A DNA stretch of 39,563 nucleotides from Thermoanaerobaculia bacterium. Its GTDB lineage: Bacteria; Acidobacteriota; Thermoanaerobaculia; Gp7-AA8. Below, piece after piece: positions 1-39,563 of the stretch; position 1 is the stretch's first letter; every line of letters starts with the position of its first letter. The stretch is from NCBI GenBank assembly GCA_017883235.1, contig JADGNY010000059.1, positions 1-39,563 of the forward strand. Reading direction: 5' to 3'. Position numbers and translations under genes: made by a program. The notes beneath the pieces were generated by a model. It was not told where the DNA came from, ran no database searches, and was given only the letters and a program-made list of their open reading frames with translations.

Positions 1-6
1 GAGAGT

Positions 7-210
7 CCTTCTCCCCCCGCGGTTTTTTGCGGGGGGAGAAGGTGCCGAAGGCGGATGAGGGGGGCGTATACGCGACATGAACGATCTTGCAGCACGGGCA
101 TCGAGACAACCTAAAAGCACGGAGTCGCGCGCAAATTACGCACTCGTGAAACGCCCCCTCATCCGCCTTCGGCACCTTCTCCCCCAGCTGAAAAGCGCTG
201 GGGGAGAAGG
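7..210. repeat. Inverted-repeat pair with two nested hairpins
   Basis: Two hairpins face each other: a 14-bp perfect stem at 7-20/29-42 with a T-rich loop, and a 14-bp perfect stem at 175-188/197-210. Just inside them is a longer inverted repeat, 41-67 against 151-176, differing by one G. The unit GGTGCCGAAGGCGGATGAGG looks like a dispersed REP-type bacterial repeat present in two opposed copies. It lies upstream of the first glycosyltransferase and may act in transcript stability or termination (inference). Confidence 0.75.
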
Positions 211-378
211 GCTCTCGACGGGGTACAGGGTGCCGACGATTCCAGTGAGAGTGTGAGAAATGCGCCCTAGAATCGCGTCGCACTGAAGATCATCGAATCC
301 ATTCGCAGCGTTTTCGGCCGCGGTCCGCTTGACTGGACGCGCGGCGCGGGGAGACCGCGGGCGCCGCGTCCGTCGACG

Positions 379-2442
379 GTGGATGTAGTCGTTCCGGTCT
401 ACGGCGCCGCCGAGGAGCTCAGGGCCTGTCTGGCGAGCATCGAACGCCAGACGGACCTGACGCGGCATCGCCTCATCCTCGTCATCGACGGGCCGCAGGA
501 TGCCGAGGTGGAATCGATCGTTGCAAGCTCTCCGCATCGCGTACTACGGAACCAGCAGCGAGGAGGCTTTGTCGCCGCGGCGAACCTCGGCATGCGCGAA
601 TCGACAGCCGACGTCGTGCTGCTCAACAGCGACACCGTCGTCACGCCGCGCTGGATGGAGAAACTTATCGATGTCGCATACTCGTCGGGCGACATAGGGA
701 CGGTCACGCCTCTGTCGAATCACGCCACGATCTGCTCCGTTCCGCGGGGCTTCGAGGAGAACCTGCTGCCGGCCGGTTTCGATGCCGCGTCGTTCGCCGC
801 GCTGGTCGAGAAGGCGTCCGATCGCAGTTACCCGCGAATCCCGACGGGAGTGGGAGTCTGTCTCTACATCCGGCGGGCGGTCCTCGACGACGTAGGCTTC
901 TTCGACGCCGCGCAATTCGGGCTTGGATATGGAGAAGAGAACGACTTCTGTCTGCGCGCGCTGGCCCGCGGCTGGCTGCATGCCGCCGACGACGCCACCT
1001 TTATCTATCACGCCGGCCATCGCAGTTTCCGGTCATCGCGACAGCGGCTGCAACGACAGGCTCGGGCCACGCTTGGCCGCCTTCATCCGCGCTACATGGC
1101 CACGATTGCCGCGTTCATGCGCGACGATCCACTCGAAGCCGTCCGCGCCCGGATCCGTTCGGCACTCGGGGAACACGATGCGGCCCCTTCCCGGCGCCGC
1201 GTCGTCCATCTCGTCCACGGCTGGCCTCCGTTCCAGCACGCCGGCACGGAGCTTTACGCCTACTGGCTCGTACACCAGCAGCAGCAGGCGCACCACGCCG
1301 CGGTCTACGTGCGCGGCGCCGATCCCGAACGCGCGCACGGCGAGGCGGTGGAACTGATCGATGATGGCGTGCGAGTGCGGATCGTGACGAACAACTTCAC
1401 GGCCAGGAATCCATTTCGCCGCAACGCCATCCGTGACCGGCTGATCGAGCGCGACTTCGCCCGGTTTCTGGAAGCCGAGCGCCCCGATCTGCTGCACATT
1501 CATCATCTGGCCGGCCATGCGTTCTCGCTGGCCGGCGTCGCTAAACGGCTCGGAATCCCGATCGTGCTGCAGATTCAGGATTGGTGGTTCCTCTGCGCAC
1601 GCGTCAACCTCTACGACCGCGACGGAAACCGCTGCACCGGACCGGCCGTGGCCAAGTGTGCGCGCTGCGCCACGCTCACGAACGTCGCCCCTGCCCCGAT
1701 CACCAATCGCCTTCTTCACGCGATACGCAGATCGGCCGCGCGCTCCGCGATCTCGGCGAGCGATGCCTTCATCTCCGGTTCGAACGCGATCCGTGACGAC
1801 TACATCGGCGCCGGCGTGATCCCGCCGGCGACGCCGTTTCACGTGATCCCTTACGGCGTCAGCGTCGATCCGCCGAGCGAGCGAAGAACACCGGCACGAC
1901 GGCCGGTTCGCTTCGGCTACGTCGGCACGATCGGGCCGCACAAGGGCGTCCACATCGCTGTCGACGCCATGCACGGGATCGATCCCTCGCAAGCCTCGCT
2001 GCACATATGGGGCGACGTGCGCACGTTTCCCGGCTACGCCGACGATCTGAAGAAGCGGACCGGCGATGCATCCGTCATCTTCGAGGGGCGATTCGCCGAA
2101 GACGAAAAGACGCGCGTCTTCTCGTCGATGGATGTACTGCTCGTCCCCTCCATCGGATTGGAATCGTTCGGCCTGGCCGCGCGCGAGGCCATGACCTGCG
2201 GCGTTCCGGTGATCGCGTCGTCGGGCGGCGCGCTCTCGGAGATGTTCGCGCCCGGCGAGTGCGGTGAGCTCTTCCCGGCCGGAAACGCCGCGGCGCTGCA
2301 TCAGATCCTGCGCGGCGTGGCCGGCGACCCGGGCATCATCGACCGCTGGTCGGCCCGGCTTCCGCGGCCGAAACGCAATGACGTTCACGCTGCCGAGATC
2401 GAGGCCGTGTACGACGCGGTGCTGGCGGCGCGCAAATCATGA
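379..2442 (+). CDS. Two-domain glycosyltransferase (GT2 fused to GT4)
   Basis: Cytoplasmic enzyme predicted to add two sugars to a surface polysaccharide. Residues 1 to about 260 are a GT-A (GT2) domain: it opens VDVVVPVYG, has a DXD-like NSDT at 83-86, and an acidic EEND motif at 186-189. Residues about 275-687 are a GT-B (GT4) domain: it opens VVHLVHGWPP, has a Cys-rich segment (CTGPAVAKCARC) seen in some GT4 groups, and the E-x7-E donor motif ESFGLAARE at 595-603. The GTG at 379 falls right at the first beta strand, which is suspiciously late. The frame stays open back to 271 and reads like coding sequence (LKIIESIRSVFGRG), but I see no ATG, GTG or TTG there, so the true start may be non-canonical, for example CTG 283. 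It overlaps the next gene by ATGA, implying translational coupling. Confidence 0.9.
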   Translation: MDVVVPVYGAAEELRACLASIERQTDLTRHRLILVIDGPQDAEVESIVASSPHRVLRNQQRGGFVAAANLGMRESTADVVLLNSDTVVTPRWMEKLIDVAYSSGDIGTVTPLSNHATICSVPRGFEENLLPAGFDAASFAALVEKASDRSYPRIPTGVGVCLYIRRAVLDDVGFFDAAQFGLGYGEENDFCLRALARGWLHAADDATFIYHAGHRSFRSSRQRLQRQARATLGRLHPRYMATIAAFMRDDPLEAVRARIRSALGEHDAAPSRRRVVHLVHGWPPFQHAGTELYAYWLVHQQQQAHHAAVYVRGADPERAHGEAVELIDDGVRVRIVTNNFTARNPFRRNAIRDRLIERDFARFLEAERPDLLHIHHLAGHAFSLAGVAKRLGIPIVLQIQDWWFLCARVNLYDRDGNRCTGPAVAKCARCATLTNVAPAPITNRLLHAIRRSAARSAISASDAFISGSNAIRDDYIGAGVIPPATPFHVIPYGVSVDPPSERRTPARRPVRFGYVGTIGPHKGVHIAVDAMHGIDPSQASLHIWGDVRTFPGYADDLKKRTGDASVIFEGRFAEDEKTRVFSSMDVLLVPSIGLESFGLAAREAMTCGVPVIASSGGALSEMFAPGECGELFPAGNAAALHQILRGVAGDPGIIDRWSARLPRPKRNDVHAAEIEAVYDAVLAARKS

Positions 2443-3680
2443 TTCGTACCATCGCCAGTGTCATCCGCGGCGAGGGCCTTCCGTCCGCTCTGAGCAGAAC
2501 GCGTGAACGGATCGGCGACGCATTGCACGGCGCGGCATTGCGTGTGCGCGGTGCGTTCGCAGGTGCATCCGAGGCCGCCATTCTGAATGTTGCGGCCTCC
2601 GGCACGGCATTGCGGTTGGGCGGGGTGCAGGTGCAACTGGCCGCGCGTCTTCGTGTCGAGCGAGGTCTGCGCAGCGTCGCGCTCCTTTCTCCCGGACTTC
2701 TCGAGCAATCGGGATCCCGCCGCATCGCCACCGATCTCGATGCCGGCATTCGCGAAGCGATCGCCATCACCGGCGCCGGCACGGTTCATTTCGAGGGGAT
2801 GCACGAGGTGCCGCTCCGCGCCGTGCTGCGCCTCATCGAGTCCGGCATTCGGGTGATCGTCAGTCTTCACGACTTTTCCCTCTTCTGCGCCAGTCCGCAC
2901 CTCATCGAAGAGCCGATGGGAAGCTTCTGCTTCTCCTCCGAGGACTTCGATCGTTGTCACCGATGCCACCCGACGTCAGACGTTCCACCAAACGTGGTGC
3001 ACGATCGTCGCGCGTTGGCGCGCGAGATACTCGTCGCAGCGACGGGGGTGATCGTCCCGTCGCAGTTTCTGCTCGATCAACATCGGCAGCTCTTCTCGCT
3101 GCCGGACCTCGTGGTCGAGGTCGTCGAGCCAGGAGTGCCGGCGCCTTCGCGGCCGCTACAGTCGGACGGCGCACGACGCGCCATCGCCTACGCCGGGAGC
3201 TTGAAACGCCACAAAGGCGCGCATCTGCTACCTGGTCTGGCGCGTCTTCTCGGCAACGTCGAATTGCACGTCTTTGGCGGCGGAGATGAAGATCTGCTCC
3301 GCGCAATACGGCGCGTTCCGAACGTTACGGTTCACGGCTACTACCGTGGCAACACACTGCCTTCGTTGCTGGCGCGCTTCGGCATCGGGCTGGTCGTGTT
3401 TCCTTCGATCTGGCCGGAGTCCTACAGCCTCGTGCTATCCGAGGCCTGGATCGCCGGAGCGGCCGTGGCCTGCTTCGACCTCGGCGCGCCCGCAGAACGA
3501 ATCCGCCGGCACGGCGGCGGCTGGCTCGCTCCGCTCGAGAGCGGAGCGGACGGACTGGCGAAGATCATCGAGCAGTGGAGGGCCGGATCGATCACGACGG
3601 CGGTGCCACCCTCGGTGCCTACACCAGAGGATGCGGCAAACGCGCATGTGAAGCTGTACCGGAAATGGGGAGTCGCATAA
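2439..3680 (+). CDS. Glycosyltransferase family 4 protein
   Basis: GT-B fold glycosyltransferase, probably acting on the same polysaccharide as the upstream gene, whose stop codon it overlaps (ATGA). The N-terminal half has the FEGMHEVPLRAVLRLIESG and VIVSLHDFSLFC segments typical of GT4 acceptor domains, plus a CHRCH Cys/His cluster. The C-terminal half carries AYAGSLKRHKGAHLL and the donor-binding E-x7-E motif ESYSLVLSE at about 327-335. At 413 residues it has the usual length for a single GT4 domain. Sugar specificity cannot be read from sequence. The gene ends 5' of an inverted repeat that separates it from the convergent sugar transferase. Confidence 0.9.
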   Translation: MIRTIASVIRGEGLPSALSRTRERIGDALHGAALRVRGAFAGASEAAILNVAASGTALRLGGVQVQLAARLRVERGLRSVALLSPGLLEQSGSRRIATDLDAGIREAIAITGAGTVHFEGMHEVPLRAVLRLIESGIRVIVSLHDFSLFCASPHLIEEPMGSFCFSSEDFDRCHRCHPTSDVPPNVVHDRRALAREILVAATGVIVPSQFLLDQHRQLFSLPDLVVEVVEPGVPAPSRPLQSDGARRAIAYAGSLKRHKGAHLLPGLARLLGNVELHVFGGGDEDLLRAIRRVPNVTVHGYYRGNTLPSLLARFGIGLVVFPSIWPESYSLVLSEAWIAGAAVACFDLGAPAERIRRHGGGWLAPLESGADGLAKIIEQWRAGSITTAVPPSVPTPEDAANAHVKLYRKWGVA

Positions 3681-3870
3681 GGCGGAGAGCGGGAGTCTCG
3701 CCTGCTCCCGACGGGCGTCCTCGCCCGGCGGGGGTTTCCGTGAGACCACATGGATTGCGGAGAAAGAGAACGACCCAGTCCCGTTTAACTTGCCACAAGT
3801 CGCGAACACGCACGGACACCACCGCCGGGCGAGACGCCCGTCGGGAGCAGGCAAGATGCCTGCTCTCCGC
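3681..3870. repeat. Long imperfect inverted repeat between convergent genes
   Basis: Arms at about 3681-3732 and 3821-3870 are near reverse complements, sharing the core GCCTGCTCCCGACGGGCGT. They fill the gap between the GT4 gene and the convergent sugar transferase. A related fragment (GGAGAGCAGG...CCCGCCCGGCGG) occurs at about 8334-8360, so this looks like a dispersed repeat family. It may also terminate transcription from both sides (inference). Confidence 0.7.
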
Positions 3871-3885
3871 AGCCGCACTTTCGGA

Positions 3886-5244
3886 TTACACCCCACTGCC
3901 CGACAACGCCGCCGCTACGCTCCGGAACATCAGCCGGATGTCGAGCCAGAGAGACCAGGAGCACATGTAGGTCAGGTCGTAGCGAAGCTTGACGGAGGGA
4001 CGGGAGTCGTATTCGACGAGACTCTGGGCGAGGCCGGCCATCCCCGGACGGACCAGACAGCGCAGATCGAAATCGGGGACTTCCTCGAGAATGCGCGCGG
4101 CGATCTCCGGCCGCTCCGGGCGAGGACCGACGAGGCTCATCTCTCCCGTGATCACGTTGATCAGTTGCGGCACCTCGTCGATGTGGTAGCGGCGCAGGAA
4201 TCGTCCGACGCGCGTAACGCGCTCCTCGTCGGACTGGGCGTTCGATCCTGCCAATCCTGCGCGCAGCACACGCATCGAACGGAACTTCCACATGGCAAAC
4301 GGAACGCCGCCCCGGCCCGTGCGCATCTGACGAAACACGACCGGCCCGTGGTCGTCGAGCCAGACAGCCGCGGCAATCACGAGCCAGACCGGAATCGTCA
4401 GGACGGACAGGGCAAGCGATACCGCGATGTCGATGCCTCGCTTGACGATCGCATTCGCTCCGAAACCGCAGCCGACCATCACCTCGATCAGCGGCTCGTC
4501 GCCCATCCATCCCAGAACCGAGGAGACGAGAAGAGCGTCGGCGGACGACGCCAGCAGAAGATATCCGCGCGGCCCGCGAATGCGCAGAAGCTCCAGGCGG
4601 CCGTGCGGCGCAGCCTCGGACCAGACACAGATCACCTCTTCCACCTCATGGACCGCCGCGCGCACGGCCGGATCGTCCAGGCGTCCCAGCCACGGCACGC
4701 CCGTCTCCGCCGGATCGCTGTCGACGTAACCGATCACGCGGACTCGCTGATCATCCGCTCCCCGGAGCACGGCAATCGCCGCGGCCACTTCCGCCGGATC
4801 GCCGACGAGGATCGTCTCCCGCGGGCGCACCGGCCAGATTTTCTTTTGCAACGAGTGCCAGATCGGAAAGGCCAGCGCTTCCAACAGCGGAACCGCCAGC
4901 AGGATCGAGCGCGGCAGCGGCCGCTCCAGGACTGTCATTCCGATGGTGACCAGCGCAATCTGAATCAGAAGCGCCACCATGACGATGGGACGGCCGCGCA
5001 ACGCGATCCGGCGCCGGTAGAAACCAGCCAGCCCCAAACCTGCCAGGAAGGCCGCGCCGAACAGCATCACCATGATCGCGTCGAGCGGAAGTTTTTCCGG
5101 CGCCAGGAGAGAGCGCGTAAAGGCCAGCGGAACCGTCCGGCGCAGATAGACGACCGTCGTCAGACTCCACCACGCCACCACGAAATCGCCGGCGATGCCG
5201 ATGGTGACCCGAAGCGAGCGTTCCAACGAGCCCGGGCGGATCAT
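3886..5244 (-). CDS. Polyprenyl-phosphate sugar phosphotransferase (WbaP/PglC-type)
   Basis: Membrane enzyme that starts polysaccharide assembly by moving a sugar-1-phosphate from a nucleotide sugar onto undecaprenyl phosphate. Residues about 15-130 contain four hydrophobic segments. Residues about 140-245 resemble the CoA-binding-like (CoA_binding_3) domain of this family (TILVGDPAEVA). The catalytic PglC-like domain begins at KRGIDI (268), with a re-entrant hydrophobic segment at about 275-295, FRQMRTGRGG, MWKFRSM, the catalytic Asp-Glu pair at 356-357 (HIDEVPQ) and GEMSLVGPRPE at 367-377. Length (452) is normal for the full-length family. Its start overlaps the stop of the upstream glycosyltransferase by 4 bases, so the two form an operon on the minus strand. 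Confidence 0.94.
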   Translation of the reverse strand: MIRPGSLERSLRVTIGIAGDFVVAWWSLTTVVYLRRTVPLAFTRSLLAPEKLPLDAIMVMLFGAAFLAGLGLAGFYRRRIALRGRPIVMVALLIQIALVTIGMTVLERPLPRSILLAVPLLEALAFPIWHSLQKKIWPVRPRETILVGDPAEVAAAIAVLRGADDQRVRVIGYVDSDPAETGVPWLGRLDDPAVRAAVHEVEEVICVWSEAAPHGRLELLRIRGPRGYLLLASSADALLVSSVLGWMGDEPLIEVMVGCGFGANAIVKRGIDIAVSLALSVLTIPVWLVIAAAVWLDDHGPVVFRQMRTGRGGVPFAMWKFRSMRVLRAGLAGSNAQSDEERVTRVGRFLRRYHIDEVPQLINVITGEMSLVGPRPERPEIAARILEEVPDFDLRCLVRPGMAGLAQSLVEYDSRPSVKLRYDLTYMCSWSLWLDIRLMFRSVAAALSGSGV

Positions 5245-6395
5245 CGGACCTCCGTTGTTGCGCCGGCGATCGCGGCCAGCCGGTCAAGCGTCACCGCCCG
5301 CGCGTACTCCGCGGCCACGACTTCGCGAAGCTGTTCGACCTGGCGCGCGCGGAGATCATCGTCGCGAAGAAGATCGACCGCGGCGCGGGCGAATCCGTCC
5401 GTCGACGACTCGATGCGCGCGTGACCGGCCAGCGGCGCCAGTCCTCGGAATGCCAGGGGCGTACCGACGATCGCGCAGCCGGCTTCCGCCGCCTCGAGAG
5501 TCTTATTGGACTGACCGCTCCCGAAGCGCAGCGGCATCAGGGCCACGCGAATGCCGCGCGCAAAGACGCCAATGTCATCGACCGGAGAAACCAGCGTCAC
5601 GCCGCGATGGCACGCGGCATTGCGCAGCGTCCGCGGCGCGTCGGCGCCTCCCATGATCAGCGTGGCCGAAGGCTGCAACGCCCGGATGGCCGGCCAGATC
5701 TCATCGAGCAGCCATGCCGCGGCGTCGGCATTGGCGAAGTAGGGAAACCGTCCCCAGAATCCGAAGTCGTAGGCACGCGGCGCGCCATCTCTCTCTCCAT
5801 CGGCGAGCGGCCTCGTGGCGATACCGATCGGCACGGCTACCGCCTCGCCAAACTCTTCCCGCTCGTCCTCGCTGACGACGACGACCTTCCCGTACCGGAG
5901 CGATGCGGCACGCTCGAGACGGGCCATGCGCCGCTCCTCCACCCGCCAGAGCCATCGCATCAACGGCCCGGCAGCCTTTGCCCTCTCCGCCGCGCTGCGG
6001 CGAAGGGAATCGACGGCGTCGAGCACCGTCCGGCCTTGGAGCGAATCCTCCACCCAGGGATGCATACGCGAAAGGATCACCACGGACACATCGAACGGCC
6101 CGGCCTCGCGGCCGGCCCGGTCGATTGCCTCACGCCAATCGTACGGCGCCGCCATCAGACACTGAAGAGGCAAGCCATCACGGAGCAATCTCAACGTTCC
6201 CAGCGCGAGGCGCCGGAGTGAACGTTGCGCCGTGAAGAAACGGAACCGCGGAAGGCCTTCCGGCACCGTTCCGCGCGGCGCGACCAGGGCCACCTCGCCG
6301 CTTCGCGCAAGCGCGGAGATCCAGATCGGCGCGCGAAGGCGATCGCCGGTGTAAGAAGGCCATGGAAATCGCGATGTGATGACGAGGACCCTCAT
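5241..6395 (-). CDS. Glycosyltransferase, GT4-like (EPS/PEP-CTERM-associated sugar transferase type)
   Basis: GT-B glycosyltransferase of 384 residues. It opens MRVLVITSRFPWPSYTGDR, like the sugar transferases often found in exosortase/PEP-CTERM exopolysaccharide loci (TIGR03087-type, from memory). Further features are VLDAVDSLRRS, the second-domain DFGFWGRFPYFAN, and a C-terminal PLRFGSGQSNKTLEAAEAG donor-binding region in which Glu residues replace the strict E-x7-E. The open frame runs upstream to 6671, but that extension is Arg/Ser-rich, antisense to the ligase gene and unlike the family, so ATG 6395 is preferred. I see no clear Shine-Dalgarno sequence. It overlaps the following WbaP-type gene by ATGA and is divergent from the ligase-like gene, 91 bp away. 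Confidence 0.85.
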   Translation of the reverse strand: MRVLVITSRFPWPSYTGDRLRAPIWISALARSGEVALVAPRGTVPEGLPRFRFFTAQRSLRRLALGTLRLLRDGLPLQCLMAAPYDWREAIDRAGREAGPFDVSVVILSRMHPWVEDSLQGRTVLDAVDSLRRSAAERAKAAGPLMRWLWRVEERRMARLERAASLRYGKVVVVSEDEREEFGEAVAVPIGIATRPLADGERDGAPRAYDFGFWGRFPYFANADAAAWLLDEIWPAIRALQPSATLIMGGADAPRTLRNAACHRGVTLVSPVDDIGVFARGIRVALMPLRFGSGQSNKTLEAAEAGCAIVGTPLAFRGLAPLAGHARIESSTDGFARAAVDLLRDDDLRARQVEQLREVVAAEYARAVTLDRLAAIAGATTEVR

Positions 6396-6486
6396 TGTGG
6401 GCAAATACACCACGGGCAACTGGAGGAAGAGATCATTTTGGACCAGCGACAGATTAACAGATCGCCTTCTGTAGAATGCGGGTCCG

Positions 6487-7794
6487 ATGATGAGGTCTCG
6501 AGCGGACTGGCCCGCGCGCATCGATCGGTGGCGCGAGCTGGCCACCTTCGCGCTCGTGCTGGCCGGAGCGTTCGCTCTCCCTCTCGTCTTCCGCCGCGAT
6601 CCCTCGGCGATGTTCCGTCTGCCCAAGGCGATGTTCCTGCGGGCTGAGGCGATTCTCCTCGTCAGCATCACGCTGGCCGCGATCTTCGCCGGCGCTCACA
6701 TCCCGCGCCCCAGGTGGCGCGACTCCTGGCTGCTTCTGCCGCTGGCCGCGCTGGCCGCCTTCGTGCTTCTCACACTGACGTCGACCAACCGCGAGCAGAG
6801 CATCGGCGCGCTCGGGTCGGCCATCGCCACCGCGGTGGTCTTTTTCGCCACCGTCGCCGCGGCCCGCTCGGGCGGATGGCTGCTCGTGGCCGCACCGCTC
6901 GTGGCGGCCGTGACGAATGCGCTTCTGGTCATCGTCGAGGAAACGAATCTCTGGATGCCGTTCGGCGTGCAGGCCGGCCTTCCGCATCATCTTCAGTGCG
7001 ATGCGTTGATCGGCAATCCCAACGAAGTTGGCGGTTACCTCGGCGCGGCGGCGCTGGCGATCATTGCCGTCATCGCCGCACGCTACAGGACAAATCGATG
7101 GAACGTGCGCGACATCCTCATCGCCACGGTGCTCGTCATCGCCCTCATCGCCTGCCAGACACTGACGGCGATCCTCGCCTTCGCCGCCGCCGCGTTTTTC
7201 ATGATCGTGATCTCGTCCTGGCGCAACGCGGTCCGCGTCGCTGCCGTCGCCGTGATCGCGGGAGTGCTGCTGGTCTCTCTCGTGGCACCGTTCCGCGCTC
7301 GCGCCATCAGTGTGGTCATCTGGATCCGCACGGGCGACTACAACGCCCTCGCCACCGATCGCCTGACGCCGTTCGTGGCGGCGTGGTCGATGTTCACAGA
7401 CCATCCGCTCACCGGCGTGGGACCGGGCGCGTTCGCCTGGCAGTACTACGACTACAAGATCCACGCGGAGCAGCGCTATCCCTCGCTTCGCCACGCCTAC
7501 AACCGTGGCGTCAACTTCGGCGAAGTCCACAATGACCACCTGCAGGCGCTGGCCGAAGGAGGCGTCATCGGTTATGGCGCCTTCCTTGCGCTGATCGGAG
7601 CGCTCGGCTTCCTGTCATTCACGATCCCGCCGGCAGCGCCCGATTGGCGACGGCGTTTCGCGCATCATCTGGCGTTGCCGCTGGCGGTCTTCTGGATCGT
7701 GTTGTCGATCGCGCAGTTTCCCATGGAGACGACGGTCATCCGCGCCCTCGTGGTGTACCTCGCCGCTCTCTGTGTCGGGTGGCGCAACGCATGA
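6487..7794 (+). CDS. O-antigen ligase/polymerase family membrane protein
   Basis: Polytopic inner-membrane protein of 435 residues with roughly 10-12 hydrophobic segments, which either polymerises repeat units (Wzy) or ligates finished chains (WaaL). The signature periplasmic region of the Wzy_C family is visible: HPLTGVGPGAFAWQYYDYK at about 305-323, then EVHNDHLQALAEGGVIGYG at about 345-363, containing the conserved His. Sequence alone does not separate polymerase from ligase. Start ATG 6487 is followed at once by a second ATG; either could be used. Its stop overlaps the start of the next gene (ATGA), so the two are probably coupled. Confidence 0.88.
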   Translation: MMRSRADWPARIDRWRELATFALVLAGAFALPLVFRRDPSAMFRLPKAMFLRAEAILLVSITLAAIFAGAHIPRPRWRDSWLLLPLAALAAFVLLTLTSTNREQSIGALGSAIATAVVFFATVAAARSGGWLLVAAPLVAAVTNALLVIVEETNLWMPFGVQAGLPHHLQCDALIGNPNEVGGYLGAAALAIIAVIAARYRTNRWNVRDILIATVLVIALIACQTLTAILAFAAAAFFMIVISSWRNAVRVAAVAVIAGVLLVSLVAPFRARAISVVIWIRTGDYNALATDRLTPFVAAWSMFTDHPLTGVGPGAFAWQYYDYKIHAEQRYPSLRHAYNRGVNFGEVHNDHLQALAEGGVIGYGAFLALIGALGFLSFTIPPAAPDWRRRFAHHLALPLAVFWIVLSIAQFPMETTVIRALVVYLAALCVGWRNA

Positions 7795-8303
7795 GCCGGG
7801 CAATCACAACCGTTCGCGGTGCAGCGCTGCTGCTGCTCATCGCCGCCACCGTCTACGCGCTCGATCGATGGACCGTCAACCCTCTGCGCTGCGGGCACGC
7901 CGCCTCCCTCGGCGCCGCCGCGCTCGACCGCGAATCGCCCGCTGATTTCCAGGCGCGACGCCTGGCCCGCCAGATCCGCGACGATCTGCAAGGCTGCGCG
8001 TGCGTGACTCCTCCCGACGCCAGCATCCCCATGACCCTCGGCGCCGCCGCCGAAGCCAGCGACGATCCCCGCATCGCCATCGCCGAATACCAGCGCGCCC
8101 TCCAACTCGACCGCCGTCCCGAGATCTACTTCCACCTCGGGTTAATGCAACAGGAGACGCTCAACCGTTCCGGCGCCCTCGAAAACGTCGTCCGTGCCTG
8201 CGCCTTCGACCCGGCCAGGCTCGCGGACATTCCGTACGACGATATGAGGAAGGAAACGAAGAAGCGGCTGCGGGCTATGTACGGGCCGGGTTGGGTTCCG
8301 TAA
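7791..8303 (+). CDS. Small membrane-anchored TPR-like protein
   Basis: A 170-residue protein with an N-terminal hydrophobic segment (about 9-24) that could be a signal anchor. Next comes a region with a CAC pair near residue 70, then a TPR-like helical hairpin at about 92-125 (ASDDPRIAIAEYQRALQLD, YFHLGLMQQ). Small TPR proteins often accompany ligase/polymerase genes as assembly or scaffold factors. That role is inferred from the ATGA overlap with the upstream ligase-like gene and not from any specific motif. The frame is open upstream to about 7644, but that part lies inside the ligase gene, so ATG 7791 is chosen. This is the last gene of the first polysaccharide block. Confidence 0.75.
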   Translation: MSRAITTVRGAALLLLIAATVYALDRWTVNPLRCGHAASLGAAALDRESPADFQARRLARQIRDDLQGCACVTPPDASIPMTLGAAAEASDDPRIAIAEYQRALQLDRRPEIYFHLGLMQQETLNRSGALENVVRACAFDPARLADIPYDDMRKETKKRLRAMYGPGWVP

Positions 8304-8430
8304 CCAGCCGAGGGATTTGGGTGAAGTCAAATTGGAGAGCAGGAGTCCCCGCCCGGCGGCGGGACCGAGGTTGATACGGCACCGTGGATTGATACACGAA
8401 TCAGCATCACGCTCGATGCCGTCGGCGCGG
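8304..8430. other. Non-coding stretch with a dispersed repeat fragment
   Basis: No credible gene. It holds GGAGAGCAGG...CCCGCCCGGCGG at about 8334-8360, resembling one arm of the inverted repeat at 3681-3870. A degenerate first copy of the 21-bp repeat follows at 8411-8430. Confidence 0.55.
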
Positions 8431-8724
8431 GCTCGATTCCGCGCCGTGCCGGCCCGATGCCGCGCCGCGCCGGCTCGATGCCGCGCCGCGCCGGCCCGAT
8501 GCCGGGGAGCGCCGGCCCGATGCCGGGAAGCGCCGGCTCGATGCCGGGCAGCGCCGGCTCGATGCCGGGCAGCGCCGGCTCGATGCCGCGTAGCGCCGGT
8601 CCGATGCCGGGTAGCGCCGGCTCGATGCCGGGCAGCGCCGGCTCGATGCCGGGCAGCGCCGGCTCGATGCCGGGCAGCGCCGGCTCGATGCCGGGAAGCG
8701 CCGGCTCAGTGCCGGGAGGCGCCG
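8431..8724. repeat. 21-bp GC-rich minisatellite, 14 copies
   Basis: Fourteen contiguous 21-bp units with consensus GCTCGATGCCGGGCAGCGCC plus G, and degenerate edge copies at 8411-8430 and 8725-8740. Several interior units are identical; edge units diverge (GCGCCGC replacing GGGCAGC). Each unit can form a small hairpin CCGGC-TCGAT-GCCGG. Because 21 is divisible by three, all frames are open with 7-residue periods on both strands. None has a credible start or context, so I treat it as non-coding repeat DNA. The following 8741-8946 holds no recognisable gene. Confidence 0.9.
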
Positions 8725-8949
8725 GCTTGATGCCGGATTGAGCGAATCGCCGGCTGGCGACCGCACCTCCTTGCATCGCGTCTGGTAGCGGTGGTGGTCC
8801 GCGCGGACGTACGCACAACGTGCGCCCGCGTCTCGGGATCGGCGGTCTCGCCGCCGTCCGTCGCCGACGTTTTCCTGGAAGTGCGGAGCGCGCCGCGGCC
8901 CGTTGGCCGCTCCGCCCGCCGGGGTATCATTAAGTGGAGGCGAAATGTG

Positions 8950-9195
8950 ATGACGATCGACGTTGACGCCGTCTACGAGAACGGCATCCTCACGCTCAAA
9001 CATCCCGTGGACATACCAGAGAACTCTGAGGTGCACGTGACGATTCAAACCGCCGCCGAGGCCAGAACTCCACTCGGCCGCCGCCTGCGCGAGCTGCGGG
9101 CGGAGATCGCACGGTCGGGCATAGCTCCTCTCGGTTGGGACGAGATCGAGAGTGAAGTTGCCGTCCGACGCGGCGGGTGGCGAGAAGGGTCGTGA
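8950..9195 (+). CDS. AF2212-like (DUF104-type) antitoxin
   Basis: An 81-residue antitoxin-like protein. Its N-terminal half (DAVYENGILTLKHPVDIPEN, then EVHVTI) has the short beta-rich pattern of AF2212/DUF104 antitoxins, which pair with PIN-domain toxins. The C-terminal half is Arg/Glu-rich and helical, suited to wrapping a toxin. A GGAGG at 8936-8940 precedes two possible starts, GTG 8947 and ATG 8950; ATG is listed. The stop overlaps the GTG start of the PIN gene by GTGA, the normal arrangement for such pairs. The partner toxin is frameshifted, so this antitoxin is probably functionally orphaned. Confidence 0.8.
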   Translation: MTIDVDAVYENGILTLKHPVDIPENSEVHVTIQTAAEARTPLGRRLRELRAEIARSGIAPLGWDEIESEVAVRRGGWREGS

Positions 9196-9601
9196 AGCTA
9201 ACGTTCGTGGATGCCGGCGTGCTGATCGCCGCCGCCCGAGGCGGCAATATCCAGGCCGCGCGTGCGACGGAGATCCTCGACGACCCCGAAAGAGAATTTG
9301 CTGCAAGCCCTTTCCTGCGGCTCGAGGTCGTTCCGCAAGCCTTGTTCAACAAGCGAGTCGTGAGGCGGAGTTTTATGAGGCTTTCTTTGCGACGGTGAGT
9401 CACTGGGCAATGGATCTCGCTGCCGTCGCAGAAATCGCGATTCGCGAGGCATCGACAAACGGCGTTGAGGCGATGGACGCCCTCCACGTAGCTGCTGCAG
9501 CGTCTGTCGGCGCCTCCGAATTGATCACGACGGAGAAACCTTCCCGTTCGATACATCGCGCTCGTGCCGTCAAGGTAGTCACGATTCATCCAGAGGCGTG
9601 A
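9192..9601 (+). pseudogene. PIN-domain (VapC-like) toxin, frameshifted
   Basis: The frame from GTG 9192 reads VKLTFVDAGVLIAAARG with the first PIN acidic residue, then FLRLEVVPQALFNK, and departs from the family near 9350-9360, ending at 9398. The rest of the domain continues in another frame from about 9356 (REAEFYEAFFATVSHWAMDL, then EAMDALHVAAAA with the third acidic position) to a stop at 9601. One missing base, or two extra, near 9355 explains this. PIN toxins are single-stranded-RNA or tRNA ribonucleases; the interrupted product should be inactive. I see no slippery heptamer suggesting programmed frameshifting. A sequencing error cannot be excluded. Confidence 0.82.
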
Positions 9602-9781
9602 GGATCGTCCCGTCCGGCGACTCCGCTCCCGCAACCCACTGATTCGTCGTGACTTAGGTGCGATAGAAAAACGAAGGTCTGGCCCCACGCGTTTTCCCCC
9701 GAAAGTTTTGGGCCTTCTCGCGACCACTTTCCGAGCTTCGGCGCCGAACGTCCCTCGCCTCCATCATGCTAAGGTTCAAGA

Positions 9782-10429
9782 ATGCGACACCCCGCATCGC
9801 TTGCCGTCTTGCTTTTCGTCGCCGCGCCGGTCGTTGCGCAGCAAGCAGTGCAGCCGACGCTCCCCGAGACAATCGACTGGCTGAGGGGAAAACTCCGGCA
9901 GTCCATGTCCTACCGGGACGAAGCTGGTGGTAGTGATGGTTTGACCACCTGGACCTTTAGCTCTGAGGTTCTTACCGCGAAAGACTCCGACGGCAAAGAC
10001 CTATGCGCGATACGACCACAGGGGGACTCGAGACCGGAATCGAAATGCTGGTGTTCCATGATCCTCTCCACCGAGGACTCCATGAATTCAACCCTTCAGG
10101 GGAAAAGGGTTCTCTGGGAGCGCTCGAAGGATATATTTGTCATCCCACTTGGGAGCCTTAGCCCCACAGGGATTAGCGTGACGGAACTCTTGCCTGACCC
10201 CGGCGAGCAACGAAAGGGTAGAGTTTTTATCTTGAAGGCGACCACGTACGGTTCGCGTCAGGAGATCTCTCACAAATCGAGCTTGATCGTTTACGACAAA
10301 GACCTGTCCTCCGAGGCGAAGGTCTCTTTGTTCGCCGTGCGCTTTCCCGATCGCGAAATAGCGGAACGCGTTGCGAAGGCGCTCGCACATGCTTCAACAC
10401 TGTGCGGGGCAAAGGCAGAACCGTTCTGA
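9782..10429 (+). CDS. Secreted protein of unknown function
   Basis: A 215-residue protein with a clear signal peptide: hydrophobic LAVLLFVAAPVV, then cleavage after AQ or AQQA near residues 20-22. I do not recognise a family. The mature part has a helical start (LPETIDWLRGKLRQSMSYRD), two cysteines in CAIRPQGDSRPESKCWC and a further one near the C-terminus, and a mixed strand pattern. Base composition here looks less GC-rich than in neighbouring polysaccharide genes, and codon choice is less biased, which hints at recent acquisition. It stands alone, with gaps of about 180 bp upstream and 98 bp downstream. Confidence 0.7.
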   Translation: MRHPASLAVLLFVAAPVVAQQAVQPTLPETIDWLRGKLRQSMSYRDEAGGSDGLTTWTFSSEVLTAKDSDGKDLCAIRPQGDSRPESKCWCSMILSTEDSMNSTLQGKRVLWERSKDIFVIPLGSLSPTGISVTELLPDPGEQRKGRVFILKATTYGSRQEISHKSSLIVYDKDLSSEAKVSLFAVRFPDREIAERVAKALAHASTLCGAKAEPF

Positions 10430-10527
10430 GTGACAGCACCGGCAAACCCTCGCCCGCTCTCCCGACACCCCGGCGACGATTGAACGAAGGGTGGGGGTGG
10501 TAGGATCAATCCGACGGGAGCGTCGAC

Positions 10528-10842
10528 ATGCTGGACGAAAAAACGACTCGCCGACTCTTCGATGAGGAGGCCGAGAAGCTCGGCATCACTCTCGGAGCAC
10601 AACACTCCATCAACTGGCAGATCCACCAAAACGCCACCGAAGCGGAGGCGCGTGCAACGATCGCAGAATCGCTCATCGCGTCGCTGAATCCTACGATCGT
10701 AGATAACTTACGGCGGTTGAACGCTCGCTGGGCAGAACTACAGCGAAACCCGCAGCCAGGCGTACCGGAGTGGGATGACGCAACGAGAGAGGTCGTCGAG
10801 GCGATCGCTGAGGCGCACAAACGGGCCTCAACCCTGCATTAG
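10528..10842 (+). CDS. Small acidic helical protein of unknown function
   Basis: A 104-residue, Glu/Ala-rich, almost entirely helical soluble protein with no signal peptide or membrane segment. It starts MLDEKTTRRLFDEEAEKLG; GGGAG about 8 bases upstream supports ATG 10528. I do not recognise a domain. Size and composition would suit a small regulator or antitoxin-like protein, but no toxin partner is adjacent, so this is only a possibility. A 7-bp stem hairpin follows the stop at 10851-10869. Confidence 0.6.
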   Translation: MLDEKTTRRLFDEEAEKLGITLGAQHSINWQIHQNATEAEARATIAESLIASLNPTIVDNLRRLNARWAELQRNPQPGVPEWDDATREVVEAIAEAHKRASTLH

Positions 10843-10850
10843 GACCTGTC

Positions 10851-10869
10851 AGCACTAGTCAGTAGTGCT
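10851..10869. repeat. Short perfect hairpin downstream of the small gene
   Basis: AGCACTA and TAGTGCT flank a 5-base loop. There is no T tract after it, so terminator function is uncertain. The rest of 10843-11046 has no gene, only a CACGCGAAGGCGCGAAGGGG repeat copy at about 10982-11001 that recurs near 11729-11748. Confidence 0.45.
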
Positions 10870-11046
10870 TGCGTGATCGCCGCACGAAGGTGCGACCCAA
10901 CTCTTTCCGCCTTCTCAATGAAAGCGACTTCCCGCACGACTCGCATGCCTCTACCCCCACAGGAACCGTGAACATCGGTCTCACGCGAAGGCGCGAAGGG
11001 GAAGCGGCGCGGCATGGTCCGTGGGAAATCTTAGTATTCTTCGACC

Positions 11047-11349
11047 TTGCTCGCCCCTACCCCTCGTGATCTCCTAACCGATCCTCAGGGACGTCCGTAC
11101 TTCCTGTGGGACATGGAGTTGACGCTTGATGAATTCGAACGGGCGCTGACGGATCACGACTCTTCGACGCATGCATATCTGATCGGCAAGCTGATGCGGC
11201 AGGCAAAGCCCGACGACGCATTGCAGTTCGTTTCGCCGCAACAGATCGCCGATGAATGGCCTTCGATCGAGCGCTATCTGGGCAAGTCCCGTCCATTCTG
11301 GGCGTGGCTGCTCGAGCAGTGGGAGCGGCTTGGGTACATCCACCGGTAG
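11047..11349 (+). CDS. Conserved-looking small protein of unknown function
   Basis: A 100-residue soluble protein starting at TTG 11047, the only reasonable start. It reads TPRDLLTDPQGRPYFLWDME, followed by a helical LDEFERALTD, HAYLIGKLMRQAKPDDALQF and a Trp-rich C-terminal end (PFWAWLLEQWERLG). The pattern of conserved-looking aromatic and charged blocks is typical of a real folded domain, and I have an uncertain memory of similar proteins encoded next to AbiEii-type nucleotidyltransferases. No such partner follows here: an inverted-repeat element starts 2 bp after the stop, so a downstream partner could have been displaced. Confidence 0.65.
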   Translation: MLAPTPRDLLTDPQGRPYFLWDMELTLDEFERALTDHDSSTHAYLIGKLMRQAKPDDALQFVSPQQIADEWPSIERYLGKSRPFWAWLLEQWERLGYIHR

Positions 11350-11350
11350 G

Positions 11351-11679
11351 CTAGTGTCGTGTCAGGGTTGAAGTCCGGGTTAAGCGCCTCTCAATTCACT
11401 GTCATCCTGAGCCGCCGAAGCTGCGAGTCGCGAAGCGATGAAGCAGCGTAGAGCCTGCCCTGAGCGCAGCCGGAGGGACGGTCGAAGGACCCCCAACTCG
11501 AAACCAGGGAAGGGCGGTGGAAGTCGACCAGCCCCCCTCCCTGTCCGGGTTTCAACTTGGGGGTCCTTCGACCGTCCTCCGCCGCGCAATCGCTCCGCGA
11601 TTACCCGGCTCCGGCGGCTCAGGATGACAGTGAATTGAGAGGCGCTCAACTCCGGACTTCAATGTTGACAGGACACTAG
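11351..11679. repeat. 329-bp inverted-repeat (MITE-like) element
   Basis: The element begins CTAGTGTCGTGTCA and ends TGACAGGACACTAG. The outer arms (about 65-70 bp, including CTCTCAATTCACTGTCATCC) are nearly perfect reverse complements. Inside, GGACGGTCGAAGGACCCCCAA is matched by its reverse complement further on. It encodes no protein I can support. Size, terminal inverted repeats and lack of a transposase fit a non-autonomous mobile element. The CTAG at both ends could be part of the repeat or a 4-bp target duplication. Confidence 0.7.
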
Positions 11680-11693
11680 GGCGCATCGGTAAC

Positions 11694-11735
11694 TTCGCGG
11701 CTTCGCGTGACATCGATCTCACGCGAAGCCGCGAA
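11694..11735 (-). terminator. 17-bp perfect hairpin after the VWA gene
   Basis: Arms 11694-11710 and 11719-11735 pair perfectly around an 8-base loop, just 3' of the minus-strand VWA gene. No T run follows, so this may be a repeat-derived stabilising hairpin and not an intrinsic terminator. The sequence CACGCGAAG...GCGCGAAGGGGAAG is shared with a copy near 10982. Confidence 0.5.
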
Positions 11736-11757
11736 GGCGCGAAGGGGAAGCCTCGGC

Positions 11758-14037
11758 CTACCCCCTCCTTGGATTCCCGAACACGAGCACCCCATCCACC
11801 GTGATATCCACGTTCGGCGTCTCGCTGGAAGGCACATCGACGATCGTGAACACGTACGTTCCAATCTGGTCGGGGTCCGTCGGGCCGGAGATTCGGCCGG
11901 TGCTGTTTAGTTGTGCTTTGACGAGCGAGGCGTAACCCGGTCCGAGGTAGTTGCCCGACTTGTCGCGTGGGGTGACGGTGATCTGGACTGTCCCGGCGGC
12001 GGGACGGGTCAACTTGACTTCGGTGTTGGCGCGGTCCGGTTTCACCTTCACGAAGGCTTCGAGGCGCTCGACGCGGTGCACGTGGCCGGTGCGCTCCATG
12101 TCCCAGTCGAGGACGGCTTCGAATCCGTAGGAGCCGGCGACGGTGGTCTGATCAAACGTGCCGGCGTAGATTCCGTGGCCCTGGTCTTTCAGATCGATCG
12201 TCACGACGTCCTGCGGCGTGACGCGCTTGAGCAGACCTTCATTCGTCAGGGCTGCCAGCTTGCGGTCGAACGGCGTCAGCTTGTCGCCGGCGGGCGTGAT
12301 GGTGATGCCGGTTGACTTGTCGGGAACGCGCTGATCGTGAAGGATCGTGCCGAGGCTGGCGGGAGGACGCTGGATGCGGACGCGGATCGATCCCGGGGGA
12401 AGGCCGGGGAGGCGCTTGCCGTCCCAGTCGGCGATGGCGCGGACAGTCAGCGTATCGCCCGTCGAGGCGCGGCCCGGATCGACCGACAGGGTGTAGTCGA
12501 GATGCCGTTCCAGGATGAGCGCGCTGAGGGAGTACGGAATCGGGTCCGGCCTTTGATCAATGCCGCGCTTCACGCGGGCCTTCCACGTACCGACGTCGGA
12601 CGGCTTGATGTTGAACATCTGGAACGAGCCCTGGGGTGTCTTCTTAGACGTGTCAGGAATGGCCGCCGTCCCGTTCGGACGGAAGACCTCGAGGTCGAGT
12701 GCAAGGCGCGTCGGCGGTGCCCACTGGACGCTAAAGACGACGCGTTGCGCCGAGTGATCGATGATCACCGGCTGCGGGGCGCTCGGACCCTTGCCGGTCA
12801 TCGTGTCGTGAAAGACCAGACCCATCGAGGCCGTATTGCCCTTGAGGAGGGCGATGAGCGTCATGCCGAGGGCATCGAACATCGTGGTGGCGTTGGCGCT
12901 GATGAACGAGACGCCCGACGTCTCGAACGAAACGTTCGTCAGCAGTGCCTGATCGACGGCGGCGGGTGTGCCGAAACCGATCGTCTGGATGGGAACGAAA
13001 CGTTTTCTCAACTCCTGCGGAAAGCCGCTGACGGGGATGAGGCCGAGAAATCCGCTCGCGGTCGGTTCGATCAGCGGCGCGGTGTTCTGCATTCCGTCCG
13101 TCACGACGACCAGCGACAAGTCGTGTGCAGGATCGAGCTTCCACTGCTTCATCGCTTCATTGATTCCGCCGCCGATCGACGTCGAGCCGCCGGGCGTCAG
13201 CGTGTTGACGTTGGTGCCGATCGCGTCCCACGGCACGCTGTTGCCGCGCTGAAGCCAGACGTTCGTCGGAGGATCGGCGCCAGCCAGCGTCTGCGCCGTG
13301 GCCGTGCTGTCGAAGAAAACATCGCCGAGGCGATCGTGCGACCATTCGGCGCCGTCCGCGGTCGGCTGGTCCATCTGCTGCCACTGGGCTACGAAGTTCG
13401 TGATGGCCGACTTGAGGATCTGTACCTTCGTCGCGCCGGACGCTGCACCCGGCGGCAGGTCGTTCATGCTCCCCGATTTGTCGAGCACGATCCCGACGTC
13501 GAACGGATGCCGCCCTTTGTTCGTCGCCGTCAGCACCGGCGCCACACCGTCGCCGACGAGGATGACGTTCGCCGGCGTGTCTCCGGTGTGTTTGGAGACC
13601 GCCGAGCATTCGACCGCCGGCGAGGCGACGATGTAGCTGGTGATGCGGTAATCGGTGACGTCCTGCGCTCCGACGAACCGCATGGGAATCTGTTTCTCGA
13701 CGGCGAACTGGGCGTTGCAGAAATCGGCGCCGAAGTTCGACAGCGGCTTGTAGGTGATCCGCACGTCATTCCCGCCGGCGGTCTCGTAGGTCACGAAGTC
13801 CGCGCCGTTCGGCTTCGTATCGCCGAGGTTCAAGGTGATGTTGCCATTCACCACGAGCTGCGAGCCGGCCGGTGCCGCGTTCAGCGTCAGCGTGATGCGT
13901 ACCTCGCCCGTTTCCTGTTGGGGATTACCTCGGATGGGGATGTCGAGGGTGAAGCTCTCACTCGCGGAGGCGGGAACCGATTGCAACACAAAGACGGCAC
14001 ACAGAACCGAGACCAGGGCGGCGGTCGTTCTCTTCAT
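11758..14037 (-). CDS. Secreted von Willebrand factor A domain protein
   Basis: A 759-residue exported protein. The signal peptide spans residues 1 to about 26 (LVSVLCAVFVLQSVPASASE). A beta-rich N-terminal domain covers about 27-170. A VWA domain begins at FDVGIVLDKSGSMND; its DxSxS metal-ion (MIDAS) motif is at about 186-190, and VVVTDGMQNT supplies a later MIDAS Asp. The C-terminal half (about 400-759) looks like successive beta-sandwich domains and ends without membrane anchor or sorting tail. VWA proteins bind protein or surface ligands in a metal-dependent way; the ligand here is unknown. A GAGG lies about 6 bases before ATG 14037. It is divergent from the ABC transporter pair, with 74 bp between, so their promoters must lie close together. 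Confidence 0.85.
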   Translation of the reverse strand: MKRTTAALVSVLCAVFVLQSVPASASESFTLDIPIRGNPQQETGEVRITLTLNAAPAGSQLVVNGNITLNLGDTKPNGADFVTYETAGGNDVRITYKPLSNFGADFCNAQFAVEKQIPMRFVGAQDVTDYRITSYIVASPAVECSAVSKHTGDTPANVILVGDGVAPVLTATNKGRHPFDVGIVLDKSGSMNDLPPGAASGATKVQILKSAITNFVAQWQQMDQPTADGAEWSHDRLGDVFFDSTATAQTLAGADPPTNVWLQRGNSVPWDAIGTNVNTLTPGGSTSIGGGINEAMKQWKLDPAHDLSLVVVTDGMQNTAPLIEPTASGFLGLIPVSGFPQELRKRFVPIQTIGFGTPAAVDQALLTNVSFETSGVSFISANATTMFDALGMTLIALLKGNTASMGLVFHDTMTGKGPSAPQPVIIDHSAQRVVFSVQWAPPTRLALDLEVFRPNGTAAIPDTSKKTPQGSFQMFNIKPSDVGTWKARVKRGIDQRPDPIPYSLSALILERHLDYTLSVDPGRASTGDTLTVRAIADWDGKRLPGLPPGSIRVRIQRPPASLGTILHDQRVPDKSTGITITPAGDKLTPFDRKLAALTNEGLLKRVTPQDVVTIDLKDQGHGIYAGTFDQTTVAGSYGFEAVLDWDMERTGHVHRVERLEAFVKVKPDRANTEVKLTRPAAGTVQITVTPRDKSGNYLGPGYASLVKAQLNSTGRISGPTDPDQIGTYVFTIVDVPSSETPNVDITVDGVLVFGNPRRG

Positions 14038-14111
14038 AAATCCTCACTCGTGTTAGGGAATAGTAAGCGTCTTTATCCTCGGGTGCGAATTCGGATACTC
14101 TCCCTCGTCCC

Positions 14112-15029
14112 ATGACGGAACAGATTGCCATTCGGGGTCTGCGCAAACAGTTTCCGAAGGTCCTGGCCGTTGCGGGGATCGACCTGAGCGTCGCCTCCGG
14201 AGAAGTCTTCGGATTACTCGGGCCGAACGGCGCCGGCAAGACCACCACGCTGGAGATGATCGAAGGGCTGACCAGGCCCGACGCCGGCGAGATCGTGATC
14301 AGCGGTCTGACGTGGGAACGGAACGCGCGAGAGATCCGGGCCAGGATCGGCGTCCAGCTCCAGGCCACGAGCCTCTACAACAAGATCACTCCGCGCGAAG
14401 CGCTGGACCTCTTCGGCGGCTACTACCCGAAGCGGCGCGGAACCGAGGAACTGCTCGATCTGGTGCAGCTCCGCGACAAGGCGGACGCGTATCACGTCAC
14501 CCTCTCCGGCGGCCAGGCGCAGCGGCTGGCGCTCGCGCTGGCGCTGGTCAACGATCCGGAAGTGGTGTTCCTCGACGAGCCGACCGCGGGACTCGATCCG
14601 CAAGGACGGCGCTCGTTGTGGGAAGTCGTCCGGGCTATGAAGGCCGAGGGGCGGACCATCGTGCTGACGACACACTACATGGATGAAGCGGAAGCGTTGT
14701 GCGACCGGCTGGCCATCCTCGATCACGGCAAGATCCTGCGCTCCGGCACCCCGGCCGAACTGATCGCCGGACTGGGCATCCCGAGCGTCGTCGAGCTCAC
14801 CTTCGAGGGCACGTCGCCCGATCCCGCGGACTTTGCGGCGCGCCTCGGCACGGCGGTCGAGGCTCGCGGGGACATCTGGGAAATACCGACACCCGATCCG
14901 AAGACGCTGCTGCCGCGTCTGTTCAGCGTGATCGAGACTACCCAACTCGAATACAACCAGGTTCACGTGCGGCGCGCCACGCTGGAGGATGTCTTCCTCC
15001 AGCTCACCGGCCGCAGCCTGCGCGAATGA
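14112..15029 (+). CDS. ABC transporter ATP-binding protein (ABC-2/DrrA type)
   Basis: A 305-residue ATPase that powers the membrane protein encoded next. Walker A is GPNGAGKT at 37-44, the signature is LSGGQ at 131-135, and Walker B with the catalytic Glu is VVFLDEP (D155, E156), followed by LTTHYMDEAEALCDRLA as the H-loop region. The C-terminal extension of about 85 residues is typical of DrrA-like drug, lipid or polysaccharide exporters. Its stop overlaps a possible ATG of the permease (15026). The substrate cannot be told; the polysaccharide genes nearby are suggestive only. Confidence 0.94.
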   Translation: MTEQIAIRGLRKQFPKVLAVAGIDLSVASGEVFGLLGPNGAGKTTTLEMIEGLTRPDAGEIVISGLTWERNAREIRARIGVQLQATSLYNKITPREALDLFGGYYPKRRGTEELLDLVQLRDKADAYHVTLSGGQAQRLALALALVNDPEVVFLDEPTAGLDPQGRRSLWEVVRAMKAEGRTIVLTTHYMDEAEALCDRLAILDHGKILRSGTPAELIAGLGIPSVVELTFEGTSPDPADFAARLGTAVEARGDIWEIPTPDPKTLLPRLFSVIETTQLEYNQVHVRRATLEDVFLQLTGRSLRE

Positions 15030-15043
15030 ACGGAGACGAATCG

Positions 15044-16123
15044 ATGAATCTGCCGAATCCGTTCAAGCTCCTCTGGCTCCAGTTCCGCAGCGAATGGCGG
15101 CTCTACGCACGCGACCGCGGCGCCATGTTCTGGACCTTCCTCTTCCCGCTCCTGATGCTCTTTGGCTTCGGCGTGATCTTCCGCTCGGGCGGCCCGCCGG
15201 CGCTGACGCTGGTGCGCATCGCGCCGGCGCAGGAGACGGCGCGCGATCGTGCCTTCCTCCAGGCGCTGGAGAATTCGCGGCTCAAGGTCGTGACGCTGAG
15301 CGCCGCCGATGCGGAGCAGCGCTGGGCGAAAGGCGAGACGACCGCGCAGCTCGAAAGCGCCGGCGACGGATATCGCCTGCGGCTCAACAGCTATCTCATC
15401 GCCCAGGGTCAGGTCGTGGCGCTGGCCGCGAGCCAGGCCTTCATGGTCGCGCAGGCGCGGCTGAAGGGATTGCCGGAGCCGGAGCGGATTCCGGTCGTCG
15501 TCGAGAGTCCCGGCCACGTGCACTCCGAGAACTACGCCGCGTTCCTCGTGCCGGGCTTGATCGGATTGAATCTGCTCAGCATGGGCCTCTTCGCCGTCGG
15601 CATGGTGACGGTGGCCTACCGGGAGAAGGGAAAGTTTCGCCGCCTGGCGGTGACGCCACTTCCGAAATGGGTCTTCCTCCTCGCCCAGATCCTCCAGCGC
15701 GTCACGGTGGTCATCCTGCAGACCGCGTTGCTGCTGCTGGCGGCGCGGTTCGGGTTCGGGATCGTCAACCAGGGCTCCTACGCGGTGTTCGCGGGTCTGG
15801 TCATCTTCGGAACGGCAACGTTCCTGGCGATGGGGTTCGCGCTTTCGAGTTTCGCCTCGACTGTCGAGACCTATGGCGCCATCTCGAATCTTGCCTTCTT
15901 CCCACTGATGCTGCTCTCCGGCGTCTACTTCCGCATCGATAATGCGCCGCAGTGGATGCAGAAGGTGGTCTTCGTCCTCCCACTGGCGCCGTATCTGAGG
16001 GCACTGCGCGCGGTCTTCAACGACGGAGCAACGCTTGCCGGCCACGGAACCGGCATGGCCATCATCGGCGTATGGGCGATGCTGTCGTTCGTCCTGGCGG
16101 TGAAACGCTTCCGCTGGGTGTAA
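15044..16123 (+). CDS. ABC-2 type transporter permease
   Basis: Membrane subunit of the exporter, about 359 residues. One hydrophobic segment lies near the N-terminus (AMFWTFLFPLLMLFGFGVIF), then comes an extracytoplasmic domain of about 140 residues. Five further membrane segments follow in the C-terminal half, from LVPGLIGLNLLSMGLFAVGM to IIGVWAMLSFVLAV. This is the classic ABC2_membrane_3/DrrB-like layout. Two starts are possible: ATG 15026, overlapping the ATPase stop, and ATG 15044, which has GGAG eight bases upstream; the latter is chosen. The pair forms a complete exporter with no obvious substrate gene. Confidence 0.9.
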   Translation: MNLPNPFKLLWLQFRSEWRLYARDRGAMFWTFLFPLLMLFGFGVIFRSGGPPALTLVRIAPAQETARDRAFLQALENSRLKVVTLSAADAEQRWAKGETTAQLESAGDGYRLRLNSYLIAQGQVVALAASQAFMVAQARLKGLPEPERIPVVVESPGHVHSENYAAFLVPGLIGLNLLSMGLFAVGMVTVAYREKGKFRRLAVTPLPKWVFLLAQILQRVTVVILQTALLLLAARFGFGIVNQGSYAVFAGLVIFGTATFLAMGFALSSFASTVETYGAISNLAFFPLMLLSGVYFRIDNAPQWMQKVVFVLPLAPYLRALRAVFNDGATLAGHGTGMAIIGVWAMLSFVLAVKRFRWV

Positions 16124-16140
16124 CGGCGGCGCTTCGGCGC

Positions 16141-16299
16141 GTTGTCGGTTGTACTTCATCCTGACGTGGAGCGTAGCGACACCGTCAGGATCTCCGGTGC
16201 GGCCGCGCGGACCCTGCCATGCGCAACTACCGAGCGGTCTGACCGGAGATCCTGACAGTGTCGCTGCGCTCCACGTCAGGATGAACGACAACCGATAAC
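16141..16299. repeat. 58-bp inverted repeat between convergent genes
   Basis: Arms 16141-16198 and 16242-16299 are reverse complements with only a few mismatches, around a 43-bp centre. The arms carry TTCATCCTGACGTGGAGCG, resembling the TCATCCTGAG-type dispersed repeats seen in many bacteria; the element at 11351-11679 also contains GTCATCCTGAG. It separates the permease gene from the convergent PIN toxin and could stop transcription from both. Confidence 0.75.
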
Positions 16300-16304
16300 A
16301 CCGG

Positions 16305-16721
16305 TCAGCGGCGAAGAGCAGGAAGGATATTGAAGCGGCCGCCGCCCAGCGGCCGGTAGACGCTGAAGTCGCGCCGGTCGATCGTGAAGATGCGCCGGAT
16401 GTTTTCCCGCTCCGCGACCCGCACCAGCGCCGCATCGGCCAGATCCATCGGCAGGTCGTAATACTTCTCCATCAACTCATGCATGCGCGGCGCATCGGCG
16501 ACGGTGAGCGGCAGGATCCCGATGGCCTCGCGGAGCACCATTTTCCACAAGGCATTCTGCGCGGCCTCCGCGCTTCGGAGAAGGTACATCGCCTCGGTGA
16601 AGGCAGGCCACACCGTGGCAATGGGCTCATCGATCCGGACCAGCGTGGCCCGGCAACTGGAGTGGTGGCGGTCGCTGGCGCTGATCAGCGCAACCATGGG
16701 ACCGGCATCGATGAGGATCAT
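16305..16721 (-). CDS. PIN-domain ribonuclease toxin (VapC-like), intact
   Basis: A 138-residue PIN domain, the full usual length. All acidic active-site positions are visible: D5 (MILIDAG), E43 (FTEAMYLL), D93/D96 (PMDLADAAL) and D115 (FTIDRRDF). VapC-like toxins cut specific RNAs when released from their antitoxin. ATG 16721 overlaps the stop of the antitoxin gene by 4 bases; the open frame extending upstream to 17174 is antisense or out-of-context sequence. It is the only undamaged PIN gene of four in this window. Confidence 0.9.
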   Translation of the reverse strand: MILIDAGPMVALISASDRHHSSCRATLVRIDEPIATVWPAFTEAMYLLRSAEAAQNALWKMVLREAIGILPLTVADAPRMHELMEKYYDLPMDLADAALVRVAERENIRRIFTIDRRDFSVYRPLGGGRFNILPALRR

Positions 16722-17002
16722 CGGCCGTGCGCCGCGTTCCGGCGAAGGATCTCCGCAAACTGCTCGCCGGTGGAATCGGAAAGGTCCGGCGGAAGATCGG
16801 TCACCGAGCCGATGAGATCGACGATCTCGTCGTAAGGCCGCGGCGGCCTTTCTTTCCCGTTGCGGACATACACCCTGACCGCATCGCGGATGACGTCCGA
16901 GACGGAGCTCTTCTGCCTCCGGGCCAACCCGCGGACCGTGCCCTCTTCGTCGTCGTTCAGCCGCACGCTGATCGTCGTGCTCTGCTTTTGCCGTTCGCGC
17001 AT
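16718..17002 (-). CDS. Ribbon-helix-helix antitoxin
   Basis: A 94-residue antitoxin. Residues about 8-45 read STTISVRLNDDEEGTVRGLA then SVSDVIRDAVRVYV, the strand-helix-helix pattern of RHH (CopG/Arc-type) DNA-binding proteins. The C-terminal part (PRPYDEIVDLIG onward) would bind and neutralise the PIN toxin. ATG 17002 is chosen. A TTG at 17020 is in frame, but a TATTAC hexamer 9 bp upstream of 17002 could be a -10 element and there is no Shine-Dalgarno, so transcription may begin almost at the ATG (inference). Such antitoxins usually repress their own operon. Confidence 0.85.
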   Translation of the reverse strand: MRERQKQSTTISVRLNDDEEGTVRGLARRQKSSVSDVIRDAVRVYVRNGKERPPRPYDEIVDLIGSVTDLPPDLSDSTGEQFAEILRRNAAHGR

Positions 17003-17107
17003 GACACAAATGTAATACAAACGCAGGAAAGAAGCAAGTGCCGGCGGCGAGCGCGCTTCTTCGTGGCATAATCGTCCACGCCGCAGTCGCCGACCGTTCC
17101 ATCATCC

Positions 17108-18010
17108 ATGAATTCGACCCCCGGGGAAAGCGTGCGCGGGTTGCCGCCGACCGTTGAAGAACTGCCCGCACCATTCGGTGACTCCGCCCTGCCGGAAGAG
17201 CCGCTCGTGGTCATCGAGCAGCGTCACTCATGGATCAGCATCGACGTCCCCGAGTTATGGCGGAGTCGCGAGCTGCTCTACTTCCTGATCTGGCGCGACA
17301 TCAAGATCCGTTACAAACAGACGGTGCTCGGCGCGGCATGGGCGCTTCTCCAGCCCGCTTTCATGATGCTCATCTTCACGCTCGTCTTCGGCCGGCTGCC
17401 CGGAGTCAGCGGAGGCATCCCCTACCCGCTCTTTGCGGTGGCGGGGCTCGTGCCTTGGACGTTTTTTGCCAACGCCGTCGCCAACAGCGGCAACAGCCTC
17501 GTCAACAACGTGCAACTGGTCACCAAGGTCTACTTCCCGCGCCTGCTCATGCCGGCGGCCGCCGTTCTCTCGGGGGTGGTCGATCTTGCCTTCGCCGCGC
17601 TCCTCCTCGGCGGGATGATGATCTATTACGGCGTCCGGCTGACGCCTCATATCCTGATGCTCCCTGTCCTCTTCGGATTGACCACTCTCTGCGCGATCAG
17701 CACGGGAATGTGGATGTCCGCGCTGAACGTCAAGTACCGCGACGTCCGGTTCGCCTTGCCGTTCATGATTCAGCTCTGGTTGTTCGCCTCTTCGGTGGTC
17801 GTGCCGTCAACCGTCATCCCTGCGCACCTTCGCTGGCTGCTGTACCTCAATCCGATGTCGGCGATCATCGAGGGATGCCGTGCCGCGCTGTTCTCGACGC
17901 CGTTCCACTGGCAGGCACTGGCCCTGGCCACGGCCATTACATTCGCGGCATTCGTTGTCGCGGCGCACGTTTTCAAGAAGACAGAGAGGGGATTCGCCGA
18001 CTTCATCTGA
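17108..18010 (+). CDS. wzm: Polysaccharide ABC exporter permease (Wzm/TagG type)
   Basis: A 300-residue inner-membrane subunit of an O-antigen/capsule/teichoic-acid-type exporter. A cytoplasmic N-terminal stretch of about 45 residues, Pro/Glu-rich, precedes the family hallmark LWRSRELLYFLIWRDIKIRY at about 48-67, followed by six hydrophobic segments. VTKVYFPRLLMPAA and MWMSALNVKYRDVRFALPF are typical ABC2_membrane motifs, and LNPMSAIIEGCRAALF is near the end. It is followed 34 bp later by its ATPase. The gene lies next to other glycan genes at 1-8303, but the toxin-antitoxin, VWA and other genes lie between, so co-regulation is uncertain. Confidence 0.92.
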   Translation: MNSTPGESVRGLPPTVEELPAPFGDSALPEEPLVVIEQRHSWISIDVPELWRSRELLYFLIWRDIKIRYKQTVLGAAWALLQPAFMMLIFTLVFGRLPGVSGGIPYPLFAVAGLVPWTFFANAVANSGNSLVNNVQLVTKVYFPRLLMPAAAVLSGVVDLAFAALLLGGMMIYYGVRLTPHILMLPVLFGLTTLCAISTGMWMSALNVKYRDVRFALPFMIQLWLFASSVVVPSTVIPAHLRWLLYLNPMSAIIEGCRAALFSTPFHWQALALATAITFAAFVVAAHVFKKTERGFADFI

Positions 18011-18044
18011 GCGCGGCTACGGCAAGCGCGGCAACGGCAAGACC

Positions 18045-19361
18045 ATGCGTCCCATCATCAATATCGAGAACGTCGGCAAGCAGTATCGCGTCCCGTCGAA
18101 GAGACGCGCGGCCTACGCCACGCTGCGCGAAGCGCTGGTCGGCGCCTTCAACACGTCGATGAAACGCCTGGCCGGCCGCGCGGAGATGAACGAGGAGGAG
18201 ACGTTCTGGGCGCTGCGGGGAATCAACCTCGACGTTTACCCCGGCGACCGCCTCGGAATCATCGGCTGCAACGGCGCCGGAAAATCCACTCTGTTGAAAA
18301 TCCTCTCCCGGATCACCGAACCGACCGAAGGCCGTACGCGCCTTTACGGCCGCGTGGGGAGTCTGCTCGAGGTGGGAACCGGCTTTCATGGTGAGCTGAC
18401 CGGCCGCGAGAATATTTATCTCAACGGCGCCATCCTCGGCATGAAGCACGCCGAGATCGAGCACAATTTCGAGGAGATCGTCGCCTTCGCCGAGATCGGC
18501 CGTTTTCTCGACACCCCCGTCAAACGCTTTTCGACCGGCATGTACATGCGGCTGGCCTTCGCCGTGGCCGCACATCTCCAGCCCGAGATTCTGATCGTCG
18601 ACGAAGTTCTGGCCGTCGGCGATGCCGCATTTCAGAAGAAATGCCTCGGCAAGATGAGCGAGGTGTCGCGCGACGGACGAACCGTGATCTTCGTCTCGCA
18701 CAACATGGCCGCCGTGCAGAACCTCTGCAGCCGCGTGGTCTGGCTCGCCGGAGGCCGGATCGTCCAGGAAGGCGATCCGAGCCGGGTCGTCAGCGATTAC
18801 CTCAGGACCACGCTGACCACGATGAGCCAGCAGACCTGGAACGATCCGTCGACAGCCCCCGGCAATGACCGCGTGCGCATACACCGCGCCGCGGTCCTCC
18901 CCGCGAACGGCATGCTGCAGGACCACGTCACCGTGCGCACGCCGCTCCGCGTCGAATTCGAATATTGGAACCTTCGGCCCGGCGCACAATTGAACCTGAG
19001 CGTCGTCGTGCGAACCGAAGAGGGGTCGCCGATCTTCAGCACCGCGTCGTTCCGCGAACCGGAGTGGCACGGCAAGCCGTTCCCCGCGGGACTGTTTCGA
19101 AGCTCCTTCGAGATTCCCGCCGACCTGCTCAATGACGGCGTGCACCGCGTGCAGCTCGACATACGGAGGAACGAGAGGGATCTCGTCTTCCACATGGACG
19201 ACATCCTGGTCTTTGACGTTCTCGACGCCGTGGAGGAACGGACGGCCTGGTTCGGAAAATGGATCGGCACGGTGCGCCCCCAATTGGAGTGGCAGACCGG
19301 CCTGATCGAGGATCCGTTGCGGCCGGACATCCCGATCCGCGACGTGATTTCGATGCTTTAA
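18045..19361 (+). CDS. wzt: Polysaccharide ABC exporter ATPase with C-terminal Wzt domain
   Basis: A 438-residue ATPase partner of the upstream permease. Residues about 1-250 are the nucleotide-binding domain: Walker A GCNGAGKS at 74-81, the family-specific variant signature FSTGMYMRLAF at about 162-172, and Walker B LIVDEVLAVGD (D186, E187). Residues about 280-430 form a beta-sandwich like the Wzt C-terminal carbohydrate-binding domain (VEFEYWNL, FRSSFEIPADLLNDGVHRVQ), which in E. coli O8/O9a recognises the modified chain end before export. This domain suggests chains are finished in the cytoplasm and capped, unlike Wzy-type assembly. ATG 18045 is chosen; the open frame extends into the permease gene upstream. 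Confidence 0.93.
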   Translation: MRPIINIENVGKQYRVPSKRRAAYATLREALVGAFNTSMKRLAGRAEMNEEETFWALRGINLDVYPGDRLGIIGCNGAGKSTLLKILSRITEPTEGRTRLYGRVGSLLEVGTGFHGELTGRENIYLNGAILGMKHAEIEHNFEEIVAFAEIGRFLDTPVKRFSTGMYMRLAFAVAAHLQPEILIVDEVLAVGDAAFQKKCLGKMSEVSRDGRTVIFVSHNMAAVQNLCSRVVWLAGGRIVQEGDPSRVVSDYLRTTLTTMSQQTWNDPSTAPGNDRVRIHRAAVLPANGMLQDHVTVRTPLRVEFEYWNLRPGAQLNLSVVVRTEEGSPIFSTASFREPEWHGKPFPAGLFRSSFEIPADLLNDGVHRVQLDIRRNERDLVFHMDDILVFDVLDAVEERTAWFGKWIGTVRPQLEWQTGLIEDPLRPDIPIRDVISML

Positions 19362-19484
19362 CAGCCATTGCGTCCTTCGCGGATGACGACCGTCACCCGG
19401 CGATGTGTTACTTGGGCTCGCAAATTATTCGGCGATGCAGTACTGTCCGTGCTCTTCGATCAGCAAGAAGTGGAGGATGCTCCT

Positions 19485-22430
19485 ATGGATATGCGCAGAG
19501 CTACGCTTGTATTTGCTCTATTGACGTTTCTCTCCGGCCAGGCCATCGCGCAGAAGCGCATCACGGACCTCAGCGGGCACGAAGTCCGAATCGGTCCCTC
19601 GACTCCCGCGAAAGCGGTCCGGCGCGTCATGACCACCAGCCTTCACCCCATCGCCAGCTCGATCGTCACCGTGAACGCGGGACCGGACATCGACGCCGCG
19701 AACAACGACTACCGCCGCATCCAGAACGCGCTGAACGCAGCGGCGGCCGGCGACACCATCATCCTCAACGGCACATTCGACTTCACGCAGCCGGCCGCCG
19801 CCGCGGCATGGGCGCTCGGCAATGACGGCATCGCCTCCACCGCCGATGACTACGAGGTCATTGCGCCCGGCGTAAACAACGTCACCCTGACCGCCAGCTC
19901 GCTCGGGAGCGCCACGATTCAGGGGCCGACCGATCTGGCCGCGGTCAACCTCGAGGCGTTCCTGGTCTTCGATGCTTCGATTTCGGGCGCCAGCCAGGGT
20001 TGGACGATCTCGAACCTGCGCATCCTCGATTTCGACCTCTCCATCGGTATGTTCGCGGTCGGCACGACCAACTACAACAACACCACCATCACGAACAACT
20101 TCATCCGCATCCCGAACGACCTCAATGCCACCGTCGCTCCGGCCGATGTGAATCAGAACATCGGCATTAACTTCAGCTTCGGGACGAACCAATCAATCAC
20201 CGGTAACAGTTTTCAGATCCCCGGCGACGGCGTCAGCGACACAGGCGCCGGTAACTTTTCCAGCAGCGTGGTCATGCAGTCGAACACCAGCGGCGGCAAT
20301 GTCTATGACGGCTTGAACATCGCCAATAACGTCACCCATACGCTCAACGCCCAGTCGGCAAACCCGCAGGTCACCCTCGGGATCTGGGAAAACGGCCACG
20401 CCCACACCAGCAACATCACCGTCACCAACAACAGCTTCCTCAACGATGCCGTCGGGAACAGTCCGTCGTTGAATCTCGAGCGCGGCTTCCGCGTGACTTC
20501 GCACTCGGGGGCGACCTCGACGGTGACCTACAGCGGCAACACCGTCAGCGGCGCCAACATCGGCTTCCAGTGGATTTCCGGCTCGAACTTCACCGGCAAC
20601 CTGCCCGTACGTTTGATCAGCAACACCATCACGAGCTCCGACACCGGTGTGCTTGTGCAGTCGAACGGCCTCGCCCATTTGGAAACGAATGTCATCACCG
20701 GCAGCGGCGCGGGCGGCGGTGTACACGTCGCCACCGGAAACCTCTCCGCATTCGGAGCGAACCCCAACGGCATCGACCACAGCTTCGTTACCGGCGGGTC
20801 GGCAGACGGCGTGCTCATCGACGCCACGGCCGGTACGATTGCTCCGCTTCTGTATAACGACCTGAGCAACAACACCGGTTTCGGACTGCACAACCTGAGT
20901 GCGGGGTCGGTCACCGCACTCACGAATTATTGGGGAAGCAATCTCGCCGCTTCCGTGGCTGCCGAAGTGAGCGGCCCCGCTACGTTCGATCCATGGCTCG
21001 CCAGCGGAACGGATGTCAGCGCCAGCATCGGCTTCCAGCCGTTCGTCTACGCCACCACCACCACAGCCGCAAACCTGACCACGTTCGCCGGCACCGCGGC
21101 AGCCGATACCGGCTCCATGCTTGCCACGAGCCCGGTGACGTTGACCATGGACGGCGATACCGGATTCGTTCCTCTGGCGGAGCTTCTCAAGGTAGACATC
21201 CAGCTCGGGGCCAGCGACGACGTCTTCACCCTCGGCCAGACCGGTATACCGACCACCCTCGACGGCGGCGCCGGCAACGACACATTGGTCGGTACGAACG
21301 TCGCCCAGACCTGGAACATCACCGGCGCGAACAGCGGCGATATCCCCGGCGCCACGAGTGCGTTCCAGAATGTCGAGTCGCTGCGCGGCGGCACAGCCGC
21401 GGACTCCTTCATCTTCGGCGCGGCCGGCAGCGTCGCCCTGGCGATCGACGGTAACCTCGGCGTCGATACACTCGACAACACCGCCATCCCCGCGCACAGC
21501 GTCACACCCACCGGCCCCGGCACGCTCGACGGCTTCATGGGAACCGCCAGCGGCGTCGGCACGACGTTCGACAACATCAACATCGTCGCCGCTCCCGCCG
21601 ACCTGGCCGTTCTCAAGACCGGACCGGCAAGCGCGAACGCAAGCACGGTCATCAGCTACACGATCACCGTCACGAACAACGGCCCGAATCCGGCCATCAA
21701 CGCCTCGTTGTCCGACACGATCCCAGCCGGAACGACCTTCGCCTCGCTCGTCGCCCCTGGCGGCTGGGGCTGCGTGACGCCTGCGGTTAACGGCACCGGA
21801 ACCGTCACCTGCACCCTGGGATCAATGGCCGTCGGCTCCGCGGGGTTCACGCTCAATGTGAACGGCCCCGCCGGCACGGCCACCGTCAGCAATACCGGCT
21901 CGGTGTCGTCTTCATCAACCGACGGGACGCCCGGCAACAACAGTTCGACCGCCAACACCAACGTCACCACGACCGCGAATCTCGCTATCACGAAGACGCC
22001 GCAGCCCGGCCCGTACGGAACCAGCAGCCCGCTCACCTATACGATCGTCGTCTCCAACGCCGGCCCCGGGGCGGCCGCGAACGTCGTCGTCACCGACATC
22101 CTCCCCGCCGGCACGACGTTCACCTCCGCGACGCCAACCCAGGGAAGCTGCAGCGGGACGACCACCGTCACTTGCAACCTCGGCACGATCGCCAACGCGG
22201 GCTCGGCGACGGTCAGCCTGACGGTCACGTCGCCGTCCACCGCCGGCACGGTGTCGAACACGGCAACCGTTGCCACATCGAGCACCGATCCGAATCTGGC
22301 CAACAACACGGCCACATCGACCATCACCACCGTCCCCGCGGCCAACATTCCGGCGACATCCCCGCGCGTGCTGCTGCTGCTCGCCATCGCCCTGGCCATG
22401 GCCGGCTTCCTCGTACAGCGTCTGAAGTAA
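19485..22430 (+). CDS. Secreted beta-helix/DUF11 protein with IPTL-CTERM-like tail
   Basis: A 981-residue surface or extracellular protein. A signal peptide (LVFALLTFLSGQAIAQ) is followed by a right-handed parallel beta-helix at about 60-500, rich in Asn ladders (NNTTITNNFIRI, ITVTNNSF). A single RTX-like nonapeptide GGAGNDTLVG lies near 592, and two DUF11 repeats start near 704 (ADLAVLKTG) and 830 (ANLAITKTP). The C-terminus is IPATSPRVLLLLAIA, then more hydrophobic residues and basic QRLK: the IPTL-CTERM layout (IP motif, membrane helix, basic end), whose processing enzyme is thought to be an exosortase. GGAGG at 19472-19476 supports ATG 19485; the upstream extension to 19368 lacks a signal peptide. 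Confidence 0.88.
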   Translation: MDMRRATLVFALLTFLSGQAIAQKRITDLSGHEVRIGPSTPAKAVRRVMTTSLHPIASSIVTVNAGPDIDAANNDYRRIQNALNAAAAGDTIILNGTFDFTQPAAAAAWALGNDGIASTADDYEVIAPGVNNVTLTASSLGSATIQGPTDLAAVNLEAFLVFDASISGASQGWTISNLRILDFDLSIGMFAVGTTNYNNTTITNNFIRIPNDLNATVAPADVNQNIGINFSFGTNQSITGNSFQIPGDGVSDTGAGNFSSSVVMQSNTSGGNVYDGLNIANNVTHTLNAQSANPQVTLGIWENGHAHTSNITVTNNSFLNDAVGNSPSLNLERGFRVTSHSGATSTVTYSGNTVSGANIGFQWISGSNFTGNLPVRLISNTITSSDTGVLVQSNGLAHLETNVITGSGAGGGVHVATGNLSAFGANPNGIDHSFVTGGSADGVLIDATAGTIAPLLYNDLSNNTGFGLHNLSAGSVTALTNYWGSNLAASVAAEVSGPATFDPWLASGTDVSASIGFQPFVYATTTTAANLTTFAGTAAADTGSMLATSPVTLTMDGDTGFVPLAELLKVDIQLGASDDVFTLGQTGIPTTLDGGAGNDTLVGTNVAQTWNITGANSGDIPGATSAFQNVESLRGGTAADSFIFGAAGSVALAIDGNLGVDTLDNTAIPAHSVTPTGPGTLDGFMGTASGVGTTFDNINIVAAPADLAVLKTGPASANASTVISYTITVTNNGPNPAINASLSDTIPAGTTFASLVAPGGWGCVTPAVNGTGTVTCTLGSMAVGSAGFTLNVNGPAGTATVSNTGSVSSSSTDGTPGNNSSTANTNVTTTANLAITKTPQPGPYGTSSPLTYTIVVSNAGPGAAANVVVTDILPAGTTFTSATPTQGSCSGTTTVTCNLGTIANAGSATVSLTVTSPSTAGTVSNTATVATSSTDPNLANNTATSTITTVPAANIPATSPRVLLLLAIALAMAGFLVQRLK

Positions 22431-22522
22431 CGAATTCCGCTCCGGAGTGCGGCGGCCAGCCCGCCGCACTCCCCTTCCCAACACCTCCCCTTCCCGCTAC
22501 TCTCCAGCGAACAGGAGATTCC

Positions 22523-24631
22523 ATGCGCACGATTGGCCGAATCCGTGTCAGCCTTGCCGTCATCGTCATGTCTGCATTGCCGAACATTCTCACCGCACAG
22601 CCGAAACCGCCGGTGACGGAGAAGAAACCTCACGTGACCAAGATCCACGGCGACACGCTGGTCGACAACTACTTCTGGCTGCGGGAGAAATCGAACCCTG
22701 ACGTCATCGCCCACCTCGAGGCGGAGAACGCCTACACGGCGGCGATGATGACCGGCACCGAGGCGCTGCAGCAAAAGCTCTACGACGAGATGCTCGGGCA
22801 CGTGAAACAGACCGACGTCAACGTCCCCTACCGGCTCGGCGAGTACTACTACTACTCGCGCACCGAGGAGGGAAAGCAATATCCGATCTACGCGCGAAAG
22901 AAAGGAAGCCTCGACACCGCGGAAGAGATCACCCTCGATCTCAATGAGCTGGCCAAAGGCCTCAAGTTCCTCTCGCTCGGCAGCTATCGCGTCAGCGATG
23001 ACGGCAACCTGCTGGCCTACTCCACCGACAGCACCGGCTATCGCCAGTACACGCTCTTCATCAAGGATCTGCGGACAGGCGCGCTTCTCCCCGAGAAAAT
23101 CGAGCGCGTCGACACGGTCATGTGGGCGACCGACAACAAGACCATCTTCTACGTCACCGAGGACAACGTCACCAAACGGGTCGACAGTTTCTACCGCCAC
23201 GTCCTCGGCACGCCGGCGTATGACCTCGTTTTCCATGAGCCCGACGAGCTCTATGACATCGGCGCCTTCCGTACGCGCGACAAAGCGTTCATCGTGGTCG
23301 AGTCAGGAAGCAAGACCACCTCGGAGGCTCGCTATCTTCCCGCCAACAAGCCGGACGAGGGGCTGCGCGTCGTCGTGCCGCGCAGGAACGATCATCGCTA
23401 CTTCCTCGATCATCGCGGCGACCGCTTCTACATCCGTACGAACGATCATGCGAAGAACTACCGGCTCGTGACGGCGCCCGACTCCGCTCCGGAGATGAAG
23501 AACTGGAAGGAGATCATCCCCGCGCGCGCCGAGGTCAAACTCGATGGTTTCGATCTCTTCAAGGACCATATGGCCGTCGTGGAGCTGAAGGGCGGCTCCC
23601 AGACCATCCGCATCGTCGATTTCACGACTGGCAAGTCGACGCCGATCGTGTTCCCGGAGCCTGTGTACTCCGTCTTTCTCGACACGAATCCCGAATACGA
23701 GACGACGGCGCTGCGCTATCGCTATCAATCACTGACCACGCCGAGCTCGGTCTTCGACTACGACATGGAGAAGCACGCCAGCACGTTGCAGAAGCGCTTC
23801 GAGGTGCCACATTACGACGCCTCGCAACTGGCCTCGGAGCGCATCTACGCCACGGCTTCCGACGGGACGAAGATCCCGATCTCCATCGTCTACAAGAAAC
23901 CGCTCGTCCGCGACGGCAAGCGTCCGATGCTGCTCTACGCGTACGGCTCCTACGGCTCACCGACCTGGCCGACGTTCAACTCCAACCGGCTGACTCTGCT
24001 CGATCGCGGCGTGATCTACGCCATCGCGCACATTCGAGGCGGCGGCGAGCTGGGCGAGCCGTGGCGGGAGGCCGGCCGGATGATGGCCAAGCGCAACACG
24101 TTCACCGATTTCATCGACGCGGCCGATAGCCTGGTCAAAGAGAAGTACACCGCCAGCGACCGGCTGGTGATTCAGGGCGGCAGCGCGGGCGGGCTGCTCA
24201 TGGGCGCCGTGGTCAACATGCGTCCGCAACTCTTCAAGGCGGTGGTGGCCCAGGTTCCCTTCGTCGACGTCATCAACACGATGCTCGACGCCAGCCTGCC
24301 GCTGACCACGAGCGAATATCTCGAGTGGGGCAATCCGAACATCAAGAAGGAGTACGACTACATCAAGACGTACTCCCCCTACGACAACATCGCCGCGAAG
24401 CAGTATCCGGCCATGCTGGTGAAGGTGTCGCTCAACGACAGCCAGGTGCCGTACTGGGAGGGAACGAAGTTCGTGGCCAAGCTCCGCGAGATGAAGACCG
24501 ACACGAACCCGCTGCTTCTCAAGGTCAACATGGGCGCAGGCCACGGCGGCTCCTCCGGCCGCTACGACGCGCTACGCGAGAATGCCGCCGATCAGGCGTT
24601 TATCCTGAAGCAGATGGGGATCAGCGAGTAG
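22523..24631 (+). CDS. S9A oligopeptidase (oligopeptidase B/prolyl oligopeptidase family), exported
   Basis: A 702-residue serine peptidase that cleaves short peptides, usually after basic residues (OpB) or Pro (POP). The N-terminal half is a beta-propeller starting at HGDTLVDNYFWLREKSNPD. The C-terminal alpha/beta-hydrolase domain has IAHIRGGGELGEPWREAGR, nucleophile Ser554 in GGSAGG, Asp639 in LNDSQVP and His674 in GAGHGG. The RGGGELG segment and the acidic neighbourhood resemble protease II (OpB) more than POP. Unlike cytoplasmic OpB, it begins with a probable signal peptide (VSLAVIVMSALPNILTAQ), suggesting periplasmic action. AGGAG five bases before ATG 22523 decides the start. Confidence 0.92.
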   Translation: MRTIGRIRVSLAVIVMSALPNILTAQPKPPVTEKKPHVTKIHGDTLVDNYFWLREKSNPDVIAHLEAENAYTAAMMTGTEALQQKLYDEMLGHVKQTDVNVPYRLGEYYYYSRTEEGKQYPIYARKKGSLDTAEEITLDLNELAKGLKFLSLGSYRVSDDGNLLAYSTDSTGYRQYTLFIKDLRTGALLPEKIERVDTVMWATDNKTIFYVTEDNVTKRVDSFYRHVLGTPAYDLVFHEPDELYDIGAFRTRDKAFIVVESGSKTTSEARYLPANKPDEGLRVVVPRRNDHRYFLDHRGDRFYIRTNDHAKNYRLVTAPDSAPEMKNWKEIIPARAEVKLDGFDLFKDHMAVVELKGGSQTIRIVDFTTGKSTPIVFPEPVYSVFLDTNPEYETTALRYRYQSLTTPSSVFDYDMEKHASTLQKRFEVPHYDASQLASERIYATASDGTKIPISIVYKKPLVRDGKRPMLLYAYGSYGSPTWPTFNSNRLTLLDRGVIYAIAHIRGGGELGEPWREAGRMMAKRNTFTDFIDAADSLVKEKYTASDRLVIQGGSAGGLLMGAVVNMRPQLFKAVVAQVPFVDVINTMLDASLPLTTSEYLEWGNPNIKKEYDYIKTYSPYDNIAAKQYPAMLVKVSLNDSQVPYWEGTKFVAKLREMKTDTNPLLLKVNMGAGHGGSSGRYDALRENAADQAFILKQMGISE

Positions 24632-24641
24632 AGTGTTCGTC

Positions 24642-26210
24642 ATGAAACCGTGGATCGTTGTCCTTGTGTCGCTCGGAATGGTCGCCGGAGCACAAGGCGC
24701 GACCTTCAACGTGACGAACACGAACGACAGCGGCGCAGGCTCGCTTCGCTGGGCGATCGAGCAGGCGAACAGCACGCCGGGGCCGGACACGATCAACACC
24801 GCGGCGATCAACACCTCGACGATTGTTCTGACGTCGGCGCTGCCGCCGATCACAGAGAGCGTTGCGATCACGGGTGGGGTGTTGACGATCGACGGCAGGA
24901 ACGCCGGCACAGCGGATGGGCTCGTGATCGCGGCTGACGACGTCTATGCCGACTACCTGACGATGACGAACTTCAGCGGCGACGGGATCGTCATCAAGGC
25001 CGATCATGCGGTTCTGTCCTGGATGACGTCGTCAGGAAACCGAAACGGTATCCGGATCGAAGGGCTCCGTGCCAGGATCGAGGGAGCCACAATTCTCTCG
25101 AATGCCGCGAATGGCATCTGGATCATGGCCTCGAGCGCCGCAAGCCAGATCGGCTCGCCGGCCTACGAATGCCATGCACTGTGTGGCCCGGTCCCCGACT
25201 TCGACGAGATTTCCGGCAATGGCGGCGCCGGGGTACGGATCGACGGGGACTTCAACACGGTCGATTCGGATTTTGTCGGCGTCAGAATTGACGGTCAGGC
25301 GCTGCCGAACGGCGGCGATGGCATCATCGTGAGCGGCGCCCACAACGTCGTGGTCAACTGCGCGGTCTCGAACAACGGTGGCTCCGGCATCAAGCTCCTT
25401 GCCCCGGCGCACGTGCAGAACAACCACGGCTCCTGCAACGCCGGTGGACTCATCGGCGGGTCGCTGATTGAGCCGCCTCAGATCGTGTTCGCGCGCGCCG
25501 ATCCCACGGCCGCCACCGTCAGCGGCTTTCTTCAGGGCGAACCGAACGCGGACTATAGAATTGAAGTCGATGCCGCATCGGCAACCTGTCCCGACACCGG
25601 CACGTCTCAGCTTGGCACGATCACGGTGACCACCAATGCAACCGGCCATGCCCAGTGGACAGGGACATTCGACTTGTTCGGTCAGGTCGGGAGCACCTTC
25701 ACGTACCGGCCCGTGAAGAGCGTAGCCGTAATCGCCACCCGAGGAGATACCGAGGTCTCGCGCCAGTCGGACCCTGTCACGGCGTTCGTCACGGGAGAGA
25801 CGTACGCTGATCTCAGGGTGCAGACAACCGCGCCGGCAGGGGCCATCTTCAACCAGATCGTGGACTTCGTTACCATCGCCACCAACGCCGGGCCTGCCGC
25901 GGTCGACGGCTTCATGGTGAAAATCCCCTACACTCCCGGCACAGTAGTCGTTTCCACTACCACCACTTCCGGTTACTGTGATCAGCTCCTGACCAAGGTC
26001 TGCTATGTCGGAGCGCTCGGCGTCGGCGAGGTGGCCACGATCCACGAGCGTGTGCGCGTTTCCGTCAGCAGCGGAACACTCCACCACGTCGCCACCGCGC
26101 TGCATTCCTCCAGAGGGGTCGAGAAGATCGACCCGAATCCGAGCAACGACTCGGCCACGGTCGACGTCGGGGTAGCGGGCGAAAATCGGCGCCGCGCGGC
26201 GGGGCACTGA
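24642..26210 (+). CDS. Secreted beta-helix protein with a C-terminal DUF11-like domain
   Basis: A 522-residue exported protein. The signal peptide is MKPWIVVLVSLGMVAGAQGA, followed directly by TFNVTNTNDSGAGSLRWAI, the opening of the CSLREA-type adhesin or repeat domain. Residues about 60-270 form beta-helix-like turns (NGIRIEG, GGDGIIVSGAHNVVVNCAVS). Near 390 comes a single DUF11-like domain (ADLRVQTTA, VTIATNAGPAAVDGF, HERVRVSV, NPSNDSATV). It ends in a basic ENRRRAAGH with no anchor or sorting helix, unlike its neighbour at 19485. A GTG at 24633 is an alternative start. It follows the oligopeptidase by 10 bp and may be co-transcribed. Confidence 0.8.
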   Translation: MKPWIVVLVSLGMVAGAQGATFNVTNTNDSGAGSLRWAIEQANSTPGPDTINTAAINTSTIVLTSALPPITESVAITGGVLTIDGRNAGTADGLVIAADDVYADYLTMTNFSGDGIVIKADHAVLSWMTSSGNRNGIRIEGLRARIEGATILSNAANGIWIMASSAASQIGSPAYECHALCGPVPDFDEISGNGGAGVRIDGDFNTVDSDFVGVRIDGQALPNGGDGIIVSGAHNVVVNCAVSNNGGSGIKLLAPAHVQNNHGSCNAGGLIGGSLIEPPQIVFARADPTAATVSGFLQGEPNADYRIEVDAASATCPDTGTSQLGTITVTTNATGHAQWTGTFDLFGQVGSTFTYRPVKSVAVIATRGDTEVSRQSDPVTAFVTGETYADLRVQTTAPAGAIFNQIVDFVTIATNAGPAAVDGFMVKIPYTPGTVVVSTTTTSGYCDQLLTKVCYVGALGVGEVATIHERVRVSVSSGTLHHVATALHSSRGVEKIDPNPSNDSATVDVGVAGENRRRAAGH

Positions 26211-26240
26211 ACATCGCGTTCGCAATCAGCGACCTGAAGA

Positions 26241-26307
26241 CTCACGCGGAGGCGCGGAGAAAGAAGTTTCTCGTCATCTCCTCCGCGTCTCCGCGTCTCC
26301 GCGTGAG
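26241..26307. terminator. 20-bp stem hairpin between convergent genes
   Basis: Arms 26241-26260 and 26288-26307 pair with one mismatch (CTCACGCGGAGGCGCGGAGA against its complement). The sequence belongs to the widespread CACGCGGAGACGCGGAGA-type repeat. It sits between the beta-helix gene and convergent sdhB and probably ends transcripts from both sides, though there is no long T tract. Confidence 0.6.
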
Positions 26308-26316
26308 CTCAATTCG

Positions 26317-27078
26317 TTACCCGTTCGCCTCGCTCTTCCGGTTCTTGAACTTCGCGGCGATGTAGTCGCGGTTCATGCGGGCGATGAAGTCGATGGAGAT
26401 CTCCTTCGGACAGACGGCTTCACACTCACCGTACATCGTGCAGCTTCCGAAGTGCTCTTCCATGATCTCCACCATGCGCACGACGCGCTCGTAGCGCTCC
26501 GGTTGTCCCTGCGGCAGGAGACCGAGGTGCGCGACCTTGGCGGAGGTAAAGAGCTGCGCGGCGCCGTTAGGACACTGCGCGACGCACGCGCCACACTGGA
26601 TGCACGCCGCCGCGTCCATCGACCGGTCCTGCACCGCTTTCGGGATCAGGAGCGTATTCGCCTCGACGGCGCTGCCGGTATTCACGGAAATGAAGCCGCC
26701 GGCCTGGATGATCATGTCGAGCGGGCTGCGGTCGACCATGAGGTCTTTGATGATGGGAAAGGCCCGTGCGCGCCACGGCTCGACGCGAATCTCGTCGCCG
26801 TGCTTGAAGTGCCGCATGTGCAACTGGCAGGTGGCCGTGCCGCCGGCCGGTCCGTGAGCGATGCCGTTGATCATCATCCCGCACGAGCCGCAGATCCCTT
26901 CGCGGCAGTCGTGCTCGAAGTGAATGGGCTGCTCGCCGCGCTCGGTGAGCCGCTCGTTGACGACGTCGAGCATCTCCAGAAACGAGGCATCGGGGCTGAT
27001 GTCCTTGGCCTCGTAAGTAACGAACTTCCCTTCGGCTGTTCGCGAGGCTTGCCGCCAGACTTGTAGTGTGAGGTCCAT
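26317..27078 (-). CDS. sdhB: Succinate dehydrogenase/fumarate reductase iron-sulfur subunit
   Basis: A 253-residue electron-transfer subunit linking the flavoprotein to quinone. Three cluster sites are complete: [2Fe-2S] Cys58, 63, 66 and 84 (CREGICGSC and TATC); [4Fe-4S] Cys159, 162, 165 and 169 ([11 protein letters not shown]); and the third cluster with Cys213, 219 and 223 ([11 protein letters not shown]), whose wider spacing fits the type B/non-classical Sdh-Frd group. The ATG follows the sdhA stop codon directly with no gap, so translation is coupled. It is the last gene of the sdhCAB operon and is followed by a hairpin. Confidence 0.97.
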
Positions 27079-28989
<1,911 letters not shown>

Positions 28990-29035
28990 CGAGTCTTCAC
29001 CTGCCTGTGTGATGCGGAAACGCGTGCAACCGGAA

Positions 29036-29749
29036 TCAGCGCAGAACGCCGATGAGAACGGCGATCGGAAAGGAGATGTTCGCGAGCGTGACCACCAGGG
29101 CAAATACCGTCGCGAACCCCCGCTTCCACGAATTGAATCGGTCGTGGCTGAGCCCGAGCGAATTGAACATGCTCCAGAGACCGTGGTAGAGGTGCATCCC
29201 GAGCGCGAGATTGGCGACGATGTAGAACGCGCTCACCCACCAGACCTGAAAGCCGGTCACGAAGTTGTGGTAGACGTCGTGCTCGATGAAGTCCGGGTGC
29301 ACGGTGCCGAACGTCAGATGCAGCAGGTGGTAGATGACGAAGAGGACGATGATCACGCCGCCCCAGCGCATCGTCCGGGCCGCGTAGCCTGCCGAGACGT
29401 AATCGCGGTTCGCATAGCCGACCGGCCGGGCACGCCGGTTCATCAGGGTGAGCTGCGTGGCCGCCTGAATGTGCAGCCAGACCGCGATGAGCAGCAGCGC
29501 CCGCACGGCGTACAGCGCCCCCTTGGCCGGCAGCAGCGGGGCGCCCATGGTGATCAGAAACCCCGCGTAGGCGTTGTAGTGCTCCGGCCCGATGTAGACC
29601 TTCAGGTTGCCGGCCATGTGCAGGAAGATCCAGACGAAAAGGAAGATCCCGGTCACGGCCATGACAGCTTTTTTGCCGATGGCCGAGTGCCAGAAGCCGA
29701 GGAGCCAGGAAGCGCGAACGTTCGTTGTCGCGGGAGCTGCAGCAGTCAT
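29036..29749 (-). CDS. sdhC: Succinate dehydrogenase cytochrome b558 subunit
   Basis: A 237-residue membrane anchor with five predicted transmembrane segments, the single-polypeptide di-heme anchor of type B succinate:quinone oxidoreductases (TIGR02046-type). Histidines in membrane contexts that could bind heme b include H21 (GFWHSAIG), H44 (IFLHMAGN), and those in [19 protein letters not shown] and [12 protein letters not shown]. The operon order is C-A-B on the minus strand. The phosphohydrolase gene ends 43 bp upstream, so the operon might be transcribed with it or from a promoter in that gap. Confidence 0.94.
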
Positions 29750-29792
29750 GGCTGCATCATATCGATGATGGGTCGCCGGTCAAGGCTGGCCG

Positions 29793-31175
29793 TCACAGAC
29801 GGCTGCGTGCGATCCACTTCCTCACCTCGTCCCGCACGCGTAAGCCCGGCGTTTCCGCCGTGAGCCCCTCGAAAAAGTCGCGATATCGCGGCGCGGTCCG
29901 GGCCAGAAAATCAGTCGTGGCCACGCGGTAAGTGCCGGCCGGATCGATGATCTCCGGTCCCACAACGATCGCAAACGAATCGCTCCCCTTCCGCGAGTCT
30001 CCATACGCGAGGAGCTTCTGCACCGCGTCACCGCGCAACGAATAGACGACGATCTCGTTGTCGTATGGCATCGCAGCCCGCAACGCCTCGAGCGTGACAC
30101 GCCCGCGCGGAAGGGCCTGCCGGAAACTGCTGGCCGTCGACAACGCCACATCGGCGTGGACCGCATGGCGCATGATCTCGACAGACTTCTTTGCGAATGC
30201 CTCGACAGGCAACGGTGCATGCAACGTTCCGATCGTGGTGAACAACGGGGCGTATTGCGGATCGCGCTCGAGGTCGTGCTCCATCGTGACCACCCGTTGC
30301 GCGATCGACGCGTCTTTCGGCATGTGGGCATCGACAGGAACCAGCCTGCCAGTGACCCCGACCAGTTTGTGATCTTCGAATGTCAGCACGACGCGGCTGA
30401 TATACGTCAGGTACTGAAACGGCGAAATGAACCACGTCGGCGTACCGTCGATTCGCATCAGACCGCGCTTCAAGTGACTATGCGTACCGAAGATCAGATC
30501 GATGCCCGGGACCGAGCGTGCCAGCGCGAAGTCGTCGTCGAGATGTTCGTGTCCGATCATGACCACGACGTCGGCATGCTGTTTCTCGCGCAGGTCTCGT
30601 ACGGCGTCGCGGGCCGCGGGGACCGGATCGTCGAAATGCAGCATCGGCTCCTTGACGAGCGCCTTGAAGTCGCTGCCGGCGACCGCAAACACGCCCACGC
30701 GAATCCCGTTGACGACAAAGAGGCGTGACGGCAGAAAGCCGTTGGTATTGGCGCTCAGGACGGGATAACGGATCGCGTCGAGGCACGGCTGCATCTCGCG
30801 GATGCCGTAATCGGGATCATGATTGCCGAATGCCATCGCGTCGACGATGCCGTTGAACCACGGCCACTCGGCGCAACGGTATTTATCCGACCACGCCGGC
30901 GAGCCTTTGTTGACCATGTCGCCGCCGGAAAACACCAGCGCACCCCGCCGTTTCTCCCCGCGCAGATAGCCAATCGCCTTGGCGACGCCTCCCTGCGCTT
31001 CCCGTCCCTCGGAGTAGAACGGTAATGCGTGCGAGTGATAGTCGGAGAAGTGGAGGAGTGTTACGCGCGTCGTCCGGGCCTGGGCCGCCACGCAGACGAA
31101 AAGCAGCGGGAAAAACAAAGGGCGCCACGAGGAGCGCCCTTTGCCACAAACAGACGAGGATTGAATCTGAATCAC
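29793..31175 (-). CDS. Exported 5'-nucleotidase/UshA-like metallophosphohydrolase
   Basis: A two-metal phosphoesterase that probably removes phosphate from nucleotides outside the cytoplasm. Metal-binding motifs (numbered from GTG 31175) are D45/H47 (HFSDYHSH), D86 (SGGDMVNKG), N118-H119-D120 (FGNHD), GHEH and GTHSH. The C-terminal third (ALSTASSFRQALPRG, YDNEIVVYSLRGDAVQKLL) matches the nucleotidase substrate domain. A hydrophobic stretch LFFPLLFVCVAAQA forms the signal peptide. The start is doubtful: GTG 31175 overlaps the stop of the upstream gene (GTGA), but a terminator-like hairpin at 31111-31142 lies inside this N-terminal region. A TTG at 31118 would start right after the hairpin stem and still leave a short signal peptide. 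Confidence 0.87.
   Translation of the reverse strand: MIQIQSSSVCGKGRSSWRPLFFPLLFVCVAAQARTTRVTLLHFSDYHSHALPFYSEGREAQGGVAKAIGYLRGEKRRGALVFSGGDMVNKGSPAWSDKYRCAEWPWFNGIVDAMAFGNHDPDYGIREMQPCLDAIRYPVLSANTNGFLPSRLFVVNGIRVGVFAVAGSDFKALVKEPMLHFDDPVPAARDAVRDLREKQHADVVVMIGHEHLDDDFALARSVPGIDLIFGTHSHLKRGLMRIDGTPTWFISPFQYLTYISRVVLTFEDHKLVGVTGRLVPVDAHMPKDASIAQRVVTMEHDLERDPQYAPLFTTIGTLHAPLPVEAFAKKSVEIMRHAVHADVALSTASSFRQALPRGRVTLEALRAAMPYDNEIVVYSLRGDAVQKLLAYGDSRKGSDSFAIVVGPEIIDPAGTYRVATTDFLARTAPRYRDFFEGLTAETPGLRVRDEVRKWIARSRL
31111..31142 (-). terminator. Intrinsic terminator for the AT-hook gene
   Basis: On the minus strand a perfect 9-bp stem AAAGGGCGC/GCGCCCTTT with an 8-base loop is followed by GTTTTT. 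This is a textbook intrinsic terminator, 30 bp past the stop of the AT-hook protein gene. It lies inside the apparent first codons of the phosphohydrolase gene, so it would either separate the two transcripts or act as an attenuator. Confidence 0.75.
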
Positions 31176-31714
31176 CTGCCGACAGCGGACTTCATGGCGT
31201 TGATGGCTGCTTCGCGTCCTGCTTCTTTGGCGATCTTCTGAAACTGCCCGCGGCGGCTGGCCGGGATCTGCCGGATCAGGCCGAGATAGCGGCCCTGAAG
31301 CTGGCGGGAAGCCAACTGCTCCGGCGTAATGCGGGCGCGGCGGCGGCGTTTGACCGGTGCTACGGCGGCGGCTAGAGGAGCAGCCATTGGCGGCGCAGGC
31401 GCTGCCGCTTTGTTACCGCTTCCGGGCGGGCGTCCACGACGCTTGCCGCTTCCGGGCGGTCTTCCCGGCGGACGTCCGCGACGCTTGCCGGTGGTGGCAC
31501 CGCTTGTGGCGGCGGCCGGCGCGGCGACGCCTGCATGGGCACGCAGCGTCTGCAAACGGGACTCGAGATCGCTGATCTCGCGATGCATGTCGCTGACGTA
31601 GCGGTTCACTTCACTGGCGGAAATCCTACGATCGGCAATCAGGCAATCCAACACGTAGGATGCCTGTCCAGCGGACAACTGCGGAGGGGGGATATTCAGT
31701 CTGGGTCTTGGCAC
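31172..31714 (-). CDS. AT-hook, histone-like DNA-binding protein
   Basis: A 180-residue basic protein. Residues about 1-58 include a helical, partly coiled-coil section (SASEVNRYVSDMHREISDLE). The middle is an Ala/Gly/Pro-rich linker with two KRRGRPPG AT-hook motifs (77-84 and 91-98), which bind the minor groove of AT-rich DNA. Next comes KRRRRARITPEQLASRQLQG, then a basic helical tail ending AAINAMKSAVGR. This is a dimerising nucleoid- or promoter-binding architecture. The start is GTG 31714: AAGGAG at 31723-31728 sits eight bases upstream, better than the in-frame ATG at 31744. It is probably its own transcription unit, with a terminator right after. Confidence 0.8.
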   Translation of the reverse strand: MPRPRLNIPPPQLSAGQASYVLDCLIADRRISASEVNRYVSDMHREISDLESRLQTLRAHAGVAAPAAATSGATTGKRRGRPPGRPPGSGKRRGRPPGSGNKAAAPAPPMAAPLAAAVAPVKRRRRARITPEQLASRQLQGRYLGLIRQIPASRRGQFQKIAKEAGREAAINAMKSAVGR

Positions 31715-31722
31715 GTTATTCA

Positions 31723-31728
31723 CTCCTT
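31723..31728 (-). promoter_or_regulatory. Strong Shine-Dalgarno of the AT-hook gene
   Basis: AAGGAG on the minus strand, eight bases before GTG 31714. It decides for this GTG over the upstream ATG at 31744, which has no such site. Confidence 0.65.
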
Positions 31729-31823
31729 CTTGTGCGTTCTGCACATCGATCTGTGCATGCTACCAGAAATTTACAACGGCGGCGCAATAAGACATCGATA
31801 ACACCCCGGAACTAACGGTCCCG

Positions 31824-31854
31824 GTTCTGCCGCTAGGGGTCTGCGCGGCAGAAC
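31824..31854. repeat. Hairpin downstream of ahcY
   Basis: A perfect 10-bp stem GTTCTGCCGC/GCGGCAGAAC with an 11-base loop, 57 bp past the ahcY stop on the minus strand. A second GC-rich palindromic stretch with GCCGGCC and GGCCGGC lies at about 31870-31910. No T tract follows, so rho-independent termination is unproven. Confidence 0.5.
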
Positions 31855-31910
31855 GATAGAGCGAAGATGGTGGCCGGCCTTGGGCAACCAGCGCAGCCGG
31901 CCGTGCCGGC

Positions 31911-33410
31911 CTAGTAGCGATAGTGATCGGATTTGTACGGTCCCTCGACCGGCGTCCCCAGGTACTTGGACTGGTCCGCCGTCAACTTCGTCAGCTCCAC
32001 GCCGAGGTGCCCGAGGTGCAGGCGGGCCACTTCCTCGTCCAGCCGTTTCGGCAGGACGTAGACCTGTTTCTGATACTCGCCTTTGTTCTGCCAGAGCGCC
32101 AGTTGCGCCAGGACCTGATTGGTAAACGAGGCCGACATCACGAACGACGGATGCCCCGTTGCGCACCCGAGATTCATCAGTCTCCCCTCGGCCAGGATCA
32201 GCACGCTGTGCCCGTCAGGAAAGACCCATTCGTCGTACTGGGGTTTAATGTTGACCCGCTTCACCCCCGCGTACTTCTTGAGGCCGGCCATGTCGATCTC
32301 ATTGTCGAAATGGCCGATGTTGCTGACGATGGCCTTGTTCTTCATCCGGGCCATGTGATCGGCCGTGATGACGTTCCTGTTGCCCGTGGCGGTAACAAAA
32401 ATGTCCGCGCGCTCGACGACCGAATCGAGCGTCCGCACCTCGAAACCTTCCATGGCCGCCTGCAGGGCGCAGATCGGATCGATTTCGGTAACGACGACGC
32501 GCGCTCCCTGCCCGCGCAGTGCCTGCGCGCACCCTTTACCCACTTCGCCGAAGCCGCAGACGAGCGCGAGCTTGCCGGCGATCATGACGTCGGTGGCCCG
32601 ATTGAGGCCGTCGACGACGGAGTGGCGGCATCCGTAGATGTTGTCGAATTTCGACTTCGTCACCGAGTCATTGACGTTGATGGCCGGGAAGAGCAACTCC
32701 CCCGCTTCCATCATCTGATACAGCCTGTGAACGCCGGTGGTCGTCTCCTCGGAGACGCCTTTGAGGTCGGCGGAGACGCGCGTCCAGCGCTTCGGATCGC
32801 GCTTCAATTCGGCGCGGAGAAGATCGAGGATGACTCCCCACTCTTCCGGCTCGGCGTTGTCATCAAAATCAGGGACAAGTCCCTTTCCTTCGAACTCGAC
32901 GCCTTTGTGCACGAGCAGCGTGGCATCGCCACCATCATCAACGATGAGGTTCGGCCCCGCGCCGTCCGGCCATTGCAGCGCCTCGGAGGTACACCACCAA
33001 TACTCCTCGAGCGTCTCCCCTTTCCAGGCGAAAACCGGGATGCCCTTCGGATCTTCCGCCGTACCGCCCGTCTCCGGACGTCCGACGACTACGGCAGCAG
33101 CCGCGGGATCCTGCGTCGAGAAGATGTTGCAGCTCACCCAGCGAACATCGGCACCGAGAATGGCCAGCGTCTCGATGAGAACCCCAGTCTGCACGGTCAT
33201 GTGCAACGACCCCATGACGCGCGCCCCTGTCAGCGGCTTCGATTTCCCATACTTCTCCCGGACAGCCATCAGCCCCGGCATCTCGTGCTCCGCCAGCCGC
33301 ATCTCGGCGCGCCCAAGCGTGGCCAGGCTCAGATCTTTGACTTTGAACGGCTCGCGCCCCGCGGCGCGGGCAGCAGCAAATGAATGCGTAACTTCGAGTG
33401 TAGCGGTCAT
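31911..33410 (-). CDS. ahcY: Adenosylhomocysteinase (S-adenosyl-L-homocysteine hydrolase)
   Basis: A cytoplasmic NAD-dependent enzyme of 499 residues that splits S-adenosylhomocysteine into adenosine and homocysteine in the methyl cycle. Visible signatures: [13 protein letters not shown] and the family signature around [15 protein letters not shown]; the substrate residues in [20 protein letters not shown]-binding [14 protein letters not shown] near 284-297; the conserved IGHFDNEID; and the C-terminal KSDHYRY that closes over NAD of the partner subunit. The length is that of the long bacterial type, with the extra internal segment (about 160-200) also seen in mycobacterial enzymes. AAGGAG precedes ATG 33410 at a slightly long spacing. 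I see no SAH-riboswitch core in the 70 bp upstream. Confidence 0.97.
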
Positions 33411-33537
33411 GAGAGTGTTGCTCCTTCGAATTAGCGAGGCTCGACGTGAAGGCCGGCCACGGTGGGAGGCGGATTGTAACGCAGGTACTGAGAGACTTCG
33501 CCAATGGTTGGAAGCTACTCCATCAAATTCGTATGGT

Positions 33538-33634
33538 CTACCAACGAATTACGCGAAGTCCTTCCACATCGTCAAAGTCCCGGCCGTTTGGTGAGCAAAG
33601 GCAGGTCGTGTTGGAGGCAGAGCGCCGCGATCCG
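33538..33634 (-). pseudogene. VapC (PIN) toxin remnant, C-terminal fragment
   Basis: Directly downstream of the antitoxin at 33650-33877, the minus strand reads RIAALCLQHDLPLLTKR, then after one extra base [14 protein letters not shown] and a stop (33538-33540). This is the classic C-terminal end of a VapC PIN domain, with the last acidic residue in the DF motif. The N-terminal roughly 100 residues are missing, an in-frame TGA precedes the fragment, and the frameshift lies near 33580. The toxin is therefore a dead remnant produced by a large deletion plus an insertion. Confidence 0.72.
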
Positions 33635-33649
33635 TCAAACGCGGGGCGA

Positions 33650-33877
33650 TCAAACTTCCATCTCTCTCCCGAAAGCCTCATTCACCGCGCGAGCGACCTC
33701 GCGGCCAGACTTCCCGCTGAGAGTGCCAGCAAACGCCATCCACGGTTGGGATTCAGTCGTCGGGAGCGCCTTTATCTCGACCGCCAACTTGGCGTGATCG
33801 CGCACCCCGGTGAGAGGCTCGGTAAGTTTGAGCACGTTGTGCTCGGCGAGATACTCCGCTTCAATCGTTCTGGCCAT
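33650..33877 (-). CDS. Small antitoxin-like protein (partner of the VapC remnant)
   Basis: A 75-residue protein with no membrane segment. Its N-terminal region (ARTIEAEYLAEHNVLKLTEP, then GVRDHAKLAVEI) has the short beta-rich pattern of AF2212/DUF104-like antitoxins. The C-terminal region (SGKSGREVARAVNEAFGRE) is helical. The frame is intact. A fragment of a PIN toxin follows within about 15 bp, matching antitoxin-toxin order. It is divergent from the Phd-like gene, with 56 bp between starts. Confidence 0.7.
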   Translation of the reverse strand: MARTIEAEYLAEHNVLKLTEPLTGVRDHAKLAVEIKALPTTESQPWMAFAGTLSGKSGREVARAVNEAFGREMEV

Positions 33878-33933
33878 GAAGATAGGATAACAGCGAAGTA
33901 GGAACGTTTCGATAAGTCCCCGAGAGAGGTTCC

Positions 33934-34152
33934 ATGAAGATCTACACCTATTCTGAAGCCCGTCAGAATCTCGCAACTCTTCTCGAAGAGGCCAGACGAA
34001 AGGGAGGAGTCCGCATCCGGCGGCGCGACGGCGAGAGTTTTGTTCTTCGTCCTGAACGGCCGGTGCGCTCACCATTCGACGTCCAAGGGGCGGACGTCGG
34101 TCTCGGGCGTGAACAGATCATCCGCGCAATCCACGACAGTCGAAAGAAGTGA
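33934..34152 (+). CDS. Phd/YefM-like antitoxin, apparently orphan
   Basis: A 72-residue protein with the Phd/YefM N-terminal fold pattern: MKIYTYSEARQNLATLLEEA for the first helices and VRIRRRDGESFVLRP for the strands, which dimerise and bind operator DNA. The C-terminal part (GREQIIRAIHDSRKK) would wrap a toxin. GAGAGG lies just upstream of ATG 33934. No toxin frame follows: the next 100 bp hold nothing recognisable before another antitoxin. It could be a lone regulator or the survivor of a lost pair. Confidence 0.78.
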   Translation: MKIYTYSEARQNLATLLEEARRKGGVRIRRRDGESFVLRPERPVRSPFDVQGADVGLGREQIIRAIHDSRKK

Positions 34153-34253
34153 GCGTGGCGAGGCGAGGGGCGATCGACTGGCCAACTCCACCCGCAGCCA
34201 GGACGTCATCACCCTCATTACGATCTTGACCAATATTAACTGACCGAGGCAGG

Positions 34254-34550
34254 ATGCGCAGGGAACGAGAAGAAACGATCAGCGTCACCGAAGCCAGAAA
34301 GCGGCTTTCGACCCTGCTGGGGCGTGTCGCTTTCGGCAAGGAAACGATTCTGATCACGAGGCGAGGCCACCCGATTGCCAGACTCATTCCTCCAGACGAT
34401 GAACCTGTCGAGCAGGGTCTCGGGACCGTGCGGGGCTGGCTGTCCGACGATGATCCCTTTCTGGCGGCCGTGGAGGAGATCGTCACCGCGCGTGACAGTC
34501 ACCGTCCGCGCGTGATGTTGCCCAAACCGCGCGCGAGCCGTAAGCGGTGA
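34254..34550 (+). CDS. Phd/YefM-family antitoxin
   Basis: A 98-residue antitoxin with the usual opening EETISVTEARKRLSTLLGRV, followed by KETILITRRGHPIARLIPPD, the Phd/YefM dimer and DNA-binding module. The C-terminal half is the toxin-wrapping tail (WLSDDDPFLAAVEEIVTAR) ending in basic residues. The stop overlaps the GTG start of the following PIN gene (GTGA), as expected for a co-translated pair. The toxin itself is truncated, so the antitoxin probably survives without a working partner. Confidence 0.85.
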   Translation: MRREREETISVTEARKRLSTLLGRVAFGKETILITRRGHPIARLIPPDDEPVEQGLGTVRGWLSDDDPFLAAVEEIVTARDSHRPRVMLPKPRASRKR

Positions 34551-34860
34551 GGTACCTGCTCGATACGAATGTCCTTTCCGAGGTGATCCGGAAGGATCCG
34601 AACCGCAGGCTTCTGCAACGGTTGAGCGAGGTTGCGCCGCGAGACGCGGTGACGTCAGTAGTCTGCGTCGCGGAACTTCGCCATGGAGCGGCACGCGTTG
34701 CTCACGGTGCGCTTCTATGGAAACGAATTGCCCGCGAGGTTCTGAGCCGCATCGACATTCTTTCGCTCGGCGAGGCGGAAGCCATTCGCGCCGGCGATCT
34801 GGTCGCAACACTTGAAGCCCACGGCGAACCGATCGGGATGGAGGACGTCTGGATCGGCCC
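34547..34860 (+). pseudogene. VapC-type PIN toxin, C-terminally truncated
   Basis: From GTG 34547: RYLLDTNVLSEVIRKDP (D6), VVCVAELRHGAAR (E43) and GEPIGMEDVWIG (D100) are the first three acidic PIN positions. After residue 104 (about 34859) similarity stops, and the frame runs on to 35197 only as sequence antisense to the PDZ gene. The final roughly 30 residues, including the last acidic position, are lost. The junction lies 4-5 bp from the PDZ stop codon, so a deletion or rearrangement fused the two loci. The product, if made, would be a chimera and probably inactive. Confidence 0.82.
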
Positions 34861-34863
34861 GCC

Positions 34864-35295
34864 CTACTTTGGCGCTGCTCGCTGCGCTCTTGCCAATTGT
34901 TCATTGATCCGTCGCTGCTCCGCCATGCCAGGCGGAAGTGCGACAGCTACGATCGTCACAATTTGTACGGTCCTTCCACGGCTGATTTTGAGCTGGACGC
35001 GCTGGCCCTGCCGGATTCCACTGAAGAAATTCAGCGTTTCGAGCTCGTCTCGGAAAGAGAGAGGTCTGCCGTTGATGGCCGTGATGACGTCCTGCGGCTT
35101 CAAACCTGCTCGCTCTGCCGGTCCGCCGTGCGCGATCTGGCGAATGAAGAGCCAGACCATGCGGCCCGTCGAAGTGTTTGTCGCGTTGTACGTGTAGCCG
35201 AGTCCAAGCCATCCAGGCGGGGCAGGCGATGCCGCGCCGGCCGCGAGGATTGACGATGCGGCCAACGTTGCTAGAAAAGTCAACGCGTACTTCAC
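34864..35295 (-). CDS. Exported PDZ-domain protein
   Basis: A 143-residue secreted protein. The signal peptide is KYALTFLATLAASSILAAG, with cleavage near AGAASP. One PDZ domain fills most of the rest: GWLGLGYTYNA as the carboxylate-binding loop, GPAERAGLKPQDVITAING as the core, then VQLKISRGRTV. PDZ domains bind protein C-termini; there is no protease domain. The GTG start at 35295 overlaps the kinase stop (GTGA), so it is translated with the kinase and probably works in the same envelope-located process. Its 3' end abuts the truncated VapC gene. Confidence 0.82.
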   Translation of the reverse strand: MKYALTFLATLAASSILAAGAASPAPPGWLGLGYTYNATNTSTGRMVWLFIRQIAHGGPAERAGLKPQDVITAINGRPLSFRDELETLNFFSGIRQGQRVQLKISRGRTVQIVTIVAVALPPGMAEQRRINEQLARAQRAAPK

Positions 35296-38200
35296 TTTGC
35301 AGGTCCCTCGCCAGGGAAGAACGTCTGCTCGCGACCGACGGCCACCACCGCGGACTGGCATGCGCCTTCCCGCTTCTCACCGTAACAAATTGTGTAGACA
35401 CCCGGTGCGACCTCGACCTGCAGGCCATCGGCCACCAAACCAGGAAGCCCCTCAGCGGTCGCCAGTGCCATCAAAGAAGTGACCCCGAGAAACGACTGTC
35501 CGTCCAACGTCACAAAGGGCCACGGCGCGCCAGGACGCTGAACGATATGCAGCGAAGCAGATGCCGTTCCGACAATGATTCGTTGCGTGTCGGTGCTGCC
35601 CGCATCCAACTGACGAAGACTCGCCGGGAACCCAGGGGCAACGATCGCAGCCAGCAAGCTTCCGGTACCGCCGGGAACTCGTATGGAGAATTCCCCTGTC
35701 GGTGCGCTGAGAGCCTGACGTGGCCGCACCATACCTGCGCCGGTGTACCGAATGACGGCTCCGGCAATTGGATATCCGTCTTCGGTGAGCAGTTGGCACT
35801 TCAAGTCCACGAGCTTTCGCAGCACGAGTTGTGCTCGTGCAGGATCATCCTCGACCGCCGAATACGAGACCACATCGCTTTCAGCGCCCCGCGCAAGGGC
35901 TTGAAGCGTTACCGGGCCAGGATCGAGGCCCTTCACCTCAAATGATCCGTCCGGCAGCACGAGAGCGTCCGCGATTCCTCTGCCGTCCCGGAACACGATC
36001 ACATCCCCTTCCGCGGGCTCGCCGGCTTCATTGGTTACGCGGCCGATGGCTTTGCCGCCGGGCAATGTCACGACAACGGTAGCAACCGCTTGCTCAGATG
36101 TTCGTTTGACGTCGACGGCGACATCCTTAACGTAGAAAGTGGTTGCCGGGTTGAGAACCTGGACCTCCCACCGGCCTTCGTGCGAAAGAATCCCTTCGAA
36201 TTTCCCGGCCGCATCTCCCTTGAGGGTTATTTTGGACGAGCCGTCGTCATCCGTGAACACGAGCCGTGATTCGAATGGGGCCGAGCCCACCTTTACGGTA
36301 CCGCGAACATGAATTCTATGGATGTTCAGAAACCGCGTAGCGCCATCGGCGCTCGCTTCGACGGTCTCCCGGAGGAACGTGGAACCCTGCCGGTCAACCA
36401 CGGACAAGACGTACTTGCCCGCGTGCAGCGCGTCGTTGCGCCACTCACCCGAAAACGAAGCTGCCGATTCCGCGAGCGGCTTGCTCGAAGCAATGGCGGC
36501 ACCGCTCTCCAGACGGACAAGCCACGGCTCGCCTTCCATCGACTGCGCAGGAGTAATGAAAACATCGACGATGGCGGCTCTGGTGAGGCGAAGCGGTGAC
36601 TCCAGAAAGGATTCACGCCCGTTTTCCACCGTAATTGTCTTCACCTCGGCAGGCAGCCATCCAGGCCGGGAGACGACGAGGCGATAGACTCCTTTAGGCA
36701 CTCCGGTGAACTGAAAGAGTCCCCAACTGGACTCTTTCACCACAATGCGCCGGGGCTCCGTCCCTTGAACCGGCGATGAGGAGACCGGGAACTCCGAGGT
36801 AAGCTCAACCACAGTTTCATCGTTGCGGCCGCGTGGCATCACGATCGTTCCCGCGACGGAGGCACCGGGCTCGAACCGGATCGCGCCGAAGTCTTTCGCT
36901 TCGCCGATCGTCATGCTTACGTGCCGGAAGTACCGCGGCGCATTGTGATCGAGCGACAGGCGTAGATGAAAGCCTGCCGCGGGCAGACGACAACTCCATC
37001 GCCCGCTCGCGACGGGGCAGTCCTCCACGAATCGCAGCGCGTCGTGTTCGTCACCTGCACCGGTCAGCCGAATCTCCGCACGGAGAGGAGCCGAGACGTC
37101 TCCGACGGCAGGATCGATCGTTCCGCGAATTGTTGAAGCCGGCCAGACCGGAAGCGTAGCGGAAGCCCCCGCGTCGATGGTGATGGCAGGAGCCCAGCAT
37201 CGCGATGATTGCGCCGTGAGCTCCCATCGGCCTGGCGGCAGCTCGAGACCGCCGCCCGATTGCGTCACGCTCACAAACGGGAAGCTGAGCGTCTTGCACG
37301 CCGCTCCAGGGCACAATTGGCGTGCTTTCACGCCGCCGTCACAGGAAGCGAGGTCGATGCCCCGGCTGACCACCCGCACGGCCCCGGCCGCGTAGAGTGA
37401 CGGAGCCAGAAGCAGGAGATAGACAGCGGCCAGAGCGATGATGACCAGTAGTGCGGCGATCCACGTTCGCAACCGCGGCGCCAGGGTGCGGACATCGATA
37501 TGCCGTCGCTCCAGGGCCGCCTCCGCATTGGTGGCAGACGGATACCGGCGGCCCGGAACCGGATCGAGCAGCCGGCTGACGACGGTGGCCAGCCAGTAAG
37601 GGACATCCCGCTGAATCGATCGGATGGGGCGCGCCGGCTTGCCGATGCGCGCGATCATCGACCCGAGGGAAGACTCGCGGACGAACGGCAACTCGCCGGT
37701 CAGCATCTCGAACAACACCACGCCGAGGGAGTAGAGATCGGTGCGCTCATCGAGTTGCTGGCCGAGAGCCTGCTCGGGCGAGAGATAGTCGGCCGTCCCG
37801 ATCACGCTGCCGGCGACGGTTGCGCGCGTCTGGTCATCATCGAGAACGCGGGCCAGCCCGAAGTCGGCGAGTTTCACCGTCCCGTCGGCGGCGATCAACA
37901 CGTTCTCCGGTTTGATGTCGCGATGAATTGTTTTCAGCTCGTGCAGGGCCGTCAGTCCTCGGAGAATCTGCTTCGCGATCTCCACCGCTTCGGTGACGCC
38001 GAGGCGGATCTCGCGCCGGATCTTCTCGCGGAGCGATTCACCTTCGACGAGCTCCATCGTCAGAAATACCGTCCCGGCGTCACTGCCAAGATCGAAGACG
38101 CGAACGAGGTGGCGGCTTTGCGCGGCACGAGCGACATTCACCCCGCGGCGGAGACGGGACTCGGTGGCGGCGGAAACGCGCTCCGGCCGGATGATTTTCA

Positions 38201-38408
38201 GCGCGATGTCGTGCTTCAACTCGCGATCGGTGGCGCGATAAACGGCCGAATAGCCGCCTCGCCCGAGGAGGCCGACGATCTCGTAGCGCGCGGCGACGAC
38301 GGTGCCGGGCGGCAGCGGCTCGAAGGCCGAAGGCACCACGTCGAGCGGATCGACCGTGTCCGTGATTCGTCCGCTTCGTTCGGATGGAGTCGTCAGGGGC
38401 TCAGCCAT
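35292..38408 (-). CDS. Transmembrane Ser/Thr protein kinase with large extracytoplasmic region
   Basis: A 1038-residue PknB-type kinase. The cytoplasmic kinase domain spans about 42-300: glycine loop GRGGYSAVY (49-57), ATP Lys71 (IALKI), catalytic IHRDIKPEN (D164, N169), DFG at 182-184 and activation-segment GTADYLSPEQ. Helix C reads RLRRGVNVARAAQS, with Gly89 where the family has Glu. One transmembrane segment lies at about 316-338. The outer region (about 340-1038) is a string of beta-sandwich modules like carboxypeptidase-regulatory domains (GTVKVGSAPF, GRVTNEAGEPAEGDVIVF, LLTEDGYPIAGAVIRY), probably a sensor. It overlaps the PDZ gene downstream. A 21-bp repeat array lies about 230 bp upstream. 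Confidence 0.92.
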   Translation of the reverse strand: MAEPLTTPSERSGRITDTVDPLDVVPSAFEPLPPGTVVAARYEIVGLLGRGGYSAVYRATDRELKHDIALKIIRPERVSAATESRLRRGVNVARAAQSRHLVRVFDLGSDAGTVFLTMELVEGESLREKIRREIRLGVTEAVEIAKQILRGLTALHELKTIHRDIKPENVLIAADGTVKLADFGLARVLDDDQTRATVAGSVIGTADYLSPEQALGQQLDERTDLYSLGVVLFEMLTGELPFVRESSLGSMIARIGKPARPIRSIQRDVPYWLATVVSRLLDPVPGRRYPSATNAEAALERRHIDVRTLAPRLRTWIAALLVIIALAAVYLLLLAPSLYAAGAVRVVSRGIDLASCDGGVKARQLCPGAACKTLSFPFVSVTQSGGGLELPPGRWELTAQSSRCWAPAITIDAGASATLPVWPASTIRGTIDPAVGDVSAPLRAEIRLTGAGDEHDALRFVEDCPVASGRWSCRLPAAGFHLRLSLDHNAPRYFRHVSMTIGEAKDFGAIRFEPGASVAGTIVMPRGRNDETVVELTSEFPVSSSPVQGTEPRRIVVKESSWGLFQFTGVPKGVYRLVVSRPGWLPAEVKTITVENGRESFLESPLRLTRAAIVDVFITPAQSMEGEPWLVRLESGAAIASSKPLAESAASFSGEWRNDALHAGKYVLSVVDRQGSTFLRETVEASADGATRFLNIHRIHVRGTVKVGSAPFESRLVFTDDDGSSKITLKGDAAGKFEGILSHEGRWEVQVLNPATTFYVKDVAVDVKRTSEQAVATVVVTLPGGKAIGRVTNEAGEPAEGDVIVFRDGRGIADALVLPDGSFEVKGLDPGPVTLQALARGAESDVVSYSAVEDDPARAQLVLRKLVDLKCQLLTEDGYPIAGAVIRYTGAGMVRPRQALSAPTGEFSIRVPGGTGSLLAAIVAPGFPASLRQLDAGSTDTQRIIVGTASASLHIVQRPGAPWPFVTLDGQSFLGVTSLMALATAEGLPGLVADGLQVEVAPGVYTICYGEKREGACQSAVVAVGREQTFFPGEGPAK

Positions 38409-38635
38409 GTGGAGAGAAGGATGAAATCTTTATACACCGAAGGAGTCCTCCGCCACCACCCTGACCGCCGTCACATCGAGGTTCGAGATGGCAGTTGACC
38501 CGCTTCGTCAAATCGCTTCCGACGGCGGAAGGGGAGCATGCAAGTAAGAGCGCTGCGGCTGGGACCTCGGGGCGGCGTGAATCAAGACGGTGGTAAATTT
38601 TGCAACGAGTTTGACGAGATCTCACCAGCGTCGGC
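38409..38635. other. Upstream region of the kinase gene, no supported gene
   Basis: This 227-bp stretch should hold the kinase promoter and leader. I see no confident -35/-10 pair. A short plus-strand frame from GTG 38577 runs through part of the 21-bp repeat to TAG 38714, but it has only a weak Shine-Dalgarno and no family resemblance. Confidence 0.4.
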
Positions 38636-38782
38636 AAGATTCTCGAGGACCTCCACAAAATTCTCGAGGATCTTGAGAAAATTCTCGAGGACCTTGAGAA
38701 AATTCTCCAGGACCTAGAGAAAATTCTCTACCAGCTCTGAAAAATTGTCTCCAACCTCTGAAAACTTCTCTGCCTGCGTTGA
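38636..38782. repeat. 21-bp tandem repeat with heptad-like coding pattern, 7 copies
   Basis: Seven contiguous 21-bp units around AAAATTCTCGAGGACCTTGA plus G; copies 2-4 (38657-38719) are nearly identical and copies 5-7 decay. One plus frame reads KILEDLE heptads, a second reads RKFSRTL-type heptads, and the minus strand reads ENFLKVL heptads. Each is interrupted by stops and none has a good start. It is either a decayed coiled-coil gene or non-coding repeated sites spaced two helical turns apart. It differs in sequence and is far more AT-rich than the array at 8431-8724. Confidence 0.85.
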
Positions 38783-38926
38783 AGAACCGTTAACGCAATG
38801 GAGAGAAACGCTCCTGGTGTCTCAAAAACAGGACACTCGAAACGACTCCCTGCAGCGCCCGGCAAGCCAGCGAGACGGCGCACCAGTTGCGGCATAACCC
38901 GCTCGGCATGTTTTGAAGTACGGCCC

Positions 38927-39349
38927 TCACGGCTGCCGGACGGCGCGGCGACGGAGCGGCAGCGCGATGTCTCCGGTGAAGAGAAGGCGGTTCGGGGAGC
39001 CCGGGCCGGCGTTGCTTACTTTGTTCACCGAGGCGCTCGAAATCAAGGCCAGGGCGACGACTGCCGGGCTTGCGGACGGATGGTCCTGCAGATAGAGCGC
39101 GGCGGCGCCGGTCACGAAACCGCGGAGCGCCCGGCTGAATCGATGACCCAACCGGCCGTGATGCTTCCTCGACAATTCATCCGCGACGGAACTGATGTCG
39201 TCCACATCGTCGTTGAGCGCGACGATGTACCTCGCCGGGCCGTCGGCACTGGCATTGAGGATGGTTCGCCGGGAGGTTGCGGCGATCGCTGGGGAGCAAA
39301 GCGTGGCCATCACTACCGCGAGGTTCCAGGTTACTGATCTTCGTTTCAT
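38927..39349 (-). pseudogene. Subtilisin-like (S8) protease with the catalytic core deleted
   Basis: An open 140-residue frame. A signal peptide covers residues 1 to about 24 (LAVVMATLCSPAIA). An inhibitor-I9-type propeptide follows at about 39-78 (ARYIVALNDDVDDISSVADE, then SRALRGF). Directly at F78-V79 (about 39115) it jumps to VTGAAALYLQDHPSASPAVV and NAGPGSPNRLLFT, the region that in S8 proteases follows the catalytic Ser (GTSMATPHVTGAAALYL). Thus the Asp, His and Ser blocks, about 250-300 residues, are missing while the frame is kept. It cannot be a protease. It might still make a secreted I9-like inhibitor, but a dead gene is simpler. Confidence 0.82.
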
Positions 39350-39563
39350 CCAATTGCATTCTCGTCGGTCCGGAGACGCATATCAACAGCGTCGCCGCGA
39401 TGGCGGGATCACAGCGCGGCATAGCGGGCAACCAAACCTGGATGCATTCAAGGGCATGGCGAGCACGCCCCCTGCTCTGAAGATCGGTTTTGGGGTGGAA
39501 GGGAGCGAGGGCACACGACGACTGTACGTTCAAGGATGAACGTTGAAACGAGCATCGAGCGTC
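39350..39563. other. Window end, no recognisable gene
   Basis: Open frames exist on both strands but are compositional and show no signal peptide, motif or family pattern. The region would contain the promoter of the minus-strand protease remnant. Confidence 0.4.

Follow-up and report, generated by a model that had tools for sequence, protein, structure and literature searches.

On the minus strand of the window, the whole 39,563-nt stretch that was analysed, an AT-hook protein gene (31172..31714) is followed directly by a gene for a metallophosphoesterase of the 5'-nucleotidase type (29793..31175; Pfam Metallophos and 5_nucleotid_C). The next gene downstream is sdhC, coding for the membrane subunit of succinate dehydrogenase (29036..29749; Pfam Sdh_cyt at 25.3 bits against a cut-off of 25.8). 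The name AT-hook protein is our assumption from the RGRPPG repeats of the product, for which no Pfam family match was obtained. Its GTG start at 31714 is backed by a conserved MPRPR start in the family alignment and by AAGGAG upstream, recognised by eye, and the gene ends with TGA at 31174-31172. Just 5' of this start, near the likely transcription start, lies an inverted repeat TGCACA-6-TGTGCA (31740-31757, minus strand). Halves resembling GCACA/TGTGC were seen by eye at the same place relative to the gene in G001, G002, G012, and G003, and the repeat is possibly an operator. The favoured start of the phosphoesterase gene, GTG at 31175-31173, overlaps the AT-hook stop as GTGA; no clear Shine-Dalgarno sequence was seen by eye before it.

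Past the AT-hook stop, a hairpin with a T tract was identified at 31111..31143 (minus strand) by folding, by a strict terminator scan, and by covariation. Its 5' arm CAAAGGGCGC (31143-31134) and 3' arm GCGCCCTTTG (31125-31116) form a perfect 10-bp stem with seven G-C pairs around the 8-nt loop TCCTCGTG (31133-31126), and TTTTT (31115-31111) comes directly after the stem. The first-pass annotation had described a 9-bp stem 30 bp past the stop; the hairpin itself was found as described, with a stem that measures 10 bp owing to an extra outer C-G pair and begins 28 nt past the stop. The 38-nt RNA of 31111-31148 (minus strand) folds at -21.5 kcal/mol, compared with -10.5 +/- 2.2 for shuffled versions (z -5.05), and none of 200 shuffles folded as well. 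In 342,845 bases of the same genome, made up of the window and twenty contig stretches of a 6.9-Mb genome, the strict scan (perfect stem of at least 8, T-rich tail) gave seven sites with this hairpin among them; two dinucleotide shuffles of the sample gave none. The hairpin is absent from the output of a generic terminator scanner, in our view probably since that program extends the stem via G-T pairs into the T run. A G+C-rich stem with a short loop, an adjoining U tract, and a conserved place after the gene stop are the features of an intrinsic terminator, and all of them are present here.

The AT-hook gene was detected, at an E cut-off of 1e-12, in 16 of 148 genomes of the class: 15 of the same family, the window's genome (G000) included, and one of the same order. 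The stretch past its stop was read in 15 of the 16 genomes, with G006 left out. Nine of them (G000, G001, G002, G003, G009, G010, G012, G016, and G017) have a GGCGC...GCGCC or GCGCT stem and a T-rich tail after the stop. By eye, the stem of G018 differs and comes with seven T, G005 and G014 carry G+C hairpins but few T, the inverted repeat of G007 and G008 lacks a T run, and a longer A+T-rich inverted repeat in G013 has no T run following. Across the nine genomes, 94.4% of the cells of a 12-pair stem are paired, a figure favoured by the choice of these genomes for their similar stems. Five of the 12 pairs are altered on both sides, the covariation score was reached by none of 500 shuffles, and sliding the pairing partners lowered it from 0.350 to at most 0.188. 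The hairpin is confirmed as real and beyond chance. The z of -5.1, the lack of sites in both shuffles of the genome sample, and the covariation across nine genomes make it very improbable that this is a chance stem without a function in termination.

The terminator is kept in G012, although the phosphoesterase gene lies about 400 bases further along, and also in G010, where the 255 bases from the AT-hook stop to the contig end are without a phosphoesterase gene; that gene is on another contig of G010, near that contig's end. Because it is kept without an adjoining phosphoesterase gene, the hairpin is, judged by its conservation, the putative intrinsic terminator of the AT-hook gene itself. Genera in which the AT-hook frame ends in TAA or TAG, and no start overlaps this stop, conserve it as well. 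The first-pass annotation had called the hairpin an intrinsic terminator, and the comparison supports this in all three members of the window's genus (G000, a soil-type bacterium, with G001 and G002 as its two nearest relatives).

Two other hairpins of the same genome, at L074 15579 and L092 18880, are strong terminators located a short distance ahead of the gene that follows. The former lies between a skp-like and an lpxD-like gene with TACAAT before the ATG, and the latter between an rpmA-like and an obgE-like gene (gene names by eye). A crude gene caller placed both inside genes; this was rejected, as they look like ordinary terminators with the lpxD-like or obgE-like ATG downstream. The plan of a terminator, a short gap, and the next gene start may be recurrent in this genome.

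The phosphoesterase gene is directly downstream of the AT-hook gene in seven genomes (G000-G003, G009, G016, and G017). In 3/3 members of the window's genus, the GTGA overlap is present and the phosphoesterase frame crosses the hairpin free of stops, an argument of modest weight with three members only, as the phase would agree by chance in about one case in three, to which the absence of stops is added. The window's spacer between GTGA and hairpin exceeds that of G001 and G002 by 6 nt, and the frame is still open; from AT-hook stop to stem we counted 22 nt in G001 and 24 nt in G002. Read from GTG 31175, which is 32 nt before the stem, the hairpin occupies codons 11-20. In G002, the codons that precede the hairpin show poor conservation. 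Counts for codon positions 1, 2, and 3, made with the gap placed by hand, are 3, 1, and 6 for G000 versus G001, which favours coding, and 6, 5, 5 and 5, 6, 3 in the two pairs with G002, which does not.

A different start would lie in or after the hairpin, at TTG 31118 (31116..31118, minus strand; codon 20, within the 3' arm) or at a non-standard codon, with an unrecognised promoter of its own, and the frame from GTG 31175 would then be accidental. Open frames are common in GC-rich DNA, the codons poorly conserved in G002 fit this reading, and TTG is found in G000 and G001. In G002, the TTG is absent and there is no ATG, GTG, or TTG from the overlapping GTG to the end of the hydrophobic core, the next GTG standing where the signal peptide ends. 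TTG 31118 cannot be a shared start, because G002 offers no inner start codon. The window has no TANNNT box within the 200 nt before and the 120 nt after GTG 31175, and neither TANNNT nor a related box was found near the phosphoesterase start in any of the three genus members; two TANNNT boxes in G001 are more than 120 nt upstream, inside the AT-hook gene. The first-pass proposal of a start at about 31118 from an own promoter is not borne out by these three species. It is possible that an unrecognised promoter lies within the 3' end of the AT-hook gene.

In sister genera, a start of that kind, with an own promoter after the terminator, is seen with ATG. G003, G009, G016, and G017 have an in-frame phosphoesterase ATG after the terminator, and in G003 and G017 a TAGACT/TACACT (TANACT) box stands 8 nt before it, which also speaks for an inner start in the window. 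In eight of the ten non-genus loci inspected (L004-L012 and L014, with class member L013 and more distant loci excluded), a TANNNT box lies 6-10 nt ahead of an in-frame ATG or GTG. The two loci without a box belong to species of genus g8 (G009 and G016), and their ATG comes directly after the T-rich tail. In the window's genome, 21 of 147 genes have TANNNT at -16 to -11 of the first ATG, where about 4 are expected; the background in the same 147 genes is about 0.7 per position at -80 to -40. A TANNNT box before the start is the mark of leaderless genes. Such genes are predicted at 9.7-19.4% in 3/3 Acidobacteria genomes, with the signal about 10 bp before the start (excerpt of PMC3160421). Most phosphoesterase genes of the sister genera and sdhC fit this description, whereas the phosphoesterase gene of the window is without a box.

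Given the starts assigned to the other proteins, an N-terminal extension of 16 residues in the window and 14 in G001 and G002 is unique to the window's genus in the protein alignment. The first-pass annotation had named relatives that keep the first 19 residues and lose the hairpin as the case that would speak against it; the opposite is seen, as sister genera keep the hairpin and, with starts as assigned, lack the additional residues at the N-terminus. In assigning these starts, we passed over an in-frame GTG that G003, G009, G016, and G017 have in the hairpin 3' arm. The 3' arm (GTG CGC C..) of these four genomes (L007, L010, L009, and L006) is in the same stop-free phase to the phosphoesterase frame. 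Coding through the terminator as a state ancestral to all genera is possible and was not adopted. Counted together with the window's genus, four lineages would share one phase by chance in about 1 of 27 cases, and promoter boxes follow the terminator in G003 and G017.

With the start at GTG 31175, the stem and T tract read K-G-R-S-S-W-R-P-L-F-F, with Phe-Phe from the T tract, and the n-region and hydrophobic core KGRSSWRP-LFFPLLFVCVAAQ occupy 31080..31142 (minus strand). From this putative start, the protein would have a candidate Sec-type signal peptide, with an n-region of charge +3, a core LFFPLLFVCV, and an AQA site recognised by eye. The n-region charge with the GTG start is +3 in the window and G001 and +2 in G002. 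A start at the TTG, itself within the stem, would give no basic n-region (charge 0 in the window and G001). By a crude count, the n-region charge is +2 in four relatives and 0 in G016, and the charge argument against TTG is weakened because the family includes this start without net n-region charge. Weighing these points together with the missing TANNNT box and the absence of inner start codons in G002, we consider an inner start with its own promoter unlikely. The enzyme is most likely made by read-through of a leaky terminator with the start at GTG 31175, as far as the sequence can tell.

The possibility of a signal-peptide n-region encoded in the bases of the terminator, raised in the first pass, is supported by the comparison of all three genus members. 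Tentatively, and at somewhat less than even odds, the terminator may have been taken over as coding sequence, with the stem and T tract spelling the n-region and the first hydrophobic residues of the signal peptide and with enzyme output dependent on leakage of a nucleoid-type protein's transcript past the terminator. The phase of the 3' arm is common to 7/7 genomes in which the two genes are linked, giving Arg, then mostly Pro, then Phe or Leu from the T tract. Terminators in this triplet phase may be ready-made starts of signal peptides.

Downstream, a promoter-like element TTGACC-16-TATGAT (29756..29783, minus strand) stands 6 nt before the sdhC ATG at 29749, and the same element is 6-7 nt before this ATG in 3/3 species of the genus. 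Matches of this kind number two in the region against 3.0 in shuffles, which makes a match alone meaningless; the evidence for the element as a putative promoter is its position and conservation. The gap between the phosphoesterase gene and sdhC is 43 bases in the window and about 240-250 bases in G001 and G002, each different-looking. By eye, the gap in G002 (L003) contains a short repeated unit like agagaccagagac, and that in G001 (L002) is a different stretch of more than 200 bases. The first-pass annotation had the hairpin attenuating read-through into both the phosphoesterase gene and sdhCAB. The first part is plausible; attenuation of sdhCAB was rejected in view of the conserved element before sdhC and of the gaps in G001 and G002, which differ from each other.

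The explanation that fits best, to which we give a probability of roughly 0.6, combines a terminator of the AT-hook gene, loss of the phosphoesterase promoter, a GTG start, and read-through that sets the ratio of AT-hook protein to enzyme. It is built on what the DNA itself displays: the terminator, its conservation, the overlap with an open frame in three species, and the lack of a promoter box near the start. Ancestrally, the terminator would have separated the AT-hook gene from a phosphoesterase gene that had a leaderless promoter of its own. This promoter would have been lost in the window's genus, where the frame now presumably opens at the GTG on the AT-hook stop and crosses the terminator. 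Most AT-hook transcripts would stop at the T tract, at about 31111, and a minority of read-through transcripts would carry the phosphoesterase gene, resulting in a high AT-hook:enzyme ratio. The pair has the overlapping stop and start looked for in coupled genes, and coupling is putative here. The enzyme would be translated for the most part by ribosomes that restart at the GTG after completing the AT-hook frame, and the product would be exported via the hairpin-encoded signal peptide. Extending the excerpted account of PMC4824070, a ribosome that restarts on a terminated transcript would reach the end of the message without meeting a stop codon.

How much of the transcript passes the hairpin may be judged by E. 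coli rules, which may differ in Acidobacteriota. In tests in E. coli, a terminator kept its full strength when it lay more than 27 nt past the upstream stop; where a start codon preceded the terminator by 30 bp, translation from that start cost it only about 10% of its efficiency (PMC4824070, as excerpted). By analogy, the terminator of the window, at 28 nt, should mostly work, and those of G001 and G002, at 22 and 24 nt, could be somewhat leakier. The hairpin could also be a regulated attenuator, in which ribosomes that have restarted at the GTG move into the hairpin and block termination, so that output depends on coupling or a signal. The GTGA overlap in 3/3 members suits this, as does the stem of the window just past the limit of about 27 nt for hindrance by a stop-bound ribosome in E. 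coli (same excerpt), and at the shorter distances of G001 and G002 some ribosome hindrance is expected. Such control is nonetheless quite improbable given the small loss at 30 bp past a start codon and the conservation of the terminator where the AT-hook stop is TAA or TAG and no start overlaps it. The enzyme level would be governed by leakage; a switch driven by translation is possible and not favoured.

Terminators predicted in coding regions are already known (PMC4824070, as excerpted), coupled ribosomes that override intrinsic terminators are reviewed in PMC7858274 (as excerpted), and terminators within operons are known to set expression ratios (PMC9045158, as excerpted). Among the matches listed, the open-licence literature had no example of a signal peptide encoded by a natural terminator. 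According to the excerpt of PMC9045158, terminators in the operons of ABC importers of cellulolytic Clostridia likewise lie between adjacent genes of the same strand, an arrangement in which partial read-through would give unequal expression. Those stem-loops are intergenic with measured read-through, while the hairpin described here is within putative signal-peptide codons and is known from sequence. The tR2 terminator placed 30 bp after a start codon has a spacing similar to the 32 nt found here; that construct is engineered with the upstream stop further away, whereas the present arrangement is natural, occurs in three species, and has stop and start overlapping (excerpt of PMC4824070).

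If true, this would be a traceable case of a regulatory RNA element that turned coding while retaining its first job. Possible intermediates would then be present in living relatives, as terminator-promoter-gene, as a terminator directly followed by a start codon, and as a terminator inside the gene. It would also be a warning for gene callers and signal-peptide predictors, as such a start would look wrong though comparison backs it. The arrangement opens no new kind of system.

Translational attenuators, of which trp is one, are a further point of comparison. As in trp and in pyrBI (the latter mentioned in the excerpt of PMC4824070), translation near the terminator hairpin could likewise affect read-through here. 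In contrast to attenuators of the trp/pyrBI type, the locus has no separate leader peptide, and the coding frame that would cross the hairpin is that of the enzyme itself.
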